64,000 nucleotides of DNA from Acidobacteriota bacterium (lineage in GTDB: Bacteria; Acidobacteriota; Terriglobia; Bryobacterales; Bryobacteraceae): NCBI GenBank assembly GCA_947470805.1, contig CANIVU010000004.1, positions 94,891 to 158,890 of the forward strand, in the 5' to 3' direction. Both the position numbers and the translations under genes were made by a program. The notes under the pieces were generated by a model, which saw only the letters and a program-made list of their open reading frames with translations, was not told the DNA's origin and did not search any database. Shown here piece by piece: positions 1 to 64,000 of the stretch (within the stretch, counting starts at the first letter, position 1; each line of letters begins with the position of its first letter).

Positions 1-440
1 GGATCGGTCACATGCTTCCGGTAGTCCGACAACACGGAATCAGAAACCGCCGGGCTCAAATACCCCTCGCCCTTGGCCACCGCCCGCACCGCCGCCAGCA
101 GGTCCACGTCAATCGAATCTTTCAACAAATATCCGCGCGCCCCGGCTCGCAAAATCTCCCGCACATACACCGAATCCTTGTGCATGCTCAGCGCCAGAAT
201 CCGCGTATGCGGCGCCAGTTCCATAATCCGCCGCGTCGCCTCAATCCCGTTCAACTCCGGCATCGCCACGTCCATCACCACCACGTCCGGATGCAGCTGT
301 TCGCTCATGCTAACGGCCTCGCGCCCGTTGCCCGCTTCGCCGATGATCTCCATATCGGCCTGCGCCCCCAGGATCATGCGGAACCCCTGGCGCACCACCG
401 CGTGGTCATCGGCTAATAAGATTCGTATCTTCTTGCTCAT
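1..440 (-). CDS. LuxR/NarL-family response regulator, partial at window edge
   Basis: Reverse-strand translation from ATG at 440 reads MSKKIRILLADDHAVVRQGFRMILGAQADMEIIGEAGNGREAVSMSEQLHPDVVVMDVAMPELNG..., a receiver domain; runs off the left edge. Confidence 0.9.
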   Translation of the reverse strand, partial: MSKKIRILLADDHAVVRQGFRMILGAQADMEIIGEAGNGREAVSMSEQLHPDVVVMDVAMPELNGIEATRRIMELAPHTRILALSMHKDSVYVREILRAGARGYLLKDSIDVDLLAAVRAVAKGEGYLSPAVSDSVLSDYRKHVTD

Positions 441-1728
441 CCGGTAACGGAGTCGAGGGAACCCATGCCTCGATCGTCAGGCCTTTCTCTTTGCCACTAC
501 TCAGGATCTCCAGTTCCCCGCCGGCGCTGCGTGCCCGTGCCCGCATGCCTGTCATGCCAATGCCGCGAGGCCCGGACTTCTCTGCGGTATCGATCCCTTT
601 CCCATTGTCGCTGATTCGCAGCCGGATCTTCCCATCCTCCCGCCGCAGCCCCATCTCCACCCGCGTCGCCTTCGAATGCCGCGCCACGTTGGTCAGTGCC
701 TCCTGTGCGATGCGGAACAGGTGGGTCTCCGTTTCATCCGGCAGCCGAACCGTGATCGAAGACTCGTAATGCACCTCAATCCCCGTCCGCTCGTTAAACC
801 GCTCACACTGCCAGCGCAACCCCGCATCCAGCCCGAAGTCATCCAAAATCGTCGGCCGCAACAGCTGCGACAACTCCCGCACGTTCTTAATCGCCTCATC
901 CACCAGGTGCAAACAATCCTCAAACCGCCGGTTCGATTCCGCCGCCGATAGCGCCACCAGATTCGCCTTCACCGCCGTCAACGACTGCCCCAGTTCATCA
1001 TGCAACTCGTGCGAAAACCGCCGCGCCGCCGATTCCTGGTTCTCCAACATGTGCCACGACACCCGGCTCAACTCCCCCGCCTGCCACTCCATCGTCCGCG
1101 ACAACGACGCCGTCGTCCGCACCGTGAAAATCGCCACCACCAACGCCAAAAACAAGCAAGCGCCCATCAGCAGCATCGATTGGTCCACCAGCCGCGCCGA
1201 TTTCTGCGTCAACTCCCCCTGCGCCTGCGCCGACCGCTCCGACCCCCTGGCAATCAACTTCCGTACAATTTCAATCACCTGCTCGTGCCTCTCCAACAAA
1301 TCGTAGGAAAACAACGATTCGGCATCCTCCACCGCCAGTAACCGCCGCGCCTCGCCGGAAAACGCCGTCGCCGCCTGCCGCAGCTCTTTCCACAGCGGTT
1401 CGTCTTTGGTGCCGCTACCCGTGGCCACAATTTGCTCAATTACCCGGTCCGCTTCGTTCAACTGCGACAGAATCTGGTCCCGGTCCACCGAATCCGGTTC
1501 CTGGCTCAAATTCGTGAAAACAGCGTTCAACGCGCCCTGTTCGCGGTGAATTTCGTCGATTAAGCGGTTCGTCACCACCTGTTCGCCCGCCAAACGCTCC
1601 GCCGAGGCGCGAATCTGCTGCGCATTCCGCACGCCGACATACCCGGAAACCAGCAACAGCACGATCACCAACGCGAACCCGCTGATGAGTACGCGCAGAA
1701 TGCTTTTATCGGTGATTTGCTTGAACAT
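406..1728 (-). CDS. Sensor histidine kinase (CHASE3-like sensor, HisKA_3/HATPase_c)
   Basis: FSHELHDELGQSLTAVKANL HisKA_3 H-box, HATPase motif DNGKGID...GIGMTGMRARA; overlaps the downstream response regulator start. Confidence 0.9.
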   Translation of the reverse strand: MFKQITDKSILRVLISGFALVIVLLLVSGYVGVRNAQQIRASAERLAGEQVVTNRLIDEIHREQGALNAVFTNLSQEPDSVDRDQILSQLNEADRVIEQIVATGSGTKDEPLWKELRQAATAFSGEARRLLAVEDAESLFSYDLLERHEQVIEIVRKLIARGSERSAQAQGELTQKSARLVDQSMLLMGACLFLALVVAIFTVRTTASLSRTMEWQAGELSRVSWHMLENQESAARRFSHELHDELGQSLTAVKANLVALSAAESNRRFEDCLHLVDEAIKNVRELSQLLRPTILDDFGLDAGLRWQCERFNERTGIEVHYESSITVRLPDETETHLFRIAQEALTNVARHSKATRVEMGLRREDGKIRLRISDNGKGIDTAEKSGPRGIGMTGMRARARSAGGELEILSSGKEKGLTIEAWVPSTPLPDEQEDTNLISR

Positions 1729-1762
1729 CCGCCCTCTCCCTCCAGGGTATCGGAACCGGCTG

Positions 1763-1793
1763 TTTACACAATCCCCTAAAAAGGGGATATACT
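1763..1793 (+). promoter_or_regulatory. Candidate promoter with long spacer and dyad (TTTACA-N19-TATACT; ATCCCC-N6-GGGGAT inside the spacer)
   Basis: TTTACA 1763-1768, TATACT 1788-1793, inverted repeat ATCCCCtaaaaaGGGGAT at 1771-1788. Confidence 0.4.
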
Positions 1794-1951
1794 AACCGAA
1801 TTGCAATCGGACTGACCGGACAGAAGAGTACCCCCTAACTCGTATCAGGAATTAACCTGTTTTCGGGATCGCGGGAAAAACAAATCTGCCGCATGCTGGT
1901 TGTGTCTGGTGCCTCTCCGGTTGCCAGAATCCTTAAGGAGATTAACGACAC

Positions 1952-2086
1952 ATGAAGAAGATTCTCGCGCTGATGGTTCTCGGCGCTTTCTCGATGGTGA
2001 CCTTCGCCGCCGCTACCACCAGCGACGACACGAAGAAAGAAGAAGGCAAGAAAAAGGGCGGCAAGAAGAAGAAGAAGGACAGCTAA
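1952..2086 (+). CDS. Small secreted Lys-rich protein, 44 aa (below the ORF-track cutoff)
   Basis: MKKILALMVLGAFSMVTFAAATTSDDTKKEEGKKKGGKKKKKDS*; AAGGAG RBS at 1934-1939; signal peptide followed by Lys-rich tail. Confidence 0.75.
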   Translation: MKKILALMVLGAFSMVTFAAATTSDDTKKEEGKKKGGKKKKKDS

Positions 2087-2186
2087 CTTTTTCTCGCTGA
2101 TTCTTGAATCAGTTCGCCGACGCGGAATGGGAAACCATTCCGCGTTTGCTTTTGCGCGCCAGCATTTACAATAGTCAGTACGCCCA

Positions 2187-2810
2187 ATGCGCAATGTGAT
2201 CACAACGGGGGATGTTCCACTCGGCGGAGTGCTGGAAGTCCTGCGTGGCACCATCGTCACACCCTCGGCGCGCGAACTGGCGCGGGATCGCGGCGTGCCC
2301 ATCGTGGAAGTCGATCCCGAACAGTATCAAACCGCTAAGGAACCGCACCGCACCGTGGTCATGGGTTCCGATCACGGCGGCTTCCGCGCCAAGGAATTGC
2401 TGAAAACCGTTGTCGCCTCGCTGGGCTACATCGTCGAAGACGTCGGCGCCTTCGATGAGCGCTCGGTCGATTATCCCGACCTCGCCGAAAAGGTCGCCCT
2501 CGCCGTCAGTGAAGGCCGCGCCTTCGCCGGCGTCATGGTCGACGGCGCCGGCATCGGCTCCGCCATGGTCGCCAATAAAGTGCCCGGCATCCGCGCCGCG
2601 CTCTGCTACGACCGCGCCTCTGCCCGTAACAGCCGCGAACACAACCACGCCAACGTGCTCACGCTCGGCGGCCGCATGCTCACCGAAACGCAACTCGAAG
2701 ACGTCGTCCGCACCTGGTTCGCCACTCCCTGGGGCGGCGGCCGCCACCAGTCGCGCATCGACAAAATTACCGCTATTGAAATGAAAAACTCGAAGGGGAA
2801 CCGCGCGTGA
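2187..2810 (+). CDS. rpiB: RpiB/LacA-family ribose-5-phosphate isomerase B with N-terminal extension
   Basis: [18 protein letters not shown]...[10 protein letters not shown]...[24 protein letters not shown] is typical of RpiB; about 57 extra residues precede it. Confidence 0.9.
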
Positions 2811-3613
2811 CCGACGCTGAACTGGATCTATTGGTCGCGCGAATCGGCGATGAGTTCGTAGCCCGCCTCGGCAAGCCTGCGCCCGCCGCGCCCGCAACAT
2901 CCGGCTACGATGCCCCCGCCGGCACCGCCCCAGTCGCCACCGGACCCACCGACAAGCGTCTGGCCTCGATGATCGACCATACCCTCCTCCGCCCCGACGC
3001 CACCCGCGCCGAGATCCTCCAGGTCTGTGCCGAAGCCCGTACCCATGGCTTCGCCAGCGTCTGCGTGAACTCCAGCTGGGTCCCGCTCGTCGCCCGCGAA
3101 CTCAAGGGAACCTCGGTCAAAACCTGTACCGTCATCGGCTTCCCGCTGGGCGCCATGTCCACCGCCGCCAAGGTCTTCGAAACCGAAGAAACCATCCGCA
3201 ACGGCGCCACCGAAGTCGATATGGTGCTCGCCGTCGGCCTCCTCCGCGCCGGCGAAGATCTCGCGGTTGAAAAGGATATCCGCGCCGTCGCCGAGGCCTG
3301 CCACCGCGGCGGAGCCATCCTCAAAGTCATCCTCGAAACCTGCCTGCTGAACGACGCGCAAAAGGTCACCGCCTGCAAACTCTGCGTCGCCGCCGGTGCC
3401 GATTTCGTTAAAACCTCCACCGGCTTTTCCAAAGGCGGCGCCACTGCGAAGGACATCGCCCTCATGCGCCAAACCGTCGGCCCCGGCCTCGGCGTCAAAG
3501 CCTCCGGCGGCATCCGCTCCCTCGCCGACGCGCGCACCATGATCACCGCCGGCGCCAGCCGCATCGGCGCCAGCGCCAGCGTCCGTATCGTGCAGGAATC
3601 GGCGGCGCAATGA
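2807..3613 (+). CDS. deoC: Deoxyribose-phosphate aldolase with N-terminal amphipathic helix and Pro/Ala linker
   Basis: [12 protein letters not shown]...[10 protein letters not shown]...VIGFPLGAM...EVDMVL...[14 protein letters not shown]...[12 protein letters not shown] signatures; overlaps rpiB. Confidence 0.93.
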
Positions 3614-5361
3614 CACAGCCCCGCCGCAAAGTCAGCCGCTTTCGCGACCGCTCGGAACTTCTCGATTACCTCCTCGAAGTCTCCGCCGTCACCTCGGAAA
3701 CGCTTGATCTCGACCGCCTCCTCACCGCCGTCGCCAAGGTCATCACCCGCGTCATCCCCGCGCAGCTCTTCGCCATTCTGCTCCACTCCGATCGCCGCAA
3801 AGCCCTCCGCATCCGCTACGCCATGGGCCACCGCCAGGAACTGGTCGACCGTCTCCTCATCCCCCTCGGCGAAGGCATCACCGGCCACGCCGCCGAAACC
3901 CGTGAACCCATGCTCGTCCGCGACGTCCGCAAGGAAAAGTCGTACCTCAATGCCATGGACGCCGTCCGCTGCGAGATGGCCATCCCCATGATTGCCCGCG
4001 ACAAGCTCGTCGGCGTCATCGATTTTCAATCCACCGAAATCGGCGCCTACACCGTCGACGACGTCGCGCTCATGCGCCTCATCGCCGCCCGCATCGCCAG
4101 CGCCATCGACAACGCCCGCCTCTACCGCCGCGTCGACCTCCAGCACCGCACCCTCCGCACACTCACCAAAACCTCCCAAGGCTTCAGCTCCATTCTCGAT
4201 CTCGACGAACTCCTCGGCACCGTTGCCGAAAGCGTCCGCGCCCTCATGGACTACGACTCGTTCACCATCTGGCTGCTCGACGAACCGAAACAGGTCCTCC
4301 GCAAGCGCATCTCCATCTCCCAGGGCGGCGGCCGCGAACTCGACGAAATCCCCCTCAGCATCGGCGTCACCGGCTCGGCCGCCCGCCTTCGCCGCCCCAT
4401 GCGCGTCGAGGACACCCTCGCCGATCCCCGCTACATCGCCAGCCACCCCAATCTCCGCAGCGAAGTCGCCGTCCCGCTCATGCTCCGCGATCGCGTCATC
4501 GGCGTCATGGACCTCGAAAGCCAGCGCCTGAATTACTACTCGGTCGATCACATGCGAACTCTCGCCCTGCTCGCTCCGCAGGTCGCCAGCGCCGTCGAAA
4601 ACGCGCGCCTCTACGAGGAAATCGCCACCCGCGAACAACGCATGGACAAGGACTTGCAAGCCGCCCGCAAGCTGCAATCCCTCCTCCTGCCCAGCGAAGC
4701 CCCCGCCATCGAAGGGCTAGATATCGCCGTCGGCCTCCGCCCCGCGCGCGACATCACCGGTGACTTGTTCGACTTCTTCGAATACGACAACGGCCAGGCC
4801 ACCATCGTCTTCGGTGACTCCTCCGGCAAAGGCCCCGCCGCCGCCCTCTACGCCGCGCTCGTCAGCGGCCTGCTCCGCTCCCTCGGCCACCGTCCCCGCC
4901 GCCCCGCCGAACTCCTGCGCTCGCTCAACAACGCCCTTACCGAGCGCCGCGCCGAAGCCCAATACGTCACCCTCCTGGCCATGTCCTGGGATGCCCCCGC
5001 GCGCAAGCTCACCATCGCCAACGCCGGCGGCCTGCCTCCCATCATCTGCCGTGGCGACACGCTTCTCGATCTCAACGCCGAAGGCGTTCCCGTCGGCCTC
5101 CTCCAAGCCCGCGTCTACGACGAAATGTCGGCCGACCTGCAGGCCGGCGACCTCATCGTCCTCACCTCCGACGGCATCCTCGACGCCCAAAATGAGGACG
5201 GCCAGGAGTACGGCCGCGAGCGTCTCGGCAAAGCCATCCAGGCCTGCTGCCACCTCTCCGTGAAGGAGATTGTGCAGTTCCTCTACACCGAAGTCGAAGC
5301 CTTCGTCGGCGAAGCCCCGCAGTTCGATGACCAGACAGTTTTAATCCTCCGAGTATCTTGA
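3610..5361 (+). CDS. GAF-GAF-PP2C (SpoIIE/RsbU-type) serine/threonine phosphatase
   Basis: Two GAF-like modules, then [17 protein letters not shown]...[15 protein letters not shown]...[17 protein letters not shown]...[22 protein letters not shown]. Confidence 0.9.
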
Positions 5362-6608
5362 TGCCCTTTCCCCCTTTCTCCTACCGCGACCGGAATTTAT
5401 ACGTCGAAGACGTCGAACTCGAACAGATCGCCCGCTCCGCCGGCACCCCCGTCTACGTCTACTCCGCCACCGCCATCGCCGAGCGCTACCGCCGGTATGA
5501 CGAAGCCTTCGGCTCGACGCCCCACGAAGTCTTCTACGCCGTCAAGGCCAACTCAAACCTGAGCATCCTCCGCCTCCTCGCCGCCGAAGGCGCCGGCTTC
5601 GACATCGTCTCCGGCGGCGAACTCTACCGCGTCCTCCGCGCCGGCGGCCGCCCGGAAAAGGTGGTCTTCTCCGGCGTCGGCAAAACCCGCGAAGAGGTCG
5701 AATACGCTCTCTCGAGCGGCATCCACAGCTTCAACTGCGAATCGGAATCTGAACTCACGCTCATCGATTCCATCGCCTCCCGTCTCGGCGTCAAGGCCCG
5801 TGTCGCCATCCGCGTCAACCCCCACGTCGACGCCCAAACCCACCCCTATATCTCCACCGGCCTTCGCGATCACAAGTTCGGCATCGATATCACCGCCGCC
5901 GAAGACGTCTACTCGCGCGCCCTGCAACTCGAACACATCGTCGCCGAAGGCGTCAGCTGCCACATCGGTTCGCAACTGCTCGACACCGCCCCGCTCAAAG
6001 AAGCGCTCGATGCCGTGCTCGCCCTCGTCGGCCGCCTCCGCGCCCGCGGCGTGCCCATCCGGCATCTTGACCTCGGTGGCGGCCTCGGCGTCCCCTACAA
6101 GCCGGATCAAGTCGAACCCGACGTCACCGCCCACGTCCAGGACGTCTGCGCCCGCTGCGCCGGCCACGACCTGAAGCTCATGATGGAACCCGGCCGCTCC
6201 ATCGTCGGCCCCGCTGGCGCGCTCCTCAGCCGCGTGCTCTATCGCAAATCTACCGAATCGAAAGAGTTCGTCGTCGTCGACGCGGCCATGAACGATCTCA
6301 TCCGCCCCGCGCTGTATCAGGCCTATCACGAGATCGTCCCGCTCCGCGCCCACATGCCCGGCACCGTCGTCGCCGACGTCGTCGGCCCGGTCTGCGAAAC
6401 CGGCGACTTCTTCGCCCGCGACCGCGAAATGGCCAATGTCCTGCCCGGCGATTTCATCGCCCTCTGCACCGCCGGCGCCTACGGTTTCGTCTTAGCGTCG
6501 AACTACAACACCCGCCCCCGACCCGCCGAAGTGCTGGTGGAGGGCGCGTCCTGGAAGTTCATCCGCACCCGCGAAACCTACGAAGATCTCGTCCGCGGCG
6601 AAGAGTAA
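5361..6608 (+). CDS. lysA: Diaminopimelate decarboxylase
   Basis: VFYAVKANSNLSILRLLAAEGAGFDIVSGGEL...HIGSQLLD...GGGLGVPY...MEPGRSIVGPAG...GPVCETGDFFARDR; fold-III PLP decarboxylase motifs. Confidence 0.95.
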   Translation: MPFPPFSYRDRNLYVEDVELEQIARSAGTPVYVYSATAIAERYRRYDEAFGSTPHEVFYAVKANSNLSILRLLAAEGAGFDIVSGGELYRVLRAGGRPEKVVFSGVGKTREEVEYALSSGIHSFNCESESELTLIDSIASRLGVKARVAIRVNPHVDAQTHPYISTGLRDHKFGIDITAAEDVYSRALQLEHIVAEGVSCHIGSQLLDTAPLKEALDAVLALVGRLRARGVPIRHLDLGGGLGVPYKPDQVEPDVTAHVQDVCARCAGHDLKLMMEPGRSIVGPAGALLSRVLYRKSTESKEFVVVDAAMNDLIRPALYQAYHEIVPLRAHMPGTVVADVVGPVCETGDFFARDREMANVLPGDFIALCTAGAYGFVLASNYNTRPRPAEVLVEGASWKFIRTRETYEDLVRGEE

Positions 6609-7073
6609 CTACAGCAGCTTCAGCACGGCGGCCTCAATGGTCGCCACCGAAGTTTCGCCCTTCCAGATCTGCGTCTTCTTGCCGGTCTTGTCGTACAACA
6701 CCACCGCCGGCAACTCGCCGCTCCACTTCGGATCGATGGCGCGAATGAACGCGTCGTCGTCCTTCGGGGCTTTCAAGTAGCCCTGCATCTTCACGCCGGA
6801 TTTCGTCAGGAACTCCCGCGCTCCCGCCTCGTTCTCCGGCTCATCGGCGCTGATCGGAATCACCACCAGCCCGCGCGCACGGAGCTTGGCCTCCAGCTTC
6901 GCCAACTCCGGCATCTCCTTGCGGCACGGCACGCACCAGGTGGCCCAGAAGTCCACCAGGACGACTTTCCCCTTCTGTGCCGCCAGCATCTTCGGATAGC
7001 TGATTTCATTGATCTTCGCCAGCGGTTCGGCGGACACCGCCAACGCGGCAAATAGCAGGATCCAGGTCTTCAT
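6609..7073 (-). CDS. TlpA-like thioredoxin family protein
   Basis: MKTWILLFAALAVSAEPL signal; VVLVDFWATWCVPCRKEMPELAKLEAKL (WCVPC). Confidence 0.88.
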   Translation of the reverse strand: MKTWILLFAALAVSAEPLAKINEISYPKMLAAQKGKVVLVDFWATWCVPCRKEMPELAKLEAKLRARGLVVIPISADEPENEAGAREFLTKSGVKMQGYLKAPKDDDAFIRAIDPKWSGELPAVVLYDKTGKKTQIWKGETSVATIEAAVLKLL

Positions 7074-7612
7074 CACGATACCTTCTTGATCGCGCACCCG
7101 AAGGCGCGTATGGGTTTTACAGAAACCGGCCGCCCGGCCAGCAGGTCGTCGACGGCAATCTTCACTGCCTCGGTCTTCACGCGCGCCGGGTTCTGCGCGT
7201 CGTCAATGGCGCCCCGGTAACGCGCCGCGCCCGTCTCGTCCACCACGATGACTTCCGGCGTCAGCGTCGCGCCAAAACGGTCCGCCACCGTGTTCCGCCA
7301 GTCTTTGTAGAACGGCACGGGAAACTTCACATCGGCCGCATACTGCGCGGTCTCCGCCGAGGTCTCGTTGTCGTTCGCGTTCACCAGCAACACCCGCACC
7401 GGCTTCGCCGCCCAATGCGCGATCAGTCCGCGTATGCGGTCCTGATACGCGTTGGAGATCGGACACACCGTCGACAAAAACACCAACACGGTCACCCGCG
7501 AGTCTTTCAACTCCACGTACTCCGGAAGGCCATCGGTGCGGCTCAGGCGGATCGCCGACGCGCTCCAAAGGGGCGCCGGAAGAAAACCGCCTAGGAAGAG
7601 CCGCCGGTTCAC
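7073..7612 (-). CDS. Redoxin/thioredoxin-like secreted protein
   Basis: MNRRLFLGGFLPAPLWSASA signal; VLVFLSTVCPISNAYQDRIRGL (CPIS motif of an AhpC/TSA-like family). Confidence 0.75.
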   Translation of the reverse strand: MNRRLFLGGFLPAPLWSASAIRLSRTDGLPEYVELKDSRVTVLVFLSTVCPISNAYQDRIRGLIAHWAAKPVRVLLVNANDNETSAETAQYAADVKFPVPFYKDWRNTVADRFGATLTPEVIVVDETGAARYRGAIDDAQNPARVKTEAVKIAVDDLLAGRPVSVKPIRAFGCAIKKVS

Positions 7613-8019
7613 GGCTTCTTGTTCTCGAGCTTCAGGTGCATAATGGCGCGCGGCCGGTTGTCAAAGGTCGAAAGCGTCCGCACCGAACTCATCATCCCCT
7701 TCGCCTCGGCCTTCAACTCGTAATCGGTCGTGATCGACAAGCCCTGAAACGAATAAATCCCATCGGCCTTGGTGATGAAACTCCGCACCTGCATGGTCTT
7801 GGTGTTCTTCAACTGCACCACCGCACCCTCAACCAGCGAATCGTCTTCCATGCGGATCGTGCCCGTCACGGCGCGGACATTCTTGTCGTCGCCTTTCTTG
7901 TCCTTCTGCGAACCGGGCAGCCAGTTGCCATACCCCGGCCCCTTGGAATTCTGCGCCACAAGCGCCGCGCCGCAGAATACGACGGCAACAAGCAGACGGG
8001 CGATTGAGGTGCGGGACAT
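7609..8019 (-). CDS. Carboxypeptidase regulatory-like domain secreted protein
   Basis: MSRTSIARLLVAVVFCGAALVAQ signal; GTIRMEDDSLVEGAVVQLKNTKTMQVRSFITKADGIYSFQGLSITTDYELKAEAKGM is a CarboxypepD_reg repeat. Confidence 0.8.
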   Translation of the reverse strand: MSRTSIARLLVAVVFCGAALVAQNSKGPGYGNWLPGSQKDKKGDDKNVRAVTGTIRMEDDSLVEGAVVQLKNTKTMQVRSFITKADGIYSFQGLSITTDYELKAEAKGMMSSVRTLSTFDNRPRAIMHLKLENKKP

Positions 8020-8045
8020 AAAGGACTCCTGGTGGTTGGATGCGA

Positions 8046-8411
8046 TCATGGGGTTGCCGGTTTCAAGGTGAAGAAAACATCCATGCGCGCGCCCGGCGTC
8101 GCCGTGGTTTCTTTCTCTTCCGGTTGAAGGCCCTTGGCGGCGGCCTTCACCTTGTACTTCTGTTCTTTGGCAGGCAGGTAGAAAGCGAACTCGCCGCGCC
8201 CGTCTGTAACGGACTTGACGCTCTTAGCCTTCTTCCCATCCGTCCGGACTTCCACGAGTTCAACTTCCACTCCGGCAAGGGCGAAACCGGGATCGCGGAA
8301 AACCGTTCCCGCAATCACGGCGACCAGCTTCTTCTCTTTTTCTTTCTCTTTTTTGCCGGCGGCAACCAGCGTCGCCGGCAAAAACAGAAAGGCCCTGCGG
8401 CAGAGACTAAC
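8046..8411 (-). CDS. Secreted carboxypeptidase regulatory-like domain protein (start uncertain)
   Basis: RRAFLFLPATLVAAGKKEKEKEKKLVAVIAGTVFRDPGFALAGVEVELVEVRTDGKKAKSVKSVTDGRGEFAFYLPAKEQKYKV; no ATG/GTG immediately before the signal, TTG is possible. Confidence 0.6.
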   Translation of the reverse strand, partial: VSLCRRAFLFLPATLVAAGKKEKEKEKKLVAVIAGTVFRDPGFALAGVEVELVEVRTDGKKAKSVKSVTDGRGEFAFYLPAKEQKYKVKAAAKGLQPEEKETTATPGARMDVFFTLKPATP

Positions 8412-8664
8412 TCCAGTCTTCGTCGTCCTCTTCTTCTTCCTCGAAGTCTTCGTCGTCGTCGCCTTCTTCGTAGTCGTCATCTTCTTCTTCGTCGTCATCG
8501 TCCTCGTCTTCGTCGTCGTCGTCATCGACGCCTTCGAGCTCAAGAGGATCTTTGCTGGAGACCCGAATCATGTCCCCGCATTCTTCGCAGGTTAGTTCGT
8601 CTCCCTCGTCCAGTTCTTCCTCGTCGTAGTCGAGGGCTGCGTTACATAAAGGGCATTTGACCAT
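8407..8664 (-). CDS. LysW-like zinc-ribbon protein with hyperacidic C-terminal tail
   Basis: MVKCPLCNAALDYDEEELDEGDELTCEECGDMIRVSSKDPLELEGVDDDDD...EDDEDWS; CPxC...CxxCG plus DPLELE resemble LysW. Confidence 0.8.
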   Translation of the reverse strand: MVKCPLCNAALDYDEEELDEGDELTCEECGDMIRVSSKDPLELEGVDDDDDEDEDDDDEEEDDDYEEGDDDEDFEEEEEDDEDWS

Positions 8665-8710
8665 TTTTTAAGTCCTGTGTTTCCTTCCTCCGTGAATCGA
8701 TGTCACGGTA

Positions 8711-8748
8711 TTGGGTCACGAAAAGTGAGATTGGGTCACGAAAAGTGA
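8711..8748. repeat. Tandem direct repeat, 18-bp unit TTGGGTCACGAAAAGTGA, period 20
   Basis: Identical copies at 8711-8728 and 8731-8748 upstream of the LysW-like gene. Confidence 0.9.
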
Positions 8749-8833
8749 ATTGTTGTTCGGCGCCTGAACGACGCCTGCTCCGGTTCTCAGCCATTGTACA
8801 AAGCCGCCGGACCATTGCAAGGTGAAGGAATAC

Positions 8834-9208
8834 TTAGTGGCCGTGCGTGGCCGCTTCGGGACGCAACGTCTCCGCGTAGCCAAGAAGGGTGTCGTAGTCG
8901 AGCGTCACCAACGTCTTTTCGACGTCATCGCCCGTTGTAATCATTTTTTTTAGATGCAGCGCCGCAATCCGGCTCACCCACGGATCGGTCACCGGTTGCT
9001 CGGTGGCGTGGCTCGCCTGGAGCAGCATCTTGTGCGGCAGAGCGATGATCTTCTCTTCATGGATGTCGCCGCAGGTGATCTCAAACTTCACATCCACGGT
9101 GTCGGCGTGGCGGATCGAGATTGCGTTCTGCGCCCAGCGGAACTCGGCTTTCCAGGTGGCGCCGAAGGGATCCGGCCCCGCTTCAAAGGTGCGGTAGTAT
9201 TCGCTCAT
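8834..9208 (-). CDS. Hypothetical protein
   Basis: MSEYYRTFEAGPDPFGATWKAEFRWAQNAISIRHADTVDVKFEITCGD...; coding-like composition. Confidence 0.7.
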   Translation of the reverse strand: MSEYYRTFEAGPDPFGATWKAEFRWAQNAISIRHADTVDVKFEITCGDIHEEKIIALPHKMLLQASHATEQPVTDPWVSRIAALHLKKMITTGDDVEKTLVTLDYDTLLGYAETLRPEAATHGH

Positions 9209-9259
9209 GCATCCGCTATTGTAGCGGTCATTTCCAACGGGGTTCAATAGGCCTTTTGC

Positions 9260-10045
9260 TTATGGCCGCCCGTTCAGCAACCCACGCGCCCCCAGCCACT
9301 CGTGGAACCGGATCAACCACTCCTTCACCGGGCCCTTCATCTCGGCCCGCAACCCGAATCCGTGCCCCACCCCGCTGTACACATGCATCTCCGCCGAAAC
9401 CCCCGCTTTCTTCAGCGCCAGGTACAACTCCGGCAGCCCCTGCGAAATGTTCTGCCGGTCGTTCTCCCCGCACACCAGGAACGCCGGCGCCGTCTCTTTC
9501 GTCAACGCCATGTTCTTTGGAATCGCCGGATAAATCAGCGCCTGGAACGCCGGCCGTGCCGCATGAACCCCGGCCAACGCCGCCAACTCTCCCCCCGCCG
9601 AAAACCCCATCACGCCCACCTTCGCCGGATCAACCTTCCACTCCGCTGCCCGCGCCCGCACCACTTCCAATGCCTTCAACGTATCGTTCAACGCATCGCC
9701 CTCAATCGTGTACTTCGAATCTTTTTCCCGCGCCAACCGGTACTTCAACACGAACGCCGCCACGCCGTGGTCGCTCAGCCACCGGGCCACGTTGTGCCCC
9801 TCGTGGTCGGTCCACATCTCCCGGTGCCCGCCGCCCGGCGCGATGATCACCGCCGCCCCCGTCGGCATCGCCGGCAGGTACGGCGTAATCGTGGGCCGGT
9901 GCACGCTCGAAACCACCCGCTCCCCGTGTGGCGGCGCCAGTCGCGTCACCTCCGCCGGCGCGTCGGCATTCATGCCGGGAAACAGGATCACCTCGGCGCC
10001 CGGATTGGCCGCCAGCAACGGAATCGCGAACAGTAAGAATCGCAT
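9260..10045 (-). CDS. Secreted alpha/beta hydrolase (acetyl-esterase/BD-FAE-like)
   Basis: Signal MRFLLFAIPLLAANPGAEV; IIAPGGGHREMW, GVMGFSAGGELAAL nucleophile elbow, GVGHGFG. Confidence 0.85.
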   Translation of the reverse strand: MRFLLFAIPLLAANPGAEVILFPGMNADAPAEVTRLAPPHGERVVSSVHRPTITPYLPAMPTGAAVIIAPGGGHREMWTDHEGHNVARWLSDHGVAAFVLKYRLAREKDSKYTIEGDALNDTLKALEVVRARAAEWKVDPAKVGVMGFSAGGELAALAGVHAARPAFQALIYPAIPKNMALTKETAPAFLVCGENDRQNISQGLPELYLALKKAGVSAEMHVYSGVGHGFGLRAEMKGPVKEWLIRFHEWLGARGLLNGRP

Positions 10046-10076
10046 CTCGCGATAGCGTATCAGTTAGCCTGAGAGG

Positions 10077-10820
10077 GTGAGTAGCTACCGCGAGGATCTC
10101 GCCCATATCAACGACGCCGGCTTCTCCGACTTCGCCCACGGCGCCTCCCCCGGCCTCCTCGCCCTCCTCCGCCGCGAAGGTGTAAAAAACGGTCTAGTGG
10201 TCGATCTCGGCTGCGGCAGCGGCCACTGGGCCCGAACTCTCACCGACGCCGGCTACGAAGTCCTAGGCGTCGATCTCTCCCCCGCCCAAATCCAACTCGC
10301 GAAGCAACGAGCCCCCAACGCCCGCTTCGAAACCGAGTCCCTGCTAACCGTCGCCATCCCAGCCTGCAACGCCATCACCGCCATTGGCGAGATCGTCAAC
10401 TACCAGTTCGATCCCAAACACTCCCGCGCGGCCCTGTCCCGCCTCTTCCGCCATGCCTACAAGGCCCTCCGCCCCGGCGGCGTGTTCATTTTCGACATCG
10501 CCACCCCCGCCCGCGTCCCGGCCGAAGTCCCCGCCAACTACTGGAAGGAAGGAGCCGACTGGTCGATCCACGTCGAAGTCGACGGCAACCCCGCCAGCCA
10601 CTGGCTAACCCGAAAAATAGTAACCTTCCGAAAAGGCAAGGAAGGACACTACCGTCGCAGTGAGGAAACCCACCGCCTCCGCCTCCTGGAGCCCTCGGAA
10701 ATCTCGGCGGAGCTAACGTCAATCGGCTTCCAAACGAAAGTCCAACCCAACTACGGCCGTTTCCGTCTCTACCCCGGCCTGCAAGCCTTAATCGCCCGCA
10801 AGCCCTCAGTCAATTCCTAG
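10077..10820 (+). CDS. Class I SAM-dependent methyltransferase
   Basis: VVDLGCGSGHWARTLTDAGYEVLGVDLSPAQI motif I/II; GTG start. Confidence 0.88.
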   Translation: MSSYREDLAHINDAGFSDFAHGASPGLLALLRREGVKNGLVVDLGCGSGHWARTLTDAGYEVLGVDLSPAQIQLAKQRAPNARFETESLLTVAIPACNAITAIGEIVNYQFDPKHSRAALSRLFRHAYKALRPGGVFIFDIATPARVPAEVPANYWKEGADWSIHVEVDGNPASHWLTRKIVTFRKGKEGHYRRSEETHRLRLLEPSEISAELTSIGFQTKVQPNYGRFRLYPGLQALIARKPSVNS

Positions 10821-10840
10821 GTGACTGTCACCCAGGAATT
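10812..10840. repeat. Palindromic intergenic element, copy A
   Basis: AATTCCTAGGTGAC-T-GTCACCCAGGAATT between convergent genes; one mismatch in the stem. Confidence 0.85.
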
Positions 10841-10846
10841 ATCCGG

Positions 10847-11446
10847 CTACCGCCCGCCCCGAATCAACGACAAGAACTCATCCCGCGTATCTTTCCGCTC
10901 CCGAAACTCGCCCAGCATCGAACTCGTCACCGTCGACGAATGCTGCTTCTCCACCCCGCGCATCATCATGCAAAAATGCTGCGCCTCGCAAGCCACCGCC
11001 ACACCCTTCGGCTTCAAAATATCCATCAGCGTCTGCGCAATCTCCTGCGTCATCCGCTCCTGCACCTGCAATCGCCGCGCGAAAACATCCACAATCCGCG
11101 GAATCTTGCTCAGCCCGATCACTTTCCCATTCGGGATATACGCCACATGCGCCTTCCCATAAAACGGCAGCATATGGTGCTCGCACATGCTGAAGAACTC
11201 AATGTCCTTCACGATCACCATCTCGTCGTAATCCACGGAAAACAGCGCGCCATTCACCAGCTTCGGAATGTTCTCGGTATACCCGCCGGTTAAAAACTTC
11301 AACGCCTTTTCCACGCGCTCCGGCGTGCGCTGCAGTCCTTCGCGTTCCGGGTCTTCCCCCAAACCGCTCAGTATCGCCCGGACGCTCTCGGAAATCTTGC
11401 CAGCCTGCGGAAGGGGCATCGATTGGACTACACCTTTTCTCTTCAT
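10847..11446 (-). CDS. folE: GTP cyclohydrolase I
   Basis: [21 protein letters not shown]...[59 protein letters not shown]. Confidence 0.96.
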
Positions 11447-11874
11447 ACGACCTCTTCGATGACGGAAAGTTCGATCGAGTTCCTTTTTGTTTCCTGGACC
11501 CGTATATGCACCAGGGCAGGGAAGCCCGCCGGCCAGGCGGCGCGCAGGCGTTCCTGAATCGCAACGGCCACGTTCTCCGTCGTCGCCGTAATCCCGGCAT
11601 ACTCGGGCACGTCGAAGTTCAAGTACTTGTGATCGTACACGGAAACCACCTGCCTCTGGAGCAACTCATCCAGCGCCCCCGGCGGCACCACCATCCCCGT
11701 CTCCGGGTCAACGGCGCCCTCCACCGTCACAGCCACCACATAATTGTGCCCGTGCCCGTGCGGGTTGTTACAACGGCCATATAACCGCTGGTTTTCCTCG
11801 TCACTCAACTCCGGCGCATGCAGCCGATGCGAAGCGCTGAACCGGTATGTATGGGTCAACCGCAGCGTCGCCAT
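11443..11874 (-). CDS. 6-pyruvoyl-tetrahydropterin synthase / 6-carboxytetrahydropterin synthase family
   Basis: [44 protein letters not shown]; catalytic Cys present. Confidence 0.92.
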
Positions 11875-12284
11875 TACTTCCCGAAATAATCCACAAACGT
11901 GTCTTCGGTCTCGTACAACCGCACCGCGTGCAGCCGCGCGGCCGTCCCTTCGAACTGAGGCGCCAGCCGCCCCCAGATCTCAATCGCCAGATTCTCTGTC
12001 GTCGGAATCACCTTGTCGAACGGCGGCACTTCAAAATTCAAATGGCGGTGATCCATCGGGTCGATGACTTCCCGCATCATGATGTCTTTCAGATCTTTCA
12101 GATCGAAAATCATCCCCGTCACAGCGTCCGGCGTCCCCTCCAACGCCACTTCCAGCACATAATTGTGCCCGTGCCCGTTCGGATTCGCCGCGGCGCCATA
12201 CAGCCGCACGTTCTCTTCTTCGGAAAAGTTGGGGTTCCGGCAAATGTGGGAGGCGGAAAATTCAGCGCGGCGGGAAATGATCAT
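11874..12284 (-). CDS. PTPS/QueD family paralog lacking the catalytic Cys
   Basis: MIISRRAEFSASHICRNPNFSEEENVRLYGAAANPNGHGHNYVLEVALEG; start at 12284, inside the longer track ORF. Confidence 0.88.
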   Translation of the reverse strand: MIISRRAEFSASHICRNPNFSEEENVRLYGAAANPNGHGHNYVLEVALEGTPDAVTGMIFDLKDLKDIMMREVIDPMDHRHLNFEVPPFDKVIPTTENLAIEIWGRLAPQFEGTAARLHAVRLYETEDTFVDYFGK

Positions 12285-12348
12285 GGCGGAAGATACTACT
12301 GCATTGGATTCGCGAGGGCGGGGAGACGATACACTAAAATTATAAGGG

Positions 12349-12879
12349 ATGGTCATGCAGAAATTCGGAATCGACAAAGCGCTCCGGCTGGGAATCCTGG
12401 TCCTGACGCTCGCCCTCGTGGCGGTAGTAGCCAGTACATTGAGAGAACACCTGGTCGTCGCGGGCGACTCCGCCCCCAGTTTCTCCGTCACCACCGATAC
12501 CGGCCGCAAAATCTCCACCAGTGACTTCGGCGGCAAAATTCTCGTCGTCAACTTCTGGGCCACCTGGTGCCCGCCCTGCATCGCCGAACTCCCGTCGCTC
12601 AACCAAATGGCGGCCGAAGTGAAGGGCTCGGGCGTCGTCGTCCTCGGCATCTCCGTCGACAAGGACAAGGCGGCCTACGACAAGTTCCTCAAAAAGGTGA
12701 AGCTCAACTTCGAGACCTCCCGCGACCCCGCCGCCGACATCTCCTCCGAATACGGCACCTTCAAATACCCCGAAACCTACGTCATCAACAGCGACGGCAA
12801 GGTGCTCGAAAAATTCATCGCCGACCAGCCCTGGACCGACCCTGCCATCATCACCCGCCTCAAGGGGTACGCCCGCTAA
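12349..12879 (+). CDS. TlpA family protein disulfide reductase
   Basis: GKILVVNFWATWCPPCIAELPSLNQMAAEVKGSGVVVLGISVDKD; N-terminal membrane anchor. Confidence 0.92.
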   Translation: MVMQKFGIDKALRLGILVLTLALVAVVASTLREHLVVAGDSAPSFSVTTDTGRKISTSDFGGKILVVNFWATWCPPCIAELPSLNQMAAEVKGSGVVVLGISVDKDKAAYDKFLKKVKLNFETSRDPAADISSEYGTFKYPETYVINSDGKVLEKFIADQPWTDPAIITRLKGYAR

Positions 12880-14309
12880 TGGTCGATATCGATACCAAAC
12901 GCTGGCTCCGCGCCATCGTCGGGGACAATAACGTCCTCGATACCGACATCGACCTCCGCCTCTACGAATACGATGGCGGCGTCGACAAACACCGCCCCGA
13001 AGCCGTCGTCTTCGTCAAAACCACCGATCACGTCGTCAAAGTCGTCAACCTCGCCCGCGAACGCGGTATCCCCTTTGTCGGCCGTGGCGCCGGGACGGGC
13101 TTGAGCGGTGGCGTCATCCCGCGCACCGGCGGCATCATGATCTCGTTCGCCAAAATGAACAAGATCGTCGAAATCGATCTCGAAAACGAACGCATCGTAG
13201 TCGAACCCGGCGTCGTCAATCTCGACGTCACCCTCGCCGTCCAGGGCCAGAAATACTTCTACGCGCCCGACCCCTCCAGCCAGCGCGCCTGCACCATCGG
13301 CGGCAACGTCGCCGAAAACGCCGGCGGCCCCCACACCCTCGCCTACGGCGTCACAACCAATCACGTCCTCGGCCTCGAAGCCGTCCTCCCCGATGGCTCC
13401 GTCATTCAGGTCGGCGGCAAAGCGCAGGACCCCGTCGGCTTCGATCTCGTCGGCCTCCTCACCGGTTCGGAAGGCACGATGGTGCTGGTCACCAAAATCA
13501 TCCTCCGCCTCATGCGCCAGCCCGAACTGGTCAAGACGACGCTCGCCATCTTCAACTCCGCCGACGAAGCCGGCAACACCGTCGCCGAAATCACCGCCCG
13601 CGCCATCACCCCCGTCGCCGTCGAAATGCTCGATGGCGTCATGCTCCGCATGGTCGAAGAGGCTACCCACGCCGGCTACCCGCTCGATGCCGCGGCCGTC
13701 CTCCTCATCGAACTCGAAGGCCTCAAAGAAGCGGTGGAAGAGCAAGTCGAACAAGTCCGCGAAGCCTGCTTCGCCTGCGGCGCCCGCGAGTTCCGCGTCG
13801 CGAAAGACGCCGTCGAACGCGACCTCCTCTGGAAGGGCCGCAAGAACGCTTTCGGCGCCGTCGGCCGATTGAGCCCCTACTACTACGTGCAAGATGGCGT
13901 CGTTCCCAGGACCCGCATTGCCGAGACTCTGCGCTTTATAGGGCAGGTAGGCGAAAAGTACGGCTTGACCATCTCCAACATCTTCCACGCCGGCGACGGC
14001 AACATGCACCCCATCATCCTCTTCGATGCCCGCAAACCCGGCGAACTCGAAAAGGCCCAGCATGCCGGCGAAGATATCCTGGCCTTCTGCATCTCCGTCG
14101 GTGGTTCCATCACCGGCGAACACGGCGTCGGCATGGAAAAAATGGAGCTCATGGAAAAACAGTTCGACCCCGACTCGCTCGACATGATCGGCTCGTTCAA
14201 GAACCTGTTTGATCCCACCTGTCTCCTCAACCCCGGCAAAGTGCTCCCCACCGGGCGAGGCTGCATGGAGATCCACCAGAAACCGCTTACCGAATCCAAC
14301 ATGCTCTAG
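12879..14309 (+). CDS. FAD-binding oxidase, GlcD/LldE-type
   Basis: FVGRGAGTGLSGGVIPRTGGIMISFAKMNKI...TIGGNVAENAGGPHTLAYG...GDGNMHPIILFD...GSITGEHGVGMEK; ATG overlaps the preceding TAA. Confidence 0.93.
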   Translation: MVDIDTKRWLRAIVGDNNVLDTDIDLRLYEYDGGVDKHRPEAVVFVKTTDHVVKVVNLARERGIPFVGRGAGTGLSGGVIPRTGGIMISFAKMNKIVEIDLENERIVVEPGVVNLDVTLAVQGQKYFYAPDPSSQRACTIGGNVAENAGGPHTLAYGVTTNHVLGLEAVLPDGSVIQVGGKAQDPVGFDLVGLLTGSEGTMVLVTKIILRLMRQPELVKTTLAIFNSADEAGNTVAEITARAITPVAVEMLDGVMLRMVEEATHAGYPLDAAAVLLIELEGLKEAVEEQVEQVREACFACGAREFRVAKDAVERDLLWKGRKNAFGAVGRLSPYYYVQDGVVPRTRIAETLRFIGQVGEKYGLTISNIFHAGDGNMHPIILFDARKPGELEKAQHAGEDILAFCISVGGSITGEHGVGMEKMELMEKQFDPDSLDMIGSFKNLFDPTCLLNPGKVLPTGRGCMEIHQKPLTESNML

Positions 14310-14323
14310 AAGGAGCAAGCGGT

Positions 14324-15439
14324 ATGAAAATTCTGTTGTTCCTCGCCGCCGCCGCCATCACCGTGGCGCAGTCGGTCCGTATCGACCCGCCCGTCATCAC
14401 GGCCTGTGAAAACGGTGCCTCCGGCCAGGCCACCATCTTTTGGGACGGCCGGGGCGTCGCCCCCGTCACCCTCTTCGCCGCCGACACGCCCATGACCGGC
14501 CAGGAACCCTCCACCGGCGCCGCCCGCACCGGTTCCTGGGTCACCGACGGCATGATCTTCACCCTCCGCAACTCCGCCGGCCAGGCCCTCGCCACCGCCC
14601 GCGCCGTCGTCAAGTGCGACGCCGGCGGCTGGTTCCCTCTCGATGTCGGTAATGAGTGGCACTTCCGCCGAAACGATCGTGTCGCCACCGGCAACCACTC
14701 CGTCTGGCGCGTCGTCCGTAAGGAACAGGTCAACGGCGTCACCTGGGCCGTCCTCTCCGGCACCCCCACCGACCTCACCCGCCTCCGCACCGACCCCGAA
14801 GGCCGCGTCTATACGCTGTCCACCGCCGGCGTCGAACGCCTCCTCCTCGACCCCACCGGCCTCCAACCCGGCATCTGGCAGGTCACCGCCCGCTCCCCCA
14901 TCGCCATCACCCTCGCCGGCGTCTTCAGCGAAGAGCTCACCTGGCTCGGAATCGTCCTCCCCCTCGCCCGCGACTCCGGCCGCCTCGCCCGCGGCGTCGG
15001 CCCGACGTACTATCAAGGCGATGTCATCGCCGGTTCCTCCGGCGGCTTCGGCGTCGGCTACACGCTCTTGGAAGCCGTGATCGGCGGCGCCCGTTTCGTC
15101 CCCAACTACCCGGCGGTGGAACTGTCACTCGAAACACAGGCAGTGAATATGGGGGTAAAAAGCGCACGGAATTGCGCGCTTCCGTGCTACTTCGTGGCCT
15201 GTTTCGGTGCCGATTCCCCCAACACCTACAAGCCGTGTATCGAAGCCAACGTCCGCGGCGCCGCCGGCCGCCTGACGCTCACCGACCCCACCGGTGCCAC
15301 GGTCTTTGAGTCCCCCGCAAACGGCTGGGTCCGCATTCCCCTCTACACCGCCCCGGCGACGCCATTCCCGCCCGGCCGATACACCGTCACCGCCACCGTC
15401 AACGGCAGCACCGCCACCCTCCCGCTGACAATCGAATAA
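14324..15439 (+). CDS. Hypothetical secreted protein
   Basis: Signal MKILLFLAAAAITVAQS; coding composition; no family recognised. Confidence 0.75.
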   Translation: MKILLFLAAAAITVAQSVRIDPPVITACENGASGQATIFWDGRGVAPVTLFAADTPMTGQEPSTGAARTGSWVTDGMIFTLRNSAGQALATARAVVKCDAGGWFPLDVGNEWHFRRNDRVATGNHSVWRVVRKEQVNGVTWAVLSGTPTDLTRLRTDPEGRVYTLSTAGVERLLLDPTGLQPGIWQVTARSPIAITLAGVFSEELTWLGIVLPLARDSGRLARGVGPTYYQGDVIAGSSGGFGVGYTLLEAVIGGARFVPNYPAVELSLETQAVNMGVKSARNCALPCYFVACFGADSPNTYKPCIEANVRGAAGRLTLTDPTGATVFESPANGWVRIPLYTAPATPFPPGRYTVTATVNGSTATLPLTIE

Positions 15440-15535
15440 ACGGCGGCCAGCCCTCCGGGACAGTCACCGCAATTACCGATTTTCTCCTACCCCATAACTC
15501 CTGCCCCGCCGCCCCCAAACAAAACTCTTGTAAGG

Positions 15536-15562
15536 AGGTGTACTGCGTGTCATGATACACCT
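15536..15562. promoter_or_regulatory. Candidate GntR/YtrA operator (AGGTGTA-N13-TACACCT) overlapping a promoter
   Basis: Arms 15536-15542 and 15556-15562; TTGTAA (15529) and ATGATA (15552) at 17-nt spacing; immediately upstream of the GntR gene. Confidence 0.55.
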
Positions 15563-15565
15563 GCG

Positions 15566-15952
15566 ATTCCCTTCCGGGTACAATTCCAGCCCGGACTACC
15601 TCTCTACGAGCAGGTGGTCTACGCCGCGAAAAAGGCCATCCTCGCCGGCCAACTCCGCTCGGGCGACCCCTTCCCCTCCGTCCGCGCCCTCAGCACCGCG
15701 CTCAAAATCAACCCCAACACCGCCCACAAAGTCCAACAAAATCTAATCGCCGAAGGCCTCCTCGAAGTCCTCCCCGGCATCGGCACGGTCGTCGCCAAAC
15801 GGCCCGTCTCCACCCGCGCTGAAAAGAACGAACTGCTCCAGGAAGAACTCGAAGAGCTGGTAGTCGAAGCAAAAAAACTCGGTCTCGAATTAAACGAAGT
15901 ACAAAAGGCACTCGCGGAACATTGGGTCCGCCTCGACGGAGGAAAACGATGA
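15566..15952 (+). CDS. GntR family (YtrA-type) transcriptional regulator; start codon unclear
   Basis: Frame reads (I)PFRVQFQPGLPLYEQVVYAAKKAILAGQLRSGDPFPSVRALSTALKINPNTAHKVQQNLIAEGLLEVLPGIGTVVA; first canonical in-frame start is GTG 15614. Confidence 0.88.
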   Translation: MPFRVQFQPGLPLYEQVVYAAKKAILAGQLRSGDPFPSVRALSTALKINPNTAHKVQQNLIAEGLLEVLPGIGTVVAKRPVSTRAEKNELLQEELEELVVEAKKLGLELNEVQKALAEHWVRLDGGKR

Positions 15953-16848
15953 GCAACCACGTAATCACCACCACCAATCTCGGCATGCGCTACGGCCGCC
16001 ACACGGTCTTGAACGGACTCAACCTCGAAGTCCCGCGCGGCAGCGTCTACGCCCTCGTCGGCTCCAACGGCGCCGGCAAAACCACCACCCTCCAAATCCT
16101 CATGAACCTCCTCCGCGGCCATACCGGCGCGGCCACCGTCCTCGGTGTCGACTCCCGCCATCTCACCGTCAAAGAATACGCCCGCATCGGCTACGTCTCC
16201 GAAGGCCAGGAGATGCCGGACTCCATGACCGTTGCTGAATTCCTCGCCTTCTGGCGGCCGTTCTATCCCAAATGGGACCCCGCCCGCGAACAGGAACTCC
16301 TCCAACTCCTCCGCCTTCCCCTCGACCGCAAATTGAAACACCTCTCCCGCGGCATGCGCATGAAGGCCGCCCTAATTAGCTCCCTCTCCTACCGCCCCGA
16401 ACTCATCGTCCTCGACGAACCCTTCAGCGGTCTCGACCCTCTCATCCGCGATGAATTCATCGAAGGCCTCCTCGCTCACGCCGACGAGTCGACAATTCTC
16501 ATCTCCTCCCACGACCTCGCCGAAATCGAAAGCTTCTCCAGCCACGTCGGCCTCCTCGAAGACGGCCACATGGCCTTCTCCGAAGAAACAACCACCCTCA
16601 CCAACCGCTTCCGCGAAATCGAAGTCCGCACCGAAATCGCCCAACTTCCCTCGAATCTCCCCAAAACCTGGGTCCGCGCCGAAACCACCGCCGCCCTCGT
16701 CCGCTTCGTCGAAACACAGTGGCACCCCGAACGCACCGCAAGCGAAATCAACGAAGTGTTCCCCACCGCCACCGCGTTCCAGGCCAACGCCATGCCCCTG
16801 CGCGCCATCTTCGTCGCCCTCGCCAAAGCCGCGAGGAAGGCGGCCTAG
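15949..16848 (+). CDS. ABC transporter ATP-binding protein
   Basis: LVGSNGAGKTTTLQIL Walker A, HLSRGMRMKAALISSLSYRPELIVLDEPFSGLD signature/Walker B; overlaps the GntR stop. Confidence 0.95.
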   Translation: MSNHVITTTNLGMRYGRHTVLNGLNLEVPRGSVYALVGSNGAGKTTTLQILMNLLRGHTGAATVLGVDSRHLTVKEYARIGYVSEGQEMPDSMTVAEFLAFWRPFYPKWDPAREQELLQLLRLPLDRKLKHLSRGMRMKAALISSLSYRPELIVLDEPFSGLDPLIRDEFIEGLLAHADESTILISSHDLAEIESFSSHVGLLEDGHMAFSEETTTLTNRFREIEVRTEIAQLPSNLPKTWVRAETTAALVRFVETQWHPERTASEINEVFPTATAFQANAMPLRAIFVALAKAARKAA

Positions 16849-16849
16849 T

Positions 16850-18379
16850 GTGCGCCACATCCTCCACATCGTAAGCAAGGACCTCCGCCAAGCCTGGCCC
16901 TACGGCGCCGCCGCGCTAGCCCTCCTCGTCGTAAACACAGCCAACTTCGCCCACGTCCTCGCCACCCGCGGCACCGAACAAGCCGCCGCCCTCGCCATCC
17001 AACTCCCGCTCGATTGGCTCCTCGCCATCACCTGGGCGCTCTACTACGGCGTCGTCCTCCTCGGCGACACCATCCCCGGCACCCGCCAGCATTGGATCTC
17101 CCGTCCCCTCCGCTGGCAGTCGCTCCTCGCCGCCAAACTCCTGCTGCTTCCCCTATTCGCCCTCCCCGTCGCCGCCGCCCATCTGGTCCAACTCAGCCTC
17201 CGCGGCTTCCCCCTCGCCGATCACGCCTCCCCCGTCATCGCCAACGCCCTCTGGCTCGTCTTCGCCGGTCTGCTCCCGGTCGCCGCCCTCGCCAGCCTCT
17301 GCCGCAACCTTCAACAACTCGCCCTCTGGATCCTCGCCCTCGCCGCCGGCATCCTCGCCGTCCAACAATGGGACCCCGCCCTGCCAACGACCCTGCAAGG
17401 TGTCGTCAACGATGTCACCGTCGCCGCCGTAATCCTCGCCTGCGCCGCCATCCTCCTCTGGCAATACGCCACCCGCCGCACCGCCCCGGCCCGCATCGCC
17501 ACCATCGCCCTCGCCTTCGTCATCGCCACCCTCCCCCACTGGCCCGCCGCCCTCTGGCGCACGCTGATCCACACCAAGGACAACCCCCTCACCCTCGCCC
17601 TCAGCCCGCCCATCGAATGGGACGGCGACGTCCTTCGTGTCCCCCTCCACGCCAGCCATCTGGCAACCAAATCCAAACTCAGACGGAACGATTGGCTCGT
17701 CCACATCTCCACCCGCGAAGTCGCCACCACCGACGTCCGTACCGTGGATGAGTATGAGTTCGGACAAGCCGGCGACCTCGGGCTCTCCACTCCGTCCGGC
17801 TTCCTCACCGACCACGCCGCCGAACCCGTCAACGTCGACATCACCGGCGAATTCACCGTCCTCTCCGAACCGCGCCACGCATCCGTCCCCACCCAAGGCG
17901 AACGTTTCCTCCTCGGCATCGGCCGCTGCCAGGGCTGGGTCGACAAGCTGCAAATCATCGAGTGTCAATCGGTCCTCGGCGCCGCCAACCGCCTGGAAAT
18001 CGTCCCCGTCTGGCAGATCGGCGTCGAACCGAACGCCAAAACATCCTCCCTCGCATCGTCCAGCGAACAGGCGCCACTCGGCCTCCTCCCGCACCTTCAC
18101 CCCATCGCCCTGCTCAGCGGAGACGTCTTCGTGAACTGGAGCGCCAAGTACCCCGAAATCCACCTCCGCACCCGCACACCCATCGCCCACATCCAGCGCT
18201 CCCTGCAACTGCGCGGCGTCAAACTGGTCGATCTTCTTCCCCAGCCCAAACCCCGCGAGTCCCAGGAAAACGAATCCTCCCCCCTCGGTGACGTCCTCAA
18301 GCCGCCCGTGCCCACACCCACCTCGCCAATTGCCGACTACTTCTCGCCGCACAGCGCACCAGCAAAGGCACCCCAATGA
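16850..18379 (+). CDS. ABC-2-like permease paralog 1 with extracytoplasmic domain
   Basis: VRHILHIVSKDLRQAWPYGAAALALLVV; multiple hydrophobic segments; GIGRCQGWVDKLQIIECQSVLG; IAHIQRSLQLRG C-terminus. True GTG start at 16850; earlier part of the track ORF is off-frame. Confidence 0.8.
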   Translation: MRHILHIVSKDLRQAWPYGAAALALLVVNTANFAHVLATRGTEQAAALAIQLPLDWLLAITWALYYGVVLLGDTIPGTRQHWISRPLRWQSLLAAKLLLLPLFALPVAAAHLVQLSLRGFPLADHASPVIANALWLVFAGLLPVAALASLCRNLQQLALWILALAAGILAVQQWDPALPTTLQGVVNDVTVAAVILACAAILLWQYATRRTAPARIATIALAFVIATLPHWPAALWRTLIHTKDNPLTLALSPPIEWDGDVLRVPLHASHLATKSKLRRNDWLVHISTREVATTDVRTVDEYEFGQAGDLGLSTPSGFLTDHAAEPVNVDITGEFTVLSEPRHASVPTQGERFLLGIGRCQGWVDKLQIIECQSVLGAANRLEIVPVWQIGVEPNAKTSSLASSSEQAPLGLLPHLHPIALLSGDVFVNWSAKYPEIHLRTRTPIAHIQRSLQLRGVKLVDLLPQPKPRESQENESSPLGDVLKPPVPTPTSPIADYFSPHSAPAKAPQ

Positions 18380-19779
18380 ACCTCATCCTCCACATCGTAA
18401 AAAAGGATCTCCGCCAAACCTGGATGTGGGTCCTGGCCATGGCGCTCTCCCTCGCCGGCCTCGGCTGGGCCTCCTACATGAACTTCCACGCCCCGCCCCC
18501 GGACCGCAATCTCTGGTCCAACGCTCTCACCGGCTTCGCCGTCGCCACGATTGTCTCCACAGCTGTCTTCATCGCCATCCTCGTGCATTCCGAATCGCTC
18601 TGCGGCACCCGCGCCCACTGGCTCGGCCGCCCCATCGATTGGCGATATCTCCTCGCCGCCAAATCCCTCCTCACCATCACCGCCACCGCCCTGCCAGTCG
18701 TGCTCTTGATGACCGTCTTCCTCGCCGCCGAAGGCTTCCCGCCCGCGAACCACCTGACCGAAATCGGCTGGCGCACCGCCGTCGTTCTCACCATCTGGGT
18801 ACTCCCTCTCGCCGCCCTCGCCACCGTCACCGCGAACCTCCAACAAATGGCCCTCTGGCTCATCGGCCTCTTCGTGGCGTTCATCCTCGCCGCCTCCCTC
18901 CTGCACGGCCGCGACGGCGATTCCAACATCGCCAGTCTCGCCCTCATCGCCGTCCTCGGCACCGCCATCGCCATCTGGCAATACGCTACCCGCGGCGCGC
19001 GCGTCGCCCGCATCGCCCTCGCCGCCGGCGTACCTCTCTTCCTGGCCCTCCAAGGCATGTCCCCCCGCGCCGCGGCGACCGCCCCAGTGGCCGCCCTCAC
19101 GCTGGACGCTCCCCGCGCCTTTCCCAACAACGCCGTCAGAAACGACTACTACGCGCGCCACATCTTCCTCCCCGTCCGCGTCACCGGCATCAGCGATACA
19201 GAACTCGCCACGCTCGGCCCCACTCACCAACTCGAAATCGACGCCGCCGGCGACCGCATGGCCAAGGTCGATTTCCTCTTCCCAGCACTCCGCCGCGCCG
19301 GCACCGGCAACAACTACTGGCTCCAAATCCCCCTCCATCCCGCCTTCGCCCAACGCCACGCCAGGGACCCCATCAACATCCGCCTCCGCGCCCGGATGAC
19401 GCTCTACGACAACCGCCGCATCGTCCCCATCACTACCGCGCCAACCGACATCCCCGGCCTCGGCCGCTGCCACGCTGAAGCCGGCGCCATCTTCCAGGTC
19501 CGCTGCACCGCGCCCTTCCGCATCACCGCGCTCCTCGAACTCTTCCTCACCGGCGCCGACCCCGAACGGGCCATCTCCCTGCAAGTCCGCGAATCTACCC
19601 TCTCCCCGCTCGACATCGAAACACACCCCATCCCCGTCGAGCGCTTCATCGGCTATGTCCCCACCGGCCACGACCTGCTCCCGACAGAACGCATCGAACT
19701 CTCCATCGCCAATCCCCGCGCCAACATCGAAACCGAGTTCACCCTCACCGGCCTCCGCCTGCAGGATTATGCCAAGTGA
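18376..19779 (+). CDS. ABC-2-like permease paralog 2
   Basis: MNLILHIVKKDLRQTWMWVLAMALSLAGL; GLGRCHAEAGAIFQVRC. Confidence 0.8.
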   Translation: MNLILHIVKKDLRQTWMWVLAMALSLAGLGWASYMNFHAPPPDRNLWSNALTGFAVATIVSTAVFIAILVHSESLCGTRAHWLGRPIDWRYLLAAKSLLTITATALPVVLLMTVFLAAEGFPPANHLTEIGWRTAVVLTIWVLPLAALATVTANLQQMALWLIGLFVAFILAASLLHGRDGDSNIASLALIAVLGTAIAIWQYATRGARVARIALAAGVPLFLALQGMSPRAAATAPVAALTLDAPRAFPNNAVRNDYYARHIFLPVRVTGISDTELATLGPTHQLEIDAAGDRMAKVDFLFPALRRAGTGNNYWLQIPLHPAFAQRHARDPINIRLRARMTLYDNRRIVPITTAPTDIPGLGRCHAEAGAIFQVRCTAPFRITALLELFLTGADPERAISLQVRESTLSPLDIETHPIPVERFIGYVPTGHDLLPTERIELSIANPRANIETEFTLTGLRLQDYAK

Positions 19780-21146
19780 ACCTGCTCCTCCACATCGCAA
19801 AGAAGGACCTTCGCCAATCCTGGGCCCTCCTCGCCGCCACGCTCGCTCTATTCCTCCTCACCACCTGGACACTCTCCGCGCCCCGCCAACCGCGAAGCGA
19901 GTGGGTAGACTTGGAAACCGTCGTCCTGGTGACCTGGATGATCGCCACCGGAATGCTCTGGCAACGCGAACCGCTCCCCGGCCAGCGAGCCTACTGGTTC
20001 GCCCGTCCACTCCGCTGGCAGGACTTACTCCAAGCCAAATCGATCGTCGTCGCCGTCGCCATCTTCCTCCCCATCCTCGCCACGCACGCCATCGTCGTCG
20101 CCGCCAACGGCCTCCCGGTCGCGCCGAATCTCCCCGCGCTCGCCTGGAACGCCGCCATGATCGTCGCGCTCTACATCCTGCCCGTCGCCGTTCTGGCCGC
20201 CATCACGCGCAACCTGCAGCAATTAATCCTCTGGGTCCTGGCCATCTTCGCCGCCGGCATCCTGGCGATGCAGGCCTACCCGATTGCCCCCCAAACCTTT
20301 GCGATAGCCAACACCGTCACCAACGCGCTCAACATCGTCGCCCTCCTCGCCATCCTCATCTGGCAGTACCGCACCCGCTCAACCCGCGCCGGCCGCATGG
20401 TCGTCATCGCGTTGACTCTCGTCCTCCGCGCCCTCCCCAATTGGCTACCGGAGCCCGCGTGGTTCGCGCTCCAACGCGTATTCTCGCCCGCCCACCCGAT
20501 CCAGTTCGAACTCCGCCCGGAATCCATTAACTTCCGAAACGATTTCCGCGCCGGCTTCCGCCCCCTAATCCAAATCCCCATTTCTTTCGCCGGGCTCGCC
20601 CTAGGCCAGACCGTGGAGTTCACGGGATTTCACCACACGCTGGTCACCGCCGGCGGGGAGCAAACGACGGATGCCGAAGTCCGCCGTCCACCTGGGGCCA
20701 CCGACCTCAGCGTCCTCCTGCCCAGGGAGTTCGGACGCCGTCATCAGCAACAACCCTACGACCTTTCCTTCACCGCCGAACTCACCGTCTACGAAGCGCC
20801 CCGAACGTTCTCCGTCGCCGTCGGCGAGTCCATCGATATCCCCGGCTTCGGCCGCTGCCAGAGTTGGTCCGACGGCTATCTCCGGGTCCAATGCCAGACC
20901 GTGCTCGGCACCACCGACCGCGTGGATGGACGTTGGGCCGCCAAGGACCCGGCAACGAACTCCCTGGCCGTGCTGTCCATAGCAGAAGACGGTGCCCCGT
21001 TGGCGGGGAAACTCACACCAGTCACCATCCTGCGCGGCGGCTTTCAGGCCCAGTCCGTCTACAGCAACGGCCGCATCTACATCAATCTCCGCAAACCCAT
21101 CGCCCACGTCCAGCGGCGCATCGAACTCACCGGCATCCGCGAATAA
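19776..21146 (+). CDS. ABC-2-like permease paralog 3
   Basis: MNLLLHIAKKDLRQSWALLAATLALFLL; DIPGFGRCQSWSDGYLRVQCQTVLG; RKPIAHVQRRIELTGIRE. Confidence 0.8.
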   Translation: MNLLLHIAKKDLRQSWALLAATLALFLLTTWTLSAPRQPRSEWVDLETVVLVTWMIATGMLWQREPLPGQRAYWFARPLRWQDLLQAKSIVVAVAIFLPILATHAIVVAANGLPVAPNLPALAWNAAMIVALYILPVAVLAAITRNLQQLILWVLAIFAAGILAMQAYPIAPQTFAIANTVTNALNIVALLAILIWQYRTRSTRAGRMVVIALTLVLRALPNWLPEPAWFALQRVFSPAHPIQFELRPESINFRNDFRAGFRPLIQIPISFAGLALGQTVEFTGFHHTLVTAGGEQTTDAEVRRPPGATDLSVLLPREFGRRHQQQPYDLSFTAELTVYEAPRTFSVAVGESIDIPGFGRCQSWSDGYLRVQCQTVLGTTDRVDGRWAAKDPATNSLAVLSIAEDGAPLAGKLTPVTILRGGFQAQSVYSNGRIYINLRKPIAHVQRRIELTGIRE

Positions 21147-21221
21147 ACTGCGTCCAGCACAATCCAAAGCGGGACCGCCGTGATGCCATTCGCGCGGACC
21201 CATTGGGGCAGCGCCGATCCG

Positions 21222-21620
21222 CTAATCCAGCGCTTCCGGCTTCAGCTCGATGTTCTTCTCACCGGCCGCCTTCTTCTCCATGTACTTCTTCACCCACGCG
21301 TCCCAGCTCTTGCCCGACGCCGTGTCCCGGCCCGTGAACGCCACGCCGCCGATCTCCGAATAGCGGATCTTCACCCGGTCCGTCGTCCCCGGCGGCATGA
21401 TGCGGATGTAGGAGTCGTGCAACGTCACGCCGCTCTTGCGGTCGAACAGATACCCATCCACCGTGGTACCGTCTTTCTTCGTCACCGTCACGTCGCCGCG
21501 ATAGTCGAAGGCCTTCTCTAACCCGGTGCGCAGATCCTCTTCGGTCTCCGCCGCCCAGACCTGCCCCTGCAACTCTTCGTGGGCGAAGCCAGGTGCTACT
21601 TCGAGTTCATCGGGATTCAA
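21222..21620 (-). CDS. Hypothetical protein coupled to hpnH
   Basis: MNPDELEVAPGFAHEELQGQVWAAETEEDLRTGLEKAFDYRGDVTVTKKDGTTVDGYLFDRKSG...; overlaps the end of hpnH. Confidence 0.75.
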   Translation of the reverse strand: MNPDELEVAPGFAHEELQGQVWAAETEEDLRTGLEKAFDYRGDVTVTKKDGTTVDGYLFDRKSGVTLHDSYIRIMPPGTTDRVKIRYSEIGGVAFTGRDTASGKSWDAWVKKYMEKKAAGEKNIELKPEALD

Positions 21621-22735
21621 ACCTGAACCTCGTCCTTCGCTTTCGTCTGAATCTGCACCAGCGGTCCGGCCGCCGGATGCTTGAAGTGTTTATCCAACGC
21701 CGCCATCGCGGCCTGGTCTTCGTACTTGCCGAACAGCGTCGCGCGGGCCGTGTAGAACAACCCCTTCAGCGACCCGAACGTATAATCCACCGCCGAGGCT
21801 TCGTAGCCGGAATGTACCATGCAGTTGGCGCACTTCGGATTGCCGGACTCGGTGCCGTAGTTGTCCCAGTTGGTGTCGGCCAGCAGTTCGGCGTAGGTAT
21901 CGGCGTAGCCGTCCTGCAGCAGATAGCAAGGCTTCTGCCAGCCGAAGATGTTGTACGTGGGCATGCCCCAGGGCGTGCACTTGAAGTGCTGTTTACCCAT
22001 CAGGAACTCCAGGAACAGCGGCGACATGTTGAACTGCCAGTTCGCCTTGCGGTTGGAGAGGATCGTGTTGAACAGCGTGCGCGTCCGCGCGCGGCCCAGA
22101 AAGTGGCTCTGGTCCGGCGCCTTGTCGTAGGAGTAGCCGGGCGAAACCATCATGCCCTCGACACCAGCGTCCATCATCTCATCGAAGAACGCGCGGACGG
22201 AGTTCGGGTCGGTGCCGTCGAACAGCGTGGTGTTGGTGGTGACGCGGAAGCCCTTCGCCACCGCTTCGCGAATGGCTTCGAGCGCAACGTCGTAGCCGCC
22301 TTCTTTGCAGACGGCGAAGTCGTGGTGTTCGCGCTGGCCGTCCATGTGGACGGAGAAGCTCAGGTATTTCGACGGCTTGAACAGGTGCAGCTTTTCTTTC
22401 AGCAGCAGCGCGTTCGTGCACATGTAGACGTACTTCTTGCGCGCGACCAGGCCCTCGATGATTTCGTGAATTTGCGGGTGCAACAGCGGCTCGCCGCCGG
22501 GGATGGCGATCGTGGGCGCGCCGCATTCGTCGGCGGCTTTGAAACACTGCTCCGGCGTCATGTTCTGTTTCAACACGTGCGCGGGGTACTGGATCTTGCC
22601 GCAACCGGCGCAGGCGAGATTGCAACGGAAGAGCGGTTCCAACATGAGGGTCAGCGGGTAGCGCTTTCGCCCCATCAACTTCTGCTTGATCACATAGGTC
22701 GCGACGGTCCACATCTGCGACACCGGTATGGGCAT
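21617..22735 (-). CDS. hpnH: Adenosyl-hopene transferase HpnH (radical SAM)
   Basis: MPIPVSQMWTVATYVIKQKLMGRKRYPLTLMLEPLFRCNLACAGCGKIQYP...; radical SAM CNLACAGC; characteristic HpnH N-terminus. Confidence 0.94.
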   Translation of the reverse strand: MPIPVSQMWTVATYVIKQKLMGRKRYPLTLMLEPLFRCNLACAGCGKIQYPAHVLKQNMTPEQCFKAADECGAPTIAIPGGEPLLHPQIHEIIEGLVARKKYVYMCTNALLLKEKLHLFKPSKYLSFSVHMDGQREHHDFAVCKEGGYDVALEAIREAVAKGFRVTTNTTLFDGTDPNSVRAFFDEMMDAGVEGMMVSPGYSYDKAPDQSHFLGRARTRTLFNTILSNRKANWQFNMSPLFLEFLMGKQHFKCTPWGMPTYNIFGWQKPCYLLQDGYADTYAELLADTNWDNYGTESGNPKCANCMVHSGYEASAVDYTFGSLKGLFYTARATLFGKYEDQAAMAALDKHFKHPAAGPLVQIQTKAKDEVQV

Positions 22736-22788
22736 CCCTAGTTCAATCCTTCCCGTTCGATCTTTCTATTTTCTATTATGACAGGGAC

Positions 22789-23496
22789 ATGTCCATTGCT
22801 GGCGTTCGCGCCCTCACCTTCGATGTTTTCGGAACCGTTGTGGATTGGAGAAAATCGGTCATCCACGAAGTAACGGCGATGGAACTGCCCGTTGACGCGG
22901 CGAAATTCGCAGACGAATGGCGCGCCGGGTATCAGCCGGCGATGGCCAAAGTGCGCGCGGGCGCGCTCGGGTGGACGAATATTGACGTGCTGCATCGGAT
23001 GATTCTGGACGAGCTGATCGAACGCCATTCGCTCCAAACGATGACCGAGCCGCAACGCGCCCGGCTGAACAGCGTCTGGCACCGGCTGGACCCGTGGCCG
23101 GACTCGGCGCGCGGCTTGGCGATGCTCCGGCGGCGGTACATCTGCGCGACGCTGTCGAACGGAAACGTGTCGCTGCTGGTGGATCTGGCGCGGCATGGCG
23201 GACTGACGTGGGACTGCGTGCTGTCGGGCGAGATCTACCGCGCCTACAAGCCGGACGCGGCCGTCTACCTGGGCGCGGCGGCGACGCTCGATTTGAAGCC
23301 GGAAGCAGTGATGATGGTGGCGGCGCACAAGAGCGATCTGCAGGCCGCGCGGAAGTTGGGATTGAAGACCGCTTTCGTCGAGCGGCCCTTGGAGCACGGC
23401 CCCGGCGGCAAAGCCGACCGGGGAGGAGAGGACTGGATGGATATCTACGCGAAGGACTTTGTCGACCTGGCGCGCCAACTGGGAGTGGCGGCGTGA
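22789..23496 (+). CDS. Haloacid dehalogenase type II
   Basis: VRALTFDVFGTVVDWRKSVIHEV...CATLSNGNVSLLVDLARHGGL...YKPDAAVY...[26 protein letters not shown]. Confidence 0.9.
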   Translation: MSIAGVRALTFDVFGTVVDWRKSVIHEVTAMELPVDAAKFADEWRAGYQPAMAKVRAGALGWTNIDVLHRMILDELIERHSLQTMTEPQRARLNSVWHRLDPWPDSARGLAMLRRRYICATLSNGNVSLLVDLARHGGLTWDCVLSGEIYRAYKPDAAVYLGAAATLDLKPEAVMMVAAHKSDLQAARKLGLKTAFVERPLEHGPGGKADRGGEDWMDIYAKDFVDLARQLGVAA

Positions 23497-24674
23497 ACCG
23501 GCGTCTGTTTTTACGGTACCTGCAGCAGTCGCCGCTTCTGGCGCTGGCGGCGGAGTTGGGCGGCCAGCCCGCCCGCAAGGCGCTGGCGTCGCCGAAGGAC
23601 GCGCTCGACATCTTTGACTTTCTGCCGCTGGCGGAAAAGAACGTGCAGTCGCAGCACTGGGCGTACCTGATGGGCGGCGCCGATGACGACGGCACGGTGC
23701 GCGCCAACGAGAACGCCTATTCGCAGTGGCAGATCCGCGCGCGGCGGCAGGTGGAGGTGGACAAGATCGACACCTCCGTCGAGCTGTTCGGCCAGAAGCA
23801 CGCCTACCCGATTTGGGTGGCGCCAGCCGCGGCTCACCAGGCGTTTCACGCAGAAGGGGAAGTGGCCACGGCGCGCGGGGCGGCGGCGCGGAAGGCGCAG
23901 ATGATTTTATCCACCAACGCGTCGCTGCACGTGCGCGAGGTGGCGCCGGCGTTTGGTTCTCCGCTTTGGTATCAGCTCTACACGCAGGCGGAGTTTGAAG
24001 TGTCCAAGCGCCTCGTCGGCGCGGCGGAGCAGGCGGGGTGCACGGTGCTCGCGATCACGGTCGATTCGGCGACGACCTCCAACCGCGTGACCGCCAACCG
24101 CGCCGGCGTGAAGACGGAGGCGCGGTGCCGGGCGTGCCATGGAACGACGCAGGCCGATTACTACAAAGAGCACGGGATGTACGAGGGCATCGACCCGGCG
24201 TTCGCCAAGCCCGGCGGCCGCGCGGTGACTTGGACGTTGGTGGAGCGGCTGCGCGCGGTGACCAAGATGAAGATTGTCATCAAGGGCATTATGACCGCCG
24301 AGGACGCGGCGAACTGCCTGCGGAATGGCGCGGATGGCATCATCGTCTCCAACCATGGCGGGCGGAGCGAGAACAGCTTGCAGGGCACGCTGGAGGCGCT
24401 GCCGGAGATTGTGGAGACGATCAACGGGCGGATTCCGGTGATGATCGATGGCGGCGTGCGGCGCGGCACGGATGTGTTCAAGGCGCTGGCGCTGGGGGCG
24501 AGCGCGGTGGGCATAGGACGGCCGTACATCTGGGGCCTGAGCGCTTTCGGGGCGGCGGGAGTGGAGCGGGTGTTGGAGTTAATCCAGACCGAGTTCGCGA
24601 TCACAATGAAGCTGGCGGGGAAGCAGGCGGCGCGGCACATTTCCCCTCTGGACGTGCGGCGTAGGACTATATAG
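23493..24674 (+). CDS. FMN-dependent alpha-hydroxy-acid oxidizing protein with N-terminal export-like signal and CxxCH
   Basis: MNRRLFLRYLQQSPLLALAA...; VITVDS-like barrel, KGIMTAEDAANCLRNGADGIIVSNHGGR, PVMIDGGVRRGTDVFKALALGASAVGIGRP; CRACH. GTG start overlaps the upstream stop. Confidence 0.9.
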   Translation: MNRRLFLRYLQQSPLLALAAELGGQPARKALASPKDALDIFDFLPLAEKNVQSQHWAYLMGGADDDGTVRANENAYSQWQIRARRQVEVDKIDTSVELFGQKHAYPIWVAPAAAHQAFHAEGEVATARGAAARKAQMILSTNASLHVREVAPAFGSPLWYQLYTQAEFEVSKRLVGAAEQAGCTVLAITVDSATTSNRVTANRAGVKTEARCRACHGTTQADYYKEHGMYEGIDPAFAKPGGRAVTWTLVERLRAVTKMKIVIKGIMTAEDAANCLRNGADGIIVSNHGGRSENSLQGTLEALPEIVETINGRIPVMIDGGVRRGTDVFKALALGASAVGIGRPYIWGLSAFGAAGVERVLELIQTEFAITMKLAGKQAARHISPLDVRRRTI

Positions 24675-24676
24675 TC

Positions 24677-25555
24677 ATGACCGTTCGACTGTTGCTGGGG
24701 CTGGCCGCCTGCGCGTTGCTGCAGGCTGGGGAAGCGGACTTGCGCCGCGCGTTTCTGGGCAAGCAGATCTTGCTTAAGATCGATATGCCGGGATCGCACA
24801 ACGGCGTGGACCTGAATCTGGATCGCGACGACCCGATGGATTGGAAGCAGTATTCGCAACGGATCAAGAACTTCGGCGTATCGATTCCGCGCGACCGGAC
24901 GGCGACGGTGACGGCGATTGTGGTGAAGAAAGACCTGATCGAATTTCAGTTGGACGGCGGCGGGTTTGGCACGTTTGGCGACGATACGAACACGTCGGTT
25001 TCAACGTACGTGCCGAAGTCGCGGTTCGAGAACGACCTGGAGCGGGACTTGAAGCGGGAGACCGATCCGCAGCGGCGGCGGCGGATTCAGGCCGATCTGG
25101 ACCGGGAGCGGTCGCGGCGGTATCGGGAAGAGCGGATTGCGCGGCAGCAGGCCGAGGCGGCGAGCGCGGTGAAGCGGCAAGAGGTGATGGACAAGCGGAT
25201 GCGCGGCGGTTCGCGGTTCAACCTGCGCCGGGTGGTGAGCGTGATGGACGTGATGCCGGAGCAGCTGGCCGACTGGTTGCGGGAGTACGCGGATTTGGGG
25301 CTGCGGATGAGCAATACTTCGCCACGGCAGGCGCCGCAGCCGCAGAGCGCGCCGCGCAACGACGGGCCGGCGCTGCGGCGCGGGATGTCGATTGACGAGG
25401 TGAAGGACAAGTTGGGGAGCGGGCGGTTGCTGTCGGAGAACGTGGGCGCGGATGGCATCCTGACGCAGCAGTGGGAGTTTGTGACGCCGAGCCAGGTGTT
25501 CGCGGTGACTGCGGTGGAGGGGCTGGTGGTGAAGTACTCGATGACGGCGCGGTAG
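24677..25555 (+). CDS. Hypothetical secreted protein
   Basis: Signal MTVRLLLGLAACALLQAGEA; Arg-rich central segment; C-terminal GMSIDEVKDKLGSGRL...QWEFVTPSQVFAVTAVEGLVVKYS. Confidence 0.75.
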   Translation: MTVRLLLGLAACALLQAGEADLRRAFLGKQILLKIDMPGSHNGVDLNLDRDDPMDWKQYSQRIKNFGVSIPRDRTATVTAIVVKKDLIEFQLDGGGFGTFGDDTNTSVSTYVPKSRFENDLERDLKRETDPQRRRRIQADLDRERSRRYREERIARQQAEAASAVKRQEVMDKRMRGGSRFNLRRVVSVMDVMPEQLADWLREYADLGLRMSNTSPRQAPQPQSAPRNDGPALRRGMSIDEVKDKLGSGRLLSENVGADGILTQQWEFVTPSQVFAVTAVEGLVVKYSMTAR

Positions 25556-25556
25556 G

Positions 25557-25967
25557 TTAGTCGAGCTCCTTTTGGAGTTCGAGGGAGCCGATGCGGACGC
25601 GGGCGGAGGAAGTGTATTCGACGGCGCCGAGGTTGTAGGTTTCGCCGGCGTCGTAGCGGGCGCGGCCGGGATCGGCGGCGGCGCCGTTGGGATCGGTGAC
25701 GGAGGCTACGTCGAGGAAGAGTTCGCTTGCTTCGTTGAGGCGGGCGGCGCCTTTGTAGAGCCAGGCGAGTTGGCCACCGGTTGCGTACTCCTCGATGACG
25801 AAGCTGCCGGCGGCGGTGAAGGTGAGGCGGAGGCGGGTGTAGAGCGGGCGGCCGTTGCGGATGACGGTGATGCGGGAGCGCCAGCGGGCGGCGAGTTTAT
25901 CGAACGGGCCGGCGGGGCTGGCGAGGGTTGTGAGGAAGAGGGGCAGCGTCTGGCGTCGGGAGATCAC
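25557..25967 (-). CDS. Hypothetical protein with Tat-like signal
   Basis: MISRRQTLPLFLTTLASPAGPFDKLAARWRSRITVIRNGRPLYTRLRLTF; GTG start. Confidence 0.7.
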   Translation of the reverse strand: MISRRQTLPLFLTTLASPAGPFDKLAARWRSRITVIRNGRPLYTRLRLTFTAAGSFVIEEYATGGQLAWLYKGAARLNEASELFLDVASVTDPNGAAADPGRARYDAGETYNLGAVEYTSSARVRIGSLELQKELD

Positions 25968-26320
25968 TGCTTCTGATTGTGCCCGAGATGGGCGCGTTCG
26001 TGGGCGTTGATGATCAGGCGGTAGGGGAATCGGATCTTGTTGCGGTCAGGATGGTGGCACTCGGCGCGGAGTTCGAGGGCGGCTTCGTGGGAGCGGCGGC
26101 AGTGGGATTGACAGGAAGAACGTCAGCGCCTGGCATTGGGAGATTACTGCTTCTGATTGTGCCCGAGATGAGCGCGTTCGTGGGCGTTGATGATTAAGAA
26201 GCCGGCGCCGAGGGTGAAGCGGAGCGGGGCGAAGGGGTAGCGGAAGCGGATTTTGTTGAGGTCGAGGTGGCGGCACTCTGCGAGGAGTTCGAGGGCGGCT
26301 TCGTGGGAGCGGCGGAATTC
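25931..26320. repeat. Diverged tandem duplication (about 25931-26106 and 26111-26320)
   Basis: ACTGCTTCTGATTGTGCCCGAGATG(G/A)GCGCGTTCGTGGGCGTTGATGAT at 25966 and 26146, and GAGTTCGAGGGCGGCTTCGTGGGAGCGGCGG in both. Confidence 0.88.
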
Positions 26321-26602
26321 GCGGAGGGCGGTGGTTGGGTCAACGGACGTTCGGGGGTGGGGGTAGGATTCGGATTCGAGGCGCTTGAGAAAGAAGCGGG
26401 TGGGGAGGCCGGGGCGGATGGCGGTGGTGGATTGGGGATTGCTGAGATGGAGGGCGGGGCGGGCGGCGGCGCGCATGGCGGCGAGGCAGAGGAAGTTGGC
26501 TTTGGCGAGGTGGGAGAGCGTGGCGGCATCGGTTGCGGCGAGTTGCTCGGCCTGGCGGGAGGCGGTGTTGAGAGCTTCGACGATTTCGGCCGGGGTTGGC
26601 AT
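26144..26602 (-). CDS. DinB-like family protein
   Basis: PTRFFLKRLESESYPHPRTSVDPTTALREFRRSHEAALELLAECRHLDLNKIRFRYPFAPLRFTLGAGFLIINAHERAHLGHNQKQ. Confidence 0.7.
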   Translation of the reverse strand: MPTPAEIVEALNTASRQAEQLAATDAATLSHLAKANFLCLAAMRAAARPALHLSNPQSTTAIRPGLPTRFFLKRLESESYPHPRTSVDPTTALREFRRSHEAALELLAECRHLDLNKIRFRYPFAPLRFTLGAGFLIINAHERAHLGHNQKQ

Positions 26603-26708
26603 TTACTCTTGCAGGCGCGAAGGGCGGGGGGATGTTGTCATTGCGGCGCGGGGTATTGGGGTGCTGTATTTTTGGACACACTTCGGGTGTGGTCCGGGCA
26701 TTTTGGGG

Positions 26709-27323
26709 TTACATTACGGGCTGGATTTCGCCAGCGGGCGGGCTGTTGACGATGGTTTGGGCCGGAGTCGGAGCCGGGATTTCGGCGGTTTCGGACTCCG
26801 TTGGCGGCGGGGTTTCGGGCTCGTCGTTTGTTTTCAATGACTCTTGGGAGGGTCCTTGATTGGCTGCGAATTTCTTTAGGCGCATGATGTCGCGTTCCAG
26901 TCTTGAGATCGTTGACTGGTGGCGGTTGATGCGGACTTCCAGGCGGTAGACGAGAGACCCGGGTTTGCAGGCTTCGAGTTCAGCTTGGAGAACTCCGCCG
27001 GTGTTCGAGTGGAGTTCGGCTAGTTCGGATCTTCTTACTAGCATTAGGCGCGCCAGTTCCCAGTGGGCGAATGTGAGTTCGTCGACACGGGTGGCGATGT
27101 ATTCGTCTTCGGGTTTCCAGTATTTGTAGAAGCTCTCGCGGAGGTTCAGGAAGCCTTCCTGGCTGACCGATTGTTTGAGCGTTTCTTCGTTGGCGTAGAG
27201 ACCGTGGGTGAATGTCGCGGTTCTTGCTTTGAGCAGGCCTTCGGGCGTTTTCGGGCCCTGGCTTTTGGCGCCGTTGATCCGGGCGGATTCGGCGCGTCGG
27301 TTGGAGTGGTTTTGCAATCCCAT
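26709..27323 (-). CDS. Hypothetical protein with ARINGAKSQGPKTPEG N-terminus
   Basis: NRRAESARINGAKSQGPKTPEGLLKARTATFTHGLYANEETLKQSVSQEGFLNLRESFYKYWKPEDEYIATRVDELTFAHWEL. Confidence 0.75.
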   Translation of the reverse strand: MGLQNHSNRRAESARINGAKSQGPKTPEGLLKARTATFTHGLYANEETLKQSVSQEGFLNLRESFYKYWKPEDEYIATRVDELTFAHWELARLMLVRRSELAELHSNTGGVLQAELEACKPGSLVYRLEVRINRHQSTISRLERDIMRLKKFAANQGPSQESLKTNDEPETPPPTESETAEIPAPTPAQTIVNSPPAGEIQPVM

Positions 27324-27462
27324 AGTTTTAGGCTATGGGGTGTTTGACTAGTAACCGGCGGCTTGGGATTTTCTGATTTGGCTGCAGGTTGTTGATTTCG
27401 TTTGGGTTAGCGGTTGGAAAATAAAGTCATTTGCCTTGTGATTGACTTTTCCACAGGGGCGA

Positions 27463-27490
27463 TTTTTCCGTAGTACGCTTTACGGAAAAA
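27463..27490. terminator. Hairpin TTTTTCCGTA-N8-TACGGAAAAA
   Basis: Perfect 10-bp arms 27463-27472 / 27481-27490 in an AT-rich intergenic gap, T/A tracts on both sides. Confidence 0.5.
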
Positions 27491-27523
27491 AATGAGGTGA
27501 CTGACACCATAATATTGCGTTTG

Positions 27524-27847
27524 TTAGCGTTCTTCGAGGGCGGATTGGGTGATTTGGGCTTGGGCGTTGACGGTGAGGGTGATGATCAGGAGAGTCTGGG
27601 CTTTGGGGATCTTCGGCGGGTCTTTCCAGATATACAGAGACCGGCCGGCGGAGCCGTTGACGATTTCATTGGGCGGGCCGAAGCGCGCCTCGGCCTTTTG
27701 GACGGATTGGCCATCCCAGGCGTTCAGGAGGGCTTGGACGCGGCGGTTGCGGTACTGACGGCGCCAGTCGACCGTGGCTTCGCGGGCGAAGAGCCAGAAG
27801 CCGAGCACGGTCAGCGATACGAAAAAGAATATGACTTCAAATACCAA
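27524..27847 (-). CDS. Hypothetical membrane-anchored protein (start uncertain)
   Basis: VFEVIFFFVSLTVLGFWLFAREATVDWRRQYRNRRVQALLNAWDGQSVQKAEARFGPPNEIVNGSAGRSLYIWKD. Confidence 0.7.
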   Translation of the reverse strand: MVFEVIFFFVSLTVLGFWLFAREATVDWRRQYRNRRVQALLNAWDGQSVQKAEARFGPPNEIVNGSAGRSLYIWKDPPKIPKAQTLLIITLTVNAQAQITQSALEER

Positions 27848-27895
27848 AGGCGAACTCTATTCTACCGATGACGGTAGGACGGAGTTCGCCTTTGG
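27844..27895. other. Long hairpin CCAAAGGCGAACTC...GAGTTCGCCTTTGG
   Basis: 14-bp perfect outer arms (27844-27857 / 27882-27895), inner TACCG-ATGA-CGGTA; T-tract on the + strand after the 3' arm. Confidence 0.85.
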
Positions 27896-27910
27896 ATTTT
27901 TTTGACTGTG

Positions 27911-30331
27911 CTACTCTTTGCCGATCCGCATGCCGTAGAAGCTGCGGTGGACGAAGAACAACGCCACGGCCAGACAACCGCCGGCCAGGATGTTGGTGAA
28001 CATGGCACCCTGGGTTTCCGTCAACGACACCGCCAATTCGACGGCCAGGAGGCCGAAGAGGGTGGTGAATTTGATGATCGGGTTGAGGGCCACGGAACTG
28101 GTGTCCTTGAACGGATCGCCAACGGTGTCGCCGACGACGGTGGCGTCGTGCAGCGGAGTGCCTTTGGCTTTCAGTTCCACTTCCACAATCTTCTTGGCGT
28201 TATCCCAGGCTCCGCCGGCGTTCGCCATAAAGATGGCTTGATAGAGGCCGAACAGGGCAATGGAGATTAAGTAGCCGATGAAGAAGTAGGGTTCCAGGAA
28301 GGCGAAGGCGAGAGTGGCGAAGAACACGGTGAGGAAGATATTGAACATACCTTTCTGCGCGTATTCGGTACAGATCTGCACCACTTTCTTCGAGTCTTCG
28401 ACGCTGGCTTTATCGATGCCTTCGAGTTTGATGTTGGCCTTGATGAACTCGACGGCGCGGTAGGCGCCGGTGGTGACTGCCTGCATGGACGCGCCGGTGA
28501 ACCAGTAGATGACCGCGCCGCCGGCGATTAGGCCGAGCAGGAACGGGGGGTGGAGAATCGACAGGTTGTTGATGAGTTCGGGTTTCAAGCCGTGGGTTAG
28601 GTTGACGATGATGGAGAAGATCATCGTTGTGGCGCCGACGACGGCGGTACCGATTAGCACGGGTTTGGCCGTTGCCTTAAATGTATTGCCGGCGCCGTCG
28701 TTCTCTTCCAGGTTGTGTTTGGCGATTTCGAATTTGGGATCGAAGCCGAAGTCCTTCTTGATCTCCTTTTCGATGCCGGGGATGGCTTCGATGGTGGAGA
28801 GCTCGTAGACGGACTGAGCGTTGTCGGTGACGGGGCCGTAGGAATCGACGGCGATGGTGACCGGGCCCATGCCGAGGAAGCCGAAGGCAACGAGGCCGAA
28901 GGCGAAGACGGCGGGGGCTAGCATCAATGCCGCCATGCCCATGTTGGAGACCAGGTAGGCCGCGCCCATGAGGAGCAGCATAGCCATGCCGAGCCAGAAG
29001 GCGGAGAAGTTACCGGCAACCAAACCCGAGAGAATGTTGAGCGACGCGCCGCCTTCGCGGGAGCTGATCACCACTTCCTTGACGTGGCCGGATTCGGTGG
29101 AGGTGAATATTTTCACCAGTTCTGGAATAATCGCGCCGGCGAGGGTGCCGCAGGTGATGATTGTCGAGAGCTTCCACCAGAGTGAGGCATCGCCGCCGAT
29201 GTTCGGAATGAGCGCGTAGGAGACGACGTAGGTCAGCACGACGCTGACGATGGAGGTGAGCCAGACGAGGATGGTGAGCGGGGCCTCGTAGTTCATCTTG
29301 TCGGCGTTCTCATACTTGGCTTTGGCGATGGCTTCGTTGAGGAAGTAGCTGCCGGCGGAGGCGACGACCATCATGATGCGCATGGAGAAGATCCAGACGA
29401 GGAGTTGGATCTGCACGAGCGGGTCCTTGACGGCGAGGAGGATGAAGCTGATGAGAGCGACACCGGTGACGCCGTAGGTTTCGAAGCCGTCGGCGGAGGG
29501 GCCGACGGAGTCGCCGGCGTTGTCACCGGTACAGTCGGCAATGACGCCGGGGTTGCGGGCGTCGTCCTCTTTGATTTTGAAGACGATCTTCATCAGGTCG
29601 GCGCCGATGTCGGCGATTTTGGTGAAGATGCCGCCGGCGACGCGGAGGGCGGCGGCGCCAAGGGATTCGCCGATGGCGAAGCCGATGAAGCAGGGGCCGG
29701 CGTAGTCGCGGGGGACGAAGAGGAGGATGAAGAGCATCAGCAGCAGTTCGACGGAGATGAGTAACATGCCGATGCTCATGCCGGCCTGCAACGGGATGGC
29801 GTAGCAGGGGAACGGCTTGCCGCGGAGGGCGGCGAAAGCGCAGCGGGAGTTGGCGAACGTGTTGACGCGGATGCCGAACCAGGCGACCGAGTAACTACCG
29901 GCGATACCGACGAGACTGAACAGAAGAATGATGGCGACTTTTATGAACTCGAAGTGCTGTAGCACGCCGAAGTAAAAGATCATGATGACGCCGATGAAGA
30001 GTTCCAGGATGAGCAGAAACTTGCCCTGAGTTAGCAAGTATGTTTTGCAGGTTTCGTAGATCAGCTCACTGACTTCGAGCATGGATTTGTGAACCGGCAG
30101 GTTCCGGAGGTGGTTGTACATCAGCAGGCCAAAGAGGAGCCCGAGGAAACCAACGACGAGTCCACTCATGAGCAGCGTGCGGCCGGAGACGCCGTCGAGG
30201 AAAGTGGCCTGGTTGAAATCGGGCAGAACGAGATTAGCCTCGCCGCCGCTGTGCCGAACGGGCGCAGCGTCCTGGGCGTAGGCACAGACGCCTATGAGGG
30301 CCAGGAGCGAGACGAAAAGAAGGACACGCAT
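27911..30331 (-). CDS. hppA: Membrane-bound proton-translocating pyrophosphatase
   Basis: DNAGDSVGPSADGFETYGVTG, GPVTDNAQSVYEL, GNTFKATAKPVLIG, DATVVGDTVGDPFKDTSSVALNPIIKF; start at 30331. Confidence 0.95.
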   Translation of the reverse strand: MRVLLFVSLLALIGVCAYAQDAAPVRHSGGEANLVLPDFNQATFLDGVSGRTLLMSGLVVGFLGLLFGLLMYNHLRNLPVHKSMLEVSELIYETCKTYLLTQGKFLLILELFIGVIMIFYFGVLQHFEFIKVAIILLFSLVGIAGSYSVAWFGIRVNTFANSRCAFAALRGKPFPCYAIPLQAGMSIGMLLISVELLLMLFILLFVPRDYAGPCFIGFAIGESLGAAALRVAGGIFTKIADIGADLMKIVFKIKEDDARNPGVIADCTGDNAGDSVGPSADGFETYGVTGVALISFILLAVKDPLVQIQLLVWIFSMRIMMVVASAGSYFLNEAIAKAKYENADKMNYEAPLTILVWLTSIVSVVLTYVVSYALIPNIGGDASLWWKLSTIITCGTLAGAIIPELVKIFTSTESGHVKEVVISSREGGASLNILSGLVAGNFSAFWLGMAMLLLMGAAYLVSNMGMAALMLAPAVFAFGLVAFGFLGMGPVTIAVDSYGPVTDNAQSVYELSTIEAIPGIEKEIKKDFGFDPKFEIAKHNLEENDGAGNTFKATAKPVLIGTAVVGATTMIFSIIVNLTHGLKPELINNLSILHPPFLLGLIAGGAVIYWFTGASMQAVTTGAYRAVEFIKANIKLEGIDKASVEDSKKVVQICTEYAQKGMFNIFLTVFFATLAFAFLEPYFFIGYLISIALFGLYQAIFMANAGGAWDNAKKIVEVELKAKGTPLHDATVVGDTVGDPFKDTSSVALNPIIKFTTLFGLLAVELAVSLTETQGAMFTNILAGGCLAVALFFVHRSFYGMRIGKE

Positions 30332-30540
30332 AATGCGAGTCCGGGAGCCGCGGGCGGAAGGTTCTCCGGCGGGCGGGATGGGCGAATTAAATCGCAACTG
30401 GGAATGCGAGAGCATTCTAACGAATCCTCCAAAGCTTCGAGAACGACCCTGGTTTGGGCCGAAACACACTCTATCAGCAGAAGGTTAACGGAAGCAAATT
30501 TTGTATTTCTAATCAAGGCGCGAATAGAACGACCCGCCTA

Positions 30541-30554
30541 GGGCTATATAGCCC
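30541..30554. repeat. Perfect 14-bp palindrome GGGCTATATAGCCC
   Basis: Read directly; intergenic, upstream of the 30610 ORF. Confidence 0.85.
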
Positions 30555-30609
30555 ATTTGGCATAGGGGTAAATTCCATTCAAGATCGGTACCAGTTGCGA
30601 CGATAAAGG

Positions 30610-31002
30610 ATGGGAGTGAAGGAGTTCGAGATGGATTTGATGCCAATACTGTTGATTTCGGCGAATGTGTTGACGCTGGCGTGGGCACTGAAGTTACTGG
30701 GGCGGCAGCCGAATCGACGGTTGCGACATTTGGTGTTGACGGTGAGTATTGTGTCGATGACGCAGACGGCGGCGTTCCTTTGCCACTTGCAGGGGCAGAG
30801 CCTGATGCAGGCGGCGGCGGTGGTGCAGCAGTGTGTGACATCGATGGGAACGTTGGCGGCGGTGTATTTGTTGTGGGTGGAAATTCGGGACCGGCGGCGG
30901 ACGGATGAGATGCTGCGGTTGGCCGAGCATGAGAGCCAGGTTCGGCACGGGCGTGTGATGCGGGAAGCGCGGATGGCGGCGCGGGCTTCGGATTCGAATT
31001 GA
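30610..31002 (+). CDS. Hypothetical small membrane protein
   Basis: MDLMPILLISANVLTLAWALKLLGRQPNRRLRHLVLTVSIVSMTQTAAFLCHLQG; coding composition. Confidence 0.65.
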   Translation: MGVKEFEMDLMPILLISANVLTLAWALKLLGRQPNRRLRHLVLTVSIVSMTQTAAFLCHLQGQSLMQAAAVVQQCVTSMGTLAAVYLLWVEIRDRRRTDEMLRLAEHESQVRHGRVMREARMAARASDSN

Positions 31003-31018
31003 GTAGGAAAAGGCTGGG

Positions 31019-32188
31019 TTAGAGGACTTCGAGGATCAGGCACTTGAGGTAGAGCGTTTCGGGGATGGCCGGGAGAATGGGATGGTCGGCGGCCTGGACG
31101 CGGCGTTCCAGGAGGCGGAGGGTGCGGCGGCAGTCGCGGGCGGCGGCGGTGACGGCGTCGAGCAACATCTCCTCACTCATGTGATGGGAGCAGGAACAGG
31201 TGACGAGGACGCCGCCGGGTTCCAAGAGTTGCAGGGCGCGGAGGTTGATCTCTTTGTAGCCGCGGCCGGCGCCTTCGAGAGTTCCTTTCGTTTTGGCGAA
31301 GGCGGGTGGGTCGAGGACGATGGTCTGGAAGCGCCGGTTGGCGGAGCGGTAGGCGGAGAGGAGATCGAAGACGTCGGCCTCCTTGAAATTGATGTTGGTG
31401 ATTTCGTTGCGGAGGGCGTTGCGGGCGGCGGCGGAGAGGGCGGCGGCGCCGGAATCGACCGCTTCGACCGACTGGCAGGAGCGGGCCATGTGGATGGCGA
31501 AGCCGCCGGTGGAGGTGAAGCAATCGAGGGCTTCGCCGTGGGCCCAGCGGGCGGCGGCGACGTAGTTCTCGCGCTGGTCGAGATAGACACCGGTTTTTTG
31601 GCCGCGGGCGAGATCGGCGTGGAAGATGAAGTTGTTCATGTGCACGTCGACTTGGGGGGCGGGCGTTCCGGCGAGGGGGCCGGAGCGGAAGGAGAGCTGT
31701 TCCTTGGTGCGGACGGGGGCGTCGTTACGCTCCCAGATGCCGCGGGGGGAGAGGAGTTCTTCGAGGAGTTGGACGATGAGGGGTTGGGCGCGGTCCATGC
31801 CCTGGGTGAGGGTTTGGAGGACGAGGGTGTCGTCGTAGAGATCAACGATGAGCCCTGGGAGGCGATCGGCTTCGGAGAAGACGAGGCGGCAGGCGGTGGA
31901 GTTCTGGACGGCTTTGCGGCGGTGGGCGATGGCGGCTTGGAGGCGGGTGCGGAAGAAGGCTTCGTCGAGGGGTTCGACCTGGGTGGAGAAGAGGCGGAGC
32001 GCGATTTGGGAAGAGGCGGAGAAGTGGGCGGTGCCGAGGGGGAGCCCGCGGGGGTCGAGGACGGTGACGGTGTCGCCGGGGCGGGCGTTGTCGGGACGGT
32101 CGACGTCGGAGGCGTAGACCCAGACGTGGCCGGCGGCGAGACGATCGGCGGCGCGTTTTTGAATGCGGAGGGAAGGGCGGTTTTGCAC
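31019..32188 (-). CDS. rlmI: RlmI/RlmK-type 23S rRNA (cytosine) SAM methyltransferase
   Basis: PUA-like RIQKRAADRLAAGHVWVYASDVDRPD; DQRENYVAAARWAHGEALDCFTSTGGFAIHMA; TIVLDPPAFAKTKG; SCSHHMSEE. Confidence 0.92.
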   Translation of the reverse strand: MQNRPSLRIQKRAADRLAAGHVWVYASDVDRPDNARPGDTVTVLDPRGLPLGTAHFSASSQIALRLFSTQVEPLDEAFFRTRLQAAIAHRRKAVQNSTACRLVFSEADRLPGLIVDLYDDTLVLQTLTQGMDRAQPLIVQLLEELLSPRGIWERNDAPVRTKEQLSFRSGPLAGTPAPQVDVHMNNFIFHADLARGQKTGVYLDQRENYVAAARWAHGEALDCFTSTGGFAIHMARSCQSVEAVDSGAAALSAAARNALRNEITNINFKEADVFDLLSAYRSANRRFQTIVLDPPAFAKTKGTLEGAGRGYKEINLRALQLLEPGGVLVTCSCSHHMSEEMLLDAVTAAARDCRRTLRLLERRVQAADHPILPAIPETLYLKCLILEVL

Positions 32189-32203
32189 TTCCTACCAGTT
32201 TAG

Positions 32204-32229
32204 CCGGGGCGGCGTGAGGGCCGCCCCGG
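32204..32229. terminator. GC-rich hairpin CCGGGGCGGC-GTGAGG-GCCGCCCCGG
   Basis: 10-bp perfect stem between hsp20 and rlmI. Confidence 0.55.
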
Positions 32230-32246
32230 TTTGGGTGAGCGCCGGG

Positions 32247-32672
32247 TTAGCTGACGACGTTCACTTTGATGGCGCGCGGCTTGGCGATTTCCTTTTTGGG
32301 AAGGGTGATCGTCAGGACGCCGTCCTTGAAGGCGGCGGCAACTTTTTCGGCATCGACGGTTTCCGGGATGGCGAAGTTGCGGGCGAAGGCGCCGTAGCCA
32401 CGTTCGAGGCGGTGGTAGCCGGCCTTTTCCTCTTTGTGTTCGAACTTGCGTTCGCCTTTGAGGGAGAGGATGCCATTTTCGATGTTGATGGCGATGGCTT
32501 CGAGTTTGACTTCGGGGAGGTCGGCTTTGACGACGAGCTCGTTGTCGGTTTCGAAGATATCGACGGCGGGCGTCCAGGGACGGCCGGAGGGTTCGTGAAT
32601 GAGGTCATTCAGGGCGTCCTCGAAGAAGCGGAAGGGAGCCGGAAGGGCGGGATTGAATTTGGTGATAAGCAT
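32247..32672 (-). CDS. hsp20: Hsp20/alpha-crystallin small heat-shock protein
   Basis: ETDNELVVKADLPEVKLEAIAINIENGILSLKGERKFEHKEEKAGYHRLERGYGAFARNFAIPETVDAEKVAAAFKDGVLTITLPKKE. Confidence 0.96.
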   Translation of the reverse strand: MLITKFNPALPAPFRFFEDALNDLIHEPSGRPWTPAVDIFETDNELVVKADLPEVKLEAIAINIENGILSLKGERKFEHKEEKAGYHRLERGYGAFARNFAIPETVDAEKVAAAFKDGVLTITLPKKEIAKPRAIKVNVVS

Positions 32673-32705
32673 GATAGGTGTCTCCGTAAATGTAACTACA
32701 CCTAC

Positions 32706-32734
32706 AGCATAAAACATGCGCCCGATCATGTCAA
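32706..32734 (-). promoter_or_regulatory. Consensus-like sigma70 promoter for hsp20
   Basis: Minus strand TTGACA (32734-32729)-N17-TATGCT (32711-32706). Confidence 0.8.
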
Positions 32735-32754
32735 CAATTTTATTTTAGATTTTA

Positions 32755-32771
32755 TGAGTGCAATACACTCA
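32755..32771. promoter_or_regulatory. HAIR-like inverted repeat TGAGT-N7-ACTCA upstream of hsp20
   Basis: TGAGTGCAATACACTCA; matches the core of the HspR-associated inverted repeat CTTGAGT-N7-ACTCAAG. Confidence 0.6.
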
Positions 32772-32776
32772 CATCT

Positions 32777-33400
32777 TCAAGCCTTCCGGTGCGTCGCCCA
32801 GTAGCCCAGCCGGTAAAGGAGTAAAACGCCTAAGAACATTCCGTAGTAAATGGGCGTCCAGAGTGCTGCTTTGCCTTGCCAGAAGAAGTGCACGACACCG
32901 GCGGCGGCGGAGACGTAGGCGAGTCTGTGGAGTAGCTGCCAGCGGCGGGCGCCGAGGCGGCGGATGGCGGCGTTGAAACTCGTCAACGCGAGCGGGACCA
33001 TGAGGGCGAGAGCAGCCATGCCGGCGATGAAGAAGCGGCGGGTGGTGAGGTCCTCCTTGATGATGTCGAGGTTCCATTGGACGTCGAGGCCGTAGTAATG
33101 AAGGGCGTGTAGGGTGGCGTAGAAGAAGGCGAACAGGCCGGTCATGCGGCGGAAGCGGGCGATGCCGGATTGACCGGGGAGGCGTTTGAAGGGGGTGATG
33201 GAGAGACTGATGAGGAGGAAGCGGAGGGCCCAGTTGCCGGTGTAGCGGGCGACGGTTTCGATGCGGTTGATGCCAAGTTCGTTGGCCTGCCAGCGCCAGG
33301 CGAGCAGGAAGAGAGGGACAAGGCAGAGAAAGAAGACGACGGGTTTGGCGAGACGGCTGTTCCAGAAACGGTTCACGTACTCAGTATCCTCAACAGGCAC
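32777..33400 (-). CDS. msrQ: MsrQ/YedZ-like ferric-reductase-type heme-binding membrane subunit
   Basis: RYTGNWALRFLLISLSITPFKRL...RFRRMTGLFAFFYATLHALHYYGLD...LGARRWQLLHRLAYVSAAAGVVHFFW. Confidence 0.9.
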   Translation of the reverse strand: MPVEDTEYVNRFWNSRLAKPVVFFLCLVPLFLLAWRWQANELGINRIETVARYTGNWALRFLLISLSITPFKRLPGQSGIARFRRMTGLFAFFYATLHALHYYGLDVQWNLDIIKEDLTTRRFFIAGMAALALMVPLALTSFNAAIRRLGARRWQLLHRLAYVSAAAGVVHFFWQGKAALWTPIYYGMFLGVLLLYRLGYWATHRKA

Positions 33401-33447
33401 TCACATTATTCCCTTCGCATCCGAAAAGAGATCGTGTGGGCTCTTCT

Positions 33448-34713
33448 ATGACCGGACGAAATTGGAAAGCGACGGCCGTGTGGGTGCTGGTGGCGGCGTT
33501 GATGGGGTGCCAACAGAACCGGCCTGTGACGGCGGGGGTAGAGGACGCCGAGACGGTGACCGTGGCGGAGATGACGCTGCCGGGTAACCCGTTGCCGAGC
33601 AACCAGATGGTATATCCGTGGTCGGTGGTGGCGGGCGGGTTGGATTCGTCGAAGGCGATGGGCGCGGCGATGGAGGTCGACCCGGTGGTGGGCGCGCATT
33701 ACGCCGGACTGCAGCCGGGCTCTTTTCATCCGGAGCGATTGACGGAGAAGAAGCAGGGGTACGTCTCCTATCGAATCAAGGACAAGATCTACTGGACGCT
33801 GCGGATGGTGACGCTGGCGGCGGGGGAACAGGTCTTAACGGACGGCAGCACGCTGGTGCGCGGGCGTTGCGGGAATCTATTTTCGGAGACGCCGCGGGAG
33901 CCGGTGGCGCCGGTGGAAGTGGAACCGGCCGAGAAGGCGATGGAAGAGCCGGTGCGGGCGGCGCAACTGGTGGCATCGCCCGAGATGCGGGCCGAGGCAC
34001 CGGTGGCGACCGAGAAGTTTGAGAATCCGAAGGGGTTTGCCGAGAGCATCACCAATGGGAGTGTGCTGCCGACGCCGACGAACGACGATGCGCTGCCGCC
34101 GGTGTGGGTGGCGGGGGGAGGAATTGCCGGGCCGGGGGCCGGCGTGATGGGTGTGGGAGGCTTTGGCGGCGGAGGAGGCGGCGGGAGCGCGGGCATTCCG
34201 GGTACGACAGCGCCGGAGAACACGGGCGTTGGCGCGCCGGTGTTGCCGGAGATTCCGATGGTGACGCAGTCGACCGCTGTGACGATTCCGCCGCCGTTGG
34301 TGCTGGTGGCGCTGACGCATCCGCCGTCGACGCCGGTGATGCTGGAGTATCCGGTTTTTACGCCGCCGGATCTGCCATATCCTCCTGTTGCTTCGCCACA
34401 GCCACCCCAGATTTGGATACCGCCGACGGGGACGCCACCGATACTGCATCCGCCGGTTTCGGAGAATCCGCCGGGGGGCACGCCGCCTCCTTCGGGGCAG
34501 CCTCCGACCGGGCCACCTCCGTCGGGACCACCACCTTCTGCACCACCGCCGTCAGGGCCGCCGCCTTCGGGGCCACCTCCATCAGGACCGCCTCCGTTTG
34601 AACCACCGACAGTTCCGCCGCCGGATGTTTCGGTTCCCGAGTCGGGCGCCTGGGTGCTGGCCGTGCTGGGGATTGGGGCGATTGCCGTGGGATCCATGCG
34701 ACGAAAAAGCTGA
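33448..34713 (+). CDS. Pro-rich surface protein with lipobox N-terminus and PEP-CTERM-like C-terminus
   Basis: MTGRNWKATAVWVLVAALMGCQQ lipobox-like; PPPSGPPPSGPPP tract; VPESGAWVLAVLGIGAIAVGSMRRKS tail. Confidence 0.75.
   Translation: MTGRNWKATAVWVLVAALMGCQQNRPVTAGVEDAETVTVAEMTLPGNPLPSNQMVYPWSVVAGGLDSSKAMGAAMEVDPVVGAHYAGLQPGSFHPERLTEKKQGYVSYRIKDKIYWTLRMVTLAAGEQVLTDGSTLVRGRCGNLFSETPREPVAPVEVEPAEKAMEEPVRAAQLVASPEMRAEAPVATEKFENPKGFAESITNGSVLPTPTNDDALPPVWVAGGGIAGPGAGVMGVGGFGGGGGGGSAGIPGTTAPENTGVGAPVLPEIPMVTQSTAVTIPPPLVLVALTHPPSTPVMLEYPVFTPPDLPYPPVASPQPPQIWIPPTGTPPILHPPVSENPPGGTPPPSGQPPTGPPPSGPPPSAPPPSGPPPSGPPPSGPPPFEPPTVPPPDVSVPESGAWVLAVLGIGAIAVGSMRRKS
34504..34600. repeat. Pro-rich coding tandem repeat (PPxGPPPSGPPP)
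   Basis: Degenerate 12-nt unit such as CCGCCTTCGGGG repeated in frame within the Pro-rich protein. Confidence 0.7.
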
Positions 34714-34766
34714 ACTTTTCACTTTTCTCGCTGGCGGGCTTGGGTGTACAGTACCTAAAGTCAGCT

Positions 34767-35393
34767 ATGCCGGGAATGGTCGCCAGTCGCTTGGGATTCA
34801 CGCGGGAGGAGCTTGCCGTCCTGCGCCAGTTGCGTACGCCGGAGCGCATGCAGCGGTTTTTGGACGAGGAGATTCTGTACGACCCGAGCGTCTCCTGCCG
34901 GTCGCCGCGGCGCGTGTTGCGGGAGCGGCGCGGGCACTGCATGGAAGGGGCGATGCTGGCGGCGACGGCGTTGCGGCTAGTGGGATATCCACCGTTGATT
35001 TTGGATTTGGAAGCGCAGCGGGACGATGATCATGTGCTGGCTGTGTTTCGGCGGGATGGGTTGTGGGGGGCGATGGGCAAGTCCAATTACGCCGGGTTGC
35101 GGTATCGGGAGCCGGTGTATAAGACGCTGCGGGAGTTGGCGATGTCGTACTTCGAACACTACTTCAACCAGCGCGGGGAGCGGACGTTGCGGGGGTATTC
35201 GCGGCCGATTAATTTGGCTCGGTTTGATGCGACGGGGTGGATGACTTCGGAAGACGACCCGTGGCAGATTCCGAACTACTTGACCACGGTTTCGCACACG
35301 CTGCTGATCCCGAAGAAGGTGGTGGCACGGCTGACGTTGTCCGACCCGTTGTTGAAGGCCGCCGGGGAGTTCGGGATGCAGCGGGCGGGCTAG
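34767..35393 (+). CDS. Transglutaminase-like protein
   Basis: VLRERRGHCMEGAMLAATALRLVGYPPLILDLEAQRDDDHVLAVFRRDG: Cys/His placement of a transglutaminase core. Confidence 0.7.
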   Translation: MPGMVASRLGFTREELAVLRQLRTPERMQRFLDEEILYDPSVSCRSPRRVLRERRGHCMEGAMLAATALRLVGYPPLILDLEAQRDDDHVLAVFRRDGLWGAMGKSNYAGLRYREPVYKTLRELAMSYFEHYFNQRGERTLRGYSRPINLARFDATGWMTSEDDPWQIPNYLTTVSHTLLIPKKVVARLTLSDPLLKAAGEFGMQRAG

Positions 35394-36685
35394 ACCTTTT
35401 CCGGGACGACGTAGGGCTTGCGGTAGTCGCGGGTGAGGTGTTTGTTGGCTTCGTTGTCGTTGGTGAAGCGCAGGGCTTGCGGGTCGAACGTCAGCTTGCG
35501 GCCGGTGCGGTAGCTGATGTTGGCCATGTGGCACAGGGCCGCGGCGCTGGCGCCGGTTTCGATGTCGGCGTGGAGATCGGACACCTTGCGGGACTTGACG
35601 GCTTCGAGGAAGTTGGCCATGTGGGGGGCGGTGTCCCAGGCTCGTTTTTCCTTGTAGTTCACGTCCATTACCTTCTGGTGCTCTTCGCCTTTGTAGACCT
35701 GGTAGCCCATGAGATCCATCACCATGACGCCTTCGCTGCCGAAGAAGATATTGCCGATGGTGTGGCCGTTGCGGAAGGGGAGTTTTCCTTCTTCCGGCGT
35801 GAGCAGGCCGCGGACTTCGAACTCCATTTGGACGTCGCCGTAATCGAAGATGGCGGTTTGGGTGTTGGGGGTTTCCTGGGCGTCGTCGTAGGCGAATTTG
35901 CCGCCGAAGGAGTAGACGGTCTTGGGGAGTTCGGACTTGCCGAGGCCCCAGCGGGCGATGTCCATTTCGTGGACGCCCTGGTTGCCGATGTCGCCGTTGC
36001 CGGTGTCCCAGAACCAGTGCCAGTTGTAGGCGAAGCGTAGCTCGTTGAAGGGCCGCATGGGGGCGGGGCCGAGGAACTTGTCCCAATCGACGCCGGGGGG
36101 CGGGGTGGGGAGATCGGGCTTGCGGCCGATGGATTTGCGGCGTTTGTAGCAGAGGCCCTTCGCCAAATACACTTTGCCGATGACTCCTTCGTGGAGGAGT
36201 TTGATGCCTTCGATTTTGTGGGCGATGGAGCGGCTTTGGGAGCCGACTTGCACCATGCGGCCGTACTTGCGGGCGGCGGCGGTCATCTGGCGGCCTTCGA
36301 AGATGTTGTGGCTGGCGGGTTTTTCGCAGTAGACGTCTTTGCCGGCCTGGCAGGCCCAGATGGTGGCCAGCGCGTGCCAGTGGTTGGGGATGGCGAGGGA
36401 GACGGCGTCGACGGACTTGTCGTCGAAGACCTGGCGCATATCGCTATATTCTTTGGGCTTGCGGCCGGTCAGTTTTTCGATCATCGCCACGCCGCGTTCG
36501 CGGGCGGCCTGGTTAACGTCGCAGACGCCGGTGATGTTGGCGGTGGCGACTTCGCTGTAGAACTTCGCGTGATCCTGGCCGCGGCCGCCGAGGCCGACCA
36601 GCGTGACATTCACCCTCTCATTGGCTCCTCGGACTTGCGTGGTGGAAAGAACGGAGGCGGCGGTGAGGAGGGTGCGGCGGGTCAT
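35390..36685 (-). CDS. Gfo/Idh/MocA family oxidoreductase
   Basis: Tat-like MTRRTLLTAASVLSTTQVRG; VTLVGLGGRGQDHAKFYSE; AIPNHWHALATIWACQAGKDVYCEKPASHNIFEGRQM. Confidence 0.94.
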   Translation of the reverse strand: MTRRTLLTAASVLSTTQVRGANERVNVTLVGLGGRGQDHAKFYSEVATANITGVCDVNQAARERGVAMIEKLTGRKPKEYSDMRQVFDDKSVDAVSLAIPNHWHALATIWACQAGKDVYCEKPASHNIFEGRQMTAAARKYGRMVQVGSQSRSIAHKIEGIKLLHEGVIGKVYLAKGLCYKRRKSIGRKPDLPTPPPGVDWDKFLGPAPMRPFNELRFAYNWHWFWDTGNGDIGNQGVHEMDIARWGLGKSELPKTVYSFGGKFAYDDAQETPNTQTAIFDYGDVQMEFEVRGLLTPEEGKLPFRNGHTIGNIFFGSEGVMVMDLMGYQVYKGEEHQKVMDVNYKEKRAWDTAPHMANFLEAVKSRKVSDLHADIETGASAAALCHMANISYRTGRKLTFDPQALRFTNDNEANKHLTRDYRKPYVVPEKV

Positions 36686-38646
36686 TTTGCGTAGAGTCCT
36701 AATACCCAGAGGGGGAAGTAGTGCCGGTACATGGTATATCGCATGTAGAAGACATTTGGGAAGCCGGTGCCGGTGGCGAGGGATTCGGGCCAGGAGCCAT
36801 CGGGGGCTTGGGTTTCGAGGAGATGGCGGACGCCGCGTTCAGCGTAGGGGGAGTCCTTGCGGCCGGTGGCGTGGAGGGTGAGGAGGGCCCAGGCGGTTTG
36901 GGAGGGGGTGGAGGGGGCGCCGATGAACTCGTCGTTGACGTAGCCGGCGCAGCTTTCGCCCCAGCCGCCGTCGGCGTTTTGGACGGAGATGACCCAGTCG
37001 GCGGCGCGGCGGTAGAGGTTGGGATCGTCGTAACCGGCGGCTTGGAGACCGCGGACGGCGAGGAATGTTCCGTACAGGTAATTTACGCCCCAGCGGCCGT
37101 ACCAACTGCCGTTCTTTTCCTGGGTGTTGACCAAGTAGTGCACGGCGTCGCGGACGGATGGATCCGATTTCGGCACGCCACGGCGGCAGAGGGCTTCGAG
37201 CACGCGGCCGGTGATGTCCGGGCAGGTGGGGTCGAGCATGGCGTTGTGGTCGGAGAAGGGGATGGCGTTGAGGACGCCCCAGTCGTTGTCGGCATCGAAG
37301 GCGGCGTAGCCACCGTCGCGGGACTGCATGCCTTTGAGCCAGGCGAGGGCGCGGTCTTCGACGGCCTTTTGTTTCACGGGGTCGGAGGCGACGGCGTGTT
37401 CGAGGCACATGAGAACGATGGCGGTGTCGTCGATGTCGGGGTACTGTTCGTTGGCGAATTCAAAGGCCCAGCCGGAGGGGTGGAGGTGGGGGCGTTTGAC
37501 GGACCAATCGCCGCGGCGGCGGATCTCTTTGGAGAGGAGCCAGTCGGCGGATTTGCGGAGGGCTTCGGGGTTGGGGTGGCCGGCTTCGGCGAGGGCGAAG
37601 GCGGCGTAGGCGGTGTCCCAGACGGGGGAGAAGCAGGGCTGGAAGTAGAGCTCTTCGTCGGTTTCGGTGATGAGGTTGTTGAAGTGGGCTTTGGCGTCGA
37701 TTAAGTCGGGGTGATCTTCGGGGTAGCCGAGGGCTTCGAGGGCCATGATGGTGTACTGCATGGCGGGGTAGATGGCGCCGAGGCCGTCGGAGTTGCGGCA
37801 GTGGTCGATCATCCACTTTTCCGCTTGTCGAATGGCGGCGATGCGGGCGTCGCGGTGGCCGCGGCGTTCCCAGATTTTGAGGAGCTTGTCGACGTGGTGG
37901 AAGATCGTTGAGAGGAAGCGATCGCGTTTGGGGAGGCTGAGTTTGCGATCGGGGTGGATGAGTTCGTCGACGTTGATGCCATCGGGGGCGGGGCGGACGC
38001 CGCCGACGGATTGGACGATGGAGAGGGGGACGACGATGGCGCGGGTCCAGGAAGCCATTTCGTAGAGCACGCCGCCCATGTAGAGAGACCCGCCGGGCAT
38101 GAGGACGAGTTCGGGGGGGATGCTGGGGACGTACTTGCGGGGGTAGAGGCCGAAGAGGCTGAGGTTGATTTTGGTGTAGCTGTTGCAGGCCTGGAGGCCG
38201 CCGAGCGCGAGGACGCGGAGGCGGGCGCGGCGCATGGGTTCGTCGTTAGGGGAGTAGCCGCAGAGGCGGAGGGCGGTGTAGGCCTTGACGGTGGAATTGA
38301 CGTCGGCGGGGCCGTCGGGGTAGATCCACCAGCCGCCGTCGGCCATTTGTTGGGAGAGGATGCGGCGGCAGGCCTTTTCGAGACGCGGCTTGGTGGGTGG
38401 GTTCCAGAGGCCGTGATCGGGGGGGTGGAGCCAGAGTTCGAGGAGGACGTAATCGGCTTCGAGGGAGACGTCGGCCAAGAGTTCGCCGCACCAGTAGCCA
38501 TCGGCGAACTGTTTTTCGACGAGGGAGCGGGCGCTGGTTTCGGAGGCGGCGCGGGCGGCGTCGCGGAGGCTTTGGCGCTCTTCAAGGAGTTCGCCTACTA
38601 CGGACCGGCGACGGAACGGTTGCTGCGTGGGGAAGACCAGACTCAT
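36682..38646 (-). CDS. shc: Squalene-hopene cyclase
   Basis: QW repeats (QNADGGWGESC, QEKNGSWYGRWGVNYLYG, QMADGGWW); catalytic DIDDTAIVLM. Confidence 0.96.
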   Translation of the reverse strand: MSLVFPTQQPFRRRSVVGELLEERQSLRDAARAASETSARSLVEKQFADGYWCGELLADVSLEADYVLLELWLHPPDHGLWNPPTKPRLEKACRRILSQQMADGGWWIYPDGPADVNSTVKAYTALRLCGYSPNDEPMRRARLRVLALGGLQACNSYTKINLSLFGLYPRKYVPSIPPELVLMPGGSLYMGGVLYEMASWTRAIVVPLSIVQSVGGVRPAPDGINVDELIHPDRKLSLPKRDRFLSTIFHHVDKLLKIWERRGHRDARIAAIRQAEKWMIDHCRNSDGLGAIYPAMQYTIMALEALGYPEDHPDLIDAKAHFNNLITETDEELYFQPCFSPVWDTAYAAFALAEAGHPNPEALRKSADWLLSKEIRRRGDWSVKRPHLHPSGWAFEFANEQYPDIDDTAIVLMCLEHAVASDPVKQKAVEDRALAWLKGMQSRDGGYAAFDADNDWGVLNAIPFSDHNAMLDPTCPDITGRVLEALCRRGVPKSDPSVRDAVHYLVNTQEKNGSWYGRWGVNYLYGTFLAVRGLQAAGYDDPNLYRRAADWVISVQNADGGWGESCAGYVNDEFIGAPSTPSQTAWALLTLHATGRKDSPYAERGVRHLLETQAPDGSWPESLATGTGFPNVFYMRYTMYRHYFPLWVLGLYAK

Positions 38647-38764
38647 TCGGTTGTGCGATCGCTTCGGCCGGGTTGGGGAAGCGGTCTTCTCTCAGGATAG
38701 CGCCTGCGGGGGATCGGGAAAATCTTATCTCTTGTTTTCGAGTGGGTGGTCGATAAGTTGAGTG

Positions 38765-39412
38765 ATGTGGATTTTGATTCTTTTCGTGATGGCGATGGGG
38801 GTATTTGGGGCGGAGGAGACTGCGAAGCCGAAGGAGCCGCCGAAGGAAGTTCCAAAGCCGGTGAGTAGTTTGGAGCGGCAACGGTTGAGTGTGGAGCGGC
38901 AGATGCAGGGGATTCGGGAGCACTTTCCGCCGCCGTTTGGCGGGCAGCCGGCGACACTGGTTGCGTCTTCGACTGCGGCACCGGGGCCACCTCCGCCGGC
39001 CGATTGTCCTCCTGTGACGGCGGCGGCGATGAAGCCGATCATTGACCGGGAGGCGACGAAGAACAAGGTGGACGCGGGGTTGGTGCGGGCGGTGGTGGAG
39101 GCCGAGTCGGCATATTCGCCGTGCGCGGTGTCGGCGGTGGGAGCGATGGGGTTGATGCAGCTGATGCCGGCGACGGCGGAGAGTTTGCAGGTGACCGACC
39201 CGTATGATCCGAGTCAGAACATCACGGCGGGGACGCAGTACTTGAAGCAGATGTTGGAGCGGTACGGAGGTGACATTGCGAAGGCGTTGGCGGCCTACAA
39301 TGCGGGACCGGCGCGGGTAGACGCGGCCGGGGGCGTGCCGCCGATTCCGGAGACGCAGGAATACGTCCGTAAAATCATGGGCAAGATCGGACCGCCTCGT
39401 CCCGTGGAGTAA
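38765..39412 (+). CDS. Lytic transglycosylase (SLT domain)
   Basis: LVRAVVEAESAYSPCAVSAVGAMGLMQLMPATAESLQVTDPYDPSQNITAGTQYLKQMLERYGGDIAKALAAYNAGPARVD. Confidence 0.94.
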   Translation: MWILILFVMAMGVFGAEETAKPKEPPKEVPKPVSSLERQRLSVERQMQGIREHFPPPFGGQPATLVASSTAAPGPPPPADCPPVTAAAMKPIIDREATKNKVDAGLVRAVVEAESAYSPCAVSAVGAMGLMQLMPATAESLQVTDPYDPSQNITAGTQYLKQMLERYGGDIAKALAAYNAGPARVDAAGGVPPIPETQEYVRKIMGKIGPPRPVE

Positions 39413-39435
39413 TTCCGCGGGCGTAGAATGAGGGC

Positions 39436-40254
39436 ATGATCAGCGCCCTGTTGTTCGCAGGTCTGGCCATGCAGGTGGGGCAGACACCCACGCCGCAGAA
39501 CCCATCGCCACAGAACCCTTCTCCCATGACGGAGGCTACCCGGACGCATGACCGGGTGGTGCAGCACCGAGTCGCGACGGGGAGGCGGAAGGGGCGGGTG
39601 CTGATTGTTGGTCATCCGGGGCCAACGTCGCCGGTGATTCTGCATTTTCATGGGGACACGTGGTTGCCGGAGCAGGCGATCGCAGGGGTGTTTCCGGATG
39701 TGACGATTGTGTCGTTGTATCTGGGTTCGATCTCCGATAATTACCAGGACGCGTATAAGACGCCGGAGGCGTTTCAGGCTTTGTTAACGGAGGCCGGGGC
39801 GGGGCGGCGGCCGGTGTATTTGAGTGCGTTTAGTGCGGGGTATGGGGCGGTGCGGGCGATATTGAAGCATTCGTACCGGCGGATTGATACGGTGCTTTTG
39901 ATGGATGGGTTGCACTCGGACTATCTGGGGAAAGAGATCGATCCGGTGGGGTTGGATGTGTTTTTGCAGTTTGCGCGGGATGCATCCTTGGGGCGGAAGC
40001 GGATGCTGATTACGCATTCTGAGGTGTATCCGGGGACGTTTCCGAGTACGACGGAGACGACGGATTGGTTGCTGAAGCAGTTGAAGTTGAAGCGGATGCC
40101 GGTGTTGCGGTGGGGGCCGGTGGGGATGCAGCAGCTATCGGATGCGCGGCGGGGGCGGTTGGTGGTGATGGGGTTTGCGGGGAATAGTGCGCCGGACCAT
40201 GTGGACCATTTGCACGGGATGAGTACGTGGTTGCGGGCTTTGCGGCGGATTTAG
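39436..40254 (+). CDS. Alpha/beta-hydrolase-like secreted protein
   Basis: VILHFHGDTWLPEQAI; VYLSAFSAGYGAVRAIL; N-terminal signal and Pro-rich linker. Confidence 0.65.
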   Translation: MISALLFAGLAMQVGQTPTPQNPSPQNPSPMTEATRTHDRVVQHRVATGRRKGRVLIVGHPGPTSPVILHFHGDTWLPEQAIAGVFPDVTIVSLYLGSISDNYQDAYKTPEAFQALLTEAGAGRRPVYLSAFSAGYGAVRAILKHSYRRIDTVLLMDGLHSDYLGKEIDPVGLDVFLQFARDASLGRKRMLITHSEVYPGTFPSTTETTDWLLKQLKLKRMPVLRWGPVGMQQLSDARRGRLVVMGFAGNSAPDHVDHLHGMSTWLRALRRI

Positions 40255-40297
40255 GGCGGGGGTACCGGGGGCTTGGGAGGCGGTGAGGAGAGGTTAC

Positions 40298-40342
40298 CCT
40301 CAGACAATTCCTTGGTGACAGTCACCAAGGAATTGTCTGAGG
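40298..40342. repeat. Palindromic intergenic element, copy B (22-bp perfect arms)
   Basis: CCTCAGACAATTCCTTGGTGAC-A-GTCACCAAGGAATTGTCTGAGG. Confidence 0.95.
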
Positions 40343-40349
40343 CGGGTGG

Positions 40350-41195
40350 TTAAACGGTGATGCAGGGGTTGGAGAGCGTGCCGATGCCGCTCGTCGTGAT
40401 GGTTACCACGTCGCCGGGGGCGAGCGCGGACTCTTGCGTCACGATGATGCCCGTGCCGGTCAGAACTACCGAGCCGCAGGGGACGGGGTTCGACTGGAGC
40501 AAGTATTCCACCAGGGTTTCGATCTTGCGGCCGAGCTTGCCGGTGGAGGTCGAGCCTTCGAACGTCGTCGTGTCGCCGCGCTTGATGACGCAGGTCATTT
40601 CGAGCGAGTAAGGGTCGGGGATCTCATCGGCGGTCACCATGACCGGGCCGAGCGAGCAGCAGGCCGTGTAGACCTTCGACTGGGGCAGGTAGAGCGGGTT
40701 TTCCCGTTCAATGTCCCACGCCGAAACGTCGTTGGCGATCGTATAGCCAACCACGCGGCCCTTGCTGCCGAGGACGACGGCGAGTTCCGGTTCGGGCGCG
40801 GTGAAGACCGAATCCGAACGGATGCCGACACCCTGGTCGGGGCCGACGCAGACGCGGGCCGTGCCCTTGAAGAAGATCTCGGGACGGTTGGCCGGGTTGT
40901 AGACGTAGGCGTAGAAGCCTTCGCGGGTGTTGTGTTCCCCGTCGCGGAAGCTGGCGCTCATCTCATACGTACAGCCGCAGGCCCAGACTTCTTTGGGCGC
41001 GAGCGGGATGAGCGGCGTAGCCGGGGCGGCGTTGGAGGAGGCCATGGACTTGGCCAGCTTGGGCAGGTCCGTGTTCTCCACTTCCGAGCGGCGGATGAGG
41101 TCATAAAGCGTATGACCGGGGATCGGGCGGGCGTTCCCGTTTTCAAAGATCGCCGCCGTAACTTCGTTATTCCACTTAATTTGTCCGAGTCGCAT
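40350..41195 (-). CDS. Fumarylacetoacetate hydrolase-fold protein (possibly 2-keto-3-deoxy-pentonate dehydratase-like)
   Basis: EVWACGCTYEMSASFR...RPEIFFKGTARVCVGPDQGVGIRSDSVFTAPEPELAVVLGSKGRVVGYTIANDVSAWDIERENPLYLPQSK; FAH-family core. Confidence 0.85.
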   Translation of the reverse strand: MRLGQIKWNNEVTAAIFENGNARPIPGHTLYDLIRRSEVENTDLPKLAKSMASSNAAPATPLIPLAPKEVWACGCTYEMSASFRDGEHNTREGFYAYVYNPANRPEIFFKGTARVCVGPDQGVGIRSDSVFTAPEPELAVVLGSKGRVVGYTIANDVSAWDIERENPLYLPQSKVYTACCSLGPVMVTADEIPDPYSLEMTCVIKRGDTTTFEGSTSTGKLGRKIETLVEYLLQSNPVPCGSVVLTGTGIIVTQESALAPGDVVTITTSGIGTLSNPCITV

Positions 41196-41198
41196 GGG

Positions 41199-42641
41199 TT
41201 AGTACTTGAGATACACCGTCTTGTAATCGCTGTAGAAATCCAGGGCGGCCGGGCCTTGTTCCTTGGGTCCAAAGCTGGAGTCCTTGGTGCCGCCGAAGGG
41301 GAGTTGATATTCCACGCCCGCGCTGGGGAGGTTGATGGTCAACAGGCCTGCTTCGGCACCGTACACGAATTCGAAGACACGCGACAAATTCGTCGTCTGC
41401 ACGGACGCCGAGAGACCAAACGGGATGTTGTTGGCGATACGCAGGGCGTCGGTAAAGTCCTTCGCCTTCATGACGGCGAGGACGGGACCGAACACTTCTT
41501 CCTGGGCGATTCGCATGGTTTCGGTGACGTCGGCGAAGAGGGTGGGCTCGACAAAGTAGCCTTTGTCGTAGGCGCCGCCGGTGAGGCGGTTGCCGCCCGC
41601 GACGAGCCGGGCGCCTTCCTGTTTACCGATTTCGATGTACTTCAGATCCGTTTCGAGCTGGCCCTGGTCGACGGCCGGTCCGATGTCGATGCCGGGCTCC
41701 ATGCCGTTGCCGACCTTGAGCTTGGACATGCGTTCGGCGACGGCTTCGACGAACTTGTCGTAGATGGACTCTTCGACGATGGCGCGGCTGGTGGCGGTGC
41801 ACTTCTGGCCGGTGGAGAAGAACGCGGCGTTGACGACGTTTTCGACGGCCGATTTGAAGTCAGCGTCGGCGAGGACGATGGTCGGGTTCTTACCGCCCAT
41901 TTCGAGCTGGATGCGGAGGCGGCGCTTGGAGGCTTCGGTGTGGATCCATTCGCCGATTTCGCAGGAGCCGGTGAAGGAGATGGCCTTCAGGGGCTTGGCG
42001 GTGACGAGGGCCTTGCCGATTTCTCCGCCGGAGCCGGCGATGAAGTTGACGACACCTTTGGGGATGCCGGCTTCGTGGCACGCCTCGACGATGCGCCAGG
42101 AGCTGAGCGGGGAGACCGAGGCGGGCTTGATGATGACGGTGTTACCGCAGATCAGGGCCGGGGCGAGCTTCCAGGCTGGAATGGCGATGGGGAAGTTCCA
42201 GGGGTTGATGAGACCGATGACGCCGATGGGCTTACGGATGGCGAACATGTGAACGCGATCGCGTTCGCTAGGCACCAGGTGGCCGGGGAGGCGGGAGCCT
42301 TCCGAGCCGAAGTAGCGGAAGATGTTGATGGCGCGGCGGACTTCGCCTTTGGCTTCGGGAAGGGTTTTGCCTTCCTCGCGGCACATCTCTTCGCCGAGCT
42401 GGTCGAATTTCTTTTCGAGAATGTCGGCAACCTTGAAGAGCAGGGCGCCACGGGCCGGGCCGGGCATGTTGGCCCAGCCGGCGAAGGCGGCCTGAGCGGC
42501 GTCAGCGGCGCGGTGGACGTCGTCGCCCGTGCCTTTGACGAAAAGGCCGACGACTTCATCGGTATTGGCAGGATTGCGATTTTCGAAGGTGGGTCCATCG
42601 ACCCATTCGCCATTGATGTAATTGCGGAAAACTTCCGGCAT
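41199..42641 (-). CDS. Aldehyde dehydrogenase (possibly alpha-ketoglutarate-semialdehyde dehydrogenase)
   Basis: NPWNFPIAIPAWKLAPALICGNTVIIKPA...SFTGSCEIG...LEMGGKNPTIVLADADF...FFSTGQKCTATSRAIVEE. Confidence 0.93.
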   Translation of the reverse strand: MPEVFRNYINGEWVDGPTFENRNPANTDEVVGLFVKGTGDDVHRAADAAQAAFAGWANMPGPARGALLFKVADILEKKFDQLGEEMCREEGKTLPEAKGEVRRAINIFRYFGSEGSRLPGHLVPSERDRVHMFAIRKPIGVIGLINPWNFPIAIPAWKLAPALICGNTVIIKPASVSPLSSWRIVEACHEAGIPKGVVNFIAGSGGEIGKALVTAKPLKAISFTGSCEIGEWIHTEASKRRLRIQLEMGGKNPTIVLADADFKSAVENVVNAAFFSTGQKCTATSRAIVEESIYDKFVEAVAERMSKLKVGNGMEPGIDIGPAVDQGQLETDLKYIEIGKQEGARLVAGGNRLTGGAYDKGYFVEPTLFADVTETMRIAQEEVFGPVLAVMKAKDFTDALRIANNIPFGLSASVQTTNLSRVFEFVYGAEAGLLTINLPSAGVEYQLPFGGTKDSSFGPKEQGPAALDFYSDYKTVYLKY

Positions 42642-42707
42642 GATTGTGCTGTCCTCGTGGAAAGTGGTTACGGCTAACAGGGCGCGGTGACGCCGGTGGG
42701 TTGAAGC

Positions 42708-43283
42708 TTACTTCTTGTTGAAATCTACTTTGGGCGCCTGGCGGGAACCCGGGTCGGTCTTGAAGTACGCATCGTTGCGTTGGAACCCGAAGATGCTAGC
42801 GGCAATGTTGTTCGGGAACAGTTCGATGCTGGTGTTGTACTTCTGAACAGCCTCATTATACTTTCTTCGCTCGACGGCGATGCGGTTTTCGGTGCCGGCG
42901 AGTTCGTCCTGGAGGCGCATGAAGTTGGCGTCGGACTTCAGTTGGGGGTAGTTTTCTACCACCATCAAGAGGCGGGAGAGGGCGCCATCGAGCTGGCCGT
43001 TGGCGGTGATTTTCTCCTGGGGAGAGCGGGCGCCACCGAGAGCGGCGCGGGCGTTGGAGACGCTGGCGATGACATCCTTTTCCTGGGAGGCGAAGCCTTT
43101 GACGGTTTCGACGAGGTTGGGGATGAGATCGGCACGGCGCTGGAGGACGACGTCAACCTGGGCGAAGGCGCCATCGATGGCGTTCTTCTGCACGACCAGA
43201 TCGTTCCGGACGCCGACGAACGAACCGCCGACGAGCAGCACCAGCAGCAGCAGCACACCAAGAATGATCAATGCGATTTTCAT
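42708..43283 (-). CDS. lemA: LemA family protein
   Basis: VVQKNAIDGAFAQVDVVLQRRADLIPNLVETVKGFASQEKDVIASVSNARAAL...YNTSIELFPNNIAASIFGF. Confidence 0.95.
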   Translation of the reverse strand: MKIALIILGVLLLLVLLVGGSFVGVRNDLVVQKNAIDGAFAQVDVVLQRRADLIPNLVETVKGFASQEKDVIASVSNARAALGGARSPQEKITANGQLDGALSRLLMVVENYPQLKSDANFMRLQDELAGTENRIAVERRKYNEAVQKYNTSIELFPNNIAASIFGFQRNDAYFKTDPGSRQAPKVDFNKK

Positions 43284-43302
43284 AGAGCTCCTTATTATCG
43301 AA

Positions 43303-44028
43303 CTACTTTTTGGCTAATCGGTCGACGGCACCGGTCAGCGCTTCAATCTGTTTCATGTAGGCGGCGAGGAGCGCCGGGGGATCGAGGGCGCGCGCCTTGG
43401 CGACGCCTTCGCGGAGATCCAACAAAGTATAGAACGGGGCGGGGTCGATGCCGAACTGGGTAGCACAAGCCCCGATGGCTTCGCGCTTATGCATGGGCGA
43501 TGGGGCACCGGCGAGGCGGAGGGCGTGACGGGAGAGGTTGCAGAACGTCGAGACCGATTCGCCCATGAGGAGGACGAGTTGGGCGGGTTCGCTCAACAGG
43601 CCGCCGGCTTTCTGGCGGAGGCGGAGGAGTTTGGCGCGGAGTTCGTGTTCGACCTGGCCGCGGTAGAAGGTGTCGTCTACGATGAGGCCGGTGACGAGGT
43701 CGGCCCCGGCGAGGACGCGGTGGCATTCGACGATGTCGTGGAACTCGATGGCGAAGCAGTCGGTAGAGTTGTAGAACTCCTCCTCACTGAGGAAGAGGGG
43801 GGAGGGGTTCGAGAGAGACCGCCACCAGCGGATGGGCGATTCGGCGAGGCGCAGTTCGGCGGGGCCGATGGTTTTGAGCACGCAGAGGACGTTCAGATCG
43901 CTGTACTTTCCATGCATCTCCCCGGACGCGGCGGAGCCGTAGAGGACGACCGAGAGCAGTTGCTCGCCGAAGGCGCGGGAGAGCCGCGTGGTGAGTTCCG
44001 AGAGCCGTTTATCCGTTTCGTTTGCCAT
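43303..44028 (-). CDS. Nucleotidyltransferase-domain protein (MNT-like)
   Basis: LLSVVLYGSAASGEMHGKYSDLNVLCVLK resembles the GS...SDxD NTase motif; start at 44028. Confidence 0.75.
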   Translation of the reverse strand: MANETDKRLSELTTRLSRAFGEQLLSVVLYGSAASGEMHGKYSDLNVLCVLKTIGPAELRLAESPIRWWRSLSNPSPLFLSEEEFYNSTDCFAIEFHDIVECHRVLAGADLVTGLIVDDTFYRGQVEHELRAKLLRLRQKAGGLLSEPAQLVLLMGESVSTFCNLSRHALRLAGAPSPMHKREAIGACATQFGIDPAPFYTLLDLREGVAKARALDPPALLAAYMKQIEALTGAVDRLAKK

Positions 44029-44032
44029 AGAT

Positions 44033-44794
44033 TTACCAGTCGCTCGAAGAGCCTCCTCCACCGGAATCGCCACCGCCGAAGCCACCGAAACCACCACCGC
44101 CACCACCGCCATCGTAGCCGCCGAAGCCACCGCCACCGCCGCCCCGGCCGCCGTTCATCATCATGGGCAGAAGCCACCAGGGACCGCCACCGCCACGGCC
44201 GAACAATGCCAGCAGCAGGATGATGCCGAACAGGATCATGGGCCAGGGGAGGCCTTTTTGCGGACGGGAGACGGGCCGGCGGGGGCGCACGGCTTCGTCG
44301 ATGGTCACACCTTTTTCCCGAGCAACCTTCTCCCCTATTTGATGCGCGGCGATGAGAAACGCTTCTCCGTACTGTCCTTGTCGCAGCGCGGGGCGCATGG
44401 CGCGCAGGATATCGCCGGCCGAGCCATCGGGCAGGATGGGTTCGAGGCCATAGCCGACTTCCAGGCGGCTACGTTTATCGGTGACGGAGAGCAGCAGCAT
44501 GGCGCCGTTGTTCTCGCCCTTCTGGCCGATGCCCCACTTGCGGAAGATGGTGTTGGCGACGTCTTCGACCGGTTCGCCGTCGAGATCACGGAGGACGACG
44601 AAGGCGAGCTGGGCGCCGGTGGCCTTCTGGACGGCGGCGCAGTAGGCGTCGATCTGCTGGCGGGAGGCCGGGTCGATGACGCCGGCGAAATCGCTGACGA
44701 AGCCCTGCGGTTGCAGCGCGCCCCAATCGGCCGCGGGCGCCACGGCGGCGGCAAGCAGCAGGGCGCAGAGCTTCGCAATGTGCCGTAGAGGCAT
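44033..44794 (-). CDS. TPM domain protein (YgcG family) with Gly-rich C-terminus
   Basis: GFVSDFAGVIDPASRQQIDAYCAAVQKATGAQLAFVVLRDLDGEPVEDVANTIFRKWGIGQKGENNGAMLLLS; GGGGFGGYDGGGGGGGFGGFGGGDSGGGGSSSDW. Confidence 0.93.
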   Translation of the reverse strand: MPLRHIAKLCALLLAAAVAPAADWGALQPQGFVSDFAGVIDPASRQQIDAYCAAVQKATGAQLAFVVLRDLDGEPVEDVANTIFRKWGIGQKGENNGAMLLLSVTDKRSRLEVGYGLEPILPDGSAGDILRAMRPALRQGQYGEAFLIAAHQIGEKVAREKGVTIDEAVRPRRPVSRPQKGLPWPMILFGIILLLALFGRGGGGPWWLLPMMMNGGRGGGGGGFGGYDGGGGGGGFGGFGGGDSGGGGSSSDW

Positions 44795-44796
44795 AG

Positions 44797-46083
44797 TTAG
44801 CAGACGAGATCGCGGCGGGTGAACTTTTCGGTGCCAGCGGGGCCGACGATGGTGAGGGCCATGTTCTCTGGTTTCAAGAACGTTTGGGCGATGTCGTGGA
44901 TGTCTGCTATTTGGACGGCGTCGATGGAGGCGATGGTTTCATCGAGATCGAGGAACCGGCCGAAGAAGATCTCCTGGCGGGCGAGATTCGACATACGGGA
45001 GCCGGGGGATTCGAGACCGAGGACGACCGAGGCTTTCAGGTTTTCCTTGGCGCGGCGGAGCTCTTCATCGGCGATGGGGCCGTTCTTGATGCCGCGCAGT
45101 TCTTCCATCACGCTGGAGACGACTTTGCGGAGGGAGCCGGGCGAGGTGCCGGCGTAGATGGCCATGGCGCCGGAATCGCGGTAGAGCGAAAGTTCGCTGC
45201 CGATGTTGTAGACCAGGCCCTGGCGTTCGCGCACGTTCTGGAAGAGGCGCGAGCTCATGCCGCCGCCGAGAATGGTATTGAGCAGGTAGCAGCCGAAGCG
45301 TTTGGCGTGGACCATGGGATACGACGGCGCGGCGATGCAGGCCTGGGCCTGTTCGAGCGAGGCCTTGGTCTTCATGGCGATCTGTGGGAAGACGTTGACT
45401 TCGGGCAGCGCGGGCAGCGGGGCGCCTTTGGGCATGGAGCCCATGATGCCGGCGACCATTTTGACGAAGGCGGCGTGCTTCACTTTTCCGGCGGCGGTGA
45501 TCAGCATGTTGCCGGGGATGTAGTGGCGGCTCCAGTATTCCCGGAGCATCTTCGGGTGGAAACTCTTGACGGTTTTGGGCGTGCCGAGGATGGGCCAGCC
45601 GAGGGCGTCTTCCTTCCAGAACTTCTTGCAGAAGAGTTCGTGGGTTTGGGATTCGGCGCTATCGAGATCCATCTTGATCTCTTCGAGGACGACGCCTTTT
45701 TCCTTCTCCAGATCTTCCTCGCGGAAGAGCGGGCGGAGGATCATGTCGGAGAGAATGTCGAAGGCGTGGGGGGCGTGTTCGTCGAGAACCTTGGCGTTGA
45801 AGCTGACGATTTCCTTGCCGGTGAAGGCGTCGGAGTAGCCGCCGATGGTGTCGAGTTCGCGGGCGATCTCGTGGGTGCTGCGGCGTTCAGTCCCTTTGAA
45901 CAGCATGTGCTCAATAAAATGGCTGATGCCATTTTCGGCGGCGGTTTCGCGGCGGGAACCGGAGCGGAGCCAGAGACCGAGGGAAAGCGAGCGGGCGCCG
46001 GGCATGGACTCGGTGATAATTTTGAGGCCGTTGGGGAGCACCGTGGTCTCGACGGCAAGAGATCGATTCAAAGTTTTTGACAT
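44797..46083 (-). CDS. M16 family zinc metallopeptidase
   Basis: [24 protein letters not shown] (HxxEH). Confidence 0.95.
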
Positions 46084-46123
46084 GGAATGCGCTAGCGCAG
46101 GTTTCCCTTCTATTCTAGAAGGG

Positions 46124-47188
46124 ATGGGACAACGCGCTCAGCCTACTTTACTTGGACTTGATGTCCCCGACCTGCTGGAACTGCTGGGCGAGGGAGCGCG
46201 GCCCTATCGTGCCCGCCAGATATATGATGCATTGTATCGCCGGAACGTTGCTGATCTGGACGAGCAGACGGCGTTGCCGAAGGAGTTACGGGACCAACTG
46301 CGGAGCCGGATGCCGCACGGGCGGCTGGAGGTAGACCAGCGGTTTGACTCGGCCGACGGGACGACTCGGTACCTGTTGAAACTGCCGGACGATGGGCGGA
46401 GCGTGGAGACGGTTTTGATGCCGCAGGACGACCGGCACACGATTTGCATTTCGTCGCAGGTGGGTTGTCCGGTGGATTGCAAGTTCTGTTTGACGGCGCA
46501 GATGGGGCTGGAGCGGAGCCTGAGCGCGGGCGAGATTGTGGGCCAGGTGCTGCATGTTTGCAAAGAGCATGGGCTGGACCCGCGGGCCGAGCACGTCAAC
46601 ATTGTGATGATGGGTATGGGCGAACCGCTGTTGAACCTGCCGAATGTTTTAAAGGCCACGCGGATTCTGTGCGATGCGCATGGGGTGGGTTTTTCGCAGC
46701 GGCGGATCACGGTGTCGACATCGGGGATTGTGCCGAAGATTGCGGAGTTGGGGGCGGCGGAGGTGCGGCCGCATCTGGCGATTTCGTTGAATGCTTCGCA
46801 CGAGGAGCAGCGGCGGGAATTGATGCCGATTACGAAGAAGTATCACCTGGCCGATTTGATGGAGGCTTGTAAAGCCTTTCCGTTGCGGCCTAGGGAGTTT
46901 TTGTTTTTTGAGTATGTGATGCTGCGCGGGGTGAACGATACCGATGCCGATGCGCGGCGGGTGGTGGCGCTGTTGGCCAACATGCGGGCGAAGGTGAATA
47001 TTATTGCGCTGAACCCGGGGCCGGGGATTCCGTTCCAGACGCCGGATCCGGAGCGGGTGGCGAGTTTCCAGAAGATTGTGATGAAGTCGATGCCGTGTTA
47101 TGTGCGGCGGCCGCGGGGGTTGGATATTTATGCGGCGTGCGGGCAGTTGAAGAAGATGCAGACGGAGGATCTGGTTACGATCCAATGA
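46124..47188 (+). CDS. rlmN: 23S rRNA (adenine(2503)-C(2))-methyltransferase RlmN
   Basis: [36 protein letters not shown]...[20 protein letters not shown]...[14 protein letters not shown]. Confidence 0.96.
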
Positions 47189-47496
47189 GCGCGCGTCTGG
47201 TGGTGGGGAATGTGTTGATGTGGGCCGGGGCGGTGCTGGGCTTGCCGTCTTTGGTGGCGAGTGTTTATTTCGGGATCGATGTGGTGAAGCAGTGGATGGC
47301 TCCGGCGGCGGCGGTGCGGCCGGCGCTGGATGCGAACGCGCATCCGATTGAGGTGGTGGCGCGGGGTGCGACGGTGGTGGGGAATGCGCTGTTGAGCGTG
47401 GGCGATGGGATCGTACGGGGGCTGTTTGTGGTGGCGCTCTGTATCTTCGGCGTGGCGTTGGTGCTGTTTTTTGTGGGGCGGCGGCTGCGCGCTTAA
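47185..47496 (+). CDS. Hypothetical membrane protein
   Basis: [34 protein letters not shown]...; ATGA overlap with rlmN. Confidence 0.7.
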
Positions 47497-47499
47497 GCT

Positions 47500-47538
47500 C
47501 AGACAATTCCTGGGTGACAGTCACCCAGGAATTGTCTG
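47500..47538. repeat. Palindromic intergenic element, copy C (19-bp perfect arms)
   Basis: CAGACAATTCCTGGGTGAC-A-GTCACCCAGGAATTGTCTG. Confidence 0.95.
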
Positions 47539-47542
47539 GGGG

Positions 47543-48328
47543 TTATTTGGGGAGATTCATGACCCATTTGGTGGCTTCGAGCCACATTTTCTGGACTTGC
47601 GGGAGTTCCCAGATCTCTGAACGGTGGCCGAGGGTGGAGACGAAGACGCGGCCGCGGCCGTAGTTGCGTACCCAGCTTACGGCGAAGTCGCGGTCGGTGC
47701 GACGGACGTTTTTGTTGGTGAGGTCGACGCTGTCGGCGTCGAGGCGCATGAGGACGCGGACGCGGTCGCGGGAGTAGTTCTTCAGCTGGTAGATTTCGTC
47801 GAAGAGGAAGAAATCGGGCGGGAAGTGGGCGGTGGCGGGGTGCTTGGGATCTTCGTTGATGATCTTGGCTTTGATCTGATTCCAGGGGTGCAGGTCGAAG
47901 TAGCCGCCGACCAGTTCGCCGTATTCGGGCCAGGTGTAGAGCGTGTCGACGCCGCTGTGGGCGGCCATGAAACCCTTGCCTTCGGTGCGGACGAATTCGA
48001 GAAGCGCCTGTTTTTGCTCGTCGTCCAGGTCGAGTTCGCCGGAGGTGTAGAAGAAGATGGCGTCGAAGTAGTCGAGGTTTTTGGCGTTGGCGCCGAGCTT
48101 CTTTTTGGTGATCAGCTGGGTGTCGGTGCGGATGTAGGTGTCCCAGAGGCCGGTCTCTTTGCCGATTTTCCATAACGTGGCGAGGCCGTCGGAGGTGGAA
48201 TCGTGCTGGAAGCCTTTGGTTTGGCCGATGGCGAGGAGCTTCTTGCGTTTAGGGGCCTGCGGGGGCTGTTGGGCGCTGGCCAGGGTGGCGAGCAGGAGGG
48301 CGGCGAGGAGAAGGCGGATCGGGCGCAT
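47543..48328 (-). CDS. ThuA domain-containing secreted protein
   Basis: KKLLAIGQTKGFQHDSTSDGLATLWKIGKETGLWDTYIRTD...GKGFMAAHSGVDTLYTWPEYGELVGGYFDLHPWNQ. Confidence 0.92.
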   Translation of the reverse strand: MRPIRLLLAALLLATLASAQQPPQAPKRKKLLAIGQTKGFQHDSTSDGLATLWKIGKETGLWDTYIRTDTQLITKKKLGANAKNLDYFDAIFFYTSGELDLDDEQKQALLEFVRTEGKGFMAAHSGVDTLYTWPEYGELVGGYFDLHPWNQIKAKIINEDPKHPATAHFPPDFFLFDEIYQLKNYSRDRVRVLMRLDADSVDLTNKNVRRTDRDFAVSWVRNYGRGRVFVSTLGHRSEIWELPQVQKMWLEATKWVMNLPK

Positions 48329-48341
48329 GGCACCCGGTAGT

Positions 48342-49172
48342 TTATACCTTTACGACGCGGCGGAGAGTGTAGAGCTCCTGGTTGACCTGACCCTGTTCGA
48401 GCTTGCGCCATTCGTCGTTGACATGGACGACCTTGCCGCTGATGTGATTGGACCGTTCGCTGGCGAGGAAGAGGGCCAACTGGATCTGCTTTTCCGGGCT
48501 GGCGCCGCCGGTCATGCGGACCTGCTTGGCGTCTTCGATTTCCTTCCACCCGGCGCGGTCACCGGCGGCGAGGATCTCATCGGTCATCGACGTATAGGCG
48601 CCGCCGGGGGCGAGGCAATTGATCTGCACGTTGTCTTCGGCAATTTCGGCGGCGATGGTTTCGATGAGACGAACGAGGGCGGTTTTACTGGCGGAATAGG
48701 CGGAAAAGTTGGGTCGGGGCGTGAGGGCTCCACCGCCGGAGATGGCAATGATTTTGCCGGAGCGGCGGGCGATCATCTCCGGGAGGACGGCGCGGGTGGC
48801 GAGCATAACGCCGTGGAGATTGGTCTCAATCGTGTCCCACCAGGCTTTGGGGGAGACGTCGACCAGGCGGCCGATGGGACCCTGGATCCCGGCGGCACAG
48901 ATGAGGATATCGATGGAGCCCCAGTGGACGCGCATGCGATCGACGGCGGCTGAGACCTGTTCGGCGTCGCGGACATCGGCGCGGAGGCGCATGGCGATGC
49001 CACCGGCTTGTTCGATTTCCAATTGGGCGAGATCGAGTTCGCCGCGGCTGCGAGCGAGGAGCCCGATCTTCGCACCGCGAGACGCCATTCCAAGGGCAAA
49101 GCGTTTTCCGATTCCCCGGCCCGCTCCGGTGATCAGAATATTTTTTCCAGCAACAACCTGCGTATCAGACAT
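48342..49172 (-). CDS. SDR family oxidoreductase
   Basis: KNILITGAGRGIGKRFALGMASRGAKIGLLARS; YSASKTALVRLIETIAAEI. Confidence 0.94.
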   Translation of the reverse strand: MSDTQVVAGKNILITGAGRGIGKRFALGMASRGAKIGLLARSRGELDLAQLEIEQAGGIAMRLRADVRDAEQVSAAVDRMRVHWGSIDILICAAGIQGPIGRLVDVSPKAWWDTIETNLHGVMLATRAVLPEMIARRSGKIIAISGGGALTPRPNFSAYSASKTALVRLIETIAAEIAEDNVQINCLAPGGAYTSMTDEILAAGDRAGWKEIEDAKQVRMTGGASPEKQIQLALFLASERSNHISGKVVHVNDEWRKLEQGQVNQELYTLRRVVKV

Positions 49173-49266
49173 TCTATAAGCGAACCGAGCGAAACCTGGC
49201 GCGGCCGCGGCTACATCCCTTTCCTCCCCATTCTAGCCACATCGGGGACGGATCAGGGGGGCCGGA

Positions 49267-50319
49267 TCAGGGGCGAGCGCCGGGGCGGGAGGCTTTGGCG
49301 GCGTACATGGCTTCGTCCGCACGGCGGAAAAGATCGGCGGCCGATTCGCCACAGCAGTACTCGACAACGCCGGAGCTGGCGCGGATGGGAAGGAGAATCG
49401 ATTTGCCCTGCCACTGGATTTCGTAGCGGCGGCTGAGCTTTTCGGAAATCTGGGCACAGCGGCGGAGCGCGTCTTTCAGTGGGCAATCGAAGATGACGAA
49501 GAACTCGTCGCCGCCCCAGCGGGCGACGACGTCGCCGGGCCGGACCTGTTCGTTGAGCACGTTGGCGAACTGGCGGAGTACCATATCGCCGCATTCGTGG
49601 CCGAAGCGGTCGTTGATGCTTTTGAAGAAGTCGAGATCAAAGAGCAGGGCGCAGAACGGCGTCATCGATTGGATGCGGTGGTCGAGCTGGCGTTCGAGTT
49701 CGCGGCGGTTGGCGAGGCCGGTGAGCGAGTCCGTAGAGGCGGCGGCTTCGGCTTCGGCCAGGCGGGTGCGGAACTGGGCGAGGTCTGCCTCCATGGCGGC
49801 AATGGACTGATGATTTTCCCTTACCATCTTCGAGACGCTTTCGCGGAGATGGGAGGCTTCGGCGGTGAGTTGGCGGCGGAGTTGTTCGAGGTCGTCCAGT
49901 TGGACAAGCCGGCCGAGCGCTTCACAGACCCCTTCGAGGTCCCCGCTTTGCAGGTCTGACCGGGAGCGGGCTGATTCGGCAGCCGAGGCCATGACGGAGA
50001 GGATGGATTTGACGGCGTCCATGTCCTCGCGTTGGGTGCGGCGAGACTCCTGGGCGTAGTTGTAGAGAACTCGTTCGACGAGGCGGGGCGTGGAATCGAG
50101 CACGGCTTCCGGGACGTCCTCCTCCAGGCAGGCGTGGACTTGCTGCCAGTCCTCCTCCGTTTTGCGGGCGGCACCGGGGAAGAGCGGGAATACGTGCTCC
50201 TCCATGGAGAGCATGGACTGCTGCCAGTAGGTGAGGCATTTGCGGGCGAGGCGCGTCCGCTCCTCCATCGCCTTTGTCTGCCGGTCTAGTTCCGAGACTG
50301 CATCTTTCACCGAGATCAT
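49267..50319 (-). CDS. GGDEF diguanylate cyclase
   Basis: DSLTGLANRRELERQLDHR...DLDFFKSINDRFGHECGDMVLRQFANVL...DVVARWGGDEFFVIFD. Confidence 0.95.
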   Translation of the reverse strand: MISVKDAVSELDRQTKAMEERTRLARKCLTYWQQSMLSMEEHVFPLFPGAARKTEEDWQQVHACLEEDVPEAVLDSTPRLVERVLYNYAQESRRTQREDMDAVKSILSVMASAAESARSRSDLQSGDLEGVCEALGRLVQLDDLEQLRRQLTAEASHLRESVSKMVRENHQSIAAMEADLAQFRTRLAEAEAAASTDSLTGLANRRELERQLDHRIQSMTPFCALLFDLDFFKSINDRFGHECGDMVLRQFANVLNEQVRPGDVVARWGGDEFFVIFDCPLKDALRRCAQISEKLSRRYEIQWQGKSILLPIRASSGVVEYCCGESAADLFRRADEAMYAAKASRPGARP

Positions 50320-50375
50320 CCCGCTCCTTTCTCCAACGAAACTTATCGGCTGGATTGGAGAGAGATTGAGAGGAT

Positions 50376-50405
50376 TTGAGACCCTTGCGTGGATGCCGCT
50401 ATACT
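50376..50405 (+). promoter_or_regulatory. Candidate infA promoter TTGAGA-N18-TATACT
   Basis: TTGAGA 50376-50381, TATACT 50400-50405; GGAGG RBS directly before the infA ATG. Confidence 0.55.
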
Positions 50406-50459
50406 TGTAACGGAGAGAGTTTGTCTATTCTCCGATGAACGTAAGCGCCCAGGAGGCCA

Positions 50460-50678
50460 ATGAGCAAAGAGGATTGTATTGAAGTTACCGGAACTGTGGT
50501 CGAAAAGTTCCCTAGCGGGTTGTTCAGTGTGCAGTTAGACCAGGAACGGCTCGTACTCGCCCATCTCGCCGGAAAGTTGCGCCGGAATCGTATCCGCGTG
50601 CTGGCGGGGGACCGCGTCACATTAGAAATGTCGCCCTACGATCTGACAAAAGGCCGCATCACCTATCGCCACAAGTAG
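50460..50678 (+). CDS. infA: Translation initiation factor IF-1
   Basis: [72 protein letters not shown]. Confidence 0.97.
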
Positions 50679-50724
50679 CCTGTAACCTTTCGTCCTCACC
50701 GTCCGGGTTTCGAGAACAATCGCT

Positions 50725-51849
50725 TTGCCAATTCGTACCCTTTTTCTGTTTGGAACCCGGCCGGAGGCCATTAAGCTGTGCCCCGTACTGCGCCATCTGC
50801 AGTCGGAGCCGGAACACTTCGATGTGAAGGTTTGCGTGACGGCGCAACACCGGCAGATGCTGGACCAGGTGCTGGAGGCGTTCCGGGTAAAGCCGGACGT
50901 CGACCTGGACCTGATGCTGCCGGGCCAGACGCTGTTCCAGTCTTCGTCGCGGATGCTGGCGGCGCTGGAGCCGGTGTTCAAAGACCTGAAGCCGGACTTG
51001 GCAATTGTCCAGGGAGACACGACGACGACGCTGTGCGGAGCGTTGGCGGCGTTTTACGCGCGGGTTCCCATTGGCCACGTGGAGGCGGGGTTGCGTACCT
51101 GGGACATGGCCCAGCCGTTTCCGGAAGAGATGAACCGGGTGCTGACCGGACGGATGGCCGACATCCATTTCCCGGCGACGCCGTGGGCGCAGGCCAATCT
51201 GGTGCGCGAGGGCGTGCCGGTGGAGAGAACGTTCGTCACCGGGAATTCCGGGATCGACGCGGTGCTGTACGTGCGCGACGGGCTGGAGAACGGCACGTTG
51301 ACGAGCGGGGTGGACTGGTCGTTTTTGAACCCGGCGAAGCGGTTGATCGTCGTCACGGCGCACCGGCGAGAGAGTTTTGGGGCGGGGTTTGAGAGTATTT
51401 GCCGGGCGATTGCGCGGCTGGCGGCGCGCGAGGACGTGGAAATTGTGTATCCCGTGCATCCGAATCCGAACGTGCAGGACCCGGTGAACCGGCTGCTGGC
51501 GAACCTTTCAAACGTTCATTTGATCGCGCCTTTGGACTACATTCCGTTCGTGGATCTGATGCGGCGGGCGTATCTGCTGATCACCGATTCGGGTGGGGTG
51601 CAGGAGGAAGGGCCGTCGTTGGGCAAGCCGATTTTGGTGTTGCGGGAGAAGACCGAGCGGCCGGAAGCGGTGGAAGCGGGGACGGTAAAACTGGTCGGAA
51701 CGGACGAAAATCGGATTGTAATTGAGACTGAAATCCTTTTAAATGACGTGGTTTTATACGACCGCATGAAACTCGTTCACAACCCTTACGGAGATGGGCA
51801 CGCAAGCGCCCGGATTTCGGCTGCAATCCATTCATTCTTAAGGAAATAA
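50725..51849 (+). CDS. wecB: UDP-N-acetylglucosamine 2-epimerase (non-hydrolyzing)
   Basis: LFLFGTRPEAIKLCPVLRHL...VTAQHRQMLDQVL...VQGDTTTTLCGALAAFYARVPIGHVEAGLRT...PFPEEMNR...DSGGVQEE; TTG start. Confidence 0.95.
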   Translation: MPIRTLFLFGTRPEAIKLCPVLRHLQSEPEHFDVKVCVTAQHRQMLDQVLEAFRVKPDVDLDLMLPGQTLFQSSSRMLAALEPVFKDLKPDLAIVQGDTTTTLCGALAAFYARVPIGHVEAGLRTWDMAQPFPEEMNRVLTGRMADIHFPATPWAQANLVREGVPVERTFVTGNSGIDAVLYVRDGLENGTLTSGVDWSFLNPAKRLIVVTAHRRESFGAGFESICRAIARLAAREDVEIVYPVHPNPNVQDPVNRLLANLSNVHLIAPLDYIPFVDLMRRAYLLITDSGGVQEEGPSLGKPILVLREKTERPEAVEAGTVKLVGTDENRIVIETEILLNDVVLYDRMKLVHNPYGDGHASARISAAIHSFLRK

Positions 51850-51931
51850 AAATTTCACTTTTTTTCGTAAAGTGACCCGGTTTTGAGAGGCGCCGAGCCG
51901 TTTTTGCTTGCCAATTTCATAGAATGGGGTC

Positions 51932-52990
51932 GTGAAGTCACTTTCTTTCTCCCCACGCAATCGCCGGAAGGCCTCGTCCTTCACCGGCGCTGCCGGAGCG
52001 CGCATGGCGGCTCAGTTGGCGGAACGAATCATTGGTCAGCCGGACTCGCTGGATGCGATTGTCCCCTACGTACAGATGTACCAGGCGGGACTGGCACCGG
52101 AAGGGCGACCGGCCGGCGTGTTCCTGCTCCTGGGTCCGACGGGCACGGGCAAGACGCGCACGGTGGAGGCGTTGGCCGAAGTCATTCATGGTTCGGCGAA
52201 AAACGTCCTGCGGATTGATTGCGGCGAGTACCAGATGGAGCACGAGGTGGCCAAGCTGATTGGCGCGCCTCCGGGATACCTGGGTCACCGGGAGACGCAG
52301 CCGGTGTTGACGCAACTGCGGCTGAACCAGGTGATGAGTGACCGGGCCAATATCGCCATCGTACTGTTTGACGAGGTGGAGAAGGCCGCGCCGTCGCTGA
52401 CGCGGTTGCTGTTGGGCATTTTGGACAAGGGCACGCTGCGGTTGGGCGACAACAACACGGTGCAGTTTGAGCGGACGCTGATCTTCCTGACCTCGAATTT
52501 AGGGGCGCGGGAGATGGCGCGCGAGTTGCGGCCGACGCTTGGTTTTGAGGCGATCAGCGGTGGGGCGACGGCGTCCGACGACTACTCGCGACTGGAAGAC
52601 GTGGCGATTTCGGCGGTGAAGCGGAAGTTCCCGCCGGAGTTTATCAACCGGATCGACCTGATGCTGACGTACCGGCCGCTGTCGGGCGAGGCGATGGAGA
52701 AGATTCTGGATATCCAGTTGCAGGATCTGGCCAACCACATTTCGAAGCGGCTGGGGGAGCGGCGGTTCTACCTGCAGGTTCCGCGGCGCGCGCGGCGGTT
52801 TTTGCTGGAACAGGGGACTAGTTCGCAGTACGGGGCGCGGGAGTTGAAGCGGGCCATTCACCGGCATCTGATGCATCCGCTGTCGGCGTTGGTGGCCGAT
52901 GGGTGTGTGCCGCCGGGGGCGATTGTGCGGTGCGATTTGCACTCGGGCGGGAAGCGGCTGGATCTGATGCCGTTGGAGGAGGCGGCGTAG
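51932..52990 (+). CDS. Single-domain AAA ATPase resembling the ClpA/ClpB D2 module
   Basis: IIGQPDSLDAIV...LLLGPTGTGKTRTVEALAEV...DCGEYQMEHEVAKLIGAPPGYLGHRE...LFDEVEKAAPSLTRLLLGILDKGTLR...FLTSNLGARE...FPPEFINRIDLMLTYRPL; GTG start. Confidence 0.93.
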   Translation: MKSLSFSPRNRRKASSFTGAAGARMAAQLAERIIGQPDSLDAIVPYVQMYQAGLAPEGRPAGVFLLLGPTGTGKTRTVEALAEVIHGSAKNVLRIDCGEYQMEHEVAKLIGAPPGYLGHRETQPVLTQLRLNQVMSDRANIAIVLFDEVEKAAPSLTRLLLGILDKGTLRLGDNNTVQFERTLIFLTSNLGAREMARELRPTLGFEAISGGATASDDYSRLEDVAISAVKRKFPPEFINRIDLMLTYRPLSGEAMEKILDIQLQDLANHISKRLGERRFYLQVPRRARRFLLEQGTSSQYGARELKRAIHRHLMHPLSALVADGCVPPGAIVRCDLHSGGKRLDLMPLEEAA

Positions 52991-53210
52991 TTTTGCGCCG
53001 GTTTTCTGGGGGCCGGACCGGCGTGCTTTGTTTCGGTGGGCGCGGGCGGGATGGGCCACGCTACCGGTCCCCGAATAGGTCCGAACGAGCGGCACACCCG
53101 CAAGTGGCCCCCCCTACGCATGATCTTCGGTGTTTTACGGGGAATCGGGGCAGGGAGAGATTGGTAATTGCGGTGACCCTAATTTTGTGGGTCGGATACA
53201 ATGACGTGAT

Positions 53211-55778
53211 ATGTCACGCCTTTTGCTGGTGCTGACCGCATGCGCCCTTCCTCTTCTTGCCGCTGATGGTGACGACTTTTTTGAGTCGAAGATACGGCCG
53301 TTGCTGGCTACGCATTGCCACGCGTGCCACACGGGGGGCGCGTTGGGGAACCTGCGTCTGGATTCGCGGGAGGGGGTGCTGAAGGGCGGGAAGTCGGGCC
53401 GCGTCGTTGTGGAGGGGAAGCCGGAGGCGAGCCTGTTGATTGAGGCCGTGAAGCGGACGCATGTGCGGTTGAAGATGCCGCCGGTGGGGGCGCTTTCGCC
53501 GCAGGAAGTCGCCAGTTTGGAAGAGTGGGTGCGGATGGGTGTGCCGTGGCCGGAGGTGAAGCGGGAAGTGGTTGCCACGGCGGCGAAGATTACAAAAGAG
53601 CAGCGGGCGTTTTGGTCGTTTCAGCCGTTGCCGGCGGTGAGTGCGGCGCCGATTGATGGGTTTGTGAACGCCCGGCTGCTTGCGGCTAAGGTTGCTCCGG
53701 CGAAGGCGGCCGATGCGAGGACGTGGTTGCGACGGGTGACACTTTCGTTGACGGGCTTGGTTCCGACGCCGGAGGAGGCGGAGGCGTTTGCGAAGAATCC
53801 GAACAAGGCGGCGGCGGTGGAGCGGCTGTTGGCATCGCCACGGTACGGGGAACGCTGGGGACGGCACTGGCTGGACCTGGCACGGTACTCCGATGGGGAG
53901 TTGGCGGCGAGCAAGGATACGCCGTTGCCGAATGCGTGGCGGTATCGGGATTGGGTGATCGACGCGTTGAATCGGGACTTGCGGTTTGATGTGTTTGCGA
54001 AGGCGCAGATTACGGAGACGAACGGGGAGTTGGCGGGGCTGGGGTTCCAGGCTTTGGGGGCCGGCGCGAACGATCAACTGGACGTGACGACGAAGGTTTT
54101 CCTGGGCATGACGGTTGGTTGCGCGCAGTGCCACGACCATAAGTACGACCCGATTCCGACGAAGGATTATTACTCGTTGCTGGGTGTTTTTCGGAGTACG
54201 AAGACGGTGGAGCATCCGTTGGTGGGCGAGGCGGAAGTGGCGCGGTATAAGGCGCAGAAGAAGAAGGTTGATGATTTGAAGGAGATATTGGCTGATTATC
54301 TGGCGGAGCAGACGAAGCAGTTGACGGATCTGCTGGCGCGGGATACGGCGAAGTATCTTGTGGCGACGGTTACGGGCGAAGGCGCAGGGTTGGATGCGGA
54401 GACGCTGGGGCGGTGGAAGACTTATTTGGCTGACGACAACAAAGAGCACCCGTATTTGAAGGGCTGGTATGACCTGTTGAAGACCAAGCCCACCGAGGCG
54501 CAGGTGCGGGCGGAGGCGGAGAAGTATCAGGCGTTTGTGTTGGAGCTGTTGGATGAAGCGCGGGAAGTCGACGATAAGAACTACGTGGCGTTTGGCGGGC
54601 GGAAGGGGCAGAAGAACGAGAACACGCGGCAGTATACGAATATTGTTTCGCTGCCGGTCTTGAAGTTTTATCAGTGGCGGGAGTTGGCGTATAAGCCGTA
54701 TGTGACCGATGGGTTTAAGGCGCCGGGTGGGGTTTATTTTTATGACGCCAAGCAGTTGGACCGGTTCCTGGGTGGGATTGCGAAAGCCTATGCGGAGAAG
54801 TTGCGGGTCGAGATTGCGGCTGCAGAAAAAGAGTTGCCGCCGGTGTATCCGTTCCTGCATGCGGTGAAAGATGGCGATAAGCCGGCGGATATTCCGGTGG
54901 CGCTGCGCGGGGATCCGAAGACGCCGGGCGAGATGGCGCCGCGACGGTTTTTGCAGGCGCTTTGCGACGATGAGCCGGCGCGGTTTACGCAGGGGAGCGG
55001 GCGGGCGGAGTTGGCCGAGGCTGTGATCCGGCATCCGCTGACGGCGCGGGTGATTGTGAACCGGGTATGGCAGCATCACTTCGGGAAGGGCATTGTGCGG
55101 ACGCCTTCGAACTTCGGGCGGATGGGCGAGCGGCCGACGCATCCGGAGCTGTTGGACCAGTTGGCGGCGCGGTTTATTGCGGGTGGGTGGAGCTTGAAGA
55201 AACTGCATCGGGAGATACTGTTGAGCGAGACGTATGGGCGGGCGACGGCGGCGAGTGGGGATGCGGATCCGGACAATAAATTATTGGGACATTTTCCGCT
55301 GCTGCACCGTTTGGACATGGAGGCGATTCGGGATTCGGTGCTGGCGGTGACGGGGCAGTTGGATCTGAAAGCGGGCGGGCCGCCGGCGGAGATCACGGAT
55401 GAGAACAAGCGGCGGTCGGTGTATTTGACTGTCAGCCGGACGCGGCTGGACCCGGCGATGGCGCTGTTTGATTTTCCGGATGCGAACAATACGACCGATG
55501 AGCGGGCGGTGACGGCGGGGCCGTTGCAGGGGTTGTATTGGCTGAACAGCGCGTTTGTGACTCGGCAGGCGGGCGTTCTGGTGGAGCGGTTGGCACGTGA
55601 GGCCGGGGCGGCTTCGGAGGCGCGGATTCAACGGGCGTATGCGCTGTTGTATGGGCGACCGGCGGATGCTTCCGAGGTTAAGATTGGTGTGGAGTACGTG
55701 ACATCGGCGGGTGCGAATGCCTGGCCGAAATATCTACAAGCCCTGTTGGGCTCCAGCGAATTTTCGAGCGTGAACTGA
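53211..55778 (+). CDS. PSCyt1/DUF1549/DUF1553 domain protein
   Basis: CHACHTGGALGNLRLDSREGVLKGGKSGRVVVEGKPEASLLIEAV; RYGERWGRHWLDLARYSDGE; VRTPSNFGRMGERPTHPELLDQLAARFI. Confidence 0.95.
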   Translation: MSRLLLVLTACALPLLAADGDDFFESKIRPLLATHCHACHTGGALGNLRLDSREGVLKGGKSGRVVVEGKPEASLLIEAVKRTHVRLKMPPVGALSPQEVASLEEWVRMGVPWPEVKREVVATAAKITKEQRAFWSFQPLPAVSAAPIDGFVNARLLAAKVAPAKAADARTWLRRVTLSLTGLVPTPEEAEAFAKNPNKAAAVERLLASPRYGERWGRHWLDLARYSDGELAASKDTPLPNAWRYRDWVIDALNRDLRFDVFAKAQITETNGELAGLGFQALGAGANDQLDVTTKVFLGMTVGCAQCHDHKYDPIPTKDYYSLLGVFRSTKTVEHPLVGEAEVARYKAQKKKVDDLKEILADYLAEQTKQLTDLLARDTAKYLVATVTGEGAGLDAETLGRWKTYLADDNKEHPYLKGWYDLLKTKPTEAQVRAEAEKYQAFVLELLDEAREVDDKNYVAFGGRKGQKNENTRQYTNIVSLPVLKFYQWRELAYKPYVTDGFKAPGGVYFYDAKQLDRFLGGIAKAYAEKLRVEIAAAEKELPPVYPFLHAVKDGDKPADIPVALRGDPKTPGEMAPRRFLQALCDDEPARFTQGSGRAELAEAVIRHPLTARVIVNRVWQHHFGKGIVRTPSNFGRMGERPTHPELLDQLAARFIAGGWSLKKLHREILLSETYGRATAASGDADPDNKLLGHFPLLHRLDMEAIRDSVLAVTGQLDLKAGGPPAEITDENKRRSVYLTVSRTRLDPAMALFDFPDANNTTDERAVTAGPLQGLYWLNSAFVTRQAGVLVERLAREAGAASEARIQRAYALLYGRPADASEVKIGVEYVTSAGANAWPKYLQALLGSSEFSSVN

Positions 55779-55779
55779 T

Positions 55780-57138
55780 ATGTTTCCCAGACGCAAATTT
55801 CTAGAGACGTTGGGCGGCGGCTTCGGCATGAGCGCGCTGCAGGGGATGCTGCAGGCGGACCCGGCGCGCAAGACGCATTTTGCGCCGAAGGCGAAGCATG
55901 TCATTTTTCTGTTTCTGAATGGCGGGATGTCGCAGGTGGATACCTTCGACCATAAGCCGGCGCTGGCGAAGTATGACGGGCAGCCGATGCCGGGGCCGAA
56001 GATTCGCACGGACCGGGCGAGCGGGACGTTGATGCGGAGCCCTTGGGAGTTTAAGAAGTACGGGCAGTCGGGCTTGGAAGTGAGCGAGATTTTTCCGCAG
56101 ATTGCGGAGCGAATCGATAACTTCTGCCTGATTAAGAGCATGTACACGGACAACGGGAACCATGGGCCTTCGTTGCAGTTGATGAACTGCGGGCATCAGT
56201 TGCCGGGGCGGCCGTCGATGGGGTCGTGGCTGACGTATGGGCTGGGCACGGAGAACAAGAATCTGCCCGGTTTTATTGTTCTGTGTCCGGGGTTTCCGGT
56301 GTTGGGTTCGACGCTGTGGAGCGCGGGGTACATGCCGTCGTCGTACCAGGGCGTGCATATTCAGAATGCCGAGGTGGAGCCGGAGAAGTTGATCCGGCAT
56401 TTGCGGAATTCGAATTTGAGCGTCGACGAACAGAAGGGGCAGTTGGCGCTGTTGGACCAGTTGAATCAGCGGTACATGGCGCGGGTTGGGGATCAGCCGC
56501 AGTTGGAGGGGGCTGTGCAATCGATGGAGTCGGCATTCCGGTTGCAGACGGAGGCGGCGGGGATTTTCGATATTCGCAAAGAGCCGGAGCATGTGCGGCG
56601 GCGGTATGATGTTTCGGACTTCGGGCGCGGGTGTTTGATGTCGCTGCGGTTGGTGGAGAGCGGCGTGCGGATGGTGCAGATTTACTTCGGCAATTTCCAG
56701 CCGTGGGATCATCACGACGACATTCGGATTCATGCGAAGTTGGCGCGGCAAAGCGATGGGCCGATTGCGGCGCTGGTGGATGATTTGAAGGCGCGCGGGT
56801 TGTTTGACGAGACGCTGATCGTGATCACGGGCGAGTTTGGGCGGACGCCGATGATTCAGAATTCGGGGCTGGAGAAGCTGGGTTGCGGGCGGGATCATAA
56901 TCCGCCGGCGTTTACGGCTTTGCTGGCTGGGGGCGGGATAAAGGGCGGGTTCTCGTACGGGGCGACCGATGATTTCGGGTTCAAGGCCGTGGAGAATCGG
57001 GTGCATGTGCATGATCTGCATGCGACGATCTTGAACCAGCTGGGGTTTGATCATACTAAGTTGACTTATCGGCATGCGGGACGGGATTTCCGGCTGACCG
57101 ATGTGCATGGGGAAGTGATTCGGGATTTGATTGCTTGA
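55780..57138 (+). CDS. DUF1501 domain-containing protein
   Basis: MFPRRKFLETLGGGFGMSALQGML; KHVIFLFLNGGMSQVDTFDHKPAL; GRDHNPPAFTALLAGGGIKGG. Confidence 0.95.
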   Translation: MFPRRKFLETLGGGFGMSALQGMLQADPARKTHFAPKAKHVIFLFLNGGMSQVDTFDHKPALAKYDGQPMPGPKIRTDRASGTLMRSPWEFKKYGQSGLEVSEIFPQIAERIDNFCLIKSMYTDNGNHGPSLQLMNCGHQLPGRPSMGSWLTYGLGTENKNLPGFIVLCPGFPVLGSTLWSAGYMPSSYQGVHIQNAEVEPEKLIRHLRNSNLSVDEQKGQLALLDQLNQRYMARVGDQPQLEGAVQSMESAFRLQTEAAGIFDIRKEPEHVRRRYDVSDFGRGCLMSLRLVESGVRMVQIYFGNFQPWDHHDDIRIHAKLARQSDGPIAALVDDLKARGLFDETLIVITGEFGRTPMIQNSGLEKLGCGRDHNPPAFTALLAGGGIKGGFSYGATDDFGFKAVENRVHVHDLHATILNQLGFDHTKLTYRHAGRDFRLTDVHGEVIRDLIA

Positions 57139-57172
57139 GAAGTTTGGGCCGGTTTCGCCACTATCTTTTTGA

Positions 57173-58006
57173 GTGACGAAACCGTACGACCAGGCGTTCA
57201 AGCTGCTGACGGAGGAGGACCCGCGAGCGACGCTGGCGCTGTTTGCTGGGATTCCGTTGACGGTGGCGATGGACGTTCGCGTGTTGGACCGCGAGGTGAA
57301 CCTGTCGGCGCTACAGGTGGATAATCTGTACCGGTGCCGGACGGCGGATGCGGAGTTCCTGGTTCATATTGAGGCGGTGACTCGATTTCGGACGGCGGCG
57401 TTGGACAGGCAGTTTGACTATGTGCAGGCGATTGTTACGAAGTACCGGATGGCGTGCAGGAGCTATCTGGTTTTGTTGACGGAGAAGGGCGTGCCGGGGG
57501 TGTTGCCGCGGACAATCCGGCGTGTACATGGGGACTATGAGGCGACTTTACGGCTGCGGGCGGTGCGGCTGTGGCGGATTCCGGCGGAGCGGATTTTGCG
57601 GCTCGAAAGTGCGCAGTTGTTGCCGTGGATTCCATTGTTGCGGGCGTCGACGGAGGAGATGGAAGAGGCGATGCGGCGGCTGGATATCGCCGATGAGAGC
57701 GTGTTGCGGACGCGGCTGTTTCTGCTGGGGGGACTACGCTATGGTAGTAAAGAAGCGTTTTTGCAGAGGTTGGACCAGATGATTATTTCCGAAGAAATCC
57801 TCAAAGAGTCGAGTACTTATCAGTATTTGATTAATAAAGGGCGTTTGGCGGCGCGGCGTGAGGATTTGGTGCGCTTGTTGACGCGGCGGTTTGGGCCGCT
57901 GTCGACGGCTACGCAGCGGAAGGTGGATGCGGCTCCGATTGAGAAGCTGGATCGGTGGTTTGACCGGGCGCTGGATGCGGCTAGTTTGAAAGACGCGTTG
58001 AAATAG
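57173..58006 (+). CDS. Rpn-like PD-(D/E)XK/transposase-related family protein with DUF4351-like C-terminus
   Basis: KPYDQAFKLLTEEDPRATLALFAG...AEFLVHIEAVTRFR...Y; C-terminal RLLTRRFGPLSTATQRKVDAAPIEKLDRWFDRALDAASLKDAL. Confidence 0.75.
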   Translation: MTKPYDQAFKLLTEEDPRATLALFAGIPLTVAMDVRVLDREVNLSALQVDNLYRCRTADAEFLVHIEAVTRFRTAALDRQFDYVQAIVTKYRMACRSYLVLLTEKGVPGVLPRTIRRVHGDYEATLRLRAVRLWRIPAERILRLESAQLLPWIPLLRASTEEMEEAMRRLDIADESVLRTRLFLLGGLRYGSKEAFLQRLDQMIISEEILKESSTYQYLINKGRLAARREDLVRLLTRRFGPLSTATQRKVDAAPIEKLDRWFDRALDAASLKDALK

Positions 58007-58009
58007 GCC

Positions 58010-58360
58010 ATGCCGGCGCGGACTCCGGAGCCTCCTTATTACGCCGTGATTTTTGCTTCGACGCGGACGGGGGACGATGCGGGGTATGCCGAGATGGCGG
58101 CGCGGATGGTTGAGTTGGCTGCGTTGCAGCCGGGGTTTTTGGGGATCGAATCGGCGCCGGGGATTACGGTTTCCTACTGGGAGAGCGAGGCGGCGATTGC
58201 GGCTTGGCATGCAAACGCGGAGCACCTGGAGGCACAGCGGTTAGGCTATGCGCGTTGGTACTCCGCGTTCGAGCTGCGCGTGGCGCGGGTGGAGCGGGCG
58301 TACTCGTTTAGAAGCGCCAGTCCAGACCCACCAGCGGGAACAGACCCAGCTGATTGCTGA
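58010..58360 (+). CDS. Antibiotic biosynthesis monooxygenase-like protein
   Basis: YYAVIFASTRTGDDAGYAEMAARMVELAALQPGFLGIESAPGITVSYWESEAAIAAWHANAEHLEAQRLGYARWYSAFELRVARVERAYSF. Confidence 0.88.
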   Translation: MPARTPEPPYYAVIFASTRTGDDAGYAEMAARMVELAALQPGFLGIESAPGITVSYWESEAAIAAWHANAEHLEAQRLGYARWYSAFELRVARVERAYSFRSASPDPPAGTDPADC

Positions 58361-60602
58361 TTTTCAGCTCGTTCTTTTCGCGGTCCCACGTGGCGTTGGC
58401 GAAGTTCTTGCGGTTCGTCGCGTTCTGCAGGCCGAGCCAGATTAACAGCGGTTTGTCGCGGAAGGTGAGCGTGCGGTCGACACGGAAATCGAACCGGAAG
58501 TAGTCGGAGGCGCGGACGCCGTTGACCTTCGTGAGATCGTAGATGCCGCGGCGTTGTTGCTTCGACAGGATCTCGTTGAAGGGGGTGTAGGGGCGGCCGC
58601 CGAAGTAGGCGACGCGGGAGGAGAACTCCCACTTGGAGTTCAGCCGGTAGCCGCCGACGGCGTTGAAGAGGAACGGATAGTCGAACGAACCGGGGCGCAT
58701 GATGCCGTCGAGGCCGGCGTGGCGGGTGCGGCTGAAGGAGAGGTTCGACTGGCCGAACCACTTTTGCGAGAACTTCTTTTCGACGAAGAACTCGATACCG
58801 CGGACACGGCCGCGGCCGGCACTGGTCATGGGGAAGAGCAGGTCGCTGACGGCGAAGGTGTCGCCGGTGTTGGCCAGGGAGAGTGAGCGGTAGTCCGTTG
58901 ACACGGGGTAGGTGGAGTAGTTCTTGGCGAAGCCTTCGATGGTCATGCGGAGCGTATCGCTGGCGACGTAGGAGAAGCCGGTGATGTAGTGATCGGCGCG
59001 GATGGGGGCCAAGCCTCTGTTCACCGGGAAGACGGAGAGGAAGAGGAAGAAGGGCTGTTGATAGAACGTCCCGTAACTGGCTTTCCAGGCAAGCTTGTTC
59101 GTGAGGCGGAAGCTGGCACCGGTGCGGGGGCTGAAGCGGCTGGCGCCGATGTACTGGTAGTTATCGAAGCGGCCGCCCCAGGTGACGTTGAGACGGGTGC
59201 CGATGTTCTTCGCCGTTTGCAGGTAGGCGCCAGTTTGGCGCGCGTGGTAGGACTGGCGAATGGCGAAGCGGTTGATGTTGCGTTCGGCGGTGAAGGGGCT
59301 GTCGTCACCGAGGGGCTGCGAGGCATCGTAGTTGATGCGGAACATCTTGTAGCTGCCGCCGAGTTGGACCTTATCGATCATGGGGACATAGGTCGTGAGG
59401 TCGTACTTGATGGTGGTTTCGCCTTCGCGGTTCTTTTCCCGGTAGACGATGGGGGCTTTGGAGATCAACTCATCGGCGTTCGAGCCCACGGTGCCGAAGC
59501 GGATGAGGTCCTTGACCTGCTGGTTGACGGTGGCTTCGGAGTGGGTGACTCCGAGGAGGCCGACGGTACGGTCGCCGATGAGGCGCTGCCAGTTGAAGCC
59601 GGTGGCGGAGCGCCAGCCGTCGTAGCGGATGTCGAGGGTGGCGATTTCGCTGTCGGGTTTTTTGTCGTTCGTTGGGCCGAGGCGGATGTTGTCGAGGCCG
59701 GTGAAGTTGACGGCCCAGATTCGGTCCTTGGGCGTGAGGTCGTAGAGGACTTTGGTGTTGAAGCTGTAGTTGACTGGGACGCCGCCGAAGCCGATGTCTT
59801 TGGTGAAGAGGTCGAGGAAGCTGCGGCGGGCGGAGATGATCCAGGAGCCTTTTTCCTTCTTGATGGGGCCTTCGAGGATGGCGCCGGCGCCGGCGAAGCC
59901 GAGGGTGGCGCGGCCGGAGAATTTCTCGCGATTACCTTCGCGCTGGGCAATTTGGAGGACGCCGGAGAGGCGGTTGATGTAGGGGCTGGGCTGGCCGCCG
60001 GTGAGGAAGTTGACGTCACGGATGAGCTCGGAATCGAGGATGGAGACGGTGCCGCCGGCGGAGGCGAAGTTGGCGAAGTTGTTGATGTTGGGGATTTCGA
60101 CGTTGTCGACGACGAAGAGGTTTTCGAGCGGGCTGCCGCCGCGGACGATGATGTCGTTCCGGAAGTCGTTGGAGCCGATGGCGACGCCGGGGAGCGTCTG
60201 GACATAGCGGGAGACGTCCTGGAGGGCGCCGGCGGATTTGCCGATTTCGCGGGCCTGGATGAGGTAATTGGAATTCTTGATTTCTTCAGGTGTGACGAAG
60301 ACAGATTCGGTGACGGTGACCGATTGGGCGAGGAGGATATCGACTCGGCCTTCGAGACCGGCGCGGACTTCGACGGCGGTGGTGAGGCGGCCGCCGACAT
60401 CGAGGATGTAGGAGCCGGCGCGCAGTTCGGAGAGGCGGAAGTCGCCTTTGGCGTCGGAAGTGGCGCATTTCTGTGTGTTCTGGACGCAGATGCGAACGTT
60501 GGGTGCGCCGACGGAGCCGCGGATGGAGCCTACGCCGGTGGTGTCTTGACTAAGCAGTAAAGGGGCCGCGCTTACCAGGGCGGCGAAGAGACGAATATTC
60601 AC
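58308..60602 (-). CDS. TonB-dependent receptor with plug domain
   Basis: SKGDFRLSELRAGSYILDVGG; GALQDVSRYVQTLPGVAIGSNDFRNDIIVRGGSPLENLFVVDNVEIPNINNFA plug; C-terminal barrel. Confidence 0.92.
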   Translation of the reverse strand: MNIRLFAALVSAAPLLLSQDTTGVGSIRGSVGAPNVRICVQNTQKCATSDAKGDFRLSELRAGSYILDVGGRLTTAVEVRAGLEGRVDILLAQSVTVTESVFVTPEEIKNSNYLIQAREIGKSAGALQDVSRYVQTLPGVAIGSNDFRNDIIVRGGSPLENLFVVDNVEIPNINNFANFASAGGTVSILDSELIRDVNFLTGGQPSPYINRLSGVLQIAQREGNREKFSGRATLGFAGAGAILEGPIKKEKGSWIISARRSFLDLFTKDIGFGGVPVNYSFNTKVLYDLTPKDRIWAVNFTGLDNIRLGPTNDKKPDSEIATLDIRYDGWRSATGFNWQRLIGDRTVGLLGVTHSEATVNQQVKDLIRFGTVGSNADELISKAPIVYREKNREGETTIKYDLTTYVPMIDKVQLGGSYKMFRINYDASQPLGDDSPFTAERNINRFAIRQSYHARQTGAYLQTAKNIGTRLNVTWGGRFDNYQYIGASRFSPRTGASFRLTNKLAWKASYGTFYQQPFFLFLSVFPVNRGLAPIRADHYITGFSYVASDTLRMTIEGFAKNYSTYPVSTDYRSLSLANTGDTFAVSDLLFPMTSAGRGRVRGIEFFVEKKFSQKWFGQSNLSFSRTRHAGLDGIMRPGSFDYPFLFNAVGGYRLNSKWEFSSRVAYFGGRPYTPFNEILSKQQRRGIYDLTKVNGVRASDYFRFDFRVDRTLTFRDKPLLIWLGLQNATNRKNFANATWDREKNELKISNQLGLFPLVGLDWRF

Positions 60603-60655
60603 AAGAGTAAAGATGCAGGGTGTTGGCAGCGGGTGTTAATTTTGATGGGACTCCT

Positions 60656-61108
60656 ATGACCCGTCTCCTTGTTTCTTTTCTGTTTATTGCGGTTGGCTGG
60701 GCGCAGCCGAAGTTTGAAGACTATCCGGCGGCGAAGACGCATTCCGGAAAGCCGGCGACGGCGAAGGTGGAGCGGGCAGGGGACCGGATGTACCGGACGC
60801 GGATCCGGGAGGGGGCGGCGAAGGGGCCGAACTTTGCGGGACGGTTTACGGTGGTGCAGTGGGGGTGCGGATCGGCTTGTGTGGAGACGGTGATTGTAGA
60901 CGCGGGGAATGGGACCGTTTTCCATCTGCCGGGGGCGGAACTGGGGTGTTCGGATTTGATGTGTTCGTTGAATATGCAGTGCCAAACGGGAAGTGCGCCG
61001 TGGTACCGGTTGGATAGTGAATTATTGATCGTGCGGCATTGCAAGGGCGAAGAGGCGCGGACGGACTATCTGCGTTGGACGGGGACTAAGTTTGTGGCGG
61101 TGAAATAG
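60656..61108 (+). CDS. Hypothetical secreted protein
   Basis: MTRLLVSFLFIAVGWAQPKFEDYPAAKTHSGK...GPNFAGRFTVVQWGCGSACVETVIVDAGNG. Confidence 0.78.
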   Translation: MTRLLVSFLFIAVGWAQPKFEDYPAAKTHSGKPATAKVERAGDRMYRTRIREGAAKGPNFAGRFTVVQWGCGSACVETVIVDAGNGTVFHLPGAELGCSDLMCSLNMQCQTGSAPWYRLDSELLIVRHCKGEEARTDYLRWTGTKFVAVK

Positions 61109-61137
61109 AAAAGCCCCGCCGGAGGGGCGGGGCTTTT
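61109..61137 (+). terminator. Rho-independent terminator AAAAGCCCCGCC-GGAGG-GGCGGGGCTTTT
   Basis: 12-bp perfect stem with T-run immediately after the 60656 ORF. Confidence 0.9.
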
Positions 61138-61153
61138 GCGGGTTTTGAGTTAC

Positions 61154-61771
61154 TTAGTTGGGGGTGGGAGCCGGGGCGGGCGCTGGCGCGGGAGCGGGGC
61201 TCGGTGCGGGAGCGGGCGCCGGGGCCGGAGCAGGGCTGGGGCTCGGGGCGGGGGCAGGAGCGGGTGCTGGGGCCGGCGTCGGGGCGGGGAGCGGGGTGCA
61301 GCTCAGGTTGCCGGCGGCGTCGAAGCCGGAGAGATAGGTGTTGGCCGGGCAGGACTTGTTGCCGAGGAGAGAGGCGACCGAGACAGGTGCGGGTGCCGGG
61401 GCGGCGATGGTGGCGTCGAAGGTACCGGTTTTCTTGGAGTCGTCGCCGCCGTTGGACTTGGAGTTGGACTTGACGGTGATGCGGTAGTTGCCGGCGTTGA
61501 GGATCGGCGGGGCGAGGGTGACGATGATGCGGGAGTCGGTGAAGAGGCTGACGTTGGGCAGGACGCCATCGATGGTTACGGTGGGCTTAACGGACGCGCC
61601 GAAGCCGGTGCCGTAGATGTCCATCTGGGTGGGGTTGGAGCTGCCCGAGACAAAGGTGAAGGTGACCTTCTGGATGTCGAGGGTGTTGGGGTCGTCGGCG
61701 CGGAGAGCGGGGGCGACAGCAAGCAGGCCGAGCGCGAGGCTGGCGGAAAACTTATTGAAGATAGATGGCAT
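61154..61771 (-). CDS. IPT/TIG-like domain secreted protein with (Ala-Pro)n C-terminal tail
   Basis: FTFVSGSSNPTQMDIYGTGFGASVKPTVTIDGVLPNVSLFTDSRIIVTLAPPILNAGNYRITVKSN; PAPAPAPAPSPSPAPAP tail. Confidence 0.82.
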   Translation of the reverse strand: MPSIFNKFSASLALGLLAVAPALRADDPNTLDIQKVTFTFVSGSSNPTQMDIYGTGFGASVKPTVTIDGVLPNVSLFTDSRIIVTLAPPILNAGNYRITVKSNSKSNGGDDSKKTGTFDATIAAPAPAPVSVASLLGNKSCPANTYLSGFDAAGNLSCTPLPAPTPAPAPAPAPAPSPSPAPAPAPAPAPSPAPAPAPAPAPTPN

Positions 61772-61825
61772 GAGGTTCTCTGCCTGTACCGTCGGAGACA
61801 GGCAGAGAACTGTGCCAAAGATTTT

Positions 61826-64000
61826 TTAGAAAACCAATTTGAGGCCGAACTGGACGAGGCGCTGGTCGAGGGCGGAGGTCCAGGCGAGGGTGGCCGGGGT
61901 GGTGATGGCACCGAGGGTATCGACGCTGGCGGTGGCGTTGATGCCGGTGACGTTGGTGTGGTTGAAGATGTTCGTCGATTCGAAGAAGAACTCCGGTTTC
62001 CAGCGTTCCTTGATGGGGAAGATGCGGGAGTAGCGGAGGTTCAGTTCCGAAGTCGCCGGGGCGCGGAGGGTGTTACGGCCGATGAACAGGGGGCGTTGGA
62101 AGCCGGCGGTGGCGGTGTTGTCGCCATTCAAAATGCGGTTGCCGCCCATGTTGAAGTTTTCGCCGGACTGGGCGTTGAACAACAGCGCGATGCGGTTGTT
62201 GTTGGCCAGGTAGCGGAGGGCCTGGTTGGTGACGGCGGCGGAGGTGTTCCAGACGAGATTGGCGTTGAAGGCTTGGCGGCGGTCGGTGAGCGAGTTGCCA
62301 CGGTCGCGGCGGCGGTTGGAGGCGTCGGAGAGGGCGGCGGCGCCGGAGTCGATGTTGTTCTGTTCGGGAGCGTCATCGATGGCGTGGGACCAGGTCCAGG
62401 AGGCGAAGGCGTCGAGGCCGCGGGAGAAGCGTTTGTCGAAGCGGAAGTTGAGGCCGTTGTAGTTCGACTTGCCGACGGATTCGGCGGAGAGGATGTTGTT
62501 GAAGCGGGTGTCGATGCGTCCCGAGCCGAAGATAGGGCGGCCGTCGGCGAGGGACGTGGGGCCGGCGATGAGGTTGATGTTGCGCCAGATGGGGAGGCGG
62601 TTGCCGGTGGTGTAGAGGTAAGTCGCGGTGAAGCCGGCGTTGTGGCCAAGGTCACGCGAGAGGCTGACGTTGGCGTTGGCGGAGTAGAGCGTGGCGAAGT
62701 CCGGCGAGACGGTGCTGATGTCCTGCGTGGCGAGGGTGAAGCCAGTGGGGATGCCGGGGAACACATTCGGGAAGGCCGGGGCTACGGCGTTGGTGGGGGG
62801 CACGCTGATGGAGAAGAAAATGGGCGAGCCGTTTTGCAGGATGGACTTGCGGTATTGATCCGTCTGGAACGGGTCGTAGAAGATGCCGCTAGAGGCGCGG
62901 ACGACCCATTTGCCGAGGCCCACGGAGGCGCCGAGGCGGGGGGCGAAGTTGTTTTTGTCCGTTCGGAAGGATTTGGAGGAGTTGAAGAGCGAACTGCTGT
63001 TGGCGGCCGGGGGGGTGAAGACGTCGTAGCGGAGGCCGTAGGTGATGGTGATGTTGGAGCGGGGCTTCCAGGAGTCCTGGCCGTAGAGGCTGGTGAACTG
63101 GGAACGGTAGGAGAGCGACGGGTTGCCGACGGTTTGCGCGAATGACGTGTAGCCTTTGGTGTTGGTCCCGGCGACGGCGGCGAGGTAGGTGGCGACCGAG
63201 GGGAAGGTGTAGATGGCGCTGGTTTGCTGGGTGTAGACGTCGGGGATCCAGCGCAGAGAGCCGCCGAATTTGAGCGAATGGCGATCGCGGTTCCAGCTGA
63301 AGTTTTCGGTGATTTCCGGGGTTTTTTCTTCGTAGAGGAAGCCGGTGTTGGGGGAGTTTCCGAAGTTGGCTACGCCGGCGATGGTGATGGAGGGGCCGGC
63401 GACGTTGGCTTCGAACTGGTTCTGGGCCTGGGAGCGGTATGGGATTTGGACGCGGAGTTCGTTGACGGCGTTGGGATTGATGACGGAGATCAACTGCAGG
63501 GCGCCGGCATGGGAGCGGTCGACGAAATTATAGGTCTGGGAGACGAGGGTGAGGCCGCCGCCGTTGTTGTAGGGCGAGTCGTTGCGGTGGCCACTGTAGC
63601 GGAGCGAGAGGCGGTTGGCGGAGTTGATCTGCCAGTCGGTTTTGGCGAGGAAGAAGGTGACGTCCTGCTTGAAGGGAATGGCGTTGGCGTAGCTGGCGGG
63701 GAGGCCGAGTTGGGCGATGACGGCGGCGGTGGGGGAGACGGGTTGGGGGAGATCGCGGACGACCTTTTCATACGACCCGAAGAAGAAGAGCTTGTCCTTG
63801 ATGAGGCGGCCACCGGCGGAGGCGTTGACGCCATTGACGTTGATTTCCGGAGTGGGGCGATTGAAGGCGAGGAGGGCGGGGCGGGCGCTGAAGCCGGTGC
63901 GGCGGAAGATGTAGGCGCCGGAGCCGTGGAGTTCATTGGACCCGGATTTGGTGATGGTGTTGAAGACGGTGCCGACGGTGTTGCCGAATTCGGGGGCGAA
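61826..64000 (-). CDS. Oar-like TonB-dependent outer-membrane receptor, partial at the right edge
   Basis: Minus frame is open past the track ORF (61826-63493) to the window end: FAPEFGNTVGTVFNTITKSGSNELHGSGAYIFRRTGFSARPALLAFNRPTPEINVNGVNASAGGRLIKDKLFFFGSYEKV...; typical Oar-type barrel. Confidence 0.9.
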   Translation of the reverse strand, partial: FAPEFGNTVGTVFNTITKSGSNELHGSGAYIFRRTGFSARPALLAFNRPTPEINVNGVNASAGGRLIKDKLFFFGSYEKVVRDLPQPVSPTAAVIAQLGLPASYANAIPFKQDVTFFLAKTDWQINSANRLSLRYSGHRNDSPYNNGGGLTLVSQTYNFVDRSHAGALQLISVINPNAVNELRVQIPYRSQAQNQFEANVAGPSITIAGVANFGNSPNTGFLYEEKTPEITENFSWNRDRHSLKFGGSLRWIPDVYTQQTSAIYTFPSVATYLAAVAGTNTKGYTSFAQTVGNPSLSYRSQFTSLYGQDSWKPRSNITITYGLRYDVFTPPAANSSSLFNSSKSFRTDKNNFAPRLGASVGLGKWVVRASSGIFYDPFQTDQYRKSILQNGSPIFFSISVPPTNAVAPAFPNVFPGIPTGFTLATQDISTVSPDFATLYSANANVSLSRDLGHNAGFTATYLYTTGNRLPIWRNINLIAGPTSLADGRPIFGSGRIDTRFNNILSAESVGKSNYNGLNFRFDKRFSRGLDAFASWTWSHAIDDAPEQNNIDSGAAALSDASNRRRDRGNSLTDRRQAFNANLVWNTSAAVTNQALRYLANNNRIALLFNAQSGENFNMGGNRILNGDNTATAGFQRPLFIGRNTLRAPATSELNLRYSRIFPIKERWKPEFFFESTNIFNHTNVTGINATASVDTLGAITTPATLAWTSALDQRLVQFGLKLVF

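Follow-up and report, generated by a model that had tools for sequence, protein, structure and literature searches.

The perfect palindrome at positions 40298-40342 belongs to a family of short palindromes dispersed through its own genome and two related ones. Judged from the sequences, this palindrome is very probably (we estimate about 86%) a REP, that is, a non-autonomous element of ~41 bp that would be mobilised in trans by a resident HUH/Y1 RAYT transposase of the TnpA_REP-like kind, here without a GTAG tag and without BIME/REPIN pairing. We base this reading on the copy number relative to controls, the restriction of the family to three genomes, a RAYT gene lying between copies, orthologous sites that are empty, covariation of the arms, a polarity that follows GC skew, and the docking of copies on stop codons.

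The palindrome and its sister copies in the window

The window analysed here is a stretch of 64,000 nucleotides (G000:C4:94891-158890) from a genome of 8.7 Mb in 220 contigs (G000), in the genus of Candidatus Sulfopaludibacter. The palindrome, copy B, reads CCTCAGACAATTCCTTGGTGAC-A-GTCACCAAGGAATTGTCTGAGG, with 22-nt arms that are 100% complementary around a single-base centre; its sequence, its coordinates and the perfect 22-bp arms had been given in a preliminary description and were exact on recheck. Folded as single-stranded DNA it reached -23.8 kcal/mol (z -10.9). At up to three mismatches the window held three copies (Table 1), and dinucleotide shuffles of it held none. The exchange of a T-A pair in copy B for a G-C pair in copy C, which had been described as compensatory, is real. 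The related genome G004 carries orthologs of copy A (L179) and of copy C (L168), the latter ~19 bp nearer the ThuA gene. The reported absence of a U-tract holds for both sides of copy B, and the stem of copy C is followed by just GGGGGTTATTT, so that the hairpin followed by a U-tract that characterises an intrinsic terminator was found at neither copy. Next to an H+-pyrophosphatase gene elsewhere in the window (27839-27900) there is an inverted repeat that lies outside the palindrome family; it is imperfect (29 nt, 83%) and has a loop of 4 nt.

Table 1. Palindrome copies of the window with their neighbouring genes, and copies hit by a second palindrome. Distances are from the gene's stop to the palindrome centre.
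Feature	Position	Strand	Remarks
Methyltransferase-domain gene	10077..10820	+	stop inside copy A, 5 bases from centre
Copy A	10806..10846	.	decayed, 15/20 pairs; centre T on + (C-rich) strand
GTP cyclohydrolase I gene	10847..11314	-	PF01227 7.6e-67; stop abuts copy A, 20 bases from centre
Gene without Pfam family, left of copy B, convergent	39436..40254	+	stop 65 bases from centre
Copy B	40298..40342	.	perfect 22-bp arms around one base; probable REP, AATTCC subfamily; centre A on + (G-rich) strand
Fumarylacetoacetate hydrolase-family (FAA hydrolase) gene, right of copy B, convergent	40350..41195	-	PF01557 5.7e-25; stop 29 bases from centre
Small gene left of copy C, convergent, after radical-SAM gene	47185..47496	+	stop 22 bases from centre
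Copy C	47499..47539	.	19-bp perfect core arms; AATTCC subfamily; G-C instead of T-A pair; centre A on + (G-rich) strand
ThuA-domain gene right of copy C, convergent	47543..48328	-	PF06283 6.9e-41; stop 23 bases from centre
Copy hit by second palindrome	L118:2483-2590		
Copy hit by second palindrome	L126:2489-2600		
Copy hit by second palindrome	L171 (G004 site B)		
Copy hit by second palindrome	L131:2458-2580		

A dispersed family restricted to three genomes

Searching G000 with a 35-bp pattern at up to three mismatches returned 52 places, against 0 for the reversed-pattern control, and a 21-bp core returned 82 matches against 10 for its control. A covariance model built from 27 copies recognised at least 71 sites (142 strand-matches), a lower bound since no more than 150 candidates were scored, and overall we count about 70-80 copies. 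The same model found ~35 sites in G004 (MAG 'Acidobacteria bacterium isolate RE-9nov16-96') and 6 in G010 (MAG 'Candidatus Sulfopaludibacter sp. SbA3 isolate MaE-04nov19-199'). The search for further copies in this genome and its relatives, proposed in the preliminary description, turned up the same family here and in two congeners. The palindrome was not found in 38 other relatives, which leaves 3 carriers among 41, nor, with stricter filters, in 395 other genomes sampled across the phylum (1 of 396 positive), and an Rfam search matched it to no family.

Written with T at the centre, the family consensus is CCAGACAAWTCCTNGGTGAC-T-GTCACCNAGGAWTTGTCYGR, an element of ~41 bp. The family falls mainly into two subfamilies, AATTCC and AAATCC, and the arms match within each. 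The core GGTGACWGTCACC was nearly invariant across the 69 copies with an intact centre, an invariance that is partly imposed by the search model. A short palindrome with many dispersed copies per genome is what the term REP denotes in its broad sense. The tetranucleotide that marks GTAG-class REPs at the 5' foot is not conserved in these 69 copies: on the two strands, 0 and 5 of them had GTAG close to the foot and 0 and 8 had GTGG; a CRGA foot was present in 44 and 51. Copies were single nearly throughout and did not form BIME or REPIN pairs, the exceptions being the RAYT locus and one 123-bp pair in G004.

A RAYT gene flanked by palindrome copies

Outside the window, G000 carries a gene (from G000:C13:82727 onward) whose PF01797 match at G000:C13:82769-83092 (4.7e-9) is flanked by palindromes at C13:82651 and C13:83283. 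Its open reading frame starts 36 bp past the first palindrome, runs in frame through the second, and contains the motifs HYH and EYSAYKN, in agreement with the HUH and tyrosine motifs of a RAYT/TnpA_REP protein. The ortholog in G004 (C40:1457-1783) is likewise flanked by palindromes (C40:1226 and C40:1858), so that a cognate RAYT sits between copies in two genomes. The two copies beside the RAYT are near-symmetric, with the same orientation by their centre base and opposite orientations by their TAG/CTA ends; in a classical REPtron the two REPs are inverted. When a profile of the RAYT family was compared with the PDB, the best match was 4er8 'TnpArep' (1.8e-8), ahead of other transposase entries; a phmmer search of the PDB with the single RAYT sequence gave no match. 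Purifying selection acts on the gene (dN/dS 0.07), although its dS is 1.40 against 0.26 for its moaA-like neighbour.

RAYTs of at least 53% identity occurred only in the three palindrome-carrying genomes. The RAYTs of G000 C13, G004 C40 and G000 C20 formed one clade with 100/100 support in a tree from which the broken G010 copy was left out. At the same moaA-like locus G010 has a different RAYT (L194, G010:C731), interrupted by an internal TAG and flanked by different repeats, and the related C20 RAYT of G000 (L218:1380-2150; PF01797, same clade) has its own GTAG-containing flanking repeat. The repeat beside these two sister RAYTs, GGTAGCACGGCTCC/GGTAGCACGGCCC, also occurs in further scattered copies, 4 of them within the 416 kb of loci. 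Genome G023 has a more distant RAYT (46%; L196/L256, G023:C122:3998-4033) with another perfect 20-bp palindrome, GTGCTCTGGCTACNAAT..., 40 bp upstream; 6 copies of that palindrome are dispersed in G023, and G000 and G004 have none. This suggests that each RAYT is paired with its own palindrome. Against the REP reading stand the missing conserved GTAG/GTGG tag, the mostly single copies, the shared centre orientation of the two copies beside the RAYT, which differs from the inverted arrangement of classical REPtrons, and the other repeats that flank the C20 RAYT.

Orthologous junctions without the palindrome

The flanks of 16 G000 copies were searched in G004 and G010 for orthologous junctions, and palindrome-free junctions were found in these congeners. 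The palindrome is therefore an insertion. The cleanest empty site is L063, where the sequence is GGCTC^AGTAC (GGCTCAGTAC) in G010 and longer by 41 bp in G000. Read along the right-hand gene's strand, TACT-GAG has become TACT-(AACCAGAC...GTCT)-GAG, which turns TGA into TAA and leaves CT at both junctions. Five further junctions (L089, L088, L091, L068 and L075) were also palindrome-free in a congener, with small local changes and less exact ends. Clean empty sites are few and most junctions have small indels, so the exact ends of the element come mainly from L063. At the convergent junction L068 (G000:C103:4021) the palindrome's place is taken in the G004 ortholog (L226) by another inverted repeat, AAAAGGGGGAGCGGTCAGCTCCCCCCTTT, possibly an ordinary terminator. 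Together with the RAYT gene between copies, the empty sites support the 'REP-like mobile palindrome' that had been named as one of two explanations, and the RAYT gene answers the earlier call for a RAYT/TnpA-REP transposase.

Near-perfect inverted repeats, and two longer copies of ~71 bp (L118 and L126), might also point to a MITE of a conventional DDE transposon, with its two inverted repeats fused. We consider this extremely unlikely, because at L063 the target is not duplicated, except for a CT that may be shared, and because in L118 and L126 a second, unrelated palindrome breaks up an otherwise normal copy. Searches aimed at other features came across no related full-length DDE element. 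This second palindrome, approximately CCGAAGCC(C)NNN(G)GGCGAAGG, interrupts or truncates four copies near their centre (Table 1). L118 and L131 have intact orthologs in G004, and the insertion at site B, the site of copy B, is in G004. The second palindrome had 7 strict matches in the 416 kb of loci, and its hits in copies look far above chance; it looks as if one REP-like element lands in the hairpin of another.

Gene context and docking on stop codons

Genome-wide statistics on context and orientation rest on the fetched palindrome loci (416 kb), in which genes were called with a home-made two-class codon model that was trained on these loci and checked on the window. Both the window and the loci have a very strong strand asymmetry, with C-ending codons in genes of the C-rich strand and G-ending codons in genes of the G-rich strand; it is so strong that many genes escape a one-class codon model.

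Of the 69 intact-centre copies, 37 were convergent, 26 tandem and 4 divergent; of the other two, one was called within a weak ORF and one was unresolved. The preliminary description had placed three of three copies between convergent genes, which our gene calls bear out within the window but which does not extend to the genome as a whole. Nevertheless, convergent junctions were clearly enriched when compared with those of the window (37/69 vs 10/65, p=4e-6), and 67 of the 69 copies lay in called intergenic spaces, mainly at gene 3' ends, as is typical of REPs. Among the 103 genes that point at a copy, 76 ended within 35 bases of its centre, and 45 stopped within 20 bases, where the stop falls in the palindrome or abuts it; the distances peak at 1, 17 and 20. 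Class-A genes docked at 17 or 20 had a C before the stop in 21/23 cases, against 56/128 elsewhere (p=1.9e-5), so that the junction is often C-TAA or C-TAG. Such docking is as expected if the palindrome inserts after a CT dinucleotide.

The other explanation offered earlier was a bidirectional intrinsic terminator, to which one may add a hairpin that protects mRNA 3' ends; in either case selection would act on the RNA at convergent junctions. The enrichment of convergent junctions and the closeness of gene ends would suit such a role, as would the very stable RNA hairpins (~-37 kcal/mol), the paired arm changes and the other inverted repeat that G004 has at L068, and mRNA-level roles have been proposed for REPs (PMC3733652). 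We nonetheless regard it as unlikely, given that copy B has no U-tract, that the stem starts at or in the stop codon and would presumably be covered by a ribosome terminating there, and that absence from most relatives would be odd for a core termination signal. The orientation and the divergence of the copies, described below, also speak against it. An effect of the palindrome on mRNA or transcript ends is possible.

Orientation follows GC skew

In 61 of the 69 copies (61:8, p=9e-11), 32 of the 37 convergent ones among them, the G-rich strand had A as its centre base and the C-rich strand had T. This polarity is opposite to base composition, as T outnumbers A on the G-rich strand. In G004 and G010 the ratios were 30:3 and 6:1, partly at the same sites as in G000. 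Among the tandem copies, the A-strand was the mRNA strand in 12 and antisense in 14, which gives no link to transcription. Since orientation tracks GC skew and not transcription, a single-stranded DNA hairpin handled at replication fits better than an RNA terminator. In line with this, single-strand transposases that act at replication forks can yield a replication-linked polarity (PMC6006769).

Two other readings of orientation were set aside. Orientation from the ends alone (41:8, with 20 ambiguous) was no better than the centre base, and the wobble asymmetry (A.C 68 and G.T 13 on the C-rich strand) does not prove an active G-rich strand, as composition alone predicts ~1.5:1 and mutational skew would be expected to produce part of the bias. 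The wobble bias of the inner pairs (37:9, p=0.004) lends weak support to an active G-rich strand. Cues to the lagging-strand template conflict: the ribosomal operon has an excess of G and T at fourfold sites of the gene strand, yet the C-rich strand has the larger share of the coding DNA, so that ribosomal-protein genes point one way and overall gene orientation the other. Within the window the GC skew switches abruptly at 21000-24000, from about -0.3 to +0.3, and the flanking genes mostly point toward the switch. It could be a replication terminus, an origin or an inversion breakpoint; a Pfam search of nearby genes revealed no replication genes.

Paired arm changes and turnover of copies

The covariation check proposed for the arms gave a strong signal across the family. 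We counted 59 double-changed cells on 62 distinct copies, compared with 34.7 +/- 4.0 in shuffles (0/500 as high) and at most 19 with slid partners, bearing in mind that amplification of subfamilies inflates such counts. Among 29 pairs of orthologous copies (one from G000, the other from G004 or G010) there were 11 both-sided changes from one Watson-Crick pair to another. The orthologous copies had diverged by 8.7%, compared with 8.4% for their mostly coding flanks. Taken together, paired arm changes and a divergence equal to that of the flanks mean that the palindromic form is maintained or renewed without conservation of the individual copies, which fits a hairpin substrate with turnover. Template-switch correction between the arms could be an additional source of paired changes. 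As compensatory changes are expected of a DNA hairpin too, selection on an RNA hairpin is not required to account for them; with no U-tract, an orientation set by GC skew and copies that diverge like their flanks, the terminator proposed earlier is unneeded.

The near-invariant core and the chromosome-strand polarity could also be taken to indicate a double-stranded site for a dimeric DNA-binding protein of the nucleoid, partition or repressor type. Such a site would have no need of arm covariation, yet pairs 7 and 12 from the centre show joint base changes in the two arms; being near-symmetric, it would give no cause for strand orientation, and part of the core invariance comes from the search model. 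With a patchy occurrence in one genus and a RAYT between copies as well, we find this explanation very unlikely.

A possible mechanism of insertion

Returning to the REP reading, the RAYT would bind the hairpin while the strand that carries it is single-stranded at the replication fork, and would cut and rejoin after CT, so that copies would insert after CT in the target. Cleavage at CT is what we infer from the CT at both L063 junctions and the C before docked stops. C-TAA and C-TAG at gene ends would then be CT sites where insertion spares the protein, and CT targeting combined with selection against insertion into genes and promoters would give the pattern of 3' ends and convergent junctions. 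In its fullest form the proposal is tentative, and we hold it at somewhat less than even odds: the RAYT would cut after CT on one strand at the fork and insert the hairpin at C-T/AA or C-T/AG with the stop restored or kept, which would make insertion safe for the protein and fix polarity to the direction of replication, and the hairpins would afterwards serve as landing sites for the second palindromic element.

Comparison with known systems

Among REP families whose cognate RAYT has been identified, those of gammaproteobacteria have been studied best. The GTAG REPs of E. coli and Pseudomonas resemble the present family in being intergenic and mainly convergent or tandem, in ends that often supply the stop, and in paired stem changes (PMC3733652, PMC2817692); that REPs lie at convergent and tandem 3' ends and supply stop codons was already known (PMC3733652). 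They differ in having GTAG, often bulged stems, and BIME/REPIN arrays, all three of which are missing here. What sets the present family apart from known REPs is the missing GTAG, the missing arrays and the long perfect stem.

Going by published descriptions, the nearest relative of the present family may be the class 3 TnpA_Y1 of Solibacter usitatus, a bacterium that we take to be of the same family (Solibacteraceae) as the present genome. Both are acidobacterial and have a 5' foot other than GTAG (CnGA there, CRGA here), while the class 3 proteins are reported with a Y----Q motif and the present RAYT has EYSAYKN, with N and not Q. Class 3 TnpA_Y1 genes with flanking structures, which were called atypical, occur in Planctomycetes, Acidobacteria and Proteobacteria and are characterised by the Y----Q motif and the CnGA foot, and S. 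usitatus has a high copy number of ~600 class 3 structures (PMC6006769). The TIRYT elements of Acidobacteria are similar in that tyrosine transposases are flanked by inverted repeats, some families of which are dispersed (Koribacter ORF1552) (PMC3733652); going by their descriptions, they come from other genera and have other repeats.

Work with purified proteins has shown that TnpA_REP cleaves REPs at CT when they are single-stranded, and that in group 3 the palindromes used are perfect (PMC8266576). The group 3 REPs of Stenotrophomonas maltophilia (REPtron Sm) are, like ours, short, dispersed, intergenic palindromes with a perfect stem and a cognate Y1/HUH transposase beside copies. Cleavage after CT was shown for the protein studied there (PMC8266576) and would be the predicted activity of the present RAYT. 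REP_Sm has an 8-bp stem and a 3-nt loop, compared with a stem of 18-20 bp and a one-base centre here, in another phylum and without GTAG. An acidobacterial family with no GTAG, a long near-perfect stem, and both filled and empty sites in close genomes allows insertion target, polarity and turnover to be read directly. Cleavage at CT, matching the docking at C-TAA and C-TAG, would provide a testable reason why REPs lie at gene 3' ends that calls for no RNA function.
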